Assembly (NCBI RefSeq): GCF_017875835.1
Contig: NZ_JAGING010000001.1
Location: 1,240,001 to 1,304,000, forward strand
Origin: Psychrobacter sp. PL19
GTDB taxonomy: Bacteria > Pseudomonadota > Gammaproteobacteria > Pseudomonadales > Moraxellaceae
Length of the DNA: 64,000 bases
Reading direction: 5' to 3'
In this document: one piece after another, positions 1 to 64,000 of the stretch
Layout of the letters: the number at the start of each line of letters is the position of its first letter
Numbering within the stretch: the first letter of the stretch is position 1
Program-made: the position numbers and the translations under genes
The notes under the pieces: model-generated
What the model saw: the letters and a program-made list of their open reading frames with translations, nothing else
What the model was told of the DNA's origin: nothing
Databases searched by the model: none

Positions 1-561
1 TTTTTACGTCAAGCTAAACCTGCTGATATAAGTGCTCTTAAGCAGTTACTTGACCACTGTTATCGTCAGTCGGAAGGTTGGACCAATGAAGCTGATTTAG
101 TCGCTGGTATTCGTATTACCGACTCCGAGCTCACCCGTGTTATTGCTGATCCTAAGCATTATTTGTTCGTCTATCCAAAGACTGATACGGATAGCCGTGA
201 TGGACAAGAGACTGGCGAATTACTTGGCTGCATTGCAGTGGATATGCAAGACAATGCTGATAAAAGCTGTGCCTATATCGGTATGTTTGCGGTTCATCCG
301 GAACGGCAGGGAGGCGGGGTTGGCCATCAAATACTACAGGCAGCGGAAATCTTTGCTGAGCGACATTTGCAAACTCAAGATAAGACTGTTCGACTGACTA
401 TGAGTATCTTGAGCCATCGTCCTGAGCTTTTGGCTTATTATGAACGTCGTGGTTACAAGCTTACTGGAGTGACGATGCCGTTTCCAGAGGATGGCAATAA
501 TGGCCAGCCAAAACGGCAAGACCTACAACTATTAGAACTAGAAAAATTAGCCACTAGTTAG
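1..561 (+). CDS. GNAT-family N-acetyltransferase (5' end outside window)
   Basis: The frame is open from base 1, so the first codons lie upstream and the gene is partial here. The visible part is 186 codons. It shows the GNAT core: a beta strand with C-A-Y-I-G-M-F-A-V-H-P followed by the acetyl-CoA loop E-R-Q-G-G-G-V-G-H-Q, then the C-terminal L-A-Y-Y-E-R-R-G-Y-K motif typical of the family. The family transfers acetyl groups from acetyl-CoA to amines or proteins; the substrate cannot be told from sequence. An internal ATG start near 163 would cut off the N-terminal part of the fold, so the longer frame is preferred. Confidence 0.85.
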   Translation, partial: FLRQAKPADISALKQLLDHCYRQSEGWTNEADLVAGIRITDSELTRVIADPKHYLFVYPKTDTDSRDGQETGELLGCIAVDMQDNADKSCAYIGMFAVHPERQGGGVGHQILQAAEIFAERHLQTQDKTVRLTMSILSHRPELLAYYERRGYKLTGVTMPFPEDGNNGQPKRQDLQLLELEKLATS

Positions 562-619
562 TAATTAATATTTAGTAGCTTATATTTAGTAATTATTGCT
601 TAGAAGTAATACTTTTAGC

Positions 620-832
620 CTAACTCCAAAAGTGTTTAAACGTCATAAATAGCCCGATGCTAAGTAATATAAACGCCACTATAACCAAGCGCTTGAACCA
701 GTTAAATGCGGGTAGACGGGTGGCATTATCATCAGATATTAGATAAGCCAGCAGGCACATTAAGCTGGCCACTAAGGTCATAATGCCAAGGCCAATCGGT
801 AAGATAAAAAGGTACACTTGCCACACAGCCAT
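620..832 (-). CDS. small two-helix membrane protein, unknown function
   Basis: A 70-residue ORF with two hydrophobic segments (about residues 5-30 and 48-66) separated by a short polar loop with D-D-N-A-T-R. This is the pattern of a small inner-membrane protein. It converges with the acetyltransferase gene and sits 170 bp downstream of gorA on the same strand. I do not recognise the family. It is probably a real lineage-specific gene, but only ORF integrity and hydrophobicity support it. Confidence 0.5.
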   Translation of the reverse strand: MAVWQVYLFILPIGLGIMTLVASLMCLLAYLISDDNATRLPAFNWFKRLVIVAFILLSIGLFMTFKHFWS

Positions 833-926
833 CTCTCAACAGTTTTTGTTACTGACATCATAGCAGTATCGTGGTTTGGCTGTCAGTATTAGAAACATCT
901 AAGTACCTTAAAACTATATTCATCAG

Positions 927-959
927 AGCCTCTGCCTATATTTAATATATGCAGAGGCT
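927..959 (-). terminator. hairpin downstream of glutathione reductase
   Basis: Perfect 9-bp inverted repeat (AGCCTCTGC / GCAGAGGCT) around a 15-nt AT-rich loop, 44 bp past the stop codon of gorA. Neither side has a strong T run, so termination may be weak or the hairpin may stabilise the 3' end. Confidence 0.5.
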
Positions 960-1002
960 GATTGATTGATGACACGCCTTAATAGTGCTCAGCCTATAAA
1001 GA

Positions 1003-2358
1003 CTAGCGCATCGTCACGAACTCTTCTGAGCCGGTTGGGTGGATAGCAATAGTATTATCAAAGTCAGCCTTAGTAGCGCCCATTTTTATAGCTACTGCAA
1101 AGCCTTGTATCATCTCATCGACGCCGAAGCCTATACCGTGCAGACCAACGACTTTTTCATCATCGCCCAAGCACACCAGCTTCATCATACACTTCTGACG
1201 ATGTTGGGTGACTGCACTATACATTGAGGTAAATGTTGAGCTATAGCATTTAATATTGTCCTTACCATAGTGATTAACAGCATCGATTTCAGTCAATCCA
1301 ATAGTACCGATAGCAGGATGGGTAAAGATAACCGTCGGTATCAATTCATAGTCTAAATGCTCATTAGGCTTATTATTAAATAAGCGCTCTGATAAGCGTC
1401 GACCTGCCGCGATAGCCACCGGAGTCAAGTCAACACCATTCTCGATAGTATCGCCTACCGCATATATACCTTTAATATTGGTGTTTTGGAACTTATCGAC
1501 TTTAATTTTGCCAATATCACTAGTCTCTACACCCGTCACTTGCAAATTAAGATTGTCCGTGGAAGGCGCGCGACCAATGGCCCAAATCAAACAGTCTGCC
1601 GTGTCTAGGCTGCCATCTTTGGTACATAAGGTTAGGCTACCATCTTCATTTTTGTTGACTTCAGTTAGCGTGGTGTTGGTGTGCAATTGAATGCCGTCTT
1701 GCTCCATCTCTATCAGCAAGGCTTCCACAACACTGTGGTCAAATGAGCGCAGTGGCGAGTGCTTACGTACATATAAATGCACTTCAGCGCCTAGACTGTT
1801 CAATACCCCAGCGATCTCAACGGCGATATATCCTGCTCCTACAATAGCCACCCGTTTTGGCAGCTGATTTAGGGCAAAAAAGCCATCAGAGTCAATACCG
1901 TGTTGTGCCCCTTTGATATCTGGGTAAATAGGATGACCGCCCGTTGCGATCAAAATATGATCAGCCGTAATGTGTTCGCCATTGACCTCGACTGTCTTGG
2001 CATCGATAAATTTGGCAAAGCCTTTTATCACGTCAACGCCATTTTTTGCCAAATTATTGTCATAGGCACGGTGAATATTTTCGATATATTGTTGGCGACT
2101 CTGCACCAGCTTTTGAAAATCAAAGCCTTTAACCTCAATATCGAATCCATAGTCTGGTGCATACTTATGGATGGCTTCGGCAACTTGCGCCCCATACCAC
2201 ATCACTTTTTTGGGTACGCAGCCCAAGTTCACGCAGGTGCCACCCAATTGGTTGGCTTCGATAATGGCACATTTTTTGCCATGGCTTGCCGCTCGGTTGA
2301 TTGAGGCAATACCGCCGCTACCGCCGCCAATCGAGATATAATCATAATGCTTGGTCAT
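1003..2358 (-). CDS. gorA: glutathione-disulfide reductase
   Basis: FAD-dependent pyridine nucleotide-disulfide oxidoreductase of 451 residues, the usual length for bacterial glutathione reductase. It reduces GSSG to GSH with NADPH in the cytoplasm. Visible motifs: N-terminal FAD site G-G-G-S-G-G at residues 11-16, redox-active disulfide [11 protein letters not shown] near 39-49, second dinucleotide fold G-A-G-Y-I-A-V-E near 174-181, FAD motif A-V-G-D near 300, and the C-terminal interface with the catalytic H-P-T-G-S-E-E. The H-P-T-G-S-E-E ending separates it from lipoamide dehydrogenase. Transcribed alone, with a hairpin downstream. Confidence 0.93.
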
Positions 2359-2503
2359 GGTTGCTGTCTCTTTATTAATAAGTGGTTAGTATAATTTTGG
2401 ACTCTATTGTAATGGGTATTATAATCAATCTTACAAGCTGCTTGTCACTAGGGTGTTAAGTTGTATCAGCATGGCTGGTGTTAGGTTAGAGATAGCCTGT
2501 AAG

Positions 2504-2956
2504 CTAAACAATAGCACGACGCCTATAAAATAACAGTCCAGGAATAGACAAGCCCAGCACCAGCCCTGAAGTCACAAATAAGGACTCAAACAAAAAAACC
2601 ATCATTTGACCGAATAACTCGTCTGAATAGCCAAAATAACCAATCTGTACCATGCTGACCATCGCCTTGTAAGCGGCGACTCCTGGCATCATACAAATGA
2701 CACTTGGTGAGATGAGGGCCTTGGGTGGTAGGGTATATTTCCTAGAGAAATAAACCCCTAAAAAGCTGGCGAGCATCGCCCCAAAAAAACTGGCAACCAC
2801 GATATGCACGTGCTGATAGACAAGGGCTGTTTTTAGCCCGAACCCAAAAGCAGTCATGAGCAAACAGGGTAGAATATACCGTTTGGGTACGGTAAACATT
2901 AGCGTCCAGCCAAGGGTAATAATACAAGACAGCGCAACGGTTTGAATGAACCACAT
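2504..2956 (-). CDS. ThrE-type threonine/serine exporter, small subunit (DUF3815/YjjB-like)
   Basis: About 150 residues with four hydrophobic helices and the conserved Y-K-A-M-V-S-M-V-Q segment seen in the YjjB-like half of ThrE exporters. The start at 2956 (M-W-F-I-Q) is chosen because it follows the upstream gene's TGA by one base (TGATATG), typical of coupled translation. A longer ORF reaching 3010 would overlap the partner gene. In many bacteria the ThrE function is split between a DUF1212 protein and this small protein, and both are present here as an operon. The substrate is inferred from the family. Confidence 0.78.
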   Translation of the reverse strand: MWFIQTVALSCIITLGWTLMFTVPKRYILPCLLMTAFGFGLKTALVYQHVHIVVASFFGAMLASFLGVYFSRKYTLPPKALISPSVICMMPGVAAYKAMVSMVQIGYFGYSDELFGQMMVFLFESLFVTSGLVLGLSIPGLLFYRRRAIV

Positions 2957-2957
2957 A

Positions 2958-3758
2958 TCAAAACCCCCAGTGCTGTATTCTAAGTAGAACAAGGGCCATG
3001 ACAATGCCAACGCCAGCTGAAAAGGTCAACATATAGGTAAAAACGGCACGCCCAATCCCAATATTGACATAGCCTTTTAAGATGTCTGATAAAGAGTTGA
3101 TTAGGGGAAAGCTTGGCACTAATAGCAAAACGCTAGAGGCAACGGCAATGTCTGCATTATCACCTATATCAAAATAATAGGTTGTCGCCCCAATTAGAGA
3201 GGCGATAAACGCTGTCACAATGACTGTTATAAACGGATTAAAGTGATTTTTGGCCAGATAAATACGGGTGAGCATCGCCACCATACCTGCGGTAAAGGTC
3301 ACTGCGGTAATCAACCAACTGCCGCCATTAAGATAAGCAAATGCGGCACAAGAGGCGCCAACAAATAGGCACACTAGCCACGTTGGGTAAACCGACTTAT
3401 CTAACTCATCCAACGCAAGAGTAGTGAGTTCAGTCAGCTCATGATTCAGCTTATCATCGCTTGCGGTGGCTTCGGTTTTATTGACAATTTGCTGGATTTG
3501 TACCAATAAATTGACATTAATGCTCTGATTAATGGTGTCCCTAGTGGTGGTGATACAGCGTTCATCACAAATAGTTGTCAAGGTAATGGCATTAAAGTTG
3601 AGCGAACATTCTACGCTGTTCATCCCCAAGGCGATGCCCAAGCGCTTGGATAGGTCAACCACAATGGCCGACTCAGCGCCATATTGCATAAGGAGTAATC
3701 CGCAGCGCACGCATAATCGAGTAATGCGCTGTTGCTGTACGTAGCTGATAGGAGTCAT
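2958..3758 (-). CDS. ThrE-type threonine/serine exporter, large subunit (DUF1212/YjjP-like)
   Basis: 266 residues. The N-terminal cytoplasmic half (to about residue 125) carries the family motifs R-C-G-L-L-L-M-Q-Y-G-A-E-S near 19-31 and the strand region around T-T-I-C-D-E-R-C. The C-terminal half has about five transmembrane helices. This is the YjjP-like half of the threonine/serine (and possibly other metabolite) exporter. It is the first gene of a two-gene operon with the YjjB-like small subunit. The family is clear; the exported substrate is inferred. Confidence 0.8.
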   Translation of the reverse strand: MTPISYVQQQRITRLCVRCGLLLMQYGAESAIVVDLSKRLGIALGMNSVECSLNFNAITLTTICDERCITTTRDTINQSINVNLLVQIQQIVNKTEATASDDKLNHELTELTTLALDELDKSVYPTWLVCLFVGASCAAFAYLNGGSWLITAVTFTAGMVAMLTRIYLAKNHFNPFITVIVTAFIASLIGATTYYFDIGDNADIAVASSVLLLVPSFPLINSLSDILKGYVNIGIGRAVFTYMLTFSAGVGIVMALVLLRIQHWGF

Positions 3759-4036
3759 TGGTTAGATACGCGTGTTGGCTATTGTGATTTTTCAGTATAA
3801 ACAATATAAGTAGCTATGAGCTACTGATACGGATATACCATAGACCGGAGTAACATAACGATAGCATGAATTGCGGTGTTTTTTACTGTGGCGAACTTAT
3901 GAGTACAAAAGATAGCAGTAAGGTCCTAGTATAAGTGCGTTTTAAAGAGGCTATCTAAACCTGATCGTTCAGTGACGGGTAGGCATCATATTTGATGCTA
4001 CGATGACGTATCAACTGTTTTAGCAAGGAGGATAAA

Positions 4037-4318
4037 ATGCATATAGCCATTCTAACTCTGACTTTTACGCTGCCCGGATGCAGCTCATTAAAAGAAAAAC
4101 GCCAACGCATGGGCGGCCTACATGCACGCTTTGGCCGTAATCCAGCAGTTGCGGTATGTGAGAGCGGCGAGCGTGATCGGCATGATGCCAGCGAATGGAC
4201 GCTTGTCGTAGTAGGGCTGTCTAAACGTGAGGTCGAATCACAGTGTAGTCAGTTAGAGGCGAAGATAGAACATACCGTAGAAGCGCGCGTGATGAACGTG
4301 ATGCGAGAGTTTATTTAG
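4037..4318 (+). CDS. DUF503 (YlxP-like) family protein
   Basis: 93-residue ORF preceded by a strong ribosome-binding site (AAGGAGG, 7 nt before ATG). The N-terminal strand M-H-I-A-I-L-T-L-T-F-T-L-P-G followed by S-S-L-K-E-K-R is the hallmark of DUF503 proteins. The rest fits the ferredoxin-like fold with a second half V-V-G-L-S-K-R-E-V-E. Family members lie near rbfA/infB in Gram-positives and have no firm function. Here it stands alone, so context adds nothing. Confidence 0.75.
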   Translation: MHIAILTLTFTLPGCSSLKEKRQRMGGLHARFGRNPAVAVCESGERDRHDASEWTLVVVGLSKREVESQCSQLEAKIEHTVEARVMNVMREFI

Positions 4319-4373
4319 TTGACTCATAGTATGATATAAAATGTATTGAAAGTGAAAAACACATTTCATTATC

Positions 4374-4390
4374 GGTGGGTGGAACGCACC
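4374..4390. repeat. short palindromic repeat-like motif
   Basis: Imperfect 17-bp palindrome GGTGGGTGGAACGCACC between the DUF503 gene and the disrupted NTPase gene. It resembles dispersed palindromes that I associate with Neisseria/Moraxella-type genomes, but no second copy was noticed in this window. It could also act as a weak terminator. Confidence 0.3.
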
Positions 4391-4397
4391 TTACGAT

Positions 4398-5834
4398 TTA
4401 GATAGTGTTCAAATTATCTGTATGTTCTAGCCAGCTTTCAACAGATGCTCTAGTGTTGGAGTTCTCAATAATTCTTTCTTGTAATAGTTCCAACGTCCAC
4501 TGTCGCACCTCATCTCGTTTTGATTTAACTATAAAAGGATGGTAAGAAAAAATTGATATACAGTAAACGTTCGTATTCTCCAAGAATGACCAAGTTACAT
4601 TATTTATTTTAGTTGCATCATTAAATCTCACTGTTTTTATCCCAAAAGCTGGATGTTGTAGAATCTTGTGAATATAAAGCTTTCTATCTTGTTCATCTTC
4701 AATCGATTGCCAGATGATGGTTTTTAGATTCACCTTGTCTATATTTTGTATAGCCTCACAAAACTCTAGGTTTTCATTGCCATGTTGATAAAACTTTATA
4801 AATACACGAGAAATAGTAGCGATATCCAAGTTAGTATTAATTTCAACTTTGCGTTCTTTAACGGCATGTTCAATATAGTCCTTAAAAGTGTCATTCGGTT
4901 GTCTACCAAAACGATACCACCATCCTACATCCCAAAAATCTGAGCTTTCAGAAACTTTTTCTTTAATATGTTGCCTTATTAATTCTTGTAACTTGTCAGC
5001 TAAATCTTGAGCGCCATTTCGACTTAGTGTATTGTAGTGAAAACCTAGATTCTCTAAAGTTTCTCTATTTATTCTTCTGCTTATATTATCAAAGAGTCTT
5101 TGATTGAAGTTCAAGCTTATGTTTAAACTATTATACTCAGTCATTAACTTCTGTTTTTCTCTATCATTTTCAAATTCAGCTTCATTAATAGAATCCTGTT
5201 TGAATAGTTGCTCAACTCTATCATCATCAATGTTAATGTCTGTAATTAGTTCTATCACAACATCAGTCCACCCTTCCATACGAAAGTTAGGGTAGAATTT
5301 TGAAAGTTTTTCCTCTACAGCGTCTTTTTTAGTTCTAACAGTTGCTTTTAGTGCTTCATCATCACTTTTTAAAAAGATATCTAATCGGTCATCGAGACCA
5401 TCTTCAGAAAAATACGTTTCTAACTCTTTCATATCGATATCAAGAACTTTAGGAATGTCATTAACAAGCTTGATAATAAGAATTTGCCTTAGGATTTCTT
5501 CTTTGCTCAACTTTGATAAAGATGATGAGTGTTTTATTATCTCGTGATAGATTTTCTGCACACGCTGATAAAATCTAAGATTTCTAACACCCATAGTTTG
5601 ATAGAATTTTTCGTAGATAGGGAATGTCTCGATATCACTAATCTTATCTTTAATAATTGACAGTGAGTCGTCTAATACCAACACTTCATCAAACACCTTT
5701 TCCTTATATTCTCTGAAATTTTCACCTGCTTCACCTTCATGTAGTATCACCACTACTTTACAGTTTTTTTCTAAGCTTAAATGATTAACTAACCCCATTA
5801 CATCTATGATATCTAATTTAGCTGAATGTCTTTC
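4398..5834 (-). pseudogene. P-loop NTPase (KAP-like), C-terminal part, separated by IS insertion
   Basis: C-terminal three quarters of a P-loop NTPase gene cut by the IS5-family element at 5838-6751. An ATG at 5796-5798 gives a 466-residue ORF, but the frame continues upstream to the IS edge, reading E-R-H-S-A-K-L-D-I-I-D-V before that Met. This continues the Walker B segment of the other fragment. Just after it comes K-V-V-V-I-L-H-E-G-E-A, like the sensor strand of STAND/KAP ATPases, then a long helical acidic region with no domain I recognise. Whether the remaining ORF is expressed is unknown. Without the P-loop it should not be an active ATPase. Confidence 0.75.
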
Positions 5835-5837
5835 AAT

Positions 5838-6751
5838 AGACCTCTTGCAAAAGTGGCCTCATGAATTAGAATAACCGTATCACTCACAATCAAATAACTG
5901 CCATGCCCGATATAAATAAACTACTTGAGCAAAGCGACTCCGGCTTCAAACGCTACACTGGTATTCATAAAACTACCTTTAAAGCCATGTTAGAAGCCAT
6001 GCAACAACATGAAGCAGCAAAGACCAAATCAGGTCGTCCAAGCGAGCTTAGATTGGAAGCGCAGCTCCTGCTTGCATTGACTTATTGGCGTGAATACCGA
6101 ACGCTTTATCACATCGGTATGGACTTTGGTATTCATGAGTCTTCTGCCAGTCGCATGGTTCGTAAAGTAGAAGATATTCTTCTTAAGTCAGGTAGATTTG
6201 GCTTACCTAGAAAGCTACCACGGGGCGATGTTGATGATATTAACTGGTCAGCGGTCATTGTAGATGCGACCGAAACCCCGATTGAGCGTCCAAAAAAAAC
6301 CAAAGTGACTACTACAGCGGAAAAAGAAAGCAACATACCTTAAAAGCGCAAGTTATCGTGCATTGGCAAACAGGTTTAATACTAGATGTTCAAACTTGCA
6401 AAGGATCGGTACATGATTTTAGCCTTTACAAACAGACTTGTCCTGACTGGTTACCTGAAAATGCAAGCTACTTAGCAGACAGTGGCTACCAAGGTATAGC
6501 GAAGTTGCATGACCAAACCTTTACACCCTTTAAAAAACCAAAAGGCTGTGAATTACTAGACTGTAGCAAACAAGTGAATCAGTATTTAGCTAAATTACGT
6601 ATTCTGGTTGAGCACAAAATAGGTCTGATCAAGCTGTTTAAAATCGTGGCTCAGCGCTATCGCAATCGTCGTCAGCGTTATGATTTAAGAATGAAGCTGT
6701 TTGCAGGTGTAGTCAATTTCGAACTTAATTCATGACTTTTGCAAGAGGTCT
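5838..6751 (+). mobile_element. IS5-family insertion sequence (IS427-like), 914 bp
   Basis: Ends are inverted repeats (AGACCTCTTGCAAAAGT at 5838; its complement ends at 6751) flanked by a 3-bp duplication AAT at 5835-5837 and 6752-6754. Inside is a transposase in two overlapping frames. Size, 3-bp duplication and the two-frame transposase fit the IS427/IS1031-type groups of the IS5 family. Removing the element and one AAT exactly restores the interrupted NTPase reading frame, which confirms both ends. Confidence 0.9.
5903..6735 (+). CDS. IS5-family transposase, two frames joined by -1 frameshift
   Basis: The first frame (5903-6343, 146 codons) encodes the N-terminal DUF4096-like helix-turn-helix region and the first catalytic Asp in V-D-A-T-E-T-P-I-E-R-P. 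The second frame (to 6735) encodes H-T-L-K-A-Q-V-I-V, the second Asp in L-A-D-S-G-Y-Q-G and the Glu in V-E-H-K-I-G, completing the DDE triad. The frames join by a -1 shift at an A8 run (6292-6299): the heptamer A-AAA-AAA lies in the right phase, and the -1 frame then reads N-Q-S-D-Y-Y-S-G-K, the normal family sequence. This fits programmed frameshifting, so the element may be active. Confidence 0.85.
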
Positions 6752-7159
6752 AATATCATCTATACAAATTACTGTATCGGTAATCATACTTGATACAGCA
6801 CTACTAATCATGCCTTTGCTAAGGGATAAAGCAATACCTTTACCTTCAATTTTAGAGAAGTCAATAACGTCAAGACTTTTCTGAAAACTTTTCTTAATAA
6901 ATGAAAAGTTATCTTTCTTTTGGCTTGTACTATGAGATTTAAGAGCAATTTCAAATTTTAAAGATTCTAAAGACTCAATGCCGAATAAAGATACATAAGC
7001 ATATTTTTTAGTTTTAAACTTAGCATGGTTTTTTTCGTAGAAATTATTCCAGAAGTGTGTTTTTCCAATGCCCCATTCGCCAGTTAGAGCGATAGCAACA
7101 GATTCTTTAGCATTGATAAGATCCAAAAGCTTATCTTCGAGATTTTCTACGTTTGCCAT
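6752..7159 (-). pseudogene. P-loop NTPase (KAP-like), N-terminal part with Walker A
   Basis: N-terminal fragment, about 136 native residues. It carries the P-loop G-E-W-G-I-G-K-T-H-F-W near 26-36 and ends in the Walker B strand V-I-C-I-D-D-I, where the IS element begins. The ORF then runs into the IS end, adding R-P-L-A-K-V-M-N and a stop. Joined to the 4398-5834 part, the intact gene would encode 614 residues. The G-E-W-G-I-G-K-T-x-x-W P-loop is common in KAP-type and other P-loop fold NTPases of accessory and defence regions, so a defence role is possible but not shown. It is preceded by a weak AAGG ribosome-binding site. Confidence 0.75.
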
Positions 7160-7223
7160 TGCTTAATGCCTTATAGATGATTTTAGACTAACAATTATAT
7201 TAACGTCGAGTTCAAAACTGCCC

Positions 7224-7257
7224 AAAAAAAGGCTATTCCCTTAAGAATAACCTTTTT
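7224..7257. terminator. bidirectional terminator downstream of uvrA
   Basis: Hairpin AAAAAAGGCTATTC / GAATAACCTTTTT with a short CCTTAA loop, 26 bp past the uvrA stop. The A run at the left is a U tract on the minus-strand transcript, and the T run serves the opposite direction. Confidence 0.8.
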
Positions 7258-7282
7258 GATATTATTTTACATTGTAAGACTA

Positions 7283-10183
7283 CTAGCTTGCTTGCTGTGA
7301 CTCAAGCATCGGCTTTAAGAACTCACCGGTATGCGAGCCTTTAACTTCCGCTACTTGTTCAGGTGTGCCTTCAGCGACAATCAGTCCACCACCTTTACCG
7401 CCTTCAGGTCCTAAGTCAATTACCCAGTCCGCGGTCTTAATAACATCCAAGTTATGTTCAATCACTACGATAGTGTTGCCTTTGTCACGTAGCGCATGCA
7501 AGATATTAAGCAGCTTAGCGATATCGTGGAAATGCAAACCAGTGGTTGGCTCATCCAAGATATACAGCGTCTGTCCAGTATCACGTTTGGCCAGCTCGCG
7601 GGCTAGTTTGACACGCTGCGCTTCACCGCCAGATAACGTGGGTGCTGATTGACCAAGACGAATATAACTGAGACCAACTTCGACTAGGGCCTGTAGACGA
7701 CGATAAATAGCGGGAATAGCTGAGAAAAATTCTGCCGCGTCTTCAACGGTCATATCCAGCACTTCAGCGATGTTTTTGCCTTTATAGTAAATCTCTAAAG
7801 TCTCGCGGTTATAGCGCTTGCCTTCACAAGTATCGCATGGCACATACATGTCTGGTAAAAAGTGCATCTCAACTTTGATCAGGCCATCACCTTGGCAAGT
7901 CTCACAGCGACCGCCTTTAACGTTAAAGCTAAAGCGACCTGGTTTATAACCGCGGGCTCGTGCCTCTAGCGTTTGGGCGAACATTTCTCTTACTGGGGTA
8001 AAGACGCCGGTATAAGTCGCTGGATTTGAGCGCGGGGTACGGCCAATAGGGCTTTGGTCAATATCAACCATCTTGTCCAAGTGCTCAAGACCACTAATGC
8101 TTTCGAATTTGTCAGCGATCAGGGTTGAGGCATTATTCAACTGGGTAGCTGCCAATGGCATTAAAGTGCGGTTGATCAGCGTGGATTTACCCGAGCCGGA
8201 CACCCCAGTAATACAAGTCATGATACCAATCGGTAGGGTCAAATGGACATCTTGTAGGTTGTTACCTGTTGCCCCTTTTAACTCAATGGTCATAGGGACT
8301 TTTTTAGGTTTGGCCTTGCCTTCAACTTCCATGTCAATCGTCTTGGGTTGATGACGAACTTTAGGAATATCGATTTTCATCTTACCAGACATATACTGGC
8401 CAGTAAGTGATTCTTTGGAGGCCATGATGTCATCTACTGTGCCTTGGGCAATCACGTGACCGCCATGGACGCCAGCACCAACGCCGATGTCAATCACATG
8501 ATCGGCGTGGCGAATCGCATCTTCGTCATGCTCAACGACTAGCACGGTATTGCCTAAATCACGCAAACGCATTAAGGTTTTTAGCAGACGATCGTTATCG
8601 CGTTGATGCAGTCCAATTGAGGGCTCATCAAGCACGTACATCACGCCCATTAGACCGGCACCAATTTGGCTGGCTAGCCTGATACGTTGCGCTTCACCAC
8701 CAGATAGGGTTTCAGCGGAACGGGCTAATGATAAATAATCCAGTCCAACACTGACCAAGAAGTTCAAGCGCTCGTTAATCTCTTTAAAGATTTTCTCAGC
8801 GACTTCACCTTTATGACCACCAATCTTCAGCGTTTTATAATAATCAGCAGCATCACCAATAGACAGCTTAACGATTTCAGCAATGGTTTGATCATCAACC
8901 CGTACATTACGCGAAATCTCATTGAGACGCGCGCCGTCGCAGACGTTACAAGTGGTGTCTGCTAGATATTTAGCCAGCTCGTCACGTACTAGATTACTTT
9001 GGGTTTTGGCATAACGGCGCTCAAGATAGGGCAGCACGCCTTCAAAAGGAATGGTTTTATTGGTTTTACGACCACGCTCATCCGTAAAATTAAAGGTTAG
9101 CTTTTCTTTACCTGAGCCTTGCATGATGAGGTCTTGCTGCTCTTTAGAGAGTGCTTGCCACGGCGCATCCATATCAATTTTAAAATGATGACAGACCGTT
9201 GATAGCAGACCAAAGTAATAAGCATGACGCTTATCCCAACCATTAATCGCCCCTTGGTTTAGGGATTTTTCATGGTGAGTGATCAGTTTTTCGGCAGAAA
9301 AGTACTGACGCTTACCCAAGCCATCACAGGCCGGGCAGGCACCATAGGGATTGTTAAAACTAAACAATCTTGGCTCAAGCTCGGATACTGCCCGATCACA
9401 GATAGGACAGCTGTGTTTGGCTGACATGACTTGATTGTCACTACCATCAGGCTTTGGATTGCCATCCATGTAATGCAAGGTAACCAGTCCTTGACCCAAA
9501 CGTAGCGCAGTCTCTAAGCTTTCAGCAACACGGTTGCCCAAATCATCACGCACTTTAAAGCGGTCAACCACCACTTCTATGGTATGCTTTTTCTTCTTCT
9601 CTAGGGCTGGTAGCTCGTCCATATCATAGACATCACCGTCGACCCGCACTCGTACAAAGCCTTGCCCGACCAGCTGTTCTAACAGTACCGTATGCTCGCC
9701 TTTACGCTCACGAATGACCGGTGCGAGGATCATCAGCTTAGTCTCCTCCGGTAGCGACATGACCTGATCGACCATTTCAGTTACGGACTGCGCCACCATG
9801 GGCTCGCCATGTTCAGGGCAATATGGCGTACCGATACGGGCATAAAGCAGGCGTAAATAGTCATAAATCTCGGTAATCGTACCAACCGTTGAGCGTGGAT
9901 TATGGTTGGTTGATTTTTGTTCAATCGCAATCGCTGGTGATAGTCCATCGATGCTATCGACATCTGGTTTTTCCATTTGTGACAGAAATTGGCGCGCATA
10001 AGCCGATAAACTTTCGACATAACGACGTTGTCCTTCGGCATAAAGGGTATCAAATGCCAAAGATGATTTACCTGAGCCAGATAAACCTGTGATTACTACA
10101 AACTTATCTCGTGGAATATCTAAATCAATGTTTTTTAGATTATGAGTACGTGCGCCGCGTATTGCGATATGGTCATGTGCCAT
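7283..10183 (-). CDS. uvrA: excinuclease ABC subunit A
   Basis: 966 residues, close to the usual 940-960. UvrA is the damage-recognition ATPase of nucleotide excision repair and loads UvrB. It shows two ABC ATPase halves: Walker [10 protein letters not shown] near 34, signature [10 protein letters not shown] in the first half, second Walker [10 protein letters not shown], second signature [10 protein letters not shown] and Walker [13 protein letters not shown]. Zinc-finger cysteine pairs C-P-I-C...C-P-A-C and C-E-T-C...C-D-T-C are present. Transcribed alone, divergent from the MFS gene, with a strong terminator. A uvrA near ssb is a common arrangement; here two genes separate them. Confidence 0.97.
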
Positions 10184-10949
10184 CGGTTATAGGTTTCCTA
10201 TTCGCTAAAAGGGGTGTTAAAACCAACATATAAATGTGGTTATCAAATATGTATAAAAATCAGTTAAATAAATAGCTTAATAAACGAATGAGTTTAAGAC
10301 AGTCATAAATACTACAGATATTTGAGATTGTTAATAAATTTTAGATACCATGCTGCTCAATCAGGGATAAAACTTATCATTATTGATAATAAATTTGTTG
10401 AAAAGTTCTAAAGTAGATAATCAGTTATGTGTTTTCAATAACGTTAAGTGGATTGCGTTTTTGAAAAAATCTCTCAAATTTTATTAAACAATGGCTATCA
10501 CTGTTTGAGTAATTGCTTATTAAAGGCATTCACTTTAATAATCTAATAAAAATAGGTTTATTATTATAAGTTTGCGTAATTTGTCGTTATAAACGCATCT
10601 CAGAGAAGATTTTGTCGCTTGATGCTCTCCGCAATGCTCTACTCTATTGTCACGACAGACTCATAATTCAAGGTATTATTGCGCATCAGATGCACTTAGT
10701 AACAAAATTATCGAATCAGATTAAGAAGTCAGACTAGGCTAGATAAGGTCGAAGGCGTAAAATTCTCGGCAACCAGACGGCGAATGTTTTATACTGTAGA
10801 GCTTGATTTAGAGTCGGGCTGCTAGGCATTTAAGAGACAGTCTGACTGCCTCTTGATATTGTTGGTTAATAGATGCGAAGATAGCGCAGTTTTGCCTGTT
10901 CTTAAGGTGTAGGACGTCAGCCGTTAGATGATCAATCAGTGAGGCAAGT
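10184..10949. other. 766-bp divergent intergenic region between uvrA and the MFS gene
   Basis: Long AT-rich spacer without a credible ORF. It must hold the divergent promoters. A TATACT at 10790-10795 is a possible -10 for the MFS gene, but no convincing -35 is visible. The first ~400 bp after uvrA contain only AT-rich sequence in which I see no clear structure. I did not find a convincing palindrome of the LexA type. Confidence 0.5.
10832..10854 (+). promoter_or_regulatory. hairpin in the MFS leader
   Basis: AAGAGACAGT, 3-nt loop CTG, ACTGCCTCTT: a 10-bp stem with one mismatch, about 95 bp before the MFS start and 37 bp after a TATACT hexamer. It would lie in the 5' leader if that hexamer is the promoter. 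No T run follows, so a structural or regulatory role is a guess. Confidence 0.3.
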
Positions 10950-12314
10950 ATGAATAGCGTAGAAAAACGGGCAATCTTAGGAGTCGGTGGTATTTTTGCC
11001 CTACGTATGATTGGCTTGTTTATGATTGTGCCCGTATTTTCTGTGTATGGGGACAGTTATACGCATGCGACGCCATTTTTGATCGGTTTAGCCGTTGGTA
11101 TTTATGGGCTTGGTCAGGCCATCTTTCAGATACCCATGAGTCTCGCTGCCGACAAATTCCCGCGTAAGCCAATTATTATGCTTGGTTTGGTCTTATTCGC
11201 ATTAGGCGGTATCATCGCAGCCAACGCCACCGACATTTATGAAGTGATTATTGGCCGTGCACTGGCAGGTAGTGGCGCGGTCTCTGCCGTGTTGATGGCG
11301 TTATTAGCTGACGTCACCCGTGAGGAGATGCGCACTAAGGCCATGGCGACCATGGGCTTGACCATTGCTACCTCTATCATGTTGGCTTTTGCTTTTGGGC
11401 CTTTGTTAGTAGGCTCGCTAGGTATTTCAGGATTGTTTTGGCTGACCGCCGGCTTTGCGGTTTTGGCGATGCTGCTGCTGTTAGTCGTACCGTCACCGAT
11501 GCGAGTGCTCAAACACAATCTAGACAATAAATCGATTGGCCAGCAGTTATCAGACGTACTAAAAATTGGCGATCTTAACCGTTTGCATATTGGTATCTTT
11601 GCGCTACATCTGACTATGACCGCGATATTTGTCATTTTACCGCATCAGCTTTCGGAGGTGATGGGCCTGACAGTACGCCAGCAGGGCTTGGTTTATTTAC
11701 CCCTATTATTTATCGGCTTTGCAGTGGCGATACCTTTTATTATTATTGCAGAAAAGAAACGTAAAATGCGTCAAGTATTCTTAGGCGCGATTGGCTTGAT
11801 GACCTTTTCCTTAGCTCTACTAGCGCTTGGTAGTCAAGTAGGTATTGGTATCATCTTAGGTCTATTGCTATATTTTATGGGCTTTAATTTACTTGAGGCT
11901 ACGATTCCCTCGTGGATATCTAAACGTGCCCCAGTTGCTAACAAAGCCACAGCGATGGGGCTAAACTCATCCAGTCAGTTTTTTGGTGCGTTTGTTGGTG
12001 GAGCAATGGGTGGGCTATTATTGAGTCAACCTAATTTATTGGCCTGGAGTATCCTCGCGGCAATAATGGGTGTGTCGCTACTGATTATCATCCCTATTGC
12101 GCAGCCACCGTATTTATCTAGCACTACCGTAACGATACCTAAGAACATCAATATTCAAGACTGGTCGCGGCAGATGATGGCGATAGAAGGGGTTGACGAG
12201 CTAATGGTCATGGCCAAAGAACAAGTGGCTTATTTGAAACTCGACAAAACCAAATTGACAGATACTGCACGACAAGAGCTGTCGCAGCTTGCGCAAAGTC
12301 CGCTAGATATTTAA
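10950..12314 (+). CDS. MFS transporter, YajR-like with C-terminal ferredoxin-like domain
   Basis: 454 residues with 12 predicted transmembrane helices in residues 10-390. The helix 2-3 loop holds the MFS motif A form A-D-K-F-P-R-K-P near 69-76, and R-A-L-A-G-S-G-A is the motif B region. After the last helix comes a soluble tail (about 392-454) reading D-W-S-R-Q-M-M-A-I-E-G-V-D-E-L, matching the YAM domain of YajR-type drug/H+ antiporters. These are inner-membrane proton-coupled exporters; the substrate is unknown. The start is supported by GAGG 5 nt upstream. The 3' end of the gene has a decayed copy near 13170. Confidence 0.82.
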   Translation: MNSVEKRAILGVGGIFALRMIGLFMIVPVFSVYGDSYTHATPFLIGLAVGIYGLGQAIFQIPMSLAADKFPRKPIIMLGLVLFALGGIIAANATDIYEVIIGRALAGSGAVSAVLMALLADVTREEMRTKAMATMGLTIATSIMLAFAFGPLLVGSLGISGLFWLTAGFAVLAMLLLLVVPSPMRVLKHNLDNKSIGQQLSDVLKIGDLNRLHIGIFALHLTMTAIFVILPHQLSEVMGLTVRQQGLVYLPLLFIGFAVAIPFIIIAEKKRKMRQVFLGAIGLMTFSLALLALGSQVGIGIILGLLLYFMGFNLLEATIPSWISKRAPVANKATAMGLNSSSQFFGAFVGGAMGGLLLSQPNLLAWSILAAIMGVSLLIIIPIAQPPYLSSTTVTIPKNINIQDWSRQMMAIEGVDELMVMAKEQVAYLKLDKTKLTDTARQELSQLAQSPLDI

Positions 12315-12390
12315 GACACAACCTAAGTTACAATCATAGCAGTTAACAAGTAGAATATAATTTTTATCCTCACTTTAAAAAGGCATTAAG

Positions 12391-13014
12391 ATGAGTAAAT
12401 TTAACAAGTTATCTGGTATGTTTGTCGCTAAAAAACGCCCCGTTAAAAAACTACCAACAACCATAACTAAATCGATAGCTAAGCTTGGCATTGGCTTAGG
12501 GCTGTCAATAACGTTATTGACTTCTGGCTGTACCACACAAAATATTCAGACCTATCAAAATACAACGCCAACGCTTGATATGCATCAGTTTTTCTCAGGT
12601 CAAATTGATGGCTGGGGAATGTTTCAAGGGCGCAATGGCGAAGTCAAAAAAAGATTTTATGTTGATATTGAGGCCACTCATGAAGGCGATAATGTCATTG
12701 TTTTAGATGAAAAGTTCTCTTGGGCAGATGGCACAAAGTCACAGCGTATATGGCGGCTGACTCAGCAAGCTGATGGACAATGGAAAGGGGTGGCAGGCGA
12801 CGTTGTTGGCGAGGCGATAGGAGAAGTAGTCGGTAATACCTTGCATTGGCAGTATGTACTAGAGCTACCGGTCGATGGCAAAACTTATAACGTGAATTTT
12901 GATGATTGGATGTACTTAATCAATGAAGATGTCATGCTCAACCGTTCAGTAATGAAAAAATATGGCGTTGAATTGGGTAGCGTGACCTTGAGTATGCATC
13001 GCAATACTAAATAA
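12391..13014 (+). CDS. DUF3833 family lipoprotein
   Basis: 207 residues. A signal sequence ends in a lipobox L-L-T-S-G-C near residue 46, after an unusually long charged N-terminus (K-K-R-P-V-K-K). The mature part has the DUF3833 signature: F-F-S-G-Q-I-D-G-W-G-M-F-Q-G-R, R-F-Y-V-D-I-E, D-E-K-F-S-W-A-D-G and W-M-Y-L-I-N-E-D. The family is found in the envelope of many gammaproteobacteria and its function is not established. A later Met near residue 11 could be the true start and would shorten the charged region. It lies in line with the MFS gene upstream and ssb downstream. Confidence 0.8.
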   Translation: MSKFNKLSGMFVAKKRPVKKLPTTITKSIAKLGIGLGLSITLLTSGCTTQNIQTYQNTTPTLDMHQFFSGQIDGWGMFQGRNGEVKKRFYVDIEATHEGDNVIVLDEKFSWADGTKSQRIWRLTQQADGQWKGVAGDVVGEAIGEVVGNTLHWQYVLELPVDGKTYNVNFDDWMYLINEDVMLNRSVMKKYGVELGSVTLSMHRNTK

Positions 13015-13167
13015 GTATGAGCTTTATCAGGAGACACACCATTTCTCGTCTGTGGCTGACAACAGTCTTTTATTTCTATAGAGCCTATTAAAGTACCGTT
13101 AGCAGGCCAGTTAACAGGCCAAAAGAGTGTCTCTCTGTTGTTGTTAGTTATAATATCAGAAAACTTA

Positions 13168-13222
13168 ATACTGCACGACAAAGAATGTCGCATGATAGGC
13201 AAAGCCCCCTAGATATTTAGGT
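13168..13222 (+). repeat. decayed duplicate of the MFS gene 3' end
   Basis: The stretch beginning AATACTGCACGACAAAG and ending CTAGATATTTAGG closely follows the last codons of the MFS gene (12262-12315: ATACTGCACGACAAGAG...CTAGATATTTAAG), with substitutions and small gaps. It no longer codes in frame. This suggests the lipoprotein gene was added by a duplication or recombination that left a second copy of the MFS end before ssb. Confidence 0.65.
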
Positions 13223-13316
13223 AAAAATTGGTTAAAGTAAAAGCATATTACTAATAGTATTAGTGATTTCCATTAAAACCAGTCATTAAATTCTTCACAA
13301 GTAAAAGGATGGTATT

Positions 13317-13919
13317 ATGCGCGGTGTCAATAAAGTCATCATTATCGGTAACCTCGGTGCAGATCCTGAGGTACGCCAATTCAGCAACGGTGGTAGCGTA
13401 ACTAACATTTCAGTTGCAACCTCAGAGCAATGGACAGATAAGCAAAGTGGCGAGAAAAAAGAAGCCACCGAATGGCATCGCATTGCATTGTACAATCGCT
13501 TGGGTGAGATTGCGGCGCAATATTTACGTAAAGGCAGTAAAGTTTACATTGAAGGCAGTCTAAATACCCGTAAATACCAAGCACCAGATGGTAGCGATCG
13601 TTACGCTACCGACATCAAGGCCTATCAAATGCAAATGTTAGATGGCGCGAGTGGTGGTCAAGACGGTGGTGCGGGCAATTATGGTGGCCAAAACACAAGC
13701 AACCAAGGCGGTCAGAGTAATCAAGGTGGCCAAAATAATAATCCCCAAAATGGCTCTAACCAAGGTAATGGTATGCAGCAAGGTGGTGGCCAAGGTGGTT
13801 ACAATAACCAAAACACACCGGCGCAACAGAATCAATTTAATGCGCCTACTCAAGCGCCCACGCAACCGAAGCCAGCGGCCATGCCAGATGGCCCAGTTGA
13901 TGACGATATTCCGTTCTGA
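13317..13919 (+). CDS. ssb: single-stranded DNA-binding protein
   Basis: 200 residues. The N-terminal OB fold starts [14 protein letters not shown] and contains [14 protein letters not shown]. Then follows a Gly/Gln/Asn-rich flexible linker (about 115-190) and the acidic tail D-D-D-I-P-F that binds partner proteins. The protein coats ssDNA in replication and repair. Ribosome-binding site AAAGGA lies upstream of the ATG. A strong terminator follows, and the accessory island begins directly after it. Confidence 0.97.
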
Positions 13920-13989
13920 TGATGATAAGATATAGAACGTAAAGATACTTAAGTAAGTATTAGCTTATAAGCCATTAGTGGTAAGATTT

Positions 13990-14053
13990 AGCCCTGATTA
14001 ATATTCTTATATTAGTGTAAATATTGAGAATAAGATTCAGGGCTATTTTTTAA
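13990..14053 (+). terminator. ssb terminator
   Basis: Inverted repeat AGCCCTGA / TCAGGGCT (13990-13997 and 14037-14044) with an inner TTCTTAT/GAATAAG-like stem, followed by ATTTTTTAA. It is the last clear host-type feature before the recombinase genes, so the left island edge should lie between about 14050 and 14130. Confidence 0.8.
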
Positions 14054-14130
14054 TAGCAATATATGAGTTGTTATATGATTATTATTGTTAACTTATAGGT
14101 TGTTATAGGATAAAAAAGTAAAATTATATC

Positions 14131-15303
14131 ATGGTGGAATTAATGAAAGTTAAGGTAGTCACACATCCCACTGGAGAGCAGATTCCGATCATACTTGATT
14201 ATGAAGAATTACCCATTCCAGCACCTAATGAGTATTTACTATCTCGTCGTGATAGAAGTACTAATACATTAATTCGTAATGCTAGAGAGCTTTCTCTTTT
14301 ATACGAGTGGCTGTATCGCGAACAAATTGATCTGAGACAGAAGCTTACTGCTCCAGTATCTTTTAACTCCGCTCAGATTAATTCAGTATTGGTTGAGCAG
14401 CTCAGACAAAATAGAGAACAATTTAAGGCTGTTTCACCGATAACTTTTAATCAACGTCTTACTACTGTCAGACAGTTTATAAACTGGTATATGAGTGTGT
14501 TGATATCGCAGTTGCCTTATTCCTCCAATAAGTTTAAAAGCCTTAGTGAAAGAAAAAGTATTTTCAATGAATGGCTATCTAATTCGTTTATGTCCTCACC
14601 ACCTAGCAGGAAGTATTTGAAAAAAGGACTAAACAACGAAGAATCTAGCTTTTTGATAAATATATTAGATCCTACTTCTATTAATTCATTTGGTACGAAT
14701 GAGGCAGTAAAGTATAGAAATTTTATTTCAGTTGGATTAATGATTTATTGTGGTTTACGTCCGGGTGAGCTTCTTAGTTTAAGGGTAGAAGATATTACTA
14801 TTGGTGCTGTATCTTCGGTGAACGTTGTTCGTAGAAAACCTGATATTGGCGATACTAGAAAGCCTAGACCCCAAGTAAAGCGTAATGGTCGTTTATTGCC
14901 AATTGAAAATCCGATGCTTGTTTATTATTTAGATAGATATATAGTCGAATGGCGAGATTTTTTGGAAGATAAATCAGATGAAGAGTCTGATTATTTGATT
15001 ATAAGTGATGAGGGTGAACCGTTATCACAGGCCTCTATTACACAGATGTTTCATCTACTTAGAAGTAAGTATATTCAGGATCTACCTGAAAACTTAAGCG
15101 CAAAATCATTGCGACATACATTTTCTTCAAGAATGGAAAGAGTAATGCGAGAGAACGGTATGTCTGAACAACGACGTCGAGAAGCATTGGCATTTCTTCG
15201 AGGTGACTCTAGTTTAAATTCTCAAGATATATATATTGCTCAAGAGGTTGAAGAAAATGCTAGGAAAGCATTAAATGAATATCAGAAAAATATAATTAAA
15301 TAA
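14131..15303 (+). CDS. tyrosine recombinase 1 of an island-head module (GmtY/TnpA-like)
   Basis: 390 residues. The N-terminal half looks like a SAM-like core-binding domain (R-L-T-T-V-R-Q-F-I-N-W-Y-M near 120-130). The C-terminal catalytic domain has Arg I in Y-C-G-L-R-P-G-E-L-L-S-L near 212, then S-L-R-H-T-F-S-S near 326 and a Tyr in N-S-Q-D-I-Y-I near 367. Two positions are unusual: the His of the H-x-L-R box is Lys (K-S-L-R-H), and the L-G-H-S-S box reads R-G-D-S-S. First of four co-directional genes; the next starts 10 bp later. Resembles recombinases of Tn554-type or Gamma-Mobile-Trio islands; the exact family name is not certain. Confidence 0.75.
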   Translation: MVELMKVKVVTHPTGEQIPIILDYEELPIPAPNEYLLSRRDRSTNTLIRNARELSLLYEWLYREQIDLRQKLTAPVSFNSAQINSVLVEQLRQNREQFKAVSPITFNQRLTTVRQFINWYMSVLISQLPYSSNKFKSLSERKSIFNEWLSNSFMSSPPSRKYLKKGLNNEESSFLINILDPTSINSFGTNEAVKYRNFISVGLMIYCGLRPGELLSLRVEDITIGAVSSVNVVRRKPDIGDTRKPRPQVKRNGRLLPIENPMLVYYLDRYIVEWRDFLEDKSDEESDYLIISDEGEPLSQASITQMFHLLRSKYIQDLPENLSAKSLRHTFSSRMERVMRENGMSEQRRREALAFLRGDSSLNSQDIYIAQEVEENARKALNEYQKNIIK

Positions 15304-15313
15304 AGGACGGGTA

Positions 15314-16879
15314 ATGCAATTATCAGGAGATAAAAATCCTAAACAAATTAGTAAACAGTCAATTACGACTAGAGAAGGTCGTAAAGTGAATATTTCAGGT
15401 GATAAATGGCATTTGCCCTATATTAATTATGACAACTCAAGTATTGATTTTGGTAGGATAAAATCTGAATTAATTAAGAATTCTCTTAAGCGTTATGTTA
15501 GTCACACTCTAGTACATACTTCAACTAATGCAGGCTTAGTTAACTTTACAGTAGTGTTATCTGAAATATTAAAGTTTCATAATACTGAAGTCAAAGATAA
15601 TAACTTAGATGAAGAAACTTTAATAAAAGCTTTCGAGAAGGCAATAAATTTAGCAAAATCAGAACATCGTCTTTGGGCTTTGTATCGACCTATAAAGTGG
15701 TATATTTGGTCTTCAAAAAATAGCCCAGAACTAGGTTTTTCAAAGCAGTACGCTGAGCAGCTTTCAACCATGTCTATTCCGGGTAACCCGAAAGGCCAAG
15801 CTGTACGGATGGATAATCCTGAATATGGGCCCCTAAATAGATCTTTAGAGTTACCCTTAGTGATTGAAGCTCTTAAAAATGATAAAAGTTCAGAGTTTTT
15901 GCATTTACAACAGAAAGCAGCTTTAGCCTTATCAGTTGCACTTGGTCGAAATCCAGGAAATTTAATCTATCTGCGTGAAAGTGACTTATCGCAACTAACG
16001 CCTTTTGATAAAGACGAGCCAACTTATATTCTTAAAGTACCTAGGATTAAGAAAAGGCAGCTAAGCCCTCGCGATGATTTTATTGAAGAGTATCTTGATC
16101 CTTATTTTGGAAAAATTATTGAAGATCTAATTGCTGCTAATAAAGGTATTGATTTAGTCTACGCTGGCAGAAAATATATAAAGCTTGATGAGAGACCGCT
16201 TTTTATCAAAGTCTCTGGCAATAAATCTGCTAAGAGATCGCACTCTATTGATGAAGTATTTAATTTAGTAAGCAATGATATTTCAAAATTATTGAAGTCT
16301 TTCGTAAAACGGCACAATATTATTTCGCCACTAACAGGGCTGCCTTTGAAAGTATCACCTAGAAGGTTTAGGTATACTTTGGCAACTGGACTAGCTTCTG
16401 AAGGTATCAGTTCAAAAGAGCTTGCTAGGATTTTAGATCATACCGACACTCAACACGTTATGGTTTATTATGATACTAAAAGCAGCATAGTTGCCCATTT
16501 AGATAAAGCGCTATCTAAGCAGTTCGCACAGTATGTATCCCTATTTAAAGGTAAGGTAATTGATAATGATTCGGATGCCGTTAACGGATGTCGTGATGAC
16601 AAGCATCTATTGTTCGTTGATGAAGATTGCCCTGATGAGCAAACCAATATTGGCGTATGTGGTGAATTAACTATCTGTTATCTAGATCCTCCATTTTCAT
16701 GCTATTTATGTCCTAAGTTTCAGCCTTACCGAACTGCTGATCATGAATATGTACTTGATAAATTAATCGATAGTCGTGAGAAACGTTTTGAAAAATATGA
16801 GAATGCTAGACTTGGCATCCAATTAGATGATGTCATTTTAGCTGTTTCCAATGTTATTGAAATATGTAGGAAAATTTAG
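15314..16879 (+). CDS. tyrosine recombinase 2, large, with C-terminal cysteine cluster
   Basis: 521 residues. The catalytic region shows Arg I in A-L-G-R-N-P-G-N-L near 216, the second Arg box P-R-R-F-R-Y-T-L-A-T near 350, and L-D-H-T-D-T-Q-H-V-M-V-Y-Y-D with His and the Tyr nucleophile near 377-390. After the catalytic domain comes a Cys-rich tail (C-P-D-E...C-G-E-L-T-I-C...C-Y-L-C-P, about 437-473) that likely binds zinc. It ends one base before the next ATG (TAGATG), so translation is probably coupled. Part of a head-to-tail recombinase series. Confidence 0.75.
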   Translation: MQLSGDKNPKQISKQSITTREGRKVNISGDKWHLPYINYDNSSIDFGRIKSELIKNSLKRYVSHTLVHTSTNAGLVNFTVVLSEILKFHNTEVKDNNLDEETLIKAFEKAINLAKSEHRLWALYRPIKWYIWSSKNSPELGFSKQYAEQLSTMSIPGNPKGQAVRMDNPEYGPLNRSLELPLVIEALKNDKSSEFLHLQQKAALALSVALGRNPGNLIYLRESDLSQLTPFDKDEPTYILKVPRIKKRQLSPRDDFIEEYLDPYFGKIIEDLIAANKGIDLVYAGRKYIKLDERPLFIKVSGNKSAKRSHSIDEVFNLVSNDISKLLKSFVKRHNIISPLTGLPLKVSPRRFRYTLATGLASEGISSKELARILDHTDTQHVMVYYDTKSSIVAHLDKALSKQFAQYVSLFKGKVIDNDSDAVNGCRDDKHLLFVDEDCPDEQTNIGVCGELTICYLDPPFSCYLCPKFQPYRTADHEYVLDKLIDSREKRFEKYENARLGIQLDDVILAVSNVIEICRKI

Positions 16880-18865
16880 ATGTCAGACAATCGTTCAAAA
16901 AGAAAAACCAAGGTAATATCATTTGTAACGATTAAAGATGACCGAGACTTTAACTTGAACGAACTAGTGAAAGTAGCTAAACAGTTGAGACTTGAAGGTT
17001 TTGAGTTTGTAGTTTGGCAAGATGAGGAATGGCGCATTATAGGTGGGCGACTAAGTAATTTGACTGGTACAAACAACAGACAAACTGTTATTAAATTTAG
17101 GTCAGCTCCTAAATTAGGTGGAGAACTTTTAAGTGATAAGTGGTTAGAGGTTGCAAAAGCACTGTTTATTCTTCGCTTTCATCGAAAAAATCAAGCATCC
17201 TCTAATCAGCGTAATTTTATTACTGCAATAAGTTATATATCTTATGCTGCCAATTCACTTAATCAGAGTCTTTATCAACTAACCCCAGAGTCACTTGATA
17301 AAGCTTGTGAAATTATCTCACAAGATTATGCAGATACAACAGCATATAACCTTCATAAAGCTGTAGCTGAATTTGCTGCTCATTGTGATAGTAATGGTTT
17401 ATGTCGTAACTTCCTAGGTTATAAATCTTCATTTATGAAAAGACCTCAAGCTGTTAGTGGATTGAATTATAAAAGGCTAGATGACCCCAAAGCCACAGAA
17501 ACTACTGAGTCTAAAAAGATGGCTAAGCCAGAGATTTATAAGATTATTGGTGAACTTTATCTAAATGTTCCTAGAGAGCATAATCATCGTCTTTACGTCC
17601 TGATACTAAGCCTACTGCTTTTAACAGGACGACGTTTTAGTGAAATATCTTTGTTACCTTTACAAAAGATAGCTGAAGATAAAGATGGTAAATTTTATAT
17701 TCAGTACTTTCCTGGAAAATCGAGTTTTGGTGATATTTATACTCCTTTAGAGAAATTGTATCTGCCAACTAAAATTGCGCCTATCATTAAAGATGTAGTT
17801 AAAGAAGTAATCGAGCTAACTAAATCAGTACGTGAAACTGCCATCGAGATGCAAAATGTAACGGGCGCTGATCTTAGGTTTTTGGATGATATTCCAGAAG
17901 ACAGTAGGTTCTATTGGAGAGACCTCAATGACTTGGGATTAAGCAGTAGGCTTTTGGAGAAGAGAGGTTGGCTAGGGAAAAGTAATTACACTTGGAGTGG
18001 CATTAAGAATAACCAGAAAGCTTCCTACACGAATAAAGAAGGATTAAGAGAATACTGCTCTCATTATTTTGAGCCGAAAATACTAGATGTAATACATATT
18101 GACCAACAAGGTAAAAAATACTATTTAGAAGATTTGTTATTCATTAGACATCCAATGGCTTCTAAAAAACTTCATATTCATTGGCTTGCAACGAGTTGTA
18201 CTCACTCAATGATATCTACTTTTTTAAGGTATTTTCCTAAGTTGACTAAGGAGTATGCAAGTAAATCTACTAGTATTGAGTTTACTAGTCATAACTTCCG
18301 CCACACTATGAACACATTACTTGACGAAGGTGGCTTGAGTGACTTATTGCAAACAGAATGGTTTGGTAGAACCAATCCAAGAGATACTAAAGCTTATCAA
18401 CACACAAGCCCTGCAAAGCGAGCTTTAATGTTAAGAGAAGATATTAAAAATGGCACAATTGGCGGTAAGCTTGCGGAACAAATCAAAGTAATGCCTATTA
18501 ACCACCAAGATGCTGTTTTAAAAGCTCGTATAAAAGCTGTGCATGATGTAGGTACAGGCTTGTGTATTCACAACTTCTCTCAAATGCCTTGTGAGAGGCA
18601 CTTGCAGTGCTCTGCTGACTGTAAGGACTATGTATGGATTAAGGACGATTCTAGACGCATTGAGGAGGTTAAACGGCTATTTTCATTGACTACTATTGCT
18701 CAAGCAACTGTAAAAGATCAAGCTAAGTCGAAAAAGCCTAAGAAAAGCAGCGATTGGATACTTCATAATGAGAAAAAACTTCAGACATTAGGAAAGCAAT
18801 TATCTGACTACGGTGTAGAGAGCTTTGACCCGTCCAAATACCTAAAGGAGACTTATGGTGTCTAA
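16880..18865 (+). CDS. tyrosine recombinase 3, large (GmtZ/TnpB-like)
   Basis: 661 residues. After a ~200-residue N-terminal region, the catalytic domain shows Arg I in L-T-G-R-R-F-S-E-I-S near 251, the box S-H-N-F-R-H-T-M-N-T near 473, and T-K-A-Y-Q-H with the likely Tyr near 508. A Cys cluster C-I-H-N-F...C-E-R-H-L-Q-C-S-A-D-C follows (about 562-580). The size matches TnpB of Tn554 (about 630). It overlaps the next gene by 11 bp. Likely acts with the two other recombinases on the island ends. Confidence 0.75.
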   Translation: MSDNRSKRKTKVISFVTIKDDRDFNLNELVKVAKQLRLEGFEFVVWQDEEWRIIGGRLSNLTGTNNRQTVIKFRSAPKLGGELLSDKWLEVAKALFILRFHRKNQASSNQRNFITAISYISYAANSLNQSLYQLTPESLDKACEIISQDYADTTAYNLHKAVAEFAAHCDSNGLCRNFLGYKSSFMKRPQAVSGLNYKRLDDPKATETTESKKMAKPEIYKIIGELYLNVPREHNHRLYVLILSLLLLTGRRFSEISLLPLQKIAEDKDGKFYIQYFPGKSSFGDIYTPLEKLYLPTKIAPIIKDVVKEVIELTKSVRETAIEMQNVTGADLRFLDDIPEDSRFYWRDLNDLGLSSRLLEKRGWLGKSNYTWSGIKNNQKASYTNKEGLREYCSHYFEPKILDVIHIDQQGKKYYLEDLLFIRHPMASKKLHIHWLATSCTHSMISTFLRYFPKLTKEYASKSTSIEFTSHNFRHTMNTLLDEGGLSDLLQTEWFGRTNPRDTKAYQHTSPAKRALMLREDIKNGTIGGKLAEQIKVMPINHQDAVLKARIKAVHDVGTGLCIHNFSQMPCERHLQCSADCKDYVWIKDDSRRIEEVKRLFSLTTIAQATVKDQAKSKKPKKSSDWILHNEKKLQTLGKQLSDYGVESFDPSKYLKETYGV

Positions 18866-19334
18866 ATTCCGTCATATTTCTAACGAAGATATTACTTCAA
18901 TTGTGAGAGAGTTAGATAAGTGGGCTATGGGTGAGCTTGGTTCAAAATTAACTTGGCAGATACTTGTTAATAAGTTTGGATTCAGTAGGCAGTCCCTACA
19001 AGCTAAGTCAGAGGTAAAGGCAGCTTATGACAATGCTAAGCAATCATTGTCCGGTGGTCTTGTAAAGTCAAAAAAGCAGACTGAAGATGAATATCAAAAA
19101 GTATTGATTGAACTAGAACGAACCAAGTTGGAGCTAGAAAGTTACAAACAGAAAGAGCAGTTATGGCTGAGACGTTGGCAACAAATCGCTTTTAATATAA
19201 GGCAGAAAGGTATTCAGATTTCAGATATAGATAAGGGTACTAACTATCCTGATGAAGATCTGCCTTCAAAAAACGAAACTGCAAAGATACTTAGACCTTT
19301 TGACAAAGAGATACCACCATCAGGTAGAATCTAG
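18855..19334 (+). CDS. small coiled-coil accessory protein of the recombinase module (GmtX/TnpC-like)
   Basis: 159 residues. The N-terminal part reads as a helix-turn-helix (L-T-W-Q-I-L-V-N-K-F-G-F-S-R-Q-S-L near 32-48). A coiled coil follows from about 75 to 115 (V-L-I-E-L-E-R-T-K-L-E-L-E-S-Y-K), then a short acidic tail. Its start overlaps the end of recombinase 3. A small DNA-binding coiled-coil protein in this position recalls TnpC of Tn554 and the third protein of Gamma-Mobile-Trio elements. Role inferred as assisting recombination or fixing direction. Confidence 0.6.
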   Translation: MVSKFRHISNEDITSIVRELDKWAMGELGSKLTWQILVNKFGFSRQSLQAKSEVKAAYDNAKQSLSGGLVKSKKQTEDEYQKVLIELERTKLELESYKQKEQLWLRRWQQIAFNIRQKGIQISDIDKGTNYPDEDLPSKNETAKILRPFDKEIPPSGRI

Positions 19335-19466
19335 TCTTGTAATGCTTAAAGCAGGTAATCTATGTGCTCTCTCAGCATATATGCTTATAAGATCGTATAT
19401 AGATAGCTCAATATGGAGTTAGAGACTCCAAATAAAAAATCATATCAAAGTAGAGAATTTAATAAA

Positions 19467-21056
19467 ATGGCTAAAACACCTGCAAATAAGAACGACAATA
19501 TAAAAGATGGTCGCTTTGAAGAAGCCCTTTGGGATGCTGCCAACAAGCTGCGAGGTAGCGTTGAATCATCAGAATATAAGCACATTGTCCTTAGCCTAAT
19601 TTTCTTAAAATTCATCAGTGATACTTTTGAGCAGCAGCGCCAAAAGCTTATCGATACAGGCTATGAAAAACATATCGACATGGTGCAAGCTTATACCAAA
19701 GATAACGTGTTCTATTTGCCAGAAGAGAGCCGCTGGAGCTTTATCCAGCAGAATGCTAAGCAAGAAGATATCGCTCTTAAAATCGACACTGCGCTCAGCA
19801 CCATTGAGAAGACCAACCAATCACTAAAAGGCGCATTGCCTGATAACTACTTCTCTCGTCTTGGCTTAACGGCTAGTAAGCTTGCTGCTTTGATTGATGT
19901 CGTTAATAACATCGACACCATTGGTAACCCTGAAGAAGACACCGTTGGGCGAGTCTATGAGTATTTCTTGGGTAAGTTTGCCGCGACTGAAGGCAAAGGC
20001 GGTGGTGAGTTCTATACACCCAAGTCGGTGGTTAATCTCATTGCAGAGATGCTAGAACCATATCAAGGCAAAATCTATGATCCATGCTGCGGCTCAGGCG
20101 GTATGTTCGTGCAGTCTATTAAGTTCATCGAGAGTCACCATGGCAATACCAAAGACGTGTCTATCTATGGGCAAGAGTACACCAGCACCACCTATAAGCT
20201 CGCTAAGATGAACCTTGCCATTCGTGGTATCTCTAGCAACTTAGGCGATGTGGCTGCCGATACGTTCTTTAAAGATCAGCACGAAAACCTAAAAGCTGAC
20301 TTCATTATGGCAAATCCACCTTTTAACCAAAAGGATTGGCGCGCCTCTGATGAGCTGGTCGATGATCCACGCTGGGCAGGCTATCCGACACCACCGACGG
20401 GCAATGCCAACTATGCTTGGATATTGCACATGATATCTAAGCTCTCTGAGCATGGGACTGCTGGTTTCGTACTAGCAAACGGCTCGATGTCGACCACCAC
20501 CAGTGGTGAGGGTGAGATACGCCAGCAGATTATTGAGAACGACTTGGTCGATTGTATGATTGCGCTGCCAGGGCAGCTATTTTATACCACCCAAATTCCA
20601 GTGTGCTTATGGTTTATCAGTAAAGACAAACAAGCCAAGTCAGCGCATAGCCAAGCTCGTGGCTTGCGTAATCGTAGCGGTGAGACCCTATTTATTGATG
20701 CTCGCGCAATCGGCAGCATGATTAGCCGTACTAATAAAGAACTCACTAAAGATGATATCGAAGCGATTGCCAAGACTTATCATGCTTGGCGCGGTGAGAA
20801 AGAAGCAGGCGGTTATGAAGCCTATAGCGATGAAGCAGGTTACTGTAAATCAGCAACGCTTGATGACATCAAAGCCAATGACTATGTTCTCACCCCTGGC
20901 CGTTATGTCGGTGCTGCGGCAATAGAAGATGATGGCATTCCGTTTGAGGCGAAGATGTTAGAACTGAGCCAAACGCTATATGCGCAGATGCAAGAATCTT
21001 CAAGCCTAGATACTACTATTCGTCAAAACTTGGAGGTATTGGGTTATGGCGAGTGA
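19467..21056 (+). CDS. hsdM: type I restriction-modification DNA methyltransferase (HsdM)
   Basis: 529 residues from the chosen start M-A-K-T-P-A-N-K; an in-frame ATG at 19413 would add 18 unconserved residues. Transfers methyl from SAM to adenine in the type I R-M complex. Visible: N-terminal HsdM domain (W-D-A-A-N-K-L-R-G), SAM motif D-P-C-C-G-S-G-G-M-F near 207, and catalytic motif N-P-P-F near 280. It overlaps hsdS by 11 bp. Base composition looks more host-like than the neighbouring recombinases, suggesting a separate origin of the R-M genes. Confidence 0.95.
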   Translation: MAKTPANKNDNIKDGRFEEALWDAANKLRGSVESSEYKHIVLSLIFLKFISDTFEQQRQKLIDTGYEKHIDMVQAYTKDNVFYLPEESRWSFIQQNAKQEDIALKIDTALSTIEKTNQSLKGALPDNYFSRLGLTASKLAALIDVVNNIDTIGNPEEDTVGRVYEYFLGKFAATEGKGGGEFYTPKSVVNLIAEMLEPYQGKIYDPCCGSGGMFVQSIKFIESHHGNTKDVSIYGQEYTSTTYKLAKMNLAIRGISSNLGDVAADTFFKDQHENLKADFIMANPPFNQKDWRASDELVDDPRWAGYPTPPTGNANYAWILHMISKLSEHGTAGFVLANGSMSTTTSGEGEIRQQIIENDLVDCMIALPGQLFYTTQIPVCLWFISKDKQAKSAHSQARGLRNRSGETLFIDARAIGSMISRTNKELTKDDIEAIAKTYHAWRGEKEAGGYEAYSDEAGYCKSATLDDIKANDYVLTPGRYVGAAAIEDDGIPFEAKMLELSQTLYAQMQESSSLDTTIRQNLEVLGYGE

Positions 21057-22455
21057 TTGGAATGAATATAAAATAGATGATTTAAAAGCTCCAGTAAAAG
21101 GCTCTATAGCTATGGGACCTTTTGGCTCTAGGATTAAAGCTGAAAATTTCGTGACTGAAGGCATTCCGATTATTAAAGGCGGTCAATTGCATGGTGCGTA
21201 TGTTTCAGACTCTGGCTTTGATTTTCTTACTCCAGAAAAAGCAGAAGAGCTAAAAAGCTCACAAGCTTATCGAGGTGACTTAGTTATTACTCATCGAGGA
21301 ACTATCGGTCAGGTTAGTATAATTCCTCATGATTCTCTTTATGAAAAATATATAGTTTCGCAAAGTCAGCTTAAAGTGAGTTTTGATAAAACCAAGGTAA
21401 ATCCATACTTTGTAAATTATTTTTTTAGAAGTCACTTAGGACAACATAGGTTGCTAGCAAATGCTTCACAAGTTGGTGTACCTGCTATTGCAAAAGCTTC
21501 AACCTCAGTTAAAGCCATCATGATTCCGTGTCCAAGTCTGGAAGAACAAAATAAAGTAGTTGGATATTTAAAAAATCTAGATGACAAAATCGAGCTAAAC
21601 CGCCAAATGAACGAAACGCTCGAAGCAATGTCGCAGGCATTGTTTAAGAGTTGGTTTGTGGATTTTGATCCTGTCATTGATAATGCATTAGCGGCTGGTA
21701 ATGCTATCCCTGATGAATTGCTTGAGCGTGCTGAGCTGCGTAAAGGGATTGAGAAAAAAGACAATTTAGATATTCAGGCTTTATTCCCTGATGAGTTTGA
21801 GCTTAATGAGGGTATGGGCTGGATTCCGAAGGGTTGGAGTATTAAAAAAGCTGAAGAAATTGCTTCAATTACAATTGGAAAAACGCCACCTAGAAAAGAG
21901 CCTAAATGGTTTTCAGACACACAAAAAGATAATTTAGTATGGGTTTCAATTAGAGATATGGGAAACTCAAATGTATTTATTGATGATAGTAGTGAATATC
22001 TAACAAAAGAGTCTATCAAAAAATTCAATGTGAAAATCGTACCAAAAGATGCAGTTATCCTGAGTTTTAAACTTACTTTAGGTCGTGTCTTAATTGCCCA
22101 AACAGAATTAGCAACGAATGAAGCTATTGCTCATTTTGTAAATCCAAAGTTTAGCATGTCAAAAGAGTATGTTTATTGCTATTTAGACAACTTTGATTAT
22201 TACAGCTTAGGAAGTACATCTTCTATTGCCACAGCTGTCAATTCTAAAATTATAAAAGCTATGCCATTTCTAGTTCCAAATGAGTCAGCATTAGAACAAT
22301 TTAAAAAAATTAGCAAAATGTACTTTGATAAAATGAGTGGTATCAATCAAAACATACGAACTCTAACCAATCTACGCGACACTCTTTTACCCAAGTTAAT
22401 GTCAGGCGAGCTTCGTATCCCAGACGCTGCTGTACTTGTAGATGAAGTCCTATAG
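21046..22455 (+). CDS. hsdS: type I restriction-modification specificity subunit (HsdS)
   Basis: 469 residues with two target-recognition domains. Each is followed by a helical conserved region: the first ends in L-D-D-K-I-E-L-N-R-Q-M-N-E-T-L-E near 180 and the second in N-L-R-D-T-L-L-P-K-L-M-S-G-E-L near 440. It determines the DNA sequence recognised by the HsdM/HsdR complex. The central spacer (K-S-W-F-V-D-F-D-P-V) is typical. Start overlaps the hsdM end. The recognition regions look more AT-rich than hsdM and hsdR, as expected for exchanged specificity domains. Confidence 0.93.
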   Translation: MASDWNEYKIDDLKAPVKGSIAMGPFGSRIKAENFVTEGIPIIKGGQLHGAYVSDSGFDFLTPEKAEELKSSQAYRGDLVITHRGTIGQVSIIPHDSLYEKYIVSQSQLKVSFDKTKVNPYFVNYFFRSHLGQHRLLANASQVGVPAIAKASTSVKAIMIPCPSLEEQNKVVGYLKNLDDKIELNRQMNETLEAMSQALFKSWFVDFDPVIDNALAAGNAIPDELLERAELRKGIEKKDNLDIQALFPDEFELNEGMGWIPKGWSIKKAEEIASITIGKTPPRKEPKWFSDTQKDNLVWVSIRDMGNSNVFIDDSSEYLTKESIKKFNVKIVPKDAVILSFKLTLGRVLIAQTELATNEAIAHFVNPKFSMSKEYVYCYLDNFDYYSLGSTSSIATAVNSKIIKAMPFLVPNESALEQFKKISKMYFDKMSGINQNIRTLTNLRDTLLPKLMSGELRIPDAAVLVDEVL

Positions 22456-22508
22456 ATTTTGACGGTGAGTCGCTATTTTTAAAAATATGATGTTTGATGG
22501 AGTCTGGC

Positions 22509-23384
22509 ATGAAAAAGCTTTTACTTAGTTTGGTGCTCAGCTTAAGTGTTCTATCTGCGACTCCTGTAATGGCTGCCGCTCCTGCTTTCTCTGCCAGTCA
22601 AATGGCTCAGGTCAAAATCAAAGACCTAAGTTTTCAAGAAGTCATGCGTCAGTTTTACAATGGTCAGATGGTTCCTACTGTTGCAGATGATACATATATT
22701 GATTCGTTACCAAATATTGGTTTAGGTCTTGCTGATAGCACAGCATACAGAACAGTAGCTTTAATGCACCCTATAGAGCTTTATTACAGCGCAGATGATG
22801 AACAACGGTATTTAGTGACCATTGAAAAAGTGCTGGTTGATAATTACTCATTAGAACGCTGTTTTCCTTGCGGTTCAAAAGCAGATTTATACAGCTTTAA
22901 AAAACTAAATGATAAAAAATTTCAGTTAGTAAGCAGGACATCAGAGAGCGTAGAGTTTTCAAGTAATTATGGCTCAATGAACCTTCAAAACAACAACCTT
23001 GATATTCATGGGATTTTAGAGCGTTTAGGTGAAAACCTAGTAGGTAGCATATTCAAGAGTGGATATATGCGTCAGGGTTATACGACAGACTCATGGGCGG
23101 TACTGCATCTACCTGAAAATGATTTTATTAATACTTATGCGTTGGGCGATGCTGGTTCAGATAATAGCGGTCAAGAAGAAGAGGGCTCACCTTCCTATTA
23201 TAGTTATGAAGGAGTTGTTGAAGTGATGCCTACAAATGCTAAGTACTATCCAATCAAGCTGACTTATAAAGGTATAGCTCCTGATGATCCTGAGCGTCCT
23301 GACTTTATCAATAAAAGCTTCGTTATGAAGTTCAATCCGGTAACGAAAACTTATGAAACAGCATCTAGTTTTGTAGCTTTATAA
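22509..23384 (+). CDS. secreted protein of unknown function inside the hsd operon
   Basis: About 291 residues from M-K-K-L-L-L-S-L. It has a clear Sec signal peptide (hydrophobic core L-V-L-S-L-S-V-L-S, cleavage after P-V-M-A-A-A near residue 22-24). The start at 22509 is chosen over 22494 because it gives the classic M-K-K n-region. The mature part has no domain I recognise. It contains C-F-P-C-G near 115, possibly a disulfide or metal site, and a low-complexity acidic stretch G-Q-E-E-E-G-S. It sits between hsdS and hsdR on the same strand, spaced 53 and 71 bp. An exported protein is unexpected within a cytoplasmic R-M operon. Confidence 0.7.
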   Translation: MKKLLLSLVLSLSVLSATPVMAAAPAFSASQMAQVKIKDLSFQEVMRQFYNGQMVPTVADDTYIDSLPNIGLGLADSTAYRTVALMHPIELYYSADDEQRYLVTIEKVLVDNYSLERCFPCGSKADLYSFKKLNDKKFQLVSRTSESVEFSSNYGSMNLQNNNLDIHGILERLGENLVGSIFKSGYMRQGYTTDSWAVLHLPENDFINTYALGDAGSDNSGQEEEGSPSYYSYEGVVEVMPTNAKYYPIKLTYKGIAPDDPERPDFINKSFVMKFNPVTKTYETASSFVAL

Positions 23385-23455
23385 GGTGCCCACTCACTGC
23401 ACCGATTACTAATGTTATTGAAGAACGCTCTATTTATCTAAAAAAGGACTTACCA

Positions 23456-26400
23456 TTGAAATTCACCGAAGACAGACTTGAACAAGCCATTATCGAGCTA
23501 CTAGCAGCCGAGAGCTATCCACACAGCGTCGGCGTGGCACTCGACCGCAATCCTGACGATGTGCTGATTAAGTCTGATCTTCGAAAGTTTCTAGCGACCC
23601 GCTATCAAGCAGACTTGATCACTGATTATGAAATTGAGTCCATCATTCATAAGCTTGAATACCTTCCAGCCTCTGATCTTTACGATACCAACAAAGCCAT
23701 CATGAAATTTATCGCTGATGGCTTTTTATTAAAGCGTGAAGACCACACTCAAAAAGATCTATACATTCAGCTGATAGACTATGACGTGATAGGCGACAGC
23801 TCTATAGACACCAACCGCTATCGCATCGTCAATCAAATGGAGATACAAGGCTTTGAGCTGCGTATTCCTGATGGCATTCTCTATATCAACGGCTTACCAC
23901 TGGTGGTGTTTGAGTTTAAGAGTAGCATCCGTGAAGATGCCACCATGTTTGATGCCTATACCCAACTGACCACCCGTTATAAGCGCGATATCCCAGAGCT
24001 GTTTAAATACAACGCCTTATGCGTCATTAGCGATGGGGTCAACTCAAAGATGGGTTCGTTCTTTGCGCCGTATGAGTTCTATTACTCTTGGCGTAAAGTC
24101 ACAGGCGATGAGAAGTTAGAGAAAGACGGCATCCATTCGTTATTAACTATGATTAGCGGCTTATTTGATAAATCGCGTTTGCTTGATGTTATTCATAACT
24201 TTATCTATGTGCCTGACACTTCCAGCTTTGATGCGAAGATCGTCTGTCGTTATCCGCAGTATTATGCTGCTACTAATCTGTATGACAATATCAAGCAGCA
24301 CATGAAACTACTCGATAGTGATGGCAACTTAATAAACGATAATGGCTTACGTGATGGTAAAGGTGGTACGTACTTTGGCGCGACTGGCTGTGGTAAGAGT
24401 TTTACCATGCTGTTTCTAGCGCGTCTGCTGATGCGCGACGTGGAGCTTGGCAGTCCAACCATTATCTTAATCACTGACCGTACCGATTTAGACGATCAGT
24501 TATCAAACACCTTTACCAATGCCAAGACCTATATCGGTGATGACGAAATCATCAGTGTGGAGAGTCGTGCTGAGCTACGAGAGAAGCTGAAAGATCGAAA
24601 AAGTGGCGGTGTGTTCCTAACGACCATTCATAAGTTTACCGAAGACCTAGCATTACTCACTGAGCGTACCAACGTCATCTGTATCTCTGATGAAGCGCAT
24701 CGCAGCCAAATCAATCTTCAGCAAAAGATTACTGTCACTGAAGACGGGGTTAAAAAGACCTACGGCTTTGCTAAGTACCTGCATGACTCACTGCCTAATG
24801 CCACATACGTCGGCTTCACGGGCACACCGATTGATGCCACCCTTGATGTCTTTGGTCCAGTCGTTGATAGCTACACCATGGTTGAATCGGTATTCGATGA
24901 AATCACCGTACGCATTGTCTATGAAGGTCGCGCAGCTAAAGTACTACTCGATAGCAAGCAGCTCGATGAAGTCGAAAAATACTATCAAGAAAGTGCCGAC
25001 GCTGGCACCAATGAGTATCAGATAGAGAAAAGCAAAAAAGCCATGGCAAGTATGTCCACCATTCTTGGTGACCCTGACCGCATTAGAGCCATCGCAGAAG
25101 ATTTCGTTGAACATTATGAAGCGAGAGTAAACGAGGGCACCACGCAAAAAGGCAAGGCGATGTTTGTCTGTAGCAGCCGTGAAGCCGCCTATCAGTTATA
25201 TAAAGACATCATAGATCTGCGTCCTGAATGGAATGAGGTGCGAGCGTGCGAGGAAGGATCAACCTTATCGGACAGTGATAAGAAAAAAGTCAAGCCGATG
25301 GAACGCGTCAAAATGATCATGACTCGTAACAAGGATGACGCAAAAGGCATGTGGGACAATCTTGGCAATAAAGACTACCGCAAAGAGCTCGACCGTCAGT
25401 TTAAAAATGGCAAGTCTAATTTTAAAATCGCCATCGTCGTTGATATGTGGCTCACAGGCTTTGACGTACCATTCCTCGATACCATGTACATTGATAAACC
25501 TTTGCAAAAGCACAGCCTGATTCAGACCATCTCACGAGTTAATCGTCAGTTTGAAGGTAAAGAAAGTGGCTTAGTGGTGGATTACATCGGTATCAAAAAG
25601 CAGATGAACCTGGCGCTATCACATTACACCGGCGGTCAGATTCAAAACCTAGAAGATATCCAAAAGTCAGTGGTGGTGGTCAAAGACCATTTAAACCTAC
25701 TGGATACGGTCTATCATAAGTTCGACTCTAGCCTTTACTTTAACGGTACGCCACTAGAGCAACTGAACTGCTTAAATGCTGCCGCTGACTTTGCGCTGCA
25801 ATCTAAAAAGTTAGAAAAGCGTTTTATGGACTTGGCCAAGCGTCTGAAGTCTGCCTATGATATCTGCGTCGGTAGCAGTGAGCTCACAAAGGCACATAAA
25901 GACAAGATTCATTACTACCTAGCCATTCGTACCATCATCTTTAAAATCACCACGGGCGGCGCACCTGACGTTGAGCAGATGAACCAAAAGGTACGTGACT
26001 TGGTGAAAGATGCGCTGCTAAGTGATGGGGTAGAAGAAATCTTTAAGCTCGGTGATAACACCGATGGTGAAATAGACATCTTCGATGAAGACTACCTAGC
26101 CAAGCTTGAGGTGATTAAACAGCCCAATACCAAGTTAGAGCTGCTACAACAACTGCTCGCTAAAGCCATTGGCGAGCTTAAAAAGACCAACAAGGTTAAG
26201 GGTGTTGATTTCAGTAAGAAGATGAATGCTTTGGTTGAGAAGTATAACGACCGTGACGAGCAAGATTTACTGCGTGCTGACGTCATTGGTGACTTCTCTG
26301 ATGAAATCATAAAGCTCTATCACGAGCTGCGAGAAGAGATGGCATCGTTTGGAGAGATGGGTATCGACTTTGAAGAAAAAGCATTTTACGACATCCTGCT

Positions 26401-26653
26401 GTCACTGGCGCATAAGTACGATTTTACCTATCCAGAAGACAAGCTACTTGAGCTGTCCAAAGAAGTAAAAAAACTAATCGATGACAAGGCAAGATACACC
26501 GACTGGAACAAGCGCGACGACATTAAAGCAGAGCTACAGTTTGATTTGATGATATTGCTTGATGAGTGGGGTTATCCACCTGTTGATTCAAAAGAGGTCT
26601 ATAAAGAGATATTTGAGCAAGCGGAGAACTTTAAGAAGAATAGGGTGGTTTGA
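23456..26653 (+). CDS. hsdR: type I restriction endonuclease subunit (HsdR)
   Basis: 1065 residues starting at TTG (AAAAAGGA ends 9 nt upstream). The N-terminal PD-(D/E)xK nuclease has R-I-P-D-G-I-L-Y followed by V-V-F-E-F-K-S (about 140-160). The SF2 translocase shows Walker A A-T-G-C-G-K-S-F near 309, D-E-A-H-R-S near 418 and T-G-T-P near 455. The C-terminal helical region should bind HsdM. It cuts unmethylated DNA after ATP-driven translocation. Last gene of the R-M operon; full length with no visible damage, so the system is probably functional. Confidence 0.95.
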   Translation: MKFTEDRLEQAIIELLAAESYPHSVGVALDRNPDDVLIKSDLRKFLATRYQADLITDYEIESIIHKLEYLPASDLYDTNKAIMKFIADGFLLKREDHTQKDLYIQLIDYDVIGDSSIDTNRYRIVNQMEIQGFELRIPDGILYINGLPLVVFEFKSSIREDATMFDAYTQLTTRYKRDIPELFKYNALCVISDGVNSKMGSFFAPYEFYYSWRKVTGDEKLEKDGIHSLLTMISGLFDKSRLLDVIHNFIYVPDTSSFDAKIVCRYPQYYAATNLYDNIKQHMKLLDSDGNLINDNGLRDGKGGTYFGATGCGKSFTMLFLARLLMRDVELGSPTIILITDRTDLDDQLSNTFTNAKTYIGDDEIISVESRAELREKLKDRKSGGVFLTTIHKFTEDLALLTERTNVICISDEAHRSQINLQQKITVTEDGVKKTYGFAKYLHDSLPNATYVGFTGTPIDATLDVFGPVVDSYTMVESVFDEITVRIVYEGRAAKVLLDSKQLDEVEKYYQESADAGTNEYQIEKSKKAMASMSTILGDPDRIRAIAEDFVEHYEARVNEGTTQKGKAMFVCSSREAAYQLYKDIIDLRPEWNEVRACEEGSTLSDSDKKKVKPMERVKMIMTRNKDDAKGMWDNLGNKDYRKELDRQFKNGKSNFKIAIVVDMWLTGFDVPFLDTMYIDKPLQKHSLIQTISRVNRQFEGKESGLVVDYIGIKKQMNLALSHYTGGQIQNLEDIQKSVVVVKDHLNLLDTVYHKFDSSLYFNGTPLEQLNCLNAAADFALQSKKLEKRFMDLAKRLKSAYDICVGSSELTKAHKDKIHYYLAIRTIIFKITTGGAPDVEQMNQKVRDLVKDALLSDGVEEIFKLGDNTDGEIDIFDEDYLAKLEVIKQPNTKLELLQQLLAKAIGELKKTNKVKGVDFSKKMNALVEKYNDRDEQDLLRADVIGDFSDEIIKLYHELREEMASFGEMGIDFEEKAFYDILLSLAHKYDFTYPEDKLLELSKEVKKLIDDKARYTDWNKRDDIKAELQFDLMILLDEWGYPPVDSKEVYKEIFEQAENFKKNRVV

Positions 26654-26738
26654 GAGGTGGGATGTTAATAATTAAATGATAAATTATCAGGGCTCACTAC
26701 CCAGAAAAAAGTGATTTTAATGGATTGGAGGTATTTAG

Positions 26739-26882
26739 TTGAGATCCAATAGTGTTAAAGAGCTAGACCTTAATGTTTGGAAGTTTAGGATAGTTAATGT
26801 CTCTAAAGAGATGCTCCATATCTCAAGAACTGCCTATAGCCTTTTTGATGTAAACCGTATTAAATTTAGGAGATGGTTTTGA
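26739..26882 (+). CDS. 47-codon ORF coupled to the OLD-like nuclease
   Basis: Small basic ORF starting at TTG, with an excellent ribosome-binding site GGAGG (26727-26731) 7 nt upstream. It encodes M-R-S-N-S-V-K-E-L-D-L and ends R-R-W-F with TGA at 26880-26882, overlapping the likely TTG start of the nuclease gene (26879). This stop/start overlap argues for a translated leader or a small partner protein. No homology is recognised, and it could instead be the remnant of a larger gene. Confidence 0.45.
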   Translation: MRSNSVKELDLNVWKFRIVNVSKEMLHISRTAYSLFDVNRIKFRRWF

Positions 26883-28600
26883 GGATAGAATATATAGAGA
26901 TAAATAAATTTAGATCAATTGAGAAGTGTCAAATAACACTGGATACGGTTAATGCAATAGTAGGACAAAATAATAGCGGAAAGTCTGCTCTAATTAGAGC
27001 ATTAAATGCTTTTTTTAATCCAGAAAATGAAAAACAGAGTTTTTTTGAGGGTAAACATAACTATACAATAAACTCACAAGCAAAAATAACAATTAGATTC
27101 ACTAACATACCAACAAATGCAGATATACAACAATTCGCAACTGATGGCATTATTGAAGCTCAACTAAATTATAAACATTCAAATAGGAATATTTCTTTCA
27201 AATATAAATCAAATGGCAGGTTTGTAAGTACTCCTCAAGAACTAATAAAAATCATAAATAAATACGTATCATTTGTTTATATCCCTCCAAACAGAAGCCC
27301 TGATCAGCTAAAGTGGCAAGAAAAATCACTAATAAAGGAGTTGATTGAAGAGTATCTTAATCAAGAAACGAGTCGAAGAGACACGCTGACACCTAAATTT
27401 AGGAAGGCAGCTCAATTCTTAGAGGATAGTGCTCTAACGAGAATATCAAAAGACGTTGAAAGCTGTTATTCGTTAAGGCATAAATTTAATTTTTCTCTTA
27501 GTTTTGATAAGCAAGCAAATTTCTTATCATTTTTAAGTGAAATTCAAATGCATATTAACGAGGAAGGGATTGAGCACAATCTTAATGATTGTGGAACTGG
27601 CTTACAGAGCTTGACAATAATAGCTTTTCATAGAGTTTTAGCAAAAATTAGAAATCAAAATATAGTGCTAGGTCTTGAAGAACCTGAAATTAATCTACAT
27701 CCTCAAGCACAGAGAGAGTTAATAAAATCTATAAAATCATCCTCTGAAAACAACGATATTTCTCAAGTTATAGTCACAACTCATTCTACCGTCATTATTG
27801 ATAATATAGAGCATAAAAATATATCTTTAGTTAGGAAAGAGCCTGATAGAAATCGAGGCTTTAAATCTATTATTACTAAAACCAAGGATTCTTTTTTCGC
27901 TGATCATAATTTAGAGGAATTTGGATATTACCAGTTTCACGATTATCGTAATAGTGACTTTTTTTTCGCAAACTATGTGATATTTGTAGAAAGTAAAAAT
28001 GATGCTGAGGTTGTTAAGAATCTAGCTAAAAGAGAGGATTTAGATTTAGACTTATATGGGATTAGTGTTGTAGATATAGGCGGAGTTGGAAATTTACCTT
28101 ATCCTTATCATATTGTTAAGGACTTAGGCATACCTTACTTAATAATATTAGATAAAGATTATTTCCTCCCATATCTAAATGATGAGTTAAATTCAAGTAG
28201 AAATGGAGATGGGCTTCCCAAATATAGGTACCAATATAAAACAGATACCCTCTTAACTACTTTCATTAAAGATGAGGCGCGTAGAGTGTCGATTTTAAAT
28301 CATCTTAAAACTAATCATAGTAAGGCTATGGACTTACTACTTGATCATAATATAATTTGTATGAAGTATTGTTTAGAAATGGATCTGCTGAGTTCGAATA
28401 GAGCTGTTCAAGAAATGTCGAGTAAGTTGAGTCTTAGACCAGAAGATAGTAATAGAAACTTTCTTCTAACGCAAAGAAAAACAGCTGTTAAAAAGATTGG
28501 TAATATTATGCATGTGTTGAATATTATGGATAATCGAAACCTTCCACATTCTTTTCAGAGAATAAAAAAAGAAATTCTGGAAATATCAAAACGCTGCTAG
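26879..28600 (+). CDS. OLD-family ATP-dependent nuclease (AAA ATPase plus TOPRIM)
   Basis: About 573 residues. N-terminal ABC/AAA ATPase: I-N-K-F-R-S-I-E, Walker A G-Q-N-N-S-G-K-S near 31, signature-like region around L-N-D-C-G-T-G-L-Q-S-L, Walker B V-L-G-L-E-E-P-E near 263, and T-T-H-S. The C-terminal TOPRIM shows V-I-F-V-E-S-K-N-D-A-E and later I-L-D-K-D. The TTG at 26879 is preferred over ATG 26873 because AGGAG lies 6 nt before TTG and directly abuts the ATG. OLD nucleases act in phage exclusion. No UvrD-like gajB follows, so this looks like a solitary OLD rather than Gabija. Very AT-rich, unlike hsdR. Confidence 0.85.
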   Translation: MRIEYIEINKFRSIEKCQITLDTVNAIVGQNNSGKSALIRALNAFFNPENEKQSFFEGKHNYTINSQAKITIRFTNIPTNADIQQFATDGIIEAQLNYKHSNRNISFKYKSNGRFVSTPQELIKIINKYVSFVYIPPNRSPDQLKWQEKSLIKELIEEYLNQETSRRDTLTPKFRKAAQFLEDSALTRISKDVESCYSLRHKFNFSLSFDKQANFLSFLSEIQMHINEEGIEHNLNDCGTGLQSLTIIAFHRVLAKIRNQNIVLGLEEPEINLHPQAQRELIKSIKSSSENNDISQVIVTTHSTVIIDNIEHKNISLVRKEPDRNRGFKSIITKTKDSFFADHNLEEFGYYQFHDYRNSDFFFANYVIFVESKNDAEVVKNLAKREDLDLDLYGISVVDIGGVGNLPYPYHIVKDLGIPYLIILDKDYFLPYLNDELNSSRNGDGLPKYRYQYKTDTLLTTFIKDEARRVSILNHLKTNHSKAMDLLLDHNIICMKYCLEMDLLSSNRAVQEMSSKLSLRPEDSNRNFLLTQRKTAVKKIGNIMHVLNIMDNRNLPHSFQRIKKEILEISKRC

Positions 28601-28645
28601 CAGTTGTTGGATTCAAACTGAGTCTAGCAATTGTTAAAATGTTAG

Positions 28646-28711
28646 TGAACTGCCCCGAGATTTTTACATTCTTTCAGGATGTTAAGCTTCCAATAATCGC
28701 GGTGCGGTTCA
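28646..28711. repeat. 66-bp hairpin-forming inverted repeat
   Basis: Arms TGAACTGCCCCGAGATT and AATCGCGGTGCGGTTCA pair with about three mismatches, and an inner ACATTC/GGATGT stem closes most of the loop. It lies between the convergent OLD nuclease and XRE genes. Without a T run it is not a classical terminator; it may be a short palindromic repeat or a remnant of IS ends. Confidence 0.45.
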
Positions 28712-28735
28712 GCTCTACAAAATTTAGTCCTCACA

Positions 28736-28945
28736 TCACACTAAATACTTGATTGCAATGTTCAGAGCATCACATATCTCATAAGCCTTCTTTAGCGTAA
28801 TATTCTTCTCACCACGCTCTATATTTCCCATATAACTGCGATCAATACCTGCCATTTCTGCCAGCCTCTCCTGAGATATTCCCTTACCTTTTCGTACCTC
28901 ACGGACACGCTTTCCAAAAGCTATCATGCGCTCATCTGTCTTCAT
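28736..28945 (-). CDS. XRE-family helix-turn-helix regulator
   Basis: 69 residues from M-K-T-D-E-R. The Cro/C1-type HTH is I-S-Q-E-R-L-A-E-M-A-G-I-D-R-S-Y near 23-38, followed by I-E-R-G-E-K-N-I-T. Size and layout match controller proteins of R-M and defence loci. An upstream in-frame TTG at 28972 is possible. It is divergent from the 431-residue unknown gene, and the two promoters share a short region (a TATAAT lies at 28990-28995), so it probably controls that gene and itself. Confidence 0.85.
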   Translation of the reverse strand: MKTDERMIAFGKRVREVRKGKGISQERLAEMAGIDRSYMGNIERGEKNITLKKAYEICDALNIAIKYLV

Positions 28946-29029
28946 GTCATTAACCACTGCTGAAAATAGCAATAATCACAGTGGTGGGCTATAATATACA
29001 CGGGATATAGTCGGTATTAAAGGATGAGC

Positions 29030-30319
29030 ATGAAAACAAAACTAGAGTATCAGTCCGACATTACAGAGACTAACAAACTTATCAGTGAGAAATACTGGTT
29101 ACGGGAAAGTGATAAAAGAAATGGTTTTATATATACCTGTAAAGAAATAGGTCAAGATTTCGGCTTAAGACATCAAGATATACCTAGCATTGTCAAAGTG
29201 AATGCACTCCTAGTTGTAATCGACTGCCAATGTATAGAATGTGGCATAACTAAGATTTGTCATACTCGTTCACAGCTAACTCAATTGAAACCTGATAATT
29301 GGAGGTGTGACGAGTGTTGGGAAGCGCTTCAAAAAAGAAGGGAGAAAGAATATCTAGAATATTGTCTTGAGCAAGAGTGTTTAAAAAAAGAGCAAAAAAA
29401 ATCTATTTTTGGATATATTAATGACCACAGGAGCAAGCAGTTAGGCAGTGTTCCCACAGTAGCTCAGCTTAGTGAAGTTGATATGCTTTTACTGGCAGCG
29501 ACTGTAGAGAGTCTGGGAGCAGAGAACCTGAATGCGTTGATCTCTCTTCGTCATAACTTATCATTACCTTTATCACCATTTTTCTTATTAGATAATGAAA
29601 CCATCAAACACCTTTTCAATCTAAATCTGCTCATATTAGCTCCTGACGAGAATTATGATTTCGTTACTATCAACCAAAAACAAGAGTTAGATATTGATTA
29701 TAACCAAGCAGCTCTTTATTTTACTTACAGGCATGAAGACCTCACTAAAATAATGGTGAATGCTAAATCCAAAAAAAATATCAGTGCTTTAGTGGCTAAT
29801 AAGGAGTTTGAAAGTTGGTGTCATCAGATACAGCTAGGTGAGTGTTTAAGCTATTTGATTACTAGATCACAATTAAATAATCTAGCACCAACTATTGGCG
29901 AGAAAATGGTAAGTTTACTTAGCGCGTGCTTAGCTAAGTGCTCTGTGTCAGTTATGCACTATATAATTTGGAAAGCCGTTGAAAGTGCAGCTGCCTTCGT
30001 TCAAAAACCAAATATTACTAAAAAACATGCCTCAAATTCTATTTATGGCAACATAGAGCGGGTTTTTGGTAAAATAAATAATGGCAGTTGGCATCACAAT
30101 AATTCTTATCGCGATGCCAGTCATCCACAATCTGCCATTGCTAAAGTGTTCTTTGACTATGTATTCGAGATAGAGGATTGTGGTTTTAAATACACTCTAG
30201 ACGAGCTATTTAATCCCTATAGGCATCAGAAGGCTATTAAGCAAATGGGTTATTCAATCTTAGGGAGTGTGCAAAACAGTAATTATTCAGTTACGATTAA
30301 TAAGTTTAAGATTTTGTAG
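29030..30319 (+). CDS. unknown protein with N-terminal zinc-type cysteine cluster
   Basis: 429 residues from the ATG at 29030, chosen because AAAGGA lies 5 nt upstream; the ATG at 29024 overlaps that site. Near residues 65-95 it has C-Q-C-I-E-C...C-D-E-C, likely a zinc ribbon, then a charged helix (R-R-E-K-E-Y-L-E-Y). The remaining ~300 residues are mostly helical with no family I recognise. Divergent from the XRE gene, with an apparent -10 TATAAT at 28990-28995. Its setting in a defence-type island next to an OLD nuclease suggests an effector or accessory defence protein, but this is context only. Confidence 0.65.
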   Translation: MKTKLEYQSDITETNKLISEKYWLRESDKRNGFIYTCKEIGQDFGLRHQDIPSIVKVNALLVVIDCQCIECGITKICHTRSQLTQLKPDNWRCDECWEALQKRREKEYLEYCLEQECLKKEQKKSIFGYINDHRSKQLGSVPTVAQLSEVDMLLLAATVESLGAENLNALISLRHNLSLPLSPFFLLDNETIKHLFNLNLLILAPDENYDFVTINQKQELDIDYNQAALYFTYRHEDLTKIMVNAKSKKNISALVANKEFESWCHQIQLGECLSYLITRSQLNNLAPTIGEKMVSLLSACLAKCSVSVMHYIIWKAVESAAAFVQKPNITKKHASNSIYGNIERVFGKINNGSWHHNNSYRDASHPQSAIAKVFFDYVFEIEDCGFKYTLDELFNPYRHQKAIKQMGYSILGSVQNSNYSVTINKFKIL

Positions 30320-30455
30320 ATAACTTTATTTATACCACTCGTATATCTATAGAATTCTCACGTAGTAATCTATCTTAATCTTGCGATGGACTGTAATTAA
30401 ACTGATACTTTATAAAAAAAATATGATAAAAGTATTTCCTAATTTATTTAATATA

Positions 30456-31367
30456 TAGTCAGTTCAAAATAAAAGAGATACAACCCATATCATGAAACAG
30501 TTTAGGTAAATCATTCTCCATCCAGCCTTGGCGTAGAAACTTAGCCTGTGCCCACTTCTTTTCAATGGGATTTAGATCAGGACTGTACGGTGGTAGCCAT
30601 AGAATACGATGGCCATGCCTGTTGAGTAGTTTTTGAATACGTTTGTTCTTATGAAATCTAGCATTATCCATCACAATCACGCATTTCGTTTTAAGACTTG
30701 GAATAAGTGTGTATTTGCACCAGTCATAAAATATGTTGCTGTTAATGTTGTGCTCAAAGTAATCAAGCGCAAATAGCATCTTTTCATAGAGAGCACCAAT
30801 GACATTAGTACGCTTTTTACCTTGCCAGTTGTAACTATCAATACAAGGTTTCCCTATCGGTGCATAGCCGTAAGGGCGAATAGTTTCAGATTCGAAGCCA
30901 CTTTCATCCATATACACAATGGGATAGCCTTGCTGTATAAAGCTATCAAGCTTACTCTGATACGCCGCTCTTTTTATTGGACAGGCTTTTGGATGTTCTA
31001 AGGTCTTTTTTTTGACTGATACCTAGACGTTTTAAAGCAGTATGCATGCCTGTCTTACTACAGTTGAAGCGACGAGCTCGCTCATACAGATAGTCATCTG
31101 GATGTTGTTCAACGTCTTTTAAGAGTGCTTCATTCGGTATTTTAGTCGGTGATTTATCCCGAGTTTGTTTGATACTTGGGTTTTTCAGCCAGCGCTGTAA
31201 AGCGGTTTTGCTAATGTTATAGAAAGTACAAGCTTGTCGGATACTCATGTCTTTGTTTTTGACGCTTTTAATCACTTGCGCTCGAAAATCTGCTGAATAG
31301 GTCATGTGTTCTTCTACTATTTTACTTATTTTAAAACAATTGTATCTTATTTATAAAGAACCGACTA
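30456..31367 (-). mobile_element. IS630-family insertion sequence, left copy (912 bp)
   Basis: Bounded by related inverted ends TAGTCAGTTCAAAATAAAAG (left) and TAGTCGGTTCTTTATAAATA (complement at right), with TA dinucleotides outside both ends as expected of IS630/Tc1-like insertion. Carries a two-frame transposase. Same length as the inverted copy at 32546-33457; the stretches compared match except for one noticed substitution just before the transposase start. Confidence 0.85.
30459..31305 (-). CDS. IS630-family transposase, two frames
   Basis: The first frame (31305 down to 30952, 117 codons) is the N-terminal HTH part (S-I-R-Q-A-C-T-F-Y-N-I-S-K-T-A-L-Q-R-W). The second frame carries DDE motifs: M-D-E-S-G-F-E-S, V-I-V-M-D-N-A-R-F-H and P-Y-S-P-D-L-N-P-I-E-K. 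The joined sequence needs a +1 (or -2) shift near an A8 run, after which the expected family sequence K-T-L-E-H-P-K-A-C-P continues. Both copies in this window share the shift, so it is either programmed or was already present when the element duplicated. Confidence 0.8.
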
Positions 31368-31540
31368 TAGAGTGTCAGTCTAGTAATAATTTCAAACCTC
31401 TTTAGATCTATCTAAAATCAAAGAGCTATTGATGGATGTTTGTTGGTAATCTATCTTATAAAAAATACTTTCTTTAATCTTATAATCCAAATGTTTTTTA
31501 CCTATTCGTAATAGTTTTTTCTTACTTTTGACTTTAATTT

Positions 31541-32407
31541 TTACTGTTGATTGTTGTTGTAATTAATACGAGCACGTTCCTCTGTAATTATCTGCATTTG
31601 ATTAGTGAGCATTCCTAACTGACCTTCAGTTTTTGATAGCTCTTTGTTTAATTCGTCCCGGTCTACTGTACGTTCTACAAGCTCAGATCGTGTTACTTCA
31701 TGCTGTTGCTTACTCAGTATTAGTTCAGCCTTTAATCTATCAACCTCAAGCAACTGTGCGTTACTAGTGGCTTTATAGGATGCGATGATCTCTAGTGATT
31801 GTGTCAATTTTTTTTGAATATTATCAAACTGAGAACGTAGTTCAATAGCCTTTGCATTAGCAGTCTCCGTACGTTCTTGCTGAATAATGAGCGTATTCTG
31901 AGTACTATTAAGCTCTTGGTTAACGGCATCAACTTCTATTTTACTGCTTACTTTGAGTTCATTTAGCTTTAATCTAAGCCTCGCTGCATCTGCAGTGACT
32001 GTCTTGGCTTCATTACTCAAACTATCCAGCTCTACTAGTAATTCAATTTGATTTGCCTCTAACCTCCTAACAGCTTCTTTAGCCTCATTGTTCTCAGCTT
32101 GTGATTTTTCTTGTGCAGCAGCTAGCGCTTTATGCTCTGAAACTAGGCGCTCGTTAGCAATACTCACAGCTGATTGCCACATCTCTGCTCCTAATAATTT
32201 CAAACGATCATTTATATTGCTAGGTAAATCAACTTGCTGTAACTTTTGCTCTTGTTGCTTATCCTGTCGCCAAGATTTCATGGCTTCACTAATAGTAGTG
32301 AAAGAACCACCGCCTAAAGCTTTTCGAACTTCTGCCAAAGTGGGTTGAATATCTTGCTCTGCTAACATGTCCGCTATTTTATGAATTTTTTCTATAGTAA
32401 TAGCCAT
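31541..32407 (-). CDS. KfrA-like DNA-binding coiled-coil protein
   Basis: 288 residues. The N-terminal ~60 residues are a KfrA_N-type winged helix (K-I-H-K-I-A-D-M-L-A-E...P-T-L-A-E-V-R-K-A-L-G-G-G-S-F-T-T-I). Then comes a coiled coil of about 200 residues rich in Glu/Gln/Leu. KfrA proteins of plasmids bind their own promoter and assist segregation; chromosomal island relatives occur too. Its start is 19 bp from a large palindrome that is a natural operator. It lies between two inverted IS630 copies, so it may have been carried in on a plasmid or composite element. Confidence 0.8.
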   Translation of the reverse strand: MAITIEKIHKIADMLAEQDIQPTLAEVRKALGGGSFTTISEAMKSWRQDKQQEQKLQQVDLPSNINDRLKLLGAEMWQSAVSIANERLVSEHKALAAAQEKSQAENNEAKEAVRRLEANQIELLVELDSLSNEAKTVTADAARLRLKLNELKVSSKIEVDAVNQELNSTQNTLIIQQERTETANAKAIELRSQFDNIQKKLTQSLEIIASYKATSNAQLLEVDRLKAELILSKQQHEVTRSELVERTVDRDELNKELSKTEGQLGMLTNQMQIITEERARINYNNNQQ

Positions 32408-32426
32408 TATTTCGTAACCTTTAATC

Positions 32427-32468
32427 GTATTATGTATTATGTATTATGTTGTATCATACAACATAATA
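32427..32468. promoter_or_regulatory. candidate KfrA-like operator: three 7-bp repeats plus perfect palindrome
   Basis: GTATTAT occurs three times in tandem (32427-32447), running into a perfect palindrome TATTATGTTGTAT-C-ATACAACATAATA (32442-32468, 13-bp arms). It lies directly upstream of the KfrA-like start codon. KfrA of broad-host-range plasmids represses its own promoter through such a site, so autoregulation is likely. Confidence 0.75.
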
Positions 32469-32545
32469 CAACTTTATTTTGTATAAACATGCTCCAAATT
32501 AAATAATATCTACTAGAGCTTATAGTAGTTCTTAGTCTTTATATA

Positions 32546-33457
32546 TAGTCGGTTCTTTATAAATAAGATACAATTGTTTTAAAATAAGTAAAATGGTAGA
32601 AGAACACATGACCTATTCAGCAGATTTTCGAGCGCAAGTGATTAAAAGCGTCAAAAACAAAGACATGAGTATCCGACAAGCTTGTACTTTCTATAACATT
32701 AGCAAAACCGCTTTACAGCGCTGGCTGAAAAACCCAAGTATCAAACAAACTCGGGATAAATCACCGACTAAAATACCGAATGAAGCACTCTTAAAAGACG
32801 TTGAACAACATCCAGATGACTATCTGTATGAGCGAGCTCGTCGCTTCAACTGTAGTAAGACAGGCATGCATACTGCTTTAAAACGTCTAGGTATCAGTCA
32901 AAAAAAAGACCTTAGAACATCCAAAAGCCTGTCCAATAAAAAGAGCGGCGTATCAGAGTAAGCTTGATAGCTTTATACAGCAAGGCTATCCCATTGTGTA
33001 TATGGATGAAAGTGGCTTCGAATCTGAAACTATTCGCCCTTACGGCTATGCACCGATAGGGAAACCTTGTATTGATAGTTACAACTGGCAAGGTAAAAAG
33101 CGTACTAATGTCATTGGTGCTCTCTATGAAAAGATGCTATTTGCGCTTGATTACTTTGAGCACAACATTAACAGCAACATATTTTATGACTGGTGCAAAT
33201 ACACACTTATTCCAAGTCTTAAAACGAAATGCGTGATTGTGATGGATAATGCTAGATTTCATAAGAACAAACGTATTCAAAAACTACTCAACAGGCATGG
33301 CCATCGTATTCTATGGCTACCACCGTACAGTCCTGATCTAAATCCCATTGAAAAGAAGTGGGCACAGGCTAAGTTTCTACGCCAAGGCTGGATGGAGAAT
33401 GATTTACCTAAACTGTTTCATGATATGGGTTGTATCTCTTTTATTTTGAACTGACTA
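32546..33457 (+). mobile_element. IS630-family insertion sequence, right copy (912 bp)
   Basis: Inverted partner of the 30456-31367 copy: same length, same ends and same encoded proteins. TA lies outside both ends. Together the two copies enclose the KfrA-like gene in the arrangement of a composite transposon of about 3 kb. Near identity indicates recent duplication or gene conversion. Confidence 0.85.
32608..33454 (+). CDS. IS630-family transposase, two frames
   Basis: Same protein as the left copy. The first frame runs to 32961, with an optional ATG five codons upstream at 32593 that the left copy lacks because of one base change. The second frame runs to 33454 with D-D-E motifs M-D-E-S-G, M-D-N-A-R-F-H and N-P-I-E-K-K-W. 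The shift is near the A8 run at about 32899-32906. Confidence 0.8.
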
Positions 33458-33673
33458 TAGTTGGAGCTACTGGCTTTGAAGCTTTACATTAATTCTTAAT
33501 TTATCGAAAAAAACAGCATAAAAAATAGAATATTCTATATAAAGCTTAACAAAATAAATATTATAAACATATAATTCTTTTAATATTAAATAGTTACATG
33601 TATTTATTTATTATTTATAAGAACTACCGTTCTAACTTATACATGAATACAGAGTGTTGATAAAAGTTATGAG

Positions 33674-33698
33674 AGCCTTGCTTATGCAAGGCTTTTTA
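33674..33698 (+). terminator. intrinsic terminator in the gap
   Basis: Stem AGCCTTGC / GCAAGGCT with a TTAT loop, followed by TTTT and AG. No protein gene ends just upstream, so it may terminate a small RNA or IS readthrough. Confidence 0.65.
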
Positions 33699-33785
33699 GT
33701 GGGTATAAATAATAAAGCCACAAAATATCTTCTGAAAAATATTGAGATATAATAATGGAAGGTAACAGAATGACAGCATTGATGT

Positions 33786-33841
33786 AATCACTAAAAAACA
33801 AAAACCCAATCAACTGACTGAGTTTTTGTTTTTTAGTGATT
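33786..33841. terminator. 20-bp perfect inverted repeat, bidirectional terminator-like
   Basis: AATCACTAAAAAACAAAAAC and its exact complement (33822-33841) surround a 16-nt spacer. A-rich and T-rich arms give U tracts in either direction. It could be a bidirectional terminator or mark an element end. Confidence 0.55.
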
Positions 33842-34299
33842 GTTTATATATTTAAAGTCTTATATTTTTAGGAGTGTAAAATAATATGGCAGTAATTTTT
33901 AAATCCTTATTCATTGATAGGGTATAAATATTATGTTTTATAAGCATAAGTGTAACACCTTGTTTGATATAGCTAATATAGAATTTTTTACTGTTTTCAT
34001 AATTTTAATAGGTATAAGTGGCTTTAAGGATAACTGTTTATTAAAAATATGGTATACCGAAAATATATACAAAATAGAATAGAAAATTATGTAAGAAATT
34101 ATTTTTCCTTTTATTTGAACCAATAAAAATTAATTAACTATTGTTATAAATTATATTTTTGTTTATATTATATCCAGTTGATTGGTACTAATTGGTATAC
34201 TTCAAATAGTTTGAGAGGCAATAGCGTATATTCATTTAGAGTTTAATAAGCGATTAAAAACCAATCAAGATCATTTCCATTACGCAACCTAGGATTACT

Positions 34300-34623
34300 A
34301 TGAGTAAAAATAGCGCAATTGATTTAGACAACTTAAGTGTAGACGAGCTACGTGCTATTACTGAGAATGCTCAACAGCTGATTGCTAAAAAACAGCATCA
34401 GCGTTTGTATGATGCCTATATGCAATTCGAGAAAATTGCAGAAGACAGCAACAGTACGATTAACGAGATATTGGAAGCAGGGGAAAAACTGGAGAAAAAA
34501 CGCAGTATTAAATATCGTAATACAGAAAACAACGATAACACGTGGACTGGTCGCGGTCGTAAGCCGACCTGGTTAGTCGAAGCGTTAGCAGCAGGTCGCA
34601 GCCTTAAAGATTTTGCAATATAA
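34300..34623 (+). CDS. H-NS-family nucleoid protein
   Basis: 107 residues. The N-terminal helical oligomerisation part (L-S-V-D-E-L-R-A-I-T-E-N-A-Q-Q) is followed by the C-terminal DNA-binding motif: W-T-G-R-G-R-K-P-T-W-L near 80-90 and then L-A-A-G-R-S-L-K-D-F. This matches H-NS/MvaT-type proteins in Moraxellaceae, which bind AT-rich DNA and silence horizontally acquired genes. It lies just beyond the AT-rich island and is followed by its own terminator. Whether it belongs to the chromosome or the island is not clear. Confidence 0.85.
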   Translation: MSKNSAIDLDNLSVDELRAITENAQQLIAKKQHQRLYDAYMQFEKIAEDSNSTINEILEAGEKLEKKRSIKYRNTENNDNTWTGRGRKPTWLVEALAAGRSLKDFAI

Positions 34624-34777
34624 TTTCTGGCAGTATAGTAATATAATACTACTTTAGTTGAATAACTTAGATGCTCCTATTTATATAGTCATATACAAAG
34701 CATATTACTTACAAGGGCTGTCTACTGTAATAACAGTCATTAAGGTGTTCAATTAAAGGCAGAAGTACGCGCATAAC

Positions 34778-34813
34778 AGCTGGTATCTTGGTTAAAAGAT
34801 ACTGGCTTTTTTT
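34778..34813 (+). terminator. terminator after the H-NS-family gene
   Basis: Stem AGCTGGTATCTT / AAGATACTGGCT (two G-U pairs) with a 5-nt loop, followed by seven T. Confidence 0.8.
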
Positions 34814-34880
34814 CTGTCATTTTTAGGCTATTGTTTGCTATGATAATAACGCCTTTGTTTGCTATAAGAGTTGTTTAACC

Positions 34881-35696
34881 GTGCCCCAAGTGTCTGCTTC
34901 GTCTTATAAGCGTCCCCGTAAGCTGTGGTGGCTACTTGGGCTGGCTATATTTATGCTGTTTGCACTGGTTCAAATGCCAGCAGCATGGGTGATTGAAAAG
35001 TATGCGCCACAGTCTCCTTATGTGCAGCATGTGTCAGGCAACTTGTGGCAAGGTTCGGCTGTTTGGCAGCTGCCGATGTCGGCTACGCCGCTGACTGGCA
35101 CTGTTGAATGGTCGTGGCAGCCGTGGCAGTTGTTACTCGGGAAAGTAAGCGTATTTGTCGATATAAGTTCGGGAAAAACCAAGCTTAATGGTCAGGTCAA
35201 AATAGGGCATAGCTCGTGGCAAGTCAACGATATGAGCGGCAAAATTGCACCTGAGACTTTGGCTAGCGTGGTAGATTGGCAATTGCCCAATACACCCATT
35301 CAGCTCAATGCCGTGTCATTACAGCGTCAGACAAGATCTGATACAGAGTCAGACAAAAGCGCATCTGGATTTACCCAAGCGGATGGTCAATTAACTTGGG
35401 TGGGTGGAGAAGTGGGTTACCCTAGCGGTGGCAAAGTTTTTTATATCACCATGCCGGCGATGCGTGCGCAGTTAAGCCAAGAGCAAAAAGACGATAGGAA
35501 CTTGCTGCATATTAACCTATTGAATAATCAAGATAAGCGTTTAGGCGACCTATATATTGATGGCGATAGCATGTTGGATGTGAGTTTGACCCAGCGCCTC
35601 TTAGAAAATATGCCAGAATATAGCGGGCAAGCGCCGCAAGACACCCCAGTGGTCAGCGTACGCCAGCCGCTACTAACAAGTTTAGGGGCGCGTTAG
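34881..35696 (+). CDS. gspN: type II secretion system protein N
   Basis: 271 residues starting at GTG. One N-terminal membrane anchor (W-W-L-L-G-L-A-I-F-M-L-F-A-L-V, about 15-30), then a periplasmic beta-rich domain with V-S-G-N-L-W-Q-G-S-A near 50 and G-T-V-E-W-S-W-Q-P-W-Q near 73, typical of GspN. It helps assemble the outer-membrane part of the type II secretion system. First gene of gspN-gspC-gspD; its TAG abuts the gspC ATG. Confidence 0.85.
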   Translation: MPQVSASSYKRPRKLWWLLGLAIFMLFALVQMPAAWVIEKYAPQSPYVQHVSGNLWQGSAVWQLPMSATPLTGTVEWSWQPWQLLLGKVSVFVDISSGKTKLNGQVKIGHSSWQVNDMSGKIAPETLASVVDWQLPNTPIQLNAVSLQRQTRSDTESDKSASGFTQADGQLTWVGGEVGYPSGGKVFYITMPAMRAQLSQEQKDDRNLLHINLLNNQDKRLGDLYIDGDSMLDVSLTQRLLENMPEYSGQAPQDTPVVSVRQPLLTSLGAR

Positions 35697-36602
35697 ATGA
35701 TCAGTGTAACCACCCGCCTAAAGCCAGTAGTCAAGGTACTTAACCGCTCTTCAGGTTGGCTGTTGTTACTGGCTATCAGCTGGTTATGCTGGACGGCATC
35801 TAGGCTGCTATGGTTGTTGCTAGCGGTGCCTGGGTCGCCGGTATTACCACTGTTACCCCTACAAAACCCCACCACCTCTGCTGGGGATTATAATAGCTTG
35901 TTTGCTATCTTTTTTGATCCTGAACCTATCGCTGCAGCGGTAAGGCCACCGCCGAACGTTGGATTAAAAGGCGTACTATTAGCGGTGCCGGCAAGCCTAT
36001 CTTCGGCACTGTTGGATGTGAATGGTGAAGTACAAAACTACCGAATCGGCGATAGCTTAAAAGACAGTGGTTATACCCTGGTTTCAGTAGATTGGAATGC
36101 CATCATCATTGCCGATATCGCGGATAAACAAACCGTGATCAGAATGGCTGATCCGCTGCTGCTTGATCAAAGCGCTGAGGCCAAAGGCGCGTTAAGCAAT
36201 CAAGGCTTACCAGATAATAGCGCGCTACTTGCCGCTCCGCCGACCCTACAAGGTACGGCAGTTTTTGGCGATAACAATGTCGAGTCTGCTAATGAGATTG
36301 GCCTAAATTCTGCTATTGATGAAGCGGTAGCTGCCTTGCAGGGAAACTCAGACAGTTATTTAAGTCGTATGGGTGTTATGGCATCAGAAGAAGGTTATCA
36401 GGTCACTGCCGCGATGCCTGCGGGCCTACGTAAGCGCTTAGGACTTGAGCCCGGTGATCGAGTACTTACGGTAAATGGTCAAAGTGTTGGTGGTAATCCT
36501 GCACAAGATGCGGGTGTACTGCAACAAGCGCAAAAATCAGGCGAAGCTCAAATCGAAGTAAAACGCGGTGAACAAGTAATCACTATCCGCCAGCAATTTT
36601 AA
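35697..36602 (+). CDS. gspC: type II secretion system protein C
   Basis: 301 residues. The N-terminal transmembrane helix (about 18-45) is followed by a homology region (L-K-G-V-L-L-A-V-P-A...I-G-D-S-L-K-D-S-G-Y-T-L) that contacts the secretin. A C-terminal PDZ-like domain contains R-K-R-L-G-L-E-P-G-D-R-V-L-T-V-N-G. GspC links the inner-membrane platform to GspD. Start ATG immediately follows the gspN stop. Confidence 0.88.
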   Translation: MISVTTRLKPVVKVLNRSSGWLLLLAISWLCWTASRLLWLLLAVPGSPVLPLLPLQNPTTSAGDYNSLFAIFFDPEPIAAAVRPPPNVGLKGVLLAVPASLSSALLDVNGEVQNYRIGDSLKDSGYTLVSVDWNAIIIADIADKQTVIRMADPLLLDQSAEAKGALSNQGLPDNSALLAAPPTLQGTAVFGDNNVESANEIGLNSAIDEAVAALQGNSDSYLSRMGVMASEEGYQVTAAMPAGLRKRLGLEPGDRVLTVNGQSVGGNPAQDAGVLQQAQKSGEAQIEVKRGEQVITIRQQF

Positions 36603-36697
36603 GACCTTTGTTTAGATTATTGAAGCAGCATTCATTAACGCTATTTTTAGCAGTATTTAACCTTATACTGAGTGATATCACAGTAGGTAATTAGACC

Positions 36698-38938
36698 ATG
36701 GTAAGTTTGTATAAATTTTCAGTAAAACCTTTGCCGTATATCTTGCAGCGTATGATGCATATGTGCCGTCCGTTATATTTGGCATTACCGCTATGGGCGG
36801 CAACTGTAGGTTTTGCTAGTGCTGAGAGCTGGAAAGTCAACTTACAAGATGCTGATATCAAAGCTTTTATTAATGAAGTGGCGACCATCACTAATCAGAA
36901 TTTTGTTCTTGATCCACGTGTTAATGGCAATGTGACCGTTATTTCCAATCGTGCTTTGTCCCGTGATGAAATTTATCAACTGTTTTTGAGTGTGATGCAG
37001 GTTAATGGTATTGCAGCGATTGAGTCTGGAACCACGATTAAGCTGGTACCAGATAACGTGGCCAAACAGTCTGGCATTGCGGTTGATTTGCGTGGCGATA
37101 GTGTCGGTGAGGCGCTAGCAACCCGTATCATTTATTTGAACAATACCCAAGCTGCTGAGGTACTGGGTGTCATTCGTCCTTTAATGGCGCAGTCCGCTCA
37201 TGCTGCCGCTGTGCCTGGAGTCAATGCTCTAGTATTGTCTGATCGCGCTGAGAACCTTAATCAATTGACCGACTTGATTCGTGACTTAGATAGTGATGTG
37301 AATGACAGCTTGCAGGTAATACCACTGCGTCATGTCGATGCCGAACGTATGATGGACTTAATCACTGCCTTGGTTACCAGCGCAGGCAGTGCACAGGCGC
37401 AAGGTGGTGACCAGTTCAAGGTCATTGCGGACACTGCTAGTGATAGGTTGTTGGTAAAAGGCAGCCCTGAGATGATTGCTAAAGTGCAAGAAATGGTTAA
37501 TCAGCTAGATACCACCCCTACCCGGCGATTGAGTGGTCTGCGCGTATTCCGATTAAAGTATGCTAGTGCCGATCATATTGCCCAGATGCTACGTGGTTTG
37601 CTTGCTAACCAGTCTATCAACAGTACAGGTGCGACCTCGAGTCTAGAATCAGCATCATTGACTGATGCGAGCACTACCGGTGCAGCTTTAAATACCGAGA
37701 GCAATGCGGCACTTAGTGGTAATAACTTAGGTAGCCAATCTACTGGTAATTCAGGCGGGGCTGGTACTGGTATTAATGGTAGGCCCTTTAGTATTATCGC
37801 AGATGAAACTCAAAATGCAGTCATCGTCAATGCGGCGCCTGAGCTGATGTTTGAGATTGAAGATGCCGTCAACCAGCTCGATAATCGTCGCGCACAAGTA
37901 CTGATTCAAGCGGCTATCGTTGAAGTTTCAGGGGATGATGCCACCCAGCTTGGGATTCAGTGGGCGCTTGGTAATGCCAATACGGGCTTTGGGGTAGTGA
38001 ACTTTAATAATGTTGGTGTTAGTGCCACTGCACTTGCCGCTGCCGCCTTGACGGGTGGTGGTTCAGGTATCAGTTCGGCCGCTAGCTCTATTGCTGGTGC
38101 GTTGATTGGTATTGGTGACAGTCGAAAAGACAGTAACGGCAACACTGCATTTTATGGGGCTGTCTTACAAGCGCTGGATTCTTCTACTAGTGCCAATCTG
38201 TTATCCATGCCATCTATCTTAACGTTGGATAATGAAAAGGCCAGTATTTTAGTGGGTCAAAACGTGCCTTTCGTAACCGGCTCGTTTACCACCAGTGGCA
38301 ATTCCTCAACCAATCCATTTCAGACTATTGACCGCCAAGATATCGGTATCAATCTTAATGTTATTCCGCATATTGGTGACAATGGCACCGTACGCTTGGA
38401 AGTGTCGCAAGAGGTATCTTCAGTCGTGCCGAGTAGTATTGGCAATTCTAGTGGTTTAATTACTAATAAAAGCCTCATTAATACTACTATCTTAGCCGAT
38501 GATCAGCAGACGATTGCCCTTGGTGGCTTGATGCGTGATAACAGCACTACCAGCCAACAAAAAGTCCCTGGTTTAGGTAATGTGCCCTTTATCGGTCGGT
38601 TATTTCGTTCTGATAATGATAACAGCCGAAAAAGTAACCTAATCATATTTTTACAGCCGACTATTTTACGTGACGGCGGGGCGGTAGCCAGTGTCACCGA
38701 GCGCAAATACAATCAAATGCGCGTCTTGCAGTTGGTTATTGATAAAAACGGCACGATCAAGCAATTACCATTAAGTGGTACTGAAGGCTGGAACGGTACC
38801 GTAAGTGCTGACTATGAGTTGATGCCGCTCAATCCACTGATCCCTAAGCGTGATCAAAAATCAAACCCTGCGCCAAATGGCTTTACTAAAGTAGACAGTT
38901 CTAATAATGGATTAACCACTTACCCACTAAAGCGTTAA
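36698..38938 (+). CDS. gspD: type II secretion system secretin
   Basis: 746 residues. Signal peptide ending A-S-A-E near 43; an alternative start at M-M-H-M near 36752 would shorten the n-region. N0 domain V-N-L-Q-D-A-D-I-K-A-F near 48, repeated N1-N3 domains to about 370 with a Ser/Gly/Thr-rich insertion (about 310-360), and a C-terminal secretin domain with V-P-G-L-G-N-V-P-F-I-G-R-L-F near 620. It forms the outer-membrane channel. Unlike many systems, the rest of the gsp genes are not adjacent, as is common in this family. Confidence 0.95.
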   Translation: MVSLYKFSVKPLPYILQRMMHMCRPLYLALPLWAATVGFASAESWKVNLQDADIKAFINEVATITNQNFVLDPRVNGNVTVISNRALSRDEIYQLFLSVMQVNGIAAIESGTTIKLVPDNVAKQSGIAVDLRGDSVGEALATRIIYLNNTQAAEVLGVIRPLMAQSAHAAAVPGVNALVLSDRAENLNQLTDLIRDLDSDVNDSLQVIPLRHVDAERMMDLITALVTSAGSAQAQGGDQFKVIADTASDRLLVKGSPEMIAKVQEMVNQLDTTPTRRLSGLRVFRLKYASADHIAQMLRGLLANQSINSTGATSSLESASLTDASTTGAALNTESNAALSGNNLGSQSTGNSGGAGTGINGRPFSIIADETQNAVIVNAAPELMFEIEDAVNQLDNRRAQVLIQAAIVEVSGDDATQLGIQWALGNANTGFGVVNFNNVGVSATALAAAALTGGGSGISSAASSIAGALIGIGDSRKDSNGNTAFYGAVLQALDSSTSANLLSMPSILTLDNEKASILVGQNVPFVTGSFTTSGNSSTNPFQTIDRQDIGINLNVIPHIGDNGTVRLEVSQEVSSVVPSSIGNSSGLITNKSLINTTILADDQQTIALGGLMRDNSTTSQQKVPGLGNVPFIGRLFRSDNDNSRKSNLIIFLQPTILRDGGAVASVTERKYNQMRVLQLVIDKNGTIKQLPLSGTEGWNGTVSADYELMPLNPLIPKRDQKSNPAPNGFTKVDSSNNGLTTYPLKR

Positions 38939-38984
38939 TGCTATATCTTATTTACTCAGTATAAACTGACAAGGTACTACCCTC

Positions 38985-39086
38985 ATGAGCCGTGCTTATA
39001 TGTCGTTTGTGCGCGGTTTTCTTATTTTACCTGCTATTCTCATACCAATGCCGCCATGGGCTAAACCTATTAAAAATCCCGGTTAG
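38985..39086 (+). CDS. 33-codon hydrophobic ORF downstream of gspD
   Basis: ATG with AAGG 10 nt upstream. It encodes M-S-R-A-Y-M-S-F-V-R-G-F-L-I-L-P-A-I-L-I-P then a short polar tail, resembling a signal peptide or a mini membrane protein. Too short to judge; no match recognised. Confidence 0.25.
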   Translation: MSRAYMSFVRGFLILPAILIPMPPWAKPIKNPG

Positions 39087-39110
39087 CTATACCCGATAGT
39101 GGCATAAAGT

Positions 39111-39158
39111 GCCATTGATCTACGGTGTCATTGATCTACAGTGTCATTGATCTACAGT
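39111..39158. repeat. tandem repeat, 16-bp unit x3
   Basis: Three consecutive copies of (G/C)CATTGATCTAC(A/G)GT units in the 419-bp gap between gspD and the next gene; the second and third are identical. The rest of the gap holds only the 33-codon ORF and unstructured sequence with short direct repeats of GTGCAGTGATA type near 39280-39320. Confidence 0.8.
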
Positions 39159-39357
39159 GTCAACCATGGACGGTGTACACAATAAAAGCTATGCCGTACA
39201 TTGTTTGTCGTATTCACAACACAAATATACATCGCCGCTTTCATACCTTAGTATAATAAAGTGAGGATAGATAAATGTTGGTGCAGTGATACCTGTGTAG
39301 TGACACGTGTGTGCAGTGATAAATAGGGTAAAGGCAGTCGTCAGAAGGTAAAAGACT

Positions 39358-39549
39358 ATGAGTAAATCCAGCAGTAAAAAAGTAAATAAAAAAAGGTGGT
39401 TTGTCCTAGGAGCAGTCGGTACAGCGCTACTACTTATTCCGCGCCGCAGTAGCAAGCAAGCAGTAAGCACTCCTACAGTAGGTCGCTCCAATAACTTGCA
39501 TACCAAGAATAGCGAAAAAAACACTGACCAAGGACGTGGCAGCACTTGA
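39358..39549 (+). CDS. small basic protein with one hydrophobic segment
   Basis: 63 residues. A Lys/Ser-rich start (M-S-K-S-S-S-K-K-V-N-K-K) is followed by one hydrophobic stretch (W-F-V-L-G-A-V-G-T-A-L-L-L-I-P) and a polar tail. AGAAGG lies about 11 nt before the ATG. It looks like a small single-pass membrane protein; no family recognised. Confidence 0.4.
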   Translation: MSKSSSKKVNKKRWFVLGAVGTALLLIPRRSSKQAVSTPTVGRSNNLHTKNSEKNTDQGRGST

Positions 39550-39692
39550 TACAAGTAGCATGCTTATCAATCAAGTAGTACGCTTATTAATAAAGAGTGA
39601 TACTAACGACTTTTAGAATCTAGCTGGTACTTGAAATCTTGATTCTATGTTTTCTCTTTGTCGCCACAGTAGCGAATATCGTAGCCAAAATT

Positions 39693-40721
39693 ATGGACAC
39701 TCATTTTTATATGCCGTCATGTGGTAAGTTGCTTTTAACACTAACTATGCTATTAACCATAAGTAGCAGCCTATTGAGCTGTGCGCAACAACCCCAATCA
39801 ATGTTTGAGCAGCAAGCAAATGCAGAGTCTGCCTATGATATTGAACTTAATAATAATCTTGGTAGTGCCAATACAGTGGGGGCTTCGGGTGCAGCAGTGA
39901 GCTCGGCTATACAAGCTAGCAAGCAGCAAGCCATTGCTCGGCAACCCAATTGCAATCCGCGACAGACTCGCTGTCAGTACTTTGAGCTTAACGTTTTGGA
40001 GTTTAGCCCAGAACAGCCATGGCTAAACAGTATTATGTGGCAAACCATTGCCCGTACATTAGCGCCGGAAACACCGCTTGCCAGTCAAGATGAAGTGGCC
40101 AAAAAAACAGTTTCTATGCTCTTCAATCAAATTGAATACGGTGAACAAACCGTTAAGTCTTTGCCCATGTATCAGCGTATTGATACCGAGCTGGTATTAA
40201 ACTTGCCGTCTGAAACAATACCGTTGAACGCTCGCGCGAGTGATAATGAGAAGTTTAGCAATCAAGTCTCTAGTATTCCTAGTAATAACCAGCTCAATGC
40301 TGAGTCTGAGCTTGGTTACCTCACAACGGGCTATCTGAAGATAAGCTTACAGCAGCATCGTAATGGCAGTCAGCAGCAGTTCACCTACGTGATGTTTGAT
40401 CTGCAAAAAGAGCTACAGCTGGCTATTGGGGATATTCTGCTGCCAGAAGTAAGTGTTGATGAGCTAGTGTTGGTGTTTCAAAACGCCCGAAAAAAAGGCT
40501 TATCCCTGCAAGGTATTGAGCAAAAATATCATGAAGACTGGCCATTACAATTGTCTCAGCAATGGTATTTAGACCCGCAAGGCTTACATATGGTTTATCA
40601 GTCAGGAGCGCCGCTTACAACGAAGACCGAAGCCATAGACTTACTGGTACCTTATACATTATTGCAGGGGTTGGTTAAGCCACGTTATATGGTACCGCCG
40701 TCGATAGATAATAAAACTTAG
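39693..40721 (+). CDS. DUF3298 (RsiV-like) domain lipoprotein
   Basis: About 342 residues from M-D-T-H-F-Y; the ORF extends to 39639, but the earlier part gives a double hydrophobic start. Lipobox L-L-S-C near residue 28-31. The C-terminal half matches DUF3298/RsiV style: G-Y-L-K-I-S-L, F-D-L-Q-K-E-L-Q-L-A-I-G-D-I-L-L near 245, and L-D-P-Q-G-L-H-M-V-Y near 300. Such proteins are cell-envelope lysozyme-binding or anti-sigma-like proteins in other bacteria; here the role is unknown. Confidence 0.72.
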   Translation: MDTHFYMPSCGKLLLTLTMLLTISSSLLSCAQQPQSMFEQQANAESAYDIELNNNLGSANTVGASGAAVSSAIQASKQQAIARQPNCNPRQTRCQYFELNVLEFSPEQPWLNSIMWQTIARTLAPETPLASQDEVAKKTVSMLFNQIEYGEQTVKSLPMYQRIDTELVLNLPSETIPLNARASDNEKFSNQVSSIPSNNQLNAESELGYLTTGYLKISLQQHRNGSQQQFTYVMFDLQKELQLAIGDILLPEVSVDELVLVFQNARKKGLSLQGIEQKYHEDWPLQLSQQWYLDPQGLHMVYQSGAPLTTKTEAIDLLVPYTLLQGLVKPRYMVPPSIDNKT

Positions 40722-40870
40722 TATGGCTACCATCATATCAAGGTAATCACTATCAAGGTAACTACTAGACATGGTTATTAATAGAAATATAATTATAATT
40801 AGACTTATCAAAAAATAGGGACTGATACAGTCGTTATTAACAAAATAATTGCCGACCGTGGAGCTCGTTA

Positions 40871-41902
40871 ATGACCGCTACCGACTCATTTCTTATGTCC
40901 GACCAACCATTGCCTAGTATCTTCCCCATAGTTGATACGCATACTCATTTTGATGCGCCGTTATTTGATAGTGATAGAGAGCTTCAGGCACAAGAGGCTT
41001 ACGAGAATGGTGTCCATCACCTCGCATTGGTTGGTTATTTATATCGTCACTTTGACCGATTATACGATACTCAACAAGCGCTTGATGATCTGTCACAGTC
41101 TGTCACAACAGAGAACAGCGATCAGCTAAATTTGTATCCTAGAGCTCATATTGCCCTAGGTCTACATCCCTTTTATATTGAACAACATACTGAGGCACAT
41201 TTGCTGGCTATGGCGCAGATGCTTACCAAGCAACGACCACTAGCAATCGGAGAGATTGGGTTAGATACTTATACAGATGCTATGAAACAACCTGAGAACT
41301 TTGCCAAACAGCAACGTTTCTTTAGTGCCCAGCTGGATATGGCGGTGAATCATCAGCTACCAGTTATGCTTCATATTCGTAAGGCCCATGCTCAAGCTTT
41401 AGCGCTATTAAAAGCGCATGATTATGATGCTCATAAGCTGGGCGGTATTGCTCATAGCTTTAGTGGCGGTGTGCAAGAAGCCAAAGCCTTTGTTAAGTTG
41501 GGTTTTAAGCTCGGCGTCACAGGTCAAGTGACCAATCCTAATGCCAAAAAGCTGCGGTATGCAATTCAAGCGGCAGTCGCTGATTATGGTATTGGCTGCC
41601 TAGTCATTGAGACTGACTGTCCAGATATGACGCCTACGATGTGTCAGACTTTAGATAATAGTTCTTCAGTGTCTGAACCGTCAGCGCTCGGATCTGCAGC
41701 GCTAGAATCTTCAGTACCTCGACACCGTTCGCATGATGAGTGGGGTGATAGGCCAGCACATAATAGAAACGTACCTGCTAATTTACCTTGGGTACTGCTA
41801 ACGCTTAGTGAGCTGCTGACCGTACCACCGGCTGAGCTTGCTCGACAACTATGGCAAAATAGCTGCAACGCTTTGCAAACGACCTGGCAATATCCAAAGT
41901 AA
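40871..41902 (+). CDS. TatD-family metal-dependent hydrolase
   Basis: 343 residues. Metal-binding motifs D-T-H-T-H-F-D near 20, G-E-I-G-L-D near 127, H-I-R-K-A near 164, H-S-F-S-G near 190 and E-T-D-C-P-D-M near 241. TatD proteins are magnesium-dependent 3'-5' DNA exonucleases or deacylases. A Ser/Ala-rich insert (about 250-290) after the last motif is unusual for the family. tcdA follows 46 bp downstream, so the two may be co-transcribed. Confidence 0.87.
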   Translation: MTATDSFLMSDQPLPSIFPIVDTHTHFDAPLFDSDRELQAQEAYENGVHHLALVGYLYRHFDRLYDTQQALDDLSQSVTTENSDQLNLYPRAHIALGLHPFYIEQHTEAHLLAMAQMLTKQRPLAIGEIGLDTYTDAMKQPENFAKQQRFFSAQLDMAVNHQLPVMLHIRKAHAQALALLKAHDYDAHKLGGIAHSFSGGVQEAKAFVKLGFKLGVTGQVTNPNAKKLRYAIQAAVADYGIGCLVIETDCPDMTPTMCQTLDNSSSVSEPSALGSAALESSVPRHRSHDEWGDRPAHNRNVPANLPWVLLTLSELLTVPPAELARQLWQNSCNALQTTWQYPK

Positions 41903-41948
41903 TCATCAGGAATAACGACTATAACCATCAAAGAGTTATTAATCTGTT

Positions 41949-42851
41949 ATGAGTCAACAACGACCATCTATGCCATCGGTGACGCAGCCCGGTGTTACCG
42001 GAGTTTCATCAGTGCCTGATGTATTAGAACATGATCAACCAGATATGACGATTGGACAGTATGAACGCCGCTTTAAAGGCACAAAGACCCTCTATGGTGC
42101 GTCAGCAATTAATACCTTTGCAGCCGCTCATGTATATATTATTGGGGTAGGGGGTGTTGGTTCTTGGGCAGCGGAAGCGTTGGCTCGAACGGCAGTTGGG
42201 ACGATTACCTTGATTGATTTGGACGTATTAGTTGCCTCCAATGTTAATCGGCAATTACCGGCTCTGGACAGTACCTTTGGACAAAGTAAGATTGCAGCGA
42301 TGGCCACCCGTATCCGTGAAATTAATCCGAAAGTCACGCTGCACTTAGTCGATGATTTCTTGAGTGTTGATAACGTAGCGGCTTTATTGCCTAAGCGTAG
42401 TGCGGTGAAAACTGCCACTGAGCAAAATAAGCCTATTGTCATCTTAGACTGTGTGGATGACATGAATGCCAAGCTTGCAATTGCCTTACACTGCCGCTTT
42501 AATAAGTTAAAACTGATTTGTGCGGGTGGCGCAGGCGGTAAGCTAGATCCACTGCAAGTTACGGTTAGTGACTTGCGTGACAGCTATCAAGACCCGCTAC
42601 TCGCCAAACTACGTCATAAATTACGTCACGAAAAGGGCATCAATAGTGCGCTTAAAGAAAAATTTGGTATTAAGTGCGTCTATTCAACAGAGCCGCCGCG
42701 TGTGGATAAAAGCAGTCAGATAGGTGGTCTACAGTGTGGTGGGTATGGATCAGCAGTGGTAGTAACCTCGGTGGTAGCGATGGTTATGGTCAGTGAGACC
42801 CTACAATTGCTGACCAAGCAGGCGGCCGTCAAGCATAGCGTCGGATATTAA
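41949..42851 (+). CDS. tcdA: tRNA threonylcarbamoyladenosine dehydratase
   Basis: 300 residues, E1/ThiF-like. Nucleotide-binding G-V-G-G-V-G-S-W-A-A-E near 64, D-L-D-V near 90, N-R-Q-L-P, L-D-C-V-D-D near 168, and R-Y/Y-S-T-E-P-P near 240. It turns t6A37 into cyclic ct6A37 in tRNAs with ATP. The N-terminal 30-residue extension (S-V-T-Q-P-G-V-T-G) is longer than in E. coli TcdA/CsdL. Downstream of tatD on the same strand. Confidence 0.9.
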   Translation: MSQQRPSMPSVTQPGVTGVSSVPDVLEHDQPDMTIGQYERRFKGTKTLYGASAINTFAAAHVYIIGVGGVGSWAAEALARTAVGTITLIDLDVLVASNVNRQLPALDSTFGQSKIAAMATRIREINPKVTLHLVDDFLSVDNVAALLPKRSAVKTATEQNKPIVILDCVDDMNAKLAIALHCRFNKLKLICAGGAGGKLDPLQVTVSDLRDSYQDPLLAKLRHKLRHEKGINSALKEKFGIKCVYSTEPPRVDKSSQIGGLQCGGYGSAVVVTSVVAMVMVSETLQLLTKQAAVKHSVGY

Positions 42852-42884
42852 AATGAGCATTAATATTGATTTATGGAGGTTATC

Positions 42885-44633
42885 TTGTCTATATATAGTT
42901 ATCCGGTAGCGATAGATGAAGACGCTCGTATCGAAAAGCTTCGTCATTATCAAGTGCTCAATAATGATGAAGAACCCGCCTTTACGCGTCTGACTGAGCT
43001 AGTAAAGCTGTTCTTTAACGTACCTGTAGTGGCCATTACTTTTATGGATGAGCAGACACAATATCTAAAGTCTTCTCATGGGCTTGGTGGTCTTCAGACG
43101 ACCACGCGTGAAGTGTCTATCTGTAATTATACTTTAATGTCCGATGAGGTATTTGTAGTACCAGACTTGTCACGCGATAGCCGTTTTAGCCAAAACCTAC
43201 TAGTTACTGAACCCCCTTATTTACGGTTTTATGCTGGTGCGCCGATCATTTTACACGAAGACAATAGGACTTATCGTCTAGGATCATTATGTCTGATGAG
43301 CATGGAGCCTAACCATAACTTTGATAATAAGCAGGCTAATTTATTGTCCCAGTTTGCCGTGATGGCAGCGGATGCCCTGCAATTGCAAGAAAATCAGCGT
43401 TACGCAAAGCACGCTAATGAAATGAAATCAGAGTTTTTGGCCAATATGAGCCATGAAATACGGACACCGATGAACGGTATTATCGGCATGATAGAGATGC
43501 TGAGTGAAACGGAGCTTAGCCACGAGCAAAAAGAATATGTGAATAATATAAAGATTTCCAATGATCATTTGCTGGCGATTATCAACGGTATTTTGGACTT
43601 GTCAAAAGTTGAGTCGGGTAAAATGACCATTGATGCTATCCCGATGAACTTATCTACTTTATGCAATGAAGTTGTCAGCCTATTTGCTATCAAAGCACGA
43701 CAGCGCGGACTGGTCTTAGAGTATCATTATACGGAATCGTTATCCCCATACGTGCAAGGAGATCCGGTACGCCTTAAACAAATTTTGGCAAATTTAGTCA
43801 ATAATGCTATTAAATTTACTCGTGAAGGTGGTCGTATCAGTATTGATGTCATGCATGTGCCACATTGTGATGATTATAGTGATAGTGATTACAGCCTTGT
43901 AGAGACTGAGACTGATGATATCAGCTGTCGTGGCATGACACTATGTATTGACATTACGGATACTGGCGTTGGTATCAAGCCTGAGTCGCTAGGTGCTATA
44001 TTCAATGCTTACGATCAGGCGGATAAGTCGACCCATCGCCTTTATGGTGGTACGGGTCTTGGATTGTCCGTATGTAAGTCTTTGGTGACGCTGATGGGCG
44101 GTCAGATTATAGTAGATAGCGTGGTCGGTGTGGGTACCACATTTAAAGTATTGTTACCGCTACCAGCTATTGATGAGGTGGCGTATGAAGCGTGGCAACA
44201 TTCGAATGATAATACGATTAACGCCTCTAGTCCTCAGCGTACCGGTCATATCCTGTTAGTCGAAGACGACACTGTCAACGCTATCATTGCTAAAAAAGCG
44301 CTACACAGTAGTGGTCATACCGTCACTCACGTCACTGATGGGCAACAAGCTATCGAACATTTTACCTTACATCCTGAGCGTTATGATGTAATTTTGATGG
44401 ATCACCACATGCCAATTATGGATGGCGTACAGGCAACGATTAAGTTGCATACACTCTATGATCCCCAGGTGCTTCCACCCATCATTGCTTTGACTGCTAA
44501 TGCGATGGATGGTGAGCGCGAAAAATATCTAAAGATAGGTATGCAAGATTATTGCACCAAGCCATTCAAAAAAGAACAACTGAACGCCTTGGTGCAATAT
44601 TGGCTCATGCATAAACAATCGTCATCAGAGTAG
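42885..44633 (+). CDS. hybrid sensor histidine kinase/response regulator with GAF domain
   Basis: 582 residues from TTG at 42885, preferred over ATG 42873 because GGAGG (42875-42879) lies 5 nt before it and overlaps the ATG codon. Order: GAF domain (about 20-165), HisKA with [12 protein letters not shown] near 190, HATPase with [15 protein letters not shown] and G-G-T-G-L-G-L, then a receiver domain with L-L-V-E-D-D near 455 and phospho-acceptor D-H-H-M-P-I-M-D-G near 503. No transmembrane helix is seen, so the sensor is cytoplasmic. The stimulus is unknown; no separate response regulator gene is next to it. Confidence 0.9.
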
Positions 44634-44776
44634 ATATCTAGAAGTTAACTCTCAAAGTCGCCGTTATATCGGTCTTGATGGCTATATTCATGATGGTTTT
44701 TTTATGGCTATTATCCTCGATAAAGACTCTTTCCATGCTTAACCTTTTATAACTGTTTTCTCGTAAATTATGACAT

Positions 44777-44816
44777 AAAAAAGCCTAACCGTTTATCAGA
44801 CGGCTAGGCTTTTAGT
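44777..44816. terminator. bidirectional terminator between the hybrid kinase and efp
   Basis: AAAAAAGCCTAACCGT / ACGGCTAGGCTTTT with a short loop (one mismatch). It serves the plus-strand kinase and minus-strand efp, which converge here. Confidence 0.85.
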
Positions 44817-44867
44817 TTGTTACTAATATCAGCACACTACCCTAAGATAGCGCCCTAAATATAGATA

Positions 44868-45443
44868 TTATGAGCTGACTCGAGTTTGGTAATCGCCAGT
44901 GCGGGTATCGACGCGCACGGTTTCGCCTTGTTGCACAAATAGTGGTACACGAACGACCGCGCCAGTCTCTAAAGTAGCAGGCTTGCCGCCACCGCCTGAG
45001 GTATCTCCGCGCACGCCAGGATCCGTTTCGGTAATTTGCAACTCAACAAAGTTAGGTGCGGTGATGGTTAGCGGTACGCCATTGAATAAAGTAATGACAC
45101 AAAGGGCGTTGCTGTTTTCTTTTAGCCACTTTACCGTATCACCGACTGCCACTTTATCCGCCTGCAGCTGCTCAAAGCTTTCAGGATGCATGAAATGCCA
45201 AAACTCACCATCGTTATATAGATAGTTCATTTCAGTGTCTATGACATCAGCTACTTCCAGGCTATCGCCTGACTTAAAAGTTTGCTCTAACATTCTACCG
45301 CTACGTAGATTGCGCATTTTGACGCGGTTGAATGCTTGGCCTTTTCCAGGTTTAACAAATTCATTTTCAATGATGGCATAAGGATTGCCATCGAGCATCA
45401 CTTTTAGACCGGCTTTAAATTCGTTGGTAGAAACACTTGCCAC
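44868..45443 (-). CDS. efp: translation elongation factor P
   Basis: 191 residues with KOW-like domain I (F-K-A-G-L-K-V), and the modification-site loop K-P-G-K-G-Q-A-F with Lys34 as the beta-lysylation target. OB domains II and III end in D-T-R-T-G-D-Y. It relieves ribosome stalling at polyproline. It is divergent from epmB, 218 bp away, which encodes the aminomutase for the Lys34 modification. Confidence 0.96.
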
Positions 45444-45661
45444 AAGAGACTCCTAAGGATTGCTAATTGTTATTAACAGTGATAATAAACGATTATTATC
45501 ACTAATCATGATCAGTAGTTGGATTTCAGTAGTTAGATTTGGAACATGCTGCGTTAAGAGCTGCTGTCATGCTAAGCGTTTGAGAGTTGACTCGTATGCT
45601 TTGATAGACTGCCTGCTAACAGCGTATAATGTTGGCTTTTAGGCACAGGTGTTAGGTTGTC

Positions 45662-46669
45662 ATGATAAACCATTTAATCACACAAAAAAACTGGCAAACG
45701 CAATTATCCGAAGCAATTATCTCAGTTGATGAGCTACTTAGTATCCTAAAGCTTGAGTCGCTACGAGCCCAGGTTTATCTGCCCACTCATTTTGAGCTGC
45801 GAGTGCCGCGCGCTTTTGTGTCAAAGATGACCATCGGTGATAGTGATGATCCGTTATTAAAGCAGGTGCTACCAGATCAACAGGAACAAATCGCGGTAAC
45901 GGGGTATGTCTCTGATCCACTAGCCGAAAATGAGCATAATCCGACTAAAGGCTTGCTTCATAAGTACCAATCAAGAGTGCTACTGACGATTACCGGTGCT
46001 TGTGCGATTCATTGTCGTTACTGTTTTCGTCAGCATTTTGACTACAGTGCCAATATGCCAACCGCTTCTGCACAAGCAGATATTGTCAATTATATTACTG
46101 CAAATCCTGAGATCAATGAGGTTATATTAAGTGGTGGCGATCCCTTAAATGTCACTAATCGCCGTCTATTTGCCTGGTTCGATATCTTAGAAGCTATTCC
46201 GCAGTTAACCACTATTCGACTGCACACGCGCCTACCTGTTGTTATTCCAGCGCGGCTAGAAGATTCGCTATTGGACCGATTGGCACAAAGTCGCTGTCAT
46301 GTGGTGATGGTCATTCATTGCAACCATGCCAACGAAATCGATACCCTTACTGCAGAATACCTACAGCGTGCTCGAGTCGCTGGCATCACTTTATTAAATC
46401 AAGCGGTGTTATTAAAAGGTATCAACGATAGCGTTGCCGCTCAAGTGGCGCTAAGCCAGCGTTTGTTTGCTGCTGGGGTATTGCCTTACTATCTGCATGT
46501 CTTAGATAAAGTGTCTGGTGCTGCTCATTTTGATAGCGACGAGCAGAGGGCTACTGAGCTTTATTGGCAACTGTTAGCTGAATTACCAGGCTATTTGATA
46601 CCTAAGTTGGTAAGAGAGTTGCCGAATAGACCGTTTAAGGTACCGATTGACATTTACAAAGCTATTTAA
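45662..46669 (+). CDS. epmB: EF-P beta-lysylation radical SAM aminomutase
   Basis: 335 residues. Radical SAM cluster C-A-I-H-C-R-Y-C-F-R near 114-123; lysine 2,3-aminomutase-like fold with I-L-S-G-G-D-P-L near 151 and R-L-H-T-R-L-P-V-V near 180. It converts L-alpha-lysine to beta-lysine for EpmA-mediated modification of EF-P. Lies divergent from efp. No epmA is in the window. Confidence 0.93.
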   Translation: MINHLITQKNWQTQLSEAIISVDELLSILKLESLRAQVYLPTHFELRVPRAFVSKMTIGDSDDPLLKQVLPDQQEQIAVTGYVSDPLAENEHNPTKGLLHKYQSRVLLTITGACAIHCRYCFRQHFDYSANMPTASAQADIVNYITANPEINEVILSGGDPLNVTNRRLFAWFDILEAIPQLTTIRLHTRLPVVIPARLEDSLLDRLAQSRCHVVMVIHCNHANEIDTLTAEYLQRARVAGITLLNQAVLLKGINDSVAAQVALSQRLFAAGVLPYYLHVLDKVSGAAHFDSDEQRATELYWQLLAELPGYLIPKLVRELPNRPFKVPIDIYKAI

Positions 46670-47167
46670 AATGGGCAATATCATAAGATATGGCTATTAT
46701 AAGATAGGGTCATTAGCAATTAGCAGTGAGATCTTAATCGGTCAGTGACTATCAAAGCCTGTGGTATACAAATTTTATAGTGAAAATACCTTAAAAACGA
46801 CACAGTGCTGCTGTTATGAATTTTTCGCAGTCTCTGTCTGCGTAGGTACAGCAAGCAAGAAAAAATTATACCAGTAGCACGCTGGCACAAAAGTATCTAT
46901 TTTATTTTGAACTGGCTATATGGTGTCACTACTAGATATTATAGTGATGCTAATTGTATTGATCGTGGAAGAGTGTTTTCTTCTAAAGTAAGGTTACCAA
47001 CACGTCGGTATATCGACGATTAAGAACGGCAGATACTCCAATGTTGATCGTAAGTTAATCAGCAGTCGGCTAACTTATCGCTTATAATAGTTGATGGCTT
47101 TACTCCGGTTTCAGACGGCTGCGAATTAAAAGATAAACATACGATCCTAAGACTCAAAAGGCCTCCT
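46670..47167. other. intergenic region with a MITE and the fimX leader
   Basis: 498 bp between epmB and the FimX-like gene with no credible ORF. The centre (46776-46920) is a MITE copy described separately. The remainder, about 250 bp, must hold the promoter of the FimX-like gene; I see no clear consensus. Confidence 0.5.
46776..46920 (+). mobile_element. MITE copy A with IS630-like ends
   Basis: 145 bp bounded by TATAGTG-type left and TTTTGAACTGGCTATA right ends that match the island IS630 termini. The inside forms a long hairpin (CAGTGCTGCTG / CCAGTAGCAC plus AT-rich stems) and no ORF is present. The sequence is clearly related to copy B at 56329-56471. Confidence 0.75.
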
Positions 47168-49261
47168 ATGCGTACCCATTCTACTTTAAATCTATTGGTT
47201 ATCGACGATGATCAGCTCTATGCTGAGCGTCTTGTGCACTTGTTAGGCTCTTATTATGAACAGGTTAACTTAGGTTTTTTAGATGATAAAGAGGAGCTGC
47301 TAAAATCGCTACGGCAGCCGTGGGATGTTTTAGTATTTGGGCAGGCGTATGACATGAGCTTTACGGATGTGGTGGGTATTATCCAAGAGCAAAGTATTGA
47401 TTTGCCTACGATCTGCTTGATGAACGAGGACACTGCAGTGACCAGTTGCAATGATGAAGGGCTGCCTGCTGTTATCAGTGGCACCATGGTCAAAGCGCTA
47501 TTGGCAGATAAAGAGATCTCAGTGGTGATGGCGATTTGTTTACAGCATGACAGTCTACGCAGCCGCCGCCAATTAAAGCAGCTGCGTCATATTCTTTCTG
47601 AGGCGGAGCAGCGCGCTGATATCTTAATCAAAAACTGCAAAAGCGCCATCGCTTATATAGATCAAGGTATTCATATCTTTGCTAATAACCCTTATCTTAA
47701 GCTATTTGGTTTCGATTCCATGAGCGACGTTGTTGGGATACCCATTATTGATTTGATTGCAGGCGGTGATAACGTCAAAGACTTTAAGCAGTTTTTACGT
47801 CAGTTTGACAAAGGCAGTCGCGCGCAAGTCGAGTTTAGTTTTGAAAGTCTACATATGAATGGAGATACTTTTGAGGCCAAGCTACAATTGGCAGCGGCGA
47901 CCTTCGATGGTGAACCCGTTACCCAGATCATTATCCAGCCAAGTAGCAATAATAGCGATGAGCTCACCAAACAACTAGCGGCTGCTGAGCGTAAAGATAG
48001 CTGGACGGGGCTTAACAACCGCCAAGGCTTTGAAGAGCAGTTAAGCGCAATACATCAGCAGGCCATGAAGGGCGTAATAACTGCAGGGTTGTTGTATCTT
48101 CAGCTGGATAATATTGGCAAAATTAGAAGCAGCCTAGGTTTGCAAGGGGTGGATACCACCATTCAGCAAGTCGCGTATGTACTTGCTGACATGGTGCCAG
48201 CGGGTCATGTTAGTCGCTTTAGTGATACGGCATTTACGATATTAGTAGAAAACCAGTCAACCAAGGCTCTTGAAGAACTGGCTGTGGGTATTGGTAAGCG
48301 TGTTAGTGACATGCTCATTGAAGTGGATAAGCGTACTACTAACACCACCGTTAGTATCGGAATCGTTAAAATTGAGCAGAATACAGCCGAGCAAAAAGTA
48401 TTGCTTGAGCGAGCCATGGATGCCGTTACCCATATTATGGTTGAGACTAGCAATAAAGGTGGCAGCTATTATTTATACGACCCTAGCAAACATGCCACTA
48501 GCGATGATAATGCGCTCGCCGAATCTCTAGTCGAAGCGATTGCTCATAATCGCTTTGAGCTATTATTTCAACCAATGTACGATATCAATAATGATCGTAG
48601 TGACTTTTTTGAAGTGTATCTGCGTTTACCTTTGGCCGATATTGACAATACGGTGTTGACCCCTAATCAATTTATGGCGGTCGCCAAAAATCATCAACTG
48701 CGTGAAAAAATAGATCGTTGGCTACTGATTAGCGCTTGTAAAAAAATTAACGACGTCCGAAAATCTCATCCTGAAGCGCGATTATTGGTGCAGTTAACCA
48801 GCGCCTCACTCATTGATAAAAAACTACCAAATGTTGCCAGTCAACTAATCAAAGCAGTTGGCGGTGCACCCGGTGCTTTAACGTTACAATTTAATGAACA
48901 AGATATTACCAATCATTTGACGGTAGCCAAGTCTCAATTTGCCGCGCTTAGCGCAGTCAATTGCCAGGTTGGTATTCATAAATTTGGTTCGTCTGCTAAG
49001 TCTATTGAAATTGCCAACTTTGTACAGCCTGATATGATACGCTTAGCCCGCAGTTATGTAGAAGATATCGATACTGCAGACAATTTAGAAACTATTAAAT
49101 CGCTGATCGTAAGTACTAGTGAGCTTGGGATCGATGTGCTGATGCCTTATATCGCTGATGCCGCGACCATGTCAGTAGCATGGAGTGTTGGGGCACGTTA
49201 TCTGCAAGGCTTTTATCTACAAGAGCCTAGCAAAACGATGCAGGTTACTCATGAAACTTAA
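47168..49261 (+). CDS. fimX: FimX-like degenerate GGDEF/EAL protein
   Basis: 697 residues. Receiver-like domain (V-I-D-D-D near 12, but the acceptor site reads V-F-G-Q-A-Y), PAS-like domain (about 150-265), GGDEF-like domain in which the active-site loop is S-D-T-A-F, and EAL-like domain in which the motif is E-V-Y-L-R-L. Both catalytic motifs are degenerate, as in FimX of Pseudomonas/Xanthomonas. There the protein binds c-di-GMP and regulates type IV pilus assembly rather than making or degrading the messenger. No pilus genes are adjacent. Confidence 0.82.
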   Translation: MRTHSTLNLLVIDDDQLYAERLVHLLGSYYEQVNLGFLDDKEELLKSLRQPWDVLVFGQAYDMSFTDVVGIIQEQSIDLPTICLMNEDTAVTSCNDEGLPAVISGTMVKALLADKEISVVMAICLQHDSLRSRRQLKQLRHILSEAEQRADILIKNCKSAIAYIDQGIHIFANNPYLKLFGFDSMSDVVGIPIIDLIAGGDNVKDFKQFLRQFDKGSRAQVEFSFESLHMNGDTFEAKLQLAAATFDGEPVTQIIIQPSSNNSDELTKQLAAAERKDSWTGLNNRQGFEEQLSAIHQQAMKGVITAGLLYLQLDNIGKIRSSLGLQGVDTTIQQVAYVLADMVPAGHVSRFSDTAFTILVENQSTKALEELAVGIGKRVSDMLIEVDKRTTNTTVSIGIVKIEQNTAEQKVLLERAMDAVTHIMVETSNKGGSYYLYDPSKHATSDDNALAESLVEAIAHNRFELLFQPMYDINNDRSDFFEVYLRLPLADIDNTVLTPNQFMAVAKNHQLREKIDRWLLISACKKINDVRKSHPEARLLVQLTSASLIDKKLPNVASQLIKAVGGAPGALTLQFNEQDITNHLTVAKSQFAALSAVNCQVGIHKFGSSAKSIEIANFVQPDMIRLARSYVEDIDTADNLETIKSLIVSTSELGIDVLMPYIADAATMSVAWSVGARYLQGFYLQEPSKTMQVTHET

Positions 49262-49417
49262 TACCTAATAAAGCAATAAATAATAGCCAATGCTTTGAGG
49301 ATTTCTCAAGCGTTAGCAAGCCATTTTTGCATGGCGATTTAGGTGGTGCCATCTATGGATCATTGTCTATAGAGGCTTACATATCGCTAATGCCACCCAA
49401 CTAAAGATTATAAAATC

Positions 49418-49981
49418 ATGCCTATCACTATTAAATGTCAATTCAGCGGTGTCTTTCTTGCAGTCCTATTACTTACCGCCTGTGGTGAGCGAACGCCGCC
49501 TGATTATCGTACTCCTGTCACCCTGCCGCTATACACCCAAGGTGATGCTGATCGCGGTGCGTTAATTTTTGGAGAGGCCTGTGGACAGTGTCATAAGCTG
49601 AATCCAGGAAGCAATGAAAAAGGCCCGCAATTGATGAACGTCTATGGCGCACCTGCAGCAGATTTAGCCGATTATGACTATAGTGAGGGTTTGGCAACGT
49701 CAGGTTGGGTATGGGATGCCAAGACCCTTGATCCCTATATCGCGGATGCCGAGAAGGTCATGACTGATTCGAAAATGTTGGCAGATCCGATGCCAGATGC
49801 CAGCGAACGAGCGGATATTATCGCTTATTTGTCTACTTTGCGCGCAGCCGTTCCGGTTCTTGATGCCGATGGCTATCCGGTAGCAGTTGATACGGATACT
49901 AATACCGAACGCACGCAAATGAGCAATGATCCCGTTGAAATATCAACAGATCCGGCACAAAAACCGGCGGCAAGCTTTTAA
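49418..49981 (+). CDS. c-type cytochrome lipoprotein
   Basis: 187 residues. Signal sequence with lipobox L-L-L-T-A-C near 17-22. Class I cytochrome c domain with heme motif C-G-Q-C-H near 55 and likely axial Met in A-D-P-M-P near 127. Around it G-P-Q-L and Y-S-E-G-L are typical of small soluble cytochromes c. The C-terminal 40 residues are acidic and low complexity. It probably carries electrons in the periplasm; the partner is not evident from neighbours. Confidence 0.85.
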   Translation: MPITIKCQFSGVFLAVLLLTACGERTPPDYRTPVTLPLYTQGDADRGALIFGEACGQCHKLNPGSNEKGPQLMNVYGAPAADLADYDYSEGLATSGWVWDAKTLDPYIADAEKVMTDSKMLADPMPDASERADIIAYLSTLRAAVPVLDADGYPVAVDTDTNTERTQMSNDPVEISTDPAQKPAASF

Positions 49982-50083
49982 TAAATGAACGGTTAAGTGC
50001 TTTAGGCTTACTTTTAACACACGGGATTTTGCTAAGTTCACCTTTAAATAACTTATAATGATAAAAATGAGCCGGTAACCTTT

Positions 50084-51112
50084 ATGCCTGATACCTATAC
50101 TGACCTATCACCCTCAGAGATACCTAACGCATCGTTAAAAACGGCCTATACCTCTACGTCTAGCGCTGCTGACTATTGCCTTAATCAGCAGCGAATAGCG
50201 CAATTGCTGGTGCAGTTGAATCAGATTGTGCTGGATAAACCGCAAGTGATAAAGTTAGCGCTCAGTGGCGTGCTGGCAGGCGGCCATCTGTTATTACAAG
50301 ATTTGCCTGGCATGGGCAAGACTACCTTAGCGCAAGGGTTGGCCCAGTTATTAGGGTTGACCTTTAGTCGAGTGCAGTTCACCAACGATATGCTACCAGC
50401 AGACATTTTAGGCATGAGTATTTATGACCCAGCGACGCTGCGTTTTAATTTTCGTAAAGGCCCTATATTTACCCAGCTGTTATTAGCGGATGAGATTAAT
50501 CGCTCTAGTCCTAAGACCCAAAGCGCCTTGCTAGAAGCGATGGAAGAACGGCAAGTCACCCAAGATGGTCAGTCATATCGTTTACCACAACCATTCTTTG
50601 TGATAGCAACCCAAAACCCATTGCAGCAAGCGGGCGTTTATCCGCTTCCTGAATCACAGCTAGATCGGTTTTTATTGTGCTTGTCACTCGGTTACCCATC
50701 GCCTGCTGCGGAGCGTGCCCTACTGCAAGGACAAGATCGGCGTGAGCTGCTAAAAGACTTAGATGCGGTGCTTGATACTGAGGCGGTACTGTTAGCCCAA
50801 CAAGGTGTACAGCATGTGTATGTCGCGGATGTGGTGTTAGATTACCTGCAACGGTTGGTCGCCAAGACTCGCATAAGCCAAGAGTATCACGGCTTATCTC
50901 CGCGCGGCGTATTGTCGCTACAGCGTGCAGCGCAAGCTTATGCTTATGTATCGGGGCATGCCGAAATGACACCTGAAGATATTCAAGCGGTATTTGCGGC
51001 GGTTACCGATCATAGATTAGGGCAGCGATTTGTACCAGTGCATGCGGCCGGTGGACAGGCACCACAGACTATCGCTCAACGCATTTTGGCCGAGGTAGCG
51101 GTTATTATTTAA
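50084..51112 (+). CDS. MoxR-family AAA+ ATPase
   Basis: 342 residues. Walker A G-M-G-K-T-T-L near 73, preceded by L-L-Q-D-L-P; Walker B L-L-A-D-E-I-N-R near 130, sensor R-S-S-P-K-T-Q, E-A-M-E-E-R-Q-V, and A-T-Q-N-P near 170. MoxR ATPases work as chaperones with DUF58/VWA-type partners. It starts an operon with the DUF58 and transglutaminase-like genes. Confidence 0.92.
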   Translation: MPDTYTDLSPSEIPNASLKTAYTSTSSAADYCLNQQRIAQLLVQLNQIVLDKPQVIKLALSGVLAGGHLLLQDLPGMGKTTLAQGLAQLLGLTFSRVQFTNDMLPADILGMSIYDPATLRFNFRKGPIFTQLLLADEINRSSPKTQSALLEAMEERQVTQDGQSYRLPQPFFVIATQNPLQQAGVYPLPESQLDRFLLCLSLGYPSPAAERALLQGQDRRELLKDLDAVLDTEAVLLAQQGVQHVYVADVVLDYLQRLVAKTRISQEYHGLSPRGVLSLQRAAQAYAYVSGHAEMTPEDIQAVFAAVTDHRLGQRFVPVHAAGGQAPQTIAQRILAEVAVII

Positions 51113-51171
51113 GCGCTTTAAAGGTGCTATTCAAGTATCAGCATAGTAATTAGAATATTGATAGGGTGGTC

Positions 51172-52233
51172 ATGAGCGTTTTACCACGTAGTTTTACCCA
51201 GCCGCTAACGGCTGCGCTAGCACGTTGGTTTGCTAAACGTGCTCCTAAAAGCGACACTGCTACCCTTAATCTGCGTAATGTTTATATCTTCTTTAGCCGC
51301 GAAGGTATGCTTTTTGCTTTGCTATTAGTGATTACTTTTATCGCTGGTATTAACTATGGCAATAACCTGATACTAGGGTTGTGCTTTTACTTGGTGAGCA
51401 TATGGTTGGTAAGTTTTCATGTGACCTTTGCGCATATCTCAGGCTTACAAGTGCGATTGCTGGAAGTGACAATAGCAGAAGCGGGTGCACCAGTATGGGT
51501 AACGCTACAGCTGCGTAGCGAGAGTAGGCAACCACGACGCCAGCTGTTATTTAGCTTTGAGCAAGGCGTTGAACAAGATACTGTTAAGCGTTCATCCCAA
51601 GACAGCAGTAATAGACCAGATGACCGTAAATTGGGCGTTAGTGACAATACACAAGTGCTATTACCGCGTTTGCAAGATGAGCAAATTATTCGTTTGCCTA
51701 TTTTCACTAATACTCGCGGTGAGCTTGAACTGCCCCGATTACAGATTAAGACTGTTTATCCGTTAGGCATCATGCGTGCATGGTCATATGTTTATTTTGC
51801 CCGTACGGCTTGGGTTTATCCCAAACCTGAGCCCTTTGACTGGCAAGCGCAGTATTTAGCAGTTAGTACGGAGGATTTGCCAACAGGCGGTCAGTATACC
51901 CAAGGCCAAGATGACTTTGAGCGGTTAGATAATTATATTGAAGGCGAGTCACTGGCGCGCGTTTCTTGGGCACATGTCGCGCGAGGGCAGGGTATGCTCA
52001 CCAAACATTTCGCTGATCCTGTCGGTCATGAGCAGACTTTGGATTACGCAGATATGCCAGCGGCGCATCATGAACAAAAGCTGGCGCAACTGGCTTATGG
52101 TCTGCGTACTCTTAGTCAGATTGGGGTGCCGTTTCAAATGCAACTGCCAAATGAGACGCACGCGACTGCAACTATCGGTCAAGGTGACGCGTTTGCTCAG
52201 ACCTGTTTATTAAGGCTGGCAAAAACACCATGA
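51172..52233 (+). CDS. DUF58 domain membrane protein
   Basis: 353 residues from ATG 51172 (an in-frame GTG lies two codons earlier). Two N-terminal transmembrane helices (about 40-85), then a long cytosolic or periplasmic part ending in the DUF58 signature D-D-F-E-R-L-D-N-Y-I-E-G-E-S-L near 250 and V-S-W-A-H-V-A. Second gene of the MoxR operon; its stop overlaps the next gene by 4 bp. Confidence 0.85.
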   Translation: MSVLPRSFTQPLTAALARWFAKRAPKSDTATLNLRNVYIFFSREGMLFALLLVITFIAGINYGNNLILGLCFYLVSIWLVSFHVTFAHISGLQVRLLEVTIAEAGAPVWVTLQLRSESRQPRRQLLFSFEQGVEQDTVKRSSQDSSNRPDDRKLGVSDNTQVLLPRLQDEQIIRLPIFTNTRGELELPRLQIKTVYPLGIMRAWSYVYFARTAWVYPKPEPFDWQAQYLAVSTEDLPTGGQYTQGQDDFERLDNYIEGESLARVSWAHVARGQGMLTKHFADPVGHEQTLDYADMPAAHHEQKLAQLAYGLRTLSQIGVPFQMQLPNETHATATIGQGDAFAQTCLLRLAKTP

Positions 52234-54641
52234 CCATAAAACCTTCTAAACGTTCCCTTTCAAAACGCTTCACCTCAAAACAATCGTCTTTTACATCTAA
52301 CGGTGCTGTTGATTGGTCTTTCGAGCAGTCTTTTGAACTATTAGCTTTAGGTCAGCGCGCTGGTATTAATGTCCCTGTAGATGATTCAATAATAGGTGTT
52401 TTAACATCAGATAACTCAATAGATAATGCGTCAATCACATCGACAGTCAAAGTGAGATGGTATAACAAATTATTAGCATTACCCGCCTATTATTGGATAC
52501 TGATAACTCAAGTTATCGTTATTTTGCCTCATGCCGCTCACTTGCCATTATGGTTAATGGGATTTGCGCTCGTCAGCATTATTGCCCAGCTGCCTCGGAT
52601 CAAAGCCAAGTTTAAGCAAGCTCGCCATCTCAAGCGCATTTATCAAGGCATACAAATGCTGGGGTTTTTATTAGGCTTGGCAGGCTTATGGTTGACCTAT
52701 GATGCTACCTTTGGACTGGATATGGGGGTGGCATTTTTAGCACTATGTCTGATCAGTAAGCTGTGGGAGTTATACCGGCGCCGCGATGCCTATGTCGTGC
52801 TAAACCTATCGCTATTTGTCCTTGCGTCGTTGTTCTTAATGGACCAAGGATTACTCACCACTTTAGAAGTCATTGTGGGGGTGGTTGCTATTTTATTGGC
52901 GTTTATCGCGCTCAACGATGACGCCAATACTCGTGGTGATGGGCGTTTGCGTACCTTAGGGGTGTTGGGAGTTGGGGCGTTGCCATTATTGGTCGTGCTG
53001 TTTTTATTCTTTCCGCGTCTGCCACCCCTGTGGTCGGTGCAACTGTCAGGACAGCAAGCAATCACTGGGGTATCTGATAGCATGTCGCCTGGCGACTTTG
53101 CTAATTTGGGTCAATCGACCGCGCTGGCCTTTCGTGTGCAATTTGAAGATAATCGTCCACCCCAGGAACAGCTTTATTGGCGCGGCCTAGTATTTAGCGA
53201 CTTTGATGGGGTGACTTGGCGTCCCAGTCGTGAGCAACAGCAATGGAACTGGGAGACTGCGCAGCAAACTCCTGCCTGGGTCGAGAATGCATTTGCGACT
53301 GCCGCTGATAAAGTAAAACTTGCACCTATCAATTATGAAGTTGTCTTAGAGCCAACCCAGCAGCGTTGGTTGTTTGGACTCGATTATCCTTTTGCTCAGA
53401 GTCAAGGTATTAGCCTTACTTCCGACTTTACATTATTAAAAAATCAGCCAGTCACTCAGCAGCTACGCTATGACGTGTTGCGATATGCGCCTATGCGTAT
53501 TGATCCCAAACTTGATGACAATGTACGGCGCCTTAATCTAGCACTACCAAACCAAGGCAATCCCAAAGCTCGGGCACTTGCGAAGCAGCTATTCGCCCAG
53601 GCAGGCTCAGATCCAGTACGCTATATGAATGCTATTGAGCGCTGGATCAACCAAACTGAGTTTCGCTACACCTTCTCACCGCCACGACTCAATGCCAACC
53701 GTATTGATGAGTTTTTATTCGATACCAAAGCCGGGTTTTGTGAGCATTATTCCTCAAGTTTCACCTTTATGCTGCGTGCTGCGGGTATCCCTGCGCGAGT
53801 CGTGGCCGGTTATCAAGGTGGCGAGTTGAGTCGCGGTGGTAACGTGTGGGAAGTACGGCAAATGGATGCGCATGCGTGGACTGAAGCATGGCTTGAGGGT
53901 CAAGGTTGGGTACGCGTCGACCCGACTGCCTTTGTTGCTCCTGAACGCGTCGAGCAGGGGATGAATGCGTTGACCCAAGCGCAGGGGGCGACAATGTTCG
54001 GTGATGGCGCTGGCGCACAAATTAGTTATCAGCAGTATCAAATGCTGCAAACCTTGCGCCGCTTATCGGATCAAGCCAGCTATTACTGGCAAAAAGATAT
54101 CGTCGGTTATGATCAGGATAAACAAGCGGGCTCGCTATTAAAGTGGCTTAATATTAGCTCTGTGATGCAACAGATTGTTTGGCTGGCAGGTAGCGCGATT
54201 ACCGTAGTAGGTATTGTTGCACTTATGATTTGGCAGCGTAGACGTAAGCGTTGGCATCCCGCAGATCTGCCATTAGTTAAGCTCTCTAAACGTCTTGGTA
54301 AGCGAGATAAATCGTTGACTCGCTATGAAAATGAAGGGCAGTTGGCTTGGCTTGACCGTTTATCAGCAACTCTAAATTCGGCGACTCTAGATTCAGCTGA
54401 TTTGACTTCAGCTGATTTAAAGAGTGCAGAAAGTCTCAGTAGCAAACCCGCCATTACTATATTAGGTAAAGGTAAGCCCGATTCTATTCAACGAAACAGT
54501 GATCAGATTGATCGGATTGATGATATTAAGAGAAATTACCGTCAGTTACGTTACGGCCGACTGAGTACCCTCGAGACTAGTAATCATAAGTATCAGCAAG
54601 TCTTAAAGCAGCTTAAGCAGAGTGTGCTGTCGTTATTGTAG
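52230..54641 (+). CDS. TgpA-like transglutaminase-type membrane protein (DUF3488/DUF4129)
   Basis: 803 residues. N-terminal helices (about 80-285), transglutaminase-like core with catalytic C-E-H-Y-S-S near 501, H in D-A-H-A-W-T-E-A-W near 545 and D-P-T-A near 565, then a further helix (about 645-665) and C-terminal DUF4129-like tail. P. aeruginosa TgpA is an essential periplasmic enzyme of this family. The linker near 714-740 is built from S-A-x-L-x five-residue units. Third gene of the MoxR/DUF58 operon. Confidence 0.9.
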   Translation: MTIKPSKRSLSKRFTSKQSSFTSNGAVDWSFEQSFELLALGQRAGINVPVDDSIIGVLTSDNSIDNASITSTVKVRWYNKLLALPAYYWILITQVIVILPHAAHLPLWLMGFALVSIIAQLPRIKAKFKQARHLKRIYQGIQMLGFLLGLAGLWLTYDATFGLDMGVAFLALCLISKLWELYRRRDAYVVLNLSLFVLASLFLMDQGLLTTLEVIVGVVAILLAFIALNDDANTRGDGRLRTLGVLGVGALPLLVVLFLFFPRLPPLWSVQLSGQQAITGVSDSMSPGDFANLGQSTALAFRVQFEDNRPPQEQLYWRGLVFSDFDGVTWRPSREQQQWNWETAQQTPAWVENAFATAADKVKLAPINYEVVLEPTQQRWLFGLDYPFAQSQGISLTSDFTLLKNQPVTQQLRYDVLRYAPMRIDPKLDDNVRRLNLALPNQGNPKARALAKQLFAQAGSDPVRYMNAIERWINQTEFRYTFSPPRLNANRIDEFLFDTKAGFCEHYSSSFTFMLRAAGIPARVVAGYQGGELSRGGNVWEVRQMDAHAWTEAWLEGQGWVRVDPTAFVAPERVEQGMNALTQAQGATMFGDGAGAQISYQQYQMLQTLRRLSDQASYYWQKDIVGYDQDKQAGSLLKWLNISSVMQQIVWLAGSAITVVGIVALMIWQRRRKRWHPADLPLVKLSKRLGKRDKSLTRYENEGQLAWLDRLSATLNSATLDSADLTSADLKSAESLSSKPAITILGKGKPDSIQRNSDQIDRIDDIKRNYRQLRYGRLSTLETSNHKYQQVLKQLKQSVLSLL

Positions 54642-54813
54642 CGGTTGGCCATTTGGGCAGAACAACTAATACTAAGATTGAGTGTTTAACTGGCCTGCTG
54701 TCCAGATAGCCACTCTTAATGAATGCGCGACTAGTATATAGTTAAGCATAAGGTTGAGTGTTTATAATATGGAGTGCTTATAATATGGAATGCTATAAAA
54801 AAGGAGCTTATTT

Positions 54814-55458
54814 ATGAAACGTGCCAAGCAGTTACAGCCGTTATCTCGCCAACATCATCTTGGACTGCATGTAGGACGTCACGCTAAAGAATGCGCTGAT
54901 AACCCGCAACAAGTCACCGAACACTGGCAAGCGCTATCCTCATATATGAGTGATATGCACGATCATTTTCAAATCGAAGACAACTTAATTGTTAATGCCT
55001 TACGACCTCATCAATCTAACCAGCCAGAAGTGGCGTCTGTACTTGGTAAACTAGAACAGCAGCATAAGCGACTGCATAAATTGACCGCAGAGATTCAAGC
55101 CACTCAAGACAATAAAAAAGGCCATGCTACTGATAATATATCAATTAAAGATCAAGTCGCTATAGATCAAGTCGCTATAGATCAAGTCACTATAGATCAA
55201 GTCACTATAGATCAAGTCGCTATAGATCAAGTCACTATAGATCAAGTCGCTATAGATCAAGTCGCTATAGATCAAGTCGCTATAGAAAAAATCACTGTTG
55301 AGCAAGTCAGGGAACTCGCTAATCTGCTATATGATCATATTCGCTTTGAAGAACGTGAACTGTTGCCTATGGTTGAAAAGTATCTGACAGAAGATGAGTT
55401 GAATGCTGTCTATGATGCTAGCCCAGATGATATTAAGCATTTAGACGAGCAGCGTTAA
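54814..55458 (+). CDS. hemerythrin HHE domain protein with 15-bp repeat insert
   Basis: 214 residues, well-placed AGGAG ribosome-binding site. HHE-type helices: S-R-Q-H-H-L-G-L near 8, M-H-D-H-F-Q-I-E-D near 47 and Y-D-H-I-R-F-E-E-R-E-L near 170. Metal-binding His/Glu are in place. Between helices three and four, about 50 residues consist of the five-residue unit D-Q-V-(A/T)-I, encoded by nine 15-bp repeats. The family binds di-iron for oxygen or nitrosative stress functions. The insert probably forms a charged helical spacer. Confidence 0.85.
   Translation: MKRAKQLQPLSRQHHLGLHVGRHAKECADNPQQVTEHWQALSSYMSDMHDHFQIEDNLIVNALRPHQSNQPEVASVLGKLEQQHKRLHKLTAEIQATQDNKKGHATDNISIKDQVAIDQVAIDQVTIDQVTIDQVAIDQVTIDQVAIDQVAIDQVAIEKITVEQVRELANLLYDHIRFEERELLPMVEKYLTEDELNAVYDASPDDIKHLDEQR
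55150..55284 (+). repeat. 15-bp tandem repeat x9 inside the hemerythrin gene
   Basis: Units GATCAAGTC(G/A)CTATA repeated nine times without interruption. A multiple of three, so copy-number changes keep the frame and only change the length of the D-Q-V-A-I insert. Confidence 0.95.
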
Positions 55459-55513
55459 GTCTTACGGTGTTTAAAGGCCTTTTTAGTTTAAGTGCTGTCT
55501 CACACGTACGGTT

Positions 55514-56215
55514 TCATGGGTATTGATTTAACTTATTAACGCTGGCAATCAAAGCCACCATTATCATACCTATTACAATGAGAATAATAGACATGGTATG
55601 GGCAGCCTCGTAATTAAGGGCTTCTACTTGCTCATAGATAGCAATGGAGACGACCTTGGTTTCACCTGAGATGCTGCCACCTATCATCAAGACCACGCCA
55701 AACTCTCCAATGGTATGCGCAAAGCTAAGTAAGCTGCCAAGCACGATACCAACACGGGCCTGTGGTAAGGCCACTCTGATAAAGCGTCTCAAACGACTTG
55801 GCTCCAATAGATGGGCAACTTCGATGACGCTTCTTGGAATGCGTGAAAACTGTGCATAAACAGGCTGAATATAAAACGGTAGTGAGTAAATAATAGAGCC
55901 AATAACCAAGCCTTCAAAAGTAAATACGAATGGACTTATATTATGCTCGGCAAGCCATTTGCCAATACCGAAATTCGGACTTAGTAATAGCAATAAGTAA
56001 AAGCCAATCACAGTTGGTGGTAAGACTAGAGGCATAGCAATTACCCCCATCAATAGTATCTTTAAGCGCCCGACGATGTTGCCATGGCTGGGTTTAGCCA
56101 ACCAGTAAGCTAAAGGGGTCGCAAACAACAACAAGCACAATGTGGTAATACCGGCAAGTTTGATACTCACCCATACGGGGAGGAGCATGTCTGTTACAAG
56201 GGCTTGATTTATCAT
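55514..56215 (-). CDS. modB: molybdate ABC transporter permease
   Basis: 233 residues from M-I-N-Q-A-L-V; an in-frame TTG at 56290 gives 25 extra residues but neither start has a good ribosome-binding site. Five to six transmembrane helices and the permease EAA-like loop E-V-A-H-L-L-E-P-S-R-L-R-R near 140 fit ModB. It pairs with ModA upstream on the same strand. No modC ATPase gene is adjacent. A MITE lies in the modA-modB interval and could alter co-transcription. Confidence 0.88.
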   Translation of the reverse strand: MINQALVTDMLLPVWVSIKLAGITTLCLLLFATPLAYWLAKPSHGNIVGRLKILLMGVIAMPLVLPPTVIGFYLLLLLSPNFGIGKWLAEHNISPFVFTFEGLVIGSIIYSLPFYIQPVYAQFSRIPRSVIEVAHLLEPSRLRRFIRVALPQARVGIVLGSLLSFAHTIGEFGVVLMIGGSISGETKVVSIAIYEQVEALNYEAAHTMSIILIVIGMIMVALIASVNKLNQYP

Positions 56216-56328
56216 ATAGGCGCATTTAGATAATTTTGACAAAATAAAAGCAAACGCAGATAGTAGCCGTCTTATCAAAGCTACCGTCAAGCGAGGTTAA
56301 CGCGGTAGCAGATTTATATGGGTTTAAC

Positions 56329-56471
56329 TATGGTCGATTCAATTTAAACAAGATACAGTGCTACTGGAATGAATTTTTTGCAGCCTCTGTCACGCTTGCG
56401 AACAGCACGCAAGAAAAATTTATACCAGTGGCACATTGCTATACACATTTTTTTATTGTGAACTGACTATA
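56329..56471 (+). mobile_element. MITE copy B with IS630-like ends
   Basis: 143 bp. Left end TATGGTCGATTCAATTTAAA and right end TTATTGTGAACTGACTATA resemble the inverted repeats of the island IS630 copies. The inner part (GTGCTACTGGAATGAATTTT / AAAATTTATACCAGTGGCAC) folds into a long imperfect hairpin. No coding capacity. Clear relative of copy A. Lies between modA and modB. Confidence 0.78.
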
Positions 56472-56518
56472 TAACGTTGATACTGATTAATGATAATTAT
56501 AGCGTGAATGACGGTTGA

Positions 56519-57427
56519 TTATTGAACTGCTAGATAACCTGCTTTAGAAAAATAAGCTTGTCCTGCAGCAGAGCGCAGATAATCAGTAAAGTCTGTTGCC
56601 GTAGCAACATCAGTGATGATAATGCCATCTTGCAAGATAGCGGGATAAGAGTCTGGTGGCAAAATATAAAATTGCTCAGCTGTGGCTTTAATCGCTATGA
56701 CTTGTGATTGCGCAACTAAGCCATAATCAACACTACCGGTATGCGCATATTGAAAGGCTTGGCCAATATTTTCAGCCTGGATCAAGCGTTTTTGCTTATT
56801 AAGTGAGTCATAACTATTTTGCGATTGTAGATACACTTTTGCAGATTCGCCATAAGGGGCGAGCTCAGGATTAGCGATAGTGATTTTGGTCTGGTCATTG
56901 TTCTTAAATAGGTCAGTTAATGTTGTTTGCTTAAGGCCACTAACAGGTTTGGTCGTGCTGTATAGAGACAGTTGGCCTTGAGTATAAGTAAATGGTAAAT
57001 AAGTCTTTTTAGCTTTGGGCTTTTTATCAGCTAACTCATCCGCTAACTTGGCAGGGAATGTTTGGTTGGCAGATAAAAATATATCATAAGGCGCACCGGC
57101 TGTTATTTGCGCGTATAACTTACCAGAAGAAGCATAAGTCACTTCTATTTGTTGGTCAGGCAGGTCGCTATCTGTTTTATAGCCATTGATAATATCTGGC
57201 AATACATCTGATAAGTTAGCAGCGGCAGCAATGCGTAAGGTTTTTGTCTGTTCAGTTGTATTAGTAGCTACTGATTGCGCCGTTTCACTAGTGCTTTCTT
57301 TACTACAAGCTGATAGCGCCAATAGTAGGCAAGTAGATGCGCTTAGCGTTAATAAAATTTTTGATGACGCCGTAAAATGCTGCATTAAAGTTTGAGTACT
57401 GCGACCACTCAATGTATGAATTCTCAT
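56519..57427 (-). CDS. modA: molybdate-binding lipoprotein
   Basis: 302 residues. Lipobox L-A-L-S-A-C near 36-41. Mature part starts R-I-A-A-A-A-N-L-S-D-V-L near 66, with V-T-Y-A-S-S-G-K-L near 99 and G-A-P-Y-D-I-F-L-S-A near 111, the molybdate/tungstate-binding signature. It captures molybdate outside the inner membrane for ModB. A palindrome TATAGATATCTATA lies 14 bp upstream. Confidence 0.93.
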   Translation of the reverse strand: MRIHTLSGRSTQTLMQHFTASSKILLTLSASTCLLLALSACSKESTSETAQSVATNTTEQTKTLRIAAAANLSDVLPDIINGYKTDSDLPDQQIEVTYASSGKLYAQITAGAPYDIFLSANQTFPAKLADELADKKPKAKKTYLPFTYTQGQLSLYSTTKPVSGLKQTTLTDLFKNNDQTKITIANPELAPYGESAKVYLQSQNSYDSLNKQKRLIQAENIGQAFQYAHTGSVDYGLVAQSQVIAIKATAEQFYILPPDSYPAILQDGIIITDVATATDFTDYLRSAAGQAYFSKAGYLAVQ

Positions 57428-57440
57428 AGCCTACCTTTTT

Positions 57441-57454
57441 TATAGATATCTATA
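57441..57454. promoter_or_regulatory. perfect palindrome upstream of modA
   Basis: TATAGATATCTATA lies 14 bp before the modA start codon. It could be an operator overlapping the promoter. It does not match the classical ModE box closely enough to name a regulator. Confidence 0.3.
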
Positions 57455-57631
57455 ATTGATATTTACAAGCTTGTGGTTTTATTACTACCAACAAGCTTTA
57501 TCTGACTTTGGAATGCCATTTTTATTTAAAATACATTTCTAAAAACCCCAGCTAAACATCTTTCTAAAACCACTCTCTAAAATGAATAAGCAAAAATGGG
57601 TTTATGATCACAGTTAATTAATCGAATTCAC

Positions 57632-57729
57632 TTAATGACAGTTACTTAATCAAATTTACTTAATGACGGTTACTTAATGACTGTTACTTAATGACTGTTA
57701 CTTAATGACTGTTACTCAACCATTGTTAC
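57632..57729. repeat. 14-bp tandem repeat x7 between modA and moaE
   Basis: Seven units of TTAATGACTGTTAC type; units 4-6 are identical and the outer ones diverge. The last unit (57716-57729) coincides with the 3' end of the repaired moaE frame, so the array seems to have grown from that end. Apart from this and the modA palindrome, the gap between modA and moaE holds nothing recognisable. Confidence 0.9.
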
Positions 57730-58289
57730 TTAGCCATTTAGAGGCTTCATTCTCATAATACTCTTGCTTCCAAACAGGTATATCAGCCTTGATAGTATCC
57801 AGTATCCAGTATCCAACGGCAGGCATCAAATGCGGGATAGCGATGCGCCGAAACCACCCCAATCCACACCGCTATATCACCTATCTCTAACGCGCCAATA
57901 CGATGAATAGCGATGGCATGGGTGATTTCAAATTTGTTCTTTGCTTCTGCAATGATTTGACGGCCTTGGTTAAGCGCTAAGTTTTCATAACCGTAGTAAG
58001 TCAGGCGCTCGACGCTACTGGCGTTATTATGATTGCGCACTCGGCCTTCAAAACTGACAAAGGCACCGCAACTGTCATCATCAAGTATATGCCTGAGTCT
58101 AGTCTCATCAATGGCGATATCTAATAGAGAAAAACCATCACGTTGAGCCAGCGCATAGGCGTCATCAACACTACGGCTAATACGCATTGATTGGCTGTGA
58201 ACGTCTGTTTTATCGTTTTCTACATCAATATTGGTATCGGTGTTGTCATCACTACTGCTATTATTATTACTGTTTACGCTAGCTGTCAT
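57716..58289 (-). pseudogene. moaE: molybdopterin synthase catalytic subunit, frameshifted near C-terminus
   Basis: The open frame (57783-58289) has 168 codons. The MoaE core is present: G-A-F-V-S-F-E-G-R-V-R-N-H-N, L-T-Y-Y-G-Y-E, I-A-I-H-R-I-G, and S-A-H-R-Y-P-A-F-D-A-C-R. It then ends abnormally W-I-L-D-T-G-Y-Y-Q-G. A 7-bp unit occurs three times here (57794-57814). With two units the frame reads W-I-L-D-T-I-K-A-D-I-P-V-W-K-Q-E and stops at 57716, giving 188 residues with the conserved lysine region. Those lysines are part of the active site in characterised MoaE, so the present form should be inactive. The N-terminal 35 residues are a polar extension. Confidence 0.8.
57794..57814. repeat. 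7-bp repeat x3 causing the moaE frameshift
   Basis: AGTATCC three times in tandem on the plus strand (GGATACT on the coding strand). Two units would keep moaE in frame; the third adds 7 bp and shifts it. Confidence 0.9.
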
Positions 58290-58359
58290 GGGTAGTCTCT
58301 ACTTATATAGTCTGTGCTTATCGCTCTAATTTTCATTAATGAACACCTTTAACGCGATA

Positions 58360-58674
58360 TCAGCCACCGGCTACTGGTGTGATAAACACCACATTGTCGC
58401 CATCATAAATAGCGTCGGTCCATTTAACGAAGTAATCATTCACTGCCACTCGTAATTGCGAATGGGGACGACTAAAACGATGTTTTCCCCTTAACTGCTC
58501 ATATAGTTCAGTGAGTGAGGTTGATTGCGCCACAGTTATTTTCTCTTCATTACAGTTGGCTTCATCCGCCAAGCCAGCAAAATATAAAACATTAATATCC
58601 ATAGTACTGTCTGCTATAGCCGTATCCGTAACTTGGTCTATATTTTTTTCTACAATGCTCATAGCGTTCTCCAT
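58360..58674 (-). CDS. moaD: molybdopterin synthase sulfur carrier subunit
   Basis: 104 residues, beta-grasp fold, ending in the thiocarboxylation motif P-V-A-G-G. Core includes V-L-Y-F-A-G-L-A-D near 28 and V-A-V-N-D-Y near 79. Longer than usual (about 81) because of a polar N-terminal 25-residue extension; a start at the fifth codon is also possible. Donates sulfur with MoaE to make molybdopterin. Five bp downstream of moaC. Confidence 0.88.
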   Translation of the reverse strand: MENAMSIVEKNIDQVTDTAIADSTMDINVLYFAGLADEANCNEEKITVAQSTSLTELYEQLRGKHRFSRPHSQLRVAVNDYFVKWTDAIYDGDNVVFITPVAGG

Positions 58675-58679
58675 TTTAA

Positions 58680-59213
58680 TTAATTAGATGGAAACTGATA
58701 CTCTGATTTACCACCGGTTTTATTAAGCAGATGAATATTATCAATAACAATATCATGCGACAACGCTTTGGTCATGTCATAGATAGTCAAGCAGGCAATG
58801 CTTACCGCCGTTAGCGCTTCCATCTCAACCCCTGTTTTATGAGTCACTTTTACCGTTGCCGTCACTACAATCGCTTGAGTACTATCATCATAAACAAAAT
58901 TTAAAGCAATTTTATCTAACGGTAGGGGGTGGCAAAGTGGAATGAGATCATGAGTACGCTTCGCCGCCATAATACCAGCGATATGGGCAGTCTGGGTGAT
59001 ACTGCCTTTCTTAGTCATGCCATCAGCCACTTTAATTTGAGTATAAATATCCTTTGGAAAGCGTACTTGTCCGCTAGCATGTGCCTCTCTAGTTGTCACC
59101 GTCTTACCGCTGACATCAACCATATTAATATCGCCATCACTGTCTAGATGAGACAAGCCAGACACGGTTAAGTCAAGTTGAGCATTTTCTGTAGAATCCG
59201 GGCTTGTTTGCAT
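58680..59213 (-). CDS. moaC: cyclic pyranopterin monophosphate synthase
   Basis: 177 residues. Conserved L-I-P-L-C-H-P-L-P-L near 95 and K-T-G-V-E-M-E-A-L-T near 126, K-S-E-Y-Q-F near the end. With MoaA it converts GTP to cPMP, the first step of molybdenum cofactor synthesis. The N-terminal 15 residues are extra. Followed closely by moaD. Confidence 0.93.
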   Translation of the reverse strand: MQTSPDSTENAQLDLTVSGLSHLDSDGDINMVDVSGKTVTTREAHASGQVRFPKDIYTQIKVADGMTKKGSITQTAHIAGIMAAKRTHDLIPLCHPLPLDKIALNFVYDDSTQAIVVTATVKVTHKTGVEMEALTAVSIACLTIYDMTKALSHDIVIDNIHLLNKTGGKSEYQFPSN

Positions 59214-59315
59214 AGTATTAGTATCTTATGAATATTTGGTTTTTATTGAACTTGGTAAATGACTATTTGGTAAATGACTATATGAAAGATCGTTATGAGT
59301 TGAACGAATGCTAGC

Positions 59316-60155
59316 TTAGACGTTATTTAAAGCAGCGTAAGCCCGTTGGAAGTCTTCAGGGGTATTAAAGTTAGTCAAGTGCGCCCATTTTTTTGACAAA
59401 GGAACCGTCTGTAAAAATGGCTCAATAAACTTAATCACCCGCCGTTCTCCACTACCAATATAAGCCATTAAATCAGGCTCAATACTTAAATGATAAAGCC
59501 CTAACAAGGGATATAAATGAGTCTCATCGGTTAAACAAATGACTTTTTTATCCGGCACTTGATTGGCCTGCTGAGCTTCTTCTTTATCGTTATGAGTTAA
59601 TATTCTAGTATGAGGTCGTAGCGTTTGCCAAAGTTCAGTGGCAGGAATTAAGCTATCACAACTAATGACCATTAACCAGGATGAGCGCTTTTTAGATGGA
59701 GCGTTATTCTTTAGCGTACTAGCGTCAGTTACATTTGCCAACGGCTGTTTTACTAAAGCCTGCATCGCTGATTCTATTGCTACTAAGGCACCACCGGTAT
59801 CGTTACCATCGGTAGTCGCTGTAGAACCATAATCAGTAATATGAAAAATAGGCGACTTTAAACGGTATGAAAGTAACTCTGGCGTGACAGTAAAGCCGCG
59901 GCTATTATCCGCAATCATAATGGGCACATTTAAATCAATAGCCTGTCGTACATGGTAATTCAGCAAAATTTCGCCGTTAGGCAGAGTCAGTGCAGCTTTG
60001 GCTGTACCCATGCGTCTAGACGCCCCACCAGCCAAAATGACTACGCCGGCTAAAAAATCCAAGTCATCCAAGGCATATAGGTCATTTGAATTATCTGAGA
60101 TATTCAGGTCATGTAAGACATCTGAATTATCTGGGCTAGCCAAACCATCAATCAT
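59316..60155 (-). CDS. mobA: molybdenum cofactor guanylyltransferase (MobA-like)
   Basis: 279 residues. Nucleotidyltransferase motif V-V-I-L-A-G-G-A-S-R-R-M-G-T-A-K near 37, and the S-C-D-S-L-I-P region near 165. Links GMP to molybdopterin in the cytoplasm. A 35-residue N-terminal extension precedes the motif, so a later start is possible. It overlaps the moaB end by 8 bp. The spacer insert (K-N-N-A-P-S-K-K-R) makes it longer than E. coli MobA (about 194). Confidence 0.8.
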   Translation of the reverse strand: MIDGLASPDNSDVLHDLNISDNSNDLYALDDLDFLAGVVILAGGASRRMGTAKAALTLPNGEILLNYHVRQAIDLNVPIMIADNSRGFTVTPELLSYRLKSPIFHITDYGSTATTDGNDTGGALVAIESAMQALVKQPLANVTDASTLKNNAPSKKRSSWLMVISCDSLIPATELWQTLRPHTRILTHNDKEEAQQANQVPDKKVICLTDETHLYPLLGLYHLSIEPDLMAYIGSGERRVIKFIEPFLQTVPLSKKWAHLTNFNTPEDFQRAYAALNNV

Positions 60156-60678
60156 GGCTGGGGTTTTCAGCCATCAAATGCGACACAAAATTGCAAGGGC
60201 GAGTACGGCTATCAAGCTGCTCGGCTATGATTTTGGTCCAACCAGTCCGGCAGGCACCCGATGAACCCGGTAAGCAAAATATAACCGTGTTATTTGCCAT
60301 ACCAGCGAGTGCCCGCGACTGCACGGTAGACATGCCAATCTCATCCTTTGAAATCAGCCGAAACATTTCACCAAAACCGTCAACAGCTTTGTCAAATAAC
60401 ACACTGACCGCCTCTGGCATACTGTCTCTCACAAAAAATCCTGTGCCACCTGTCGTGATAACCGTATGAATACTGGGGTCAGCAATCCAGCCACTGATAA
60501 CGGCTCGAATATGATAAATATCATCAGTAATGAGCTGGCGGTCCGCCAAATTATGTCCAGCTGCCGTTAAACTGTCTACTAAATACTGTCCCGAGGTGTC
60601 TTCTGCTAGTGTACGGCTATCAGATACAGTTAAGATAGCGATGTTAAGTGGCTTAAACGCAGCGGCTGGCTTGGTCAT
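60148..60678 (-). CDS. moaB: molybdopterin adenylyltransferase-type protein (MoaB/MogA family)
   Basis: 176 residues. Core motifs S-D-S-R-T-L-A-E-D-T-S-G near 17, T-T-G-G-T-G near 74, D-S-M-P-E near 83, and the second half L-P-G-S-S-G-A-C near 134. MoaB/MogA proteins adenylylate molybdopterin before metal insertion by MoeA. Overlaps mobA. Upstream lies a 9-bp tandem repeat between it and moaA. Confidence 0.88.
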   Translation of the reverse strand: MTKPAAAFKPLNIAILTVSDSRTLAEDTSGQYLVDSLTAAGHNLADRQLITDDIYHIRAVISGWIADPSIHTVITTGGTGFFVRDSMPEAVSVLFDKAVDGFGEMFRLISKDEIGMSTVQSRALAGMANNTVIFCLPGSSGACRTGWTKIIAEQLDSRTRPCNFVSHLMAENPSHD

Positions 60679-60703
60679 AGTTAATCCTTAGTCGTTGTAC
60701 TTT

Positions 60704-60774
60704 AATGATGTTAATGATGTTAATGATGTTAATGATGTTAATGATGTTAATGATGTTAATGATGTTAATGATGT
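60704..60774. repeat. 9-bp tandem repeat, about 8 copies
   Basis: AATGATGTT repeated seven times exactly plus a last variant, between the moaA stop and the moaB start. It makes up part of the moaB leader, so copy number could affect translation or spacing. Plus-strand ORFs of (N-D-V)n across it are repeat artefacts. Confidence 0.95.
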
Positions 60775-60885
60775 GAGTAGGGTTATAAGTTATAGAAATG
60801 TCATCAAAAGCGCTACCATAAGCTCTGCCTTAAACCCAATGCTACCTATTAGGTTAACAAGGGTTATAAGCCAGTAGCTGAATGA

Positions 60886-62019
60886 CTAACCACCGATTAA
60901 TGATAAGTTGTGCATCATACCGCTATTAGAATCGTGCAAATGATGGTGCTCAGGCTTGATAGGCATAAAGCCTTGTAAGTCACTGACTAAACCTTCGATA
61001 TCATCGTTTTTGAGGTGTTCTCTAATATCGTAGTTGCCTTGGTCAAATAAGCATAAATGTACCTTGCCCAAGCTACTGACCCGTAAACGATTACAGTTAT
61101 CACAAAAGTGGGCCGCATACGGGGCAATCATACCAATCCGTCCAACATAGTCCGGATGACTATATTCTATTGCAGGGCCATCGGCACTACCACGATCATG
61201 AGGCTGCCAGCCATGTTCTAGCAAGTAGTCAGTAATACTACCAGCATGCGCGTGCTGCGCAAAAAATAAATCGCTGTTATCACTGGTTTGCATGAATTCG
61301 ATAAAACGATAGGTCACTGGACGACTTTTAATATAGTCCATGGCGCTCAGCAAGGTTTGAAAGGCAGTTTCTGCCATTAGCACCGCATTTATTTTTAATT
61401 TAATGTCTGTGGTTGCTAGCAATTGATCCATATCGGCCAGTAACTGCGGCAACATATCAAAGCCAGTCATCTTGTGAAAAGTGCTCGCGTCGAAGCTATC
61501 CATACTGATGTTAATTTGATTCAATCCGGCAGCTTGCCAATTGGCCAAATGCTTGCCTAGCTTATAACCATTACTGGTCATCGCCACAGTTTCAATACCA
61601 GGCGTTTGTTTTATAGTTCGAATAATATCTACTACATCTCGGCGAATAGAAGGCTCACCACCTGTGATTCGTACCTTTCGGGTCCCCACTTGGGCAAATC
61701 CACGAATTAACGTAGCAATCTCAGCCACACTCAACTCGTCATCAGGACGCTTGCCTTGATAACCATTGGGCAAACAGTACTCACAGCGGAAGTTACAGAA
61801 GTCTGTAATCGATAAGCGCAGATAGGTGAGACGTCGCGAAAAACCGTCTGTTAATGGTTCATAAGGGCCAATGGATGAATCAGCAGGCGTCGCAGCTATA
61901 GAAGAGGATAGGGGGCTATTAATATGGTTATTAATATGGTTGTTATTATCAAGATTAGGGGGTGTTGAGACCGGTGAATACAACTGGGCATTCCCTAGTA
62001 GGGGATCATGATAATTCAT
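60886..62019 (-). CDS. moaA: GTP 3',8-cyclase
   Basis: 377 residues. Radical SAM cluster C-N-F-R-C-E-Y-C near 73-80, followed by L-P-N-G-Y; G-G-E-P near 119; second cluster C-D-N-C-N-R-L near 309 with C-L-F-D; and a C-terminal G-G tail required for activity. About 60 N-terminal residues are a low-complexity Asn/Ser extension. Catalyses the first step of molybdopterin synthesis with MoaC. Transcribed in line with moaB/mobA and separated from moeA by a terminator. Confidence 0.93.
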   Translation of the reverse strand: MNYHDPLLGNAQLYSPVSTPPNLDNNNHINNHINSPLSSSIAATPADSSIGPYEPLTDGFSRRLTYLRLSITDFCNFRCEYCLPNGYQGKRPDDELSVAEIATLIRGFAQVGTRKVRITGGEPSIRRDVVDIIRTIKQTPGIETVAMTSNGYKLGKHLANWQAAGLNQINISMDSFDASTFHKMTGFDMLPQLLADMDQLLATTDIKLKINAVLMAETAFQTLLSAMDYIKSRPVTYRFIEFMQTSDNSDLFFAQHAHAGSITDYLLEHGWQPHDRGSADGPAIEYSHPDYVGRIGMIAPYAAHFCDNCNRLRVSSLGKVHLCLFDQGNYDIREHLKNDDIEGLVSDLQGFMPIKPEHHHLHDSNSGMMHNLSLIGG

Positions 62020-62130
62020 AGGTTGTTACCACCAATATTGTGTAGTGTAAGCGTTGCCTCAGGTTTTGAGTTGATAAAAATCTGTTGTCTACTTATTATA
62101 AATAAGTACAGAAATGGACAGCAAACAGCA

Positions 62131-62195
62131 ATTAACTCTAGAAGCCTTAATATCTGACACTTTAATAATACATACTAAGGCTTTTAGAGTTAAAT
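62131..62195 (-). terminator. terminator after moeA
   Basis: Inverted repeat TTAACTCTAGAAGCCTTA / TAAGGCTTTTAGAGTTAA with a 27-nt AT-rich loop, 16 bp past the moeA stop. Long AT stem; acts on the minus strand. Confidence 0.65.
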
Positions 62196-62210
62196 AAACA
62201 GCAGGTTTTA

Positions 62211-63539
62211 CTAAATGTGTAACCAAGGAAATGGTTGCACATCGACAGTAATACCTGATGTCACATTGCCACTTTCTTGTTCTAAAACAATGAAACAGTT
62301 CGCACGACTGAGCTGCTTTATTCTGTGGGAGTCCTGTTTAGAGAAACATTCTACTTGATAGTGGCCTTGTTCATTTCTTGACAGCACGCCGCGCTGAAAA
62401 TCAGTACGACCGACTGATTTTCTTATATCAGTCTTTAACATCGCTGGTACGGTCAATTGCATTGGCTGCTCTGACGCGCTAACCCCTGACATCTGCCATA
62501 ATGCTGGAATCACAAACTGCAACGTGCCGACGACGGTTGATAAAGGATTACCGGGTAAGCCAAAATATAATACCGGCTTATTAATATCTTTATTCAATTC
62601 ACCAAACACGAAGGGTTTGCCGGGCTTCATGGCCACTTTATAGTGATTAATTTGTCCTAACTGCTCAATGACCGTGGTCAAAAAGTCATAATCACCAACG
62701 GATACGCCCGCTGTGGAAATAAGCACATCACAGTCGTGCATCGCTTTCGTGACGGCGGTGGTGGTCTGCTCTAAATTGTCTGCGATAATGCCATAATCAT
62801 GAATGACCACTGGCAGTCTAGACAGTAAGCTTTTGAGGGTGGGGGTATTGGAGTTATATATTTGTGCCAAACTATCCAGTTGTCCACCTAGGGCTACCAA
62901 CTCGTCGCCTGTCGCTAGCACACCGATAGTTAGTGGTCTATAGACCTGAACTTTATCAATACCTAGATTGGCAAGTAAACTAATATCAGCAGGATTCAAG
63001 CGTTTGCCAGCGGTTAATAATACCTCGCCAGATTCAATTTCTTCCCCTTGCTTGCGAATATTTCTATCAAGCTCAGCTGATTTTGATAAGGTTATGAGAT
63101 AAGGTTGCGATTTGTCGATGCTAGTTCTTATATCAGCAAAATTGGTATTTTCTTGTATGATTACCGTATCACATTCTACTGGAACGACCGCGCCGGTAAA
63201 AATCCGGACACCTTGTCCTATTTGTATATCGCCAATATAAGGGCTGCCGGCCTGTGATTCGCCAATAATCTCAATCGTGCTATCTTTTGCAGTATCACTA
63301 TTATGAGCAATAGCATAACCATCCATCGCGGATAGATTCTGTCTCGGTACGGTAAACGGAGACGCAATACTTTGAGCCAGTATCTGATTTTGACTGTCTA
63401 AAAGTTCGCAAGTTTGCGTGGCTCTATGAGCTACAGGACAATCAACTCGATTATAAGTGTTAACACGCTGCGTTATAGCGTGTTGAAGTTGCTCAACGGT
63501 AATCATTATATTTAGACTCACTTGTATCTGATAGTACAT
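62211..63539 (-). CDS. moeA: molybdopterin molybdotransferase
   Basis: 442 residues, or about 432 if translation starts at M-I-T-V-E-Q-L, as in most relatives. Conserved motifs A-M-D-G-Y-A near 71, T-G-A-V-V-P near 115, T-G-D-E near 209, S-T-A-G-V-S-V-G-D-Y-D near 275 and G-L-P-G-N-P near 327. Inserts molybdate into adenylylated molybdopterin. Runs in the same direction as moaA, with a terminator between. Confidence 0.93.
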   Translation of the reverse strand: MYYQIQVSLNIMITVEQLQHAITQRVNTYNRVDCPVAHRATQTCELLDSQNQILAQSIASPFTVPRQNLSAMDGYAIAHNSDTAKDSTIEIIGESQAGSPYIGDIQIGQGVRIFTGAVVPVECDTVIIQENTNFADIRTSIDKSQPYLITLSKSAELDRNIRKQGEEIESGEVLLTAGKRLNPADISLLANLGIDKVQVYRPLTIGVLATGDELVALGGQLDSLAQIYNSNTPTLKSLLSRLPVVIHDYGIIADNLEQTTTAVTKAMHDCDVLISTAGVSVGDYDFLTTVIEQLGQINHYKVAMKPGKPFVFGELNKDINKPVLYFGLPGNPLSTVVGTLQFVIPALWQMSGVSASEQPMQLTVPAMLKTDIRKSVGRTDFQRGVLSRNEQGHYQVECFSKQDSHRIKQLSRANCFIVLEQESGNVTSGITVDVQPFPWLHI

Positions 63540-63660
63540 ACGATGGACTGACTATAGCATGCTCAAAAGTAATGAGTGTTGTCAAATTCGCTATGCTGTC
63601 TTATTAACGGCGATCAAATATTAGTATATAAGTAGGGCAGAGCCGGCGGACTATAACTGA

Positions 63661-63688
63661 ATTAGCAATTAGCAATTAGCAATTAGCA
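63661..63688. repeat. 7-bp tandem repeat x4
   Basis: ATTAGCA repeated four times in the 299-bp gap between moeA and fdhD. The gap also has a terminator at 63714-63749; nothing else is clear. Confidence 0.9.
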
Positions 63689-63713
63689 ATGATTTGACTC
63701 TATCATCAATAAT

Positions 63714-63749
63714 GAAAAGCCGCTTCATCATAAGTTAGGCGGCTTTTTT
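63714..63749. terminator. terminator between fdhD and moeA
   Basis: AAAAGCCGC / GCGGCTTTTTT with a 15-nt loop. The T run favours the plus direction, but the AAAA at the left gives a short U tract for minus-strand fdhD, whose stop lies about 90 bp before it. Confidence 0.7.
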
Positions 63750-63838
63750 GTATCTATAAGAAAGAATAGTAGATTATTTCAAAGATTTTACAGCCTATAG
63801 GTAATGTTATAAGCAACGTTCAAACACATGCCTTAATA

Positions 63839-64000
63839 TTAAACGCCTGAATAATAGGTCACCCTATTGTCACGCAAAAACCCAGCCAGTCCTAGCCCGT
63901 AGCGCTGAGCGACACGCACTGCTGTACTGGTTGGCGCGGACATACCGACCAACCAGGGTATTTGCGTACGAATAGATTTTTGTACCAGCTCAATTGACAA
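63839..64000 (-). CDS. fdhD: formate dehydrogenase accessory sulfurtransferase FdhD, C-terminal end only
   Basis: Reading the minus strand from the window edge gives 53 codons: L-S-I-E-L-V-Q-K-S, then P-W-L-V-G-M-S-A-P-T-S-T-A-V and L-A-G-F-L-R-D-N-R, ending Y-Y-S-G-V. This matches the C-terminus of FdhD (the S-A-P-T-S box and G-F-x-R region). FdhD delivers sulfur to the Mo-bisMGD cofactor of formate dehydrogenase, in keeping with the neighbouring molybdenum genes. The rest lies outside the window. Confidence 0.85.
   Translation of the reverse strand: MSIELVQKSIRTQIPWLVGMSAPTSTAVRVAQRYGLGLAGFLRDNRVTYYSGV

Follow-up and report, generated by a model that had tools for sequence, protein, structure and literature searches.

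The single moaE gene of Psychrobacter sp. PL19, which encodes the large subunit of molybdopterin synthase, appears to be a recent loss-of-function allele that arose when slipped-strand mispairing duplicated a 7-bp unit, and it bears no sign of an evolved switch; we give this reading a probability of about 0.7. The gene lies in the window, which is the whole 64,000-nucleotide stretch of DNA that was analysed. The genome is a single contig of 3,119,997 bases, rated 100% complete and 0.01% contaminated.

The moaE array and frameshift

Three copies of GGATACT are present on the minus strand within moaE (AGTATCC on the plus strand), and positions 57815-57794 of that strand read T-GGATACT-GGATACT-GGATACT. 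Tandem Repeats Finder gave a period of 7, 3.1 copies and a 100% match for this array. The unit is not divisible by three and the array occupies a frame-setting position. From the ATG at 58289, the frame ends at 57783 after 168 residues (...RWILDTGYYQG), five residues past the departure from the conserved frame. The conserved MoaE C-terminus, IKADIPVWKQEYYENEASKWLSNNG followed by a stop, follows immediately 3', in a different frame whose stop is at 57716 (Table 1). A first, sequence-only reading had stated that the three copies at 57794-57814 shift the frame and that two copies would carry it on to the stop at 57716 (188 residues). The shift was confirmed by the sequence, Tandem Repeats Finder and translation, and the coordinates and arithmetic of the two-copy form are correct. 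The full 21-bp (GGATACT)3 array occurs only once in the genome.

There is also a 14-bp array of about eight imperfect, AGTAACAGTCATTA-like copies at window positions 57610-57732, with its start at the stop codon of moaE. In some relatives the same place is taken by a 14-bp array of their own (L034:6530-6597, AATGGCTAAGTAAC in 4.9 copies); the codons of W-L-S-N-N-G-stop were apparently its source.

Table 1. Coordinates of moaE, its tandem array and the neighbouring genes (positions in the window).
Feature	Positions	Strand	Remarks
moaE frame as sequenced, 168 residues	57783..58289	-	PF02391 positions 6-110 of 114
GGATACT x3 tandem array; downstream frame set by copy number	57794..57814	-	
Orphaned MoaE C-terminus IKADIPVWKQEYYENEASKWLSNNG and stop, other frame	57716..57793	-	
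Lys codon equivalent to E. coli MoaE K119, out of frame	57788..57790	-	Alignment of intact relative with 1nvj/3bii
Lys codon equivalent to E. coli MoaE K126, out of frame	57767..57769	-	Alignment of intact relative with solved MoaE chains
moaD, sulfur-carrier subunit of molybdopterin synthase, open	58360..58674	-	
moaC, open	58680..59213	-	
mobA-like guanylyltransferase, open	59316..60155	-	
moaB, open	60148..60678	-	
moaA, open	60886..62019	-	
moeA, open	62211..63539	-	
modA, molybdate-binding protein, open	56519..57427	-	
modB, molybdate permease, open	55514..56290	-	Internal ATG gives 233 residues, as in relatives

Predicted loss of MoaE function

When an intact relative is aligned with the solved MoaE chains, the equivalents of both catalytic lysines, K119 and K126, are placed 3' of the frameshift, in agreement with the earlier claim that a lysine-bearing tail is lost. 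In E. coli MoaE, K119 is essential and the K126A variant is nearly 60-fold slower (PMC4443979). The encoded 168-residue protein is without both equivalents and does not qualify as a working MoaE; judged by its sequence, the locus is a broken moaE. The product scores 106.4 bits against PF02391 (cut-off 23.4; positions 6-110 of 114). It passes the cut-off because the model ends near the break, before both lysines, and the pass is therefore no sign of function.

It is very improbable that moaE works as it stands. This would need +1 ribosomal frameshifting near the GGC UGA stop, an internal start at the ATG just upstream of the repeat, or activity of the 168-residue protein itself. The frame of the tail is already open upstream of the repeat and contains an ATG, and the truncated protein does pass the Pfam cut-off. 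However, the Pfam model ends before either lysine is scored, and the frames of relatives are intact and need no frameshifting. A programmed frameshift was rejected, since inspection by eye gave no recognised signal and the K119 equivalent would be missed if the shift took place at the stop.

The sequence-only reading had regarded a second intact moaE as fatal to its claim. No second moaE or divergent replacement was found in the 3.12-Mb single-contig genome, which contains one PF02391 match. In a cell with a null moaE and no active MoaE, the step from cPMP to molybdopterin would be blocked, and the strain is predicted from its genome to be Moco-negative. Annotation may not flag the truncated moaE. 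For users of the strain, automatic annotation would thus mislead, as the strain is predicted to be Moco-negative despite a moaE that passes Pfam.

Neighbouring genes and molybdoenzymes

Downstream of fdhD and a gene for an FdhF/YdeP-type oxidoreductase, the genes moeA, moaA, moaB, mobA, moaC, moaD, moaE, modA, and modB follow one another on one strand. The order from moeA to modB is common to P. frigidicola (L033) and G090. All of these genes are open except moaE; the neighbouring moa and moe genes are intact, as had been claimed, and the mob and mod frames are open too. The modA and modB genes (window 55514-57427) are without an adjoining modC in the loci examined, and no modC-type ATPase above the modC cut-off was found in this genome (G000), G005 or G090.

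At least two molybdoenzymes are intact, and probably three: xanthine dehydrogenase, the FdhF/YdeP-type enzyme, and a 751-residue oxidoreductase. XdhB is open, full length and above its NCBIfam cut-off, and the FdhF/YdeP-type protein is open, full length and above its family cut-off. The 751-residue protein, the probable third, is open and was matched to no single family. Three molybdopterin-oxidoreductase (PF00384) matches are present in the genome, and one of these is NuoG, which needs no Moco. NarG and NapA are absent among the three matches, so nitrate reductase activity is uninformative for the Moco status of the strain. No SUOX/YedY-type protein was found in the genome.

The possibility that Moco is no longer needed was rejected, as the client enzymes are intact. 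Moco appears to be still needed while its synthesis is broken, and xanthine dehydrogenase, the FdhF/YdeP-type enzyme and probably the 751-residue oxidoreductase would be made cofactor-free. Since these enzymes are intact, the loss should be costly; a stable null allele is for this reason a little surprising, which counts against our preferred reading.

moaE in relatives and age of the lesion

The moaE gene is present in 103 of 105 genomes of the genus, nearly all of them with a full-length gene and a conserved tail. In the gene studied here, conservation (dN/dS about 0.1) extends over head and orphaned tail alike. In comparisons with 14 relatives, the head has a dN of about 0.1-0.2, at dS values of about 1 or higher that are in some cases saturated. 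Over its 25 codons the tail shows 1-4 amino-acid changes and 7-10 silent ones. The tail was thus under purifying selection until recently, and the continued conservation of head and tail indicates that the lesion is recent. The gene is intact in nearly all relatives, bears a single lesion in an otherwise conserved sequence, and has no other gene to take over its function, which together fit a recent slippage pseudogene.

The main rival to a null allele is that the third copy is absent from the living wild strain, either as an assembly error or as a variant of culture, where Moco enzymes are dispensable. We give this a minor chance. The neighbouring genes and molybdoenzymes are all intact and the lesion is so young that the rest of moaE is undecayed, both of which would suit such an artefact, but the genome is one contig at 100% completeness. 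Assemblies of the genus that are full of errors look unlike this one: G051 and G075 reach 85-86% completeness, and several of their genes have broken frames. A duplication of exactly 7 bp is atypical as a homopolymer-type error, and any ordinary read would cover a whole 21-bp array. General decay or poor assembly was also considered and rejected, as the mean open reading frame is 362 residues in the sampled stretches versus 324-372 in three relatives, and completeness is 100%. We infer that the living strain does carry the array and that a slip was its origin.

Changes in the moa genes were seen elsewhere in the genus. In G032, moeA-moaA-moaB-mobA-moaC are present, moaD and moaE are absent, and a transposase gene follows moaC at the contig end (L154 9460-10414); NarG, located elsewhere in that genome, is intact. 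In G034, moeA, moaA, and moaE were not found, although the genome has NarG-length and other PF00384 proteins. G007 has a second, decayed moa cluster (L100) beside an intact cluster on another contig. The decayed cluster consists of a partial moeA, a moaA fragment, moaB, mobA, the last moaE residues, modA, and modB, and may reflect replacement by gene transfer or duplication. G040 encodes a second MoaE-like protein (L101 2141-2668), about 29% identical to the usual one and outside the moa cluster. Loss or replacement of a moa gene seems to be no rarity in the genus, with draft assemblies leaving room for gaps, and such losses make an ordinary loss event in the present strain less surprising.

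The repeat site across the genus

Conservation of the repeat in the genus was rejected. The exact two-copy sequence TGGATACTGGATACT is present in two of the 105 genomes, this one and G090 (one of the 104 relatives), and three copies of GGATACT at moaE were found in none of the other 104. At the 58 loci compared, in which some species are represented twice, the same peptide is spelled by 34 distinct DNA sequences, most of them with an interrupted repeat. The dimer is thus a by-product of codon choice for W-I-L-D-T, and there is no sign of selection keeping the array. In G090 the exact dimer is part of an intact moaE, so the exact seed for a slip exists in a relative.

The codons of W-I-L-D-T (TGG ATA CTG GAT ACT) by chance form a perfect 7-bp dimer, in which one replication slip would have produced a third unit and shifted the frame. 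The last 25 residues, including both catalytic lysines, would thereby have been replaced by GYYQG. A reverse slip is physically possible and rare revertants would be expected, with nothing that shows selection for switchability.

Short tandem arrays in the genome

Array densities were obtained from 464 kb, made up of 20 evenly spaced 20-kb stretches (L114-L133) and the window. Perfect arrays of 7-21 bp units with at least three copies occur at 43 per Mb in this sample, at 5, 30, and 5 per Mb in samples of G090, G005, and G016, and at 37 per Mb in 29 moa regions of the genus; two Markov simulations contained none. They are about eight times commoner here than in the G090 and G016 samples. Heptamers are the commonest unit among them, and the six perfect heptamer arrays of at least three copies in 464 kb, versus none in two third-order Markov simulations of 464 kb, are not chance products. 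Five of the six are intergenic, and the moaE array is the only one within a gene in the 464 kb sampled.

Arrays of at least 2.5 copies comprise 14 triplet and 2 non-triplet arrays in genes, and 6 triplet and 20 non-triplet arrays outside them. Such a split is to be expected if slips that break the frame of a gene are as a rule eliminated. The other non-triplet array in a gene (L116:14809-14826) is in an open 304-residue frame and is not a lesion. Frame-breaking arrays are thus almost all intergenic, and the moaE lesion, being in a gene, illustrates the cost of an array-rich genome. The moa region is locally rich in such arrays, with five of the six in the window falling in a span of about 9 kb; this was noticed post hoc, and the moa loci of the genus are not richer in arrays than the genomes at large.

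Some arrays of the window are close to, or within, other genes. A 9-bp array of 8.1 copies is present at 60702-60774, 24 bp upstream of moaB, and a 7-bp array of 4.4 copies at 63660-63690, about 120 bp upstream of moeA. Effects of their copy number on expression are possible. A 15-bp array at 55149-55308 lengthens a hemerythrin-domain protein (214 residues) by about ten DQVAI/DQVTI pentapeptides; the counterpart of this protein in G090 has 158 residues.

Phase variation or a simple slip

The moaE array could also be read as a contingency locus, in which the copy number of the heptamer would turn moaE on or off in part of the population, together with all molybdoenzymes. A 7-bp unit, not divisible by three and located inside a reading frame, has the right geometry for this, and heptamer arrays are frequent in this genome. 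Heptamer arrays upstream of genes vary between Moraxella catarrhalis strains (PMC7302503), and three-copy repeats can toggle, as in the 6-bp x3 repeat of Salmonella mutL (PMC2955026). However, the repeat of a contingency locus should be kept or recur among relatives, and at this site it does neither; the trimer is found here alone, and most of the 34 spellings have no full repeat, so that selection for an array is not visible. Three copies are only the lower threshold for simple sequence repeats (PMC2651432), and moaE is a core cofactor gene. Among the papers found, none describes a moa gene as switched by a coding repeat, and none bears directly on Psychrobacter heptamers. An evolved phase switch is thus unlikely, and we give it a slim chance.

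The sequence-only reading had proposed decay or phase variation. Decay, in the form of a recent null allele, fits better, and phase variation did not hold up because the repeat is not maintained in relatives. Rare reversion is plausible by analogy with mutL, since low-copy repeats such as 6 bp x3 can toggle (PMC2955026). In a wider form of the switch, the coding heptamer would make the whole molybdoenzyme set of the population switchable, and the upstream arrays of moaB (9-mer x8) and moeA (7-mer x4.4) would tune expression; the chance of this is slighter still. A population switch of all molybdoenzymes would be notable if true, but the comparison with relatives speaks against it.

Comparison with known systems

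The interconversion of alleles at the 6-bp x3 repeat of mutL has been studied in Salmonella typhimurium and E. coli (PMC2955026). As in moaE, a short tandem repeat of three copies is present in a core gene and slippage alters its function (PMC2955026). In mutL, however, the gene works with three copies, and the frame is kept because the unit length is divisible by three, whereas in moaE three copies break the frame and reversion is hypothetical. The hmw1A and hmw2A genes of Haemophilus influenzae also have simple sequence repeats with a 7-bp unit (PMC2651432). Those repeats belong to the promoters of adhesins of the cell surface, and the loci have been described as phase-variable, whereas moaE has three copies in a housekeeping coding sequence. 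Moraxella catarrhalis, of the same family, has intergenic 7-bp arrays whose copy number differs between strains, but the heptamers listed are upstream of genes and none is in moaE (PMC7302503). Ordinary slippage pseudogenes, known as frameshifts of single strains, are likewise confined to one genome, recent, and found in a gene that is otherwise undecayed and intact in relatives. Among the features tested, moaE does not differ from these and can be placed with them.
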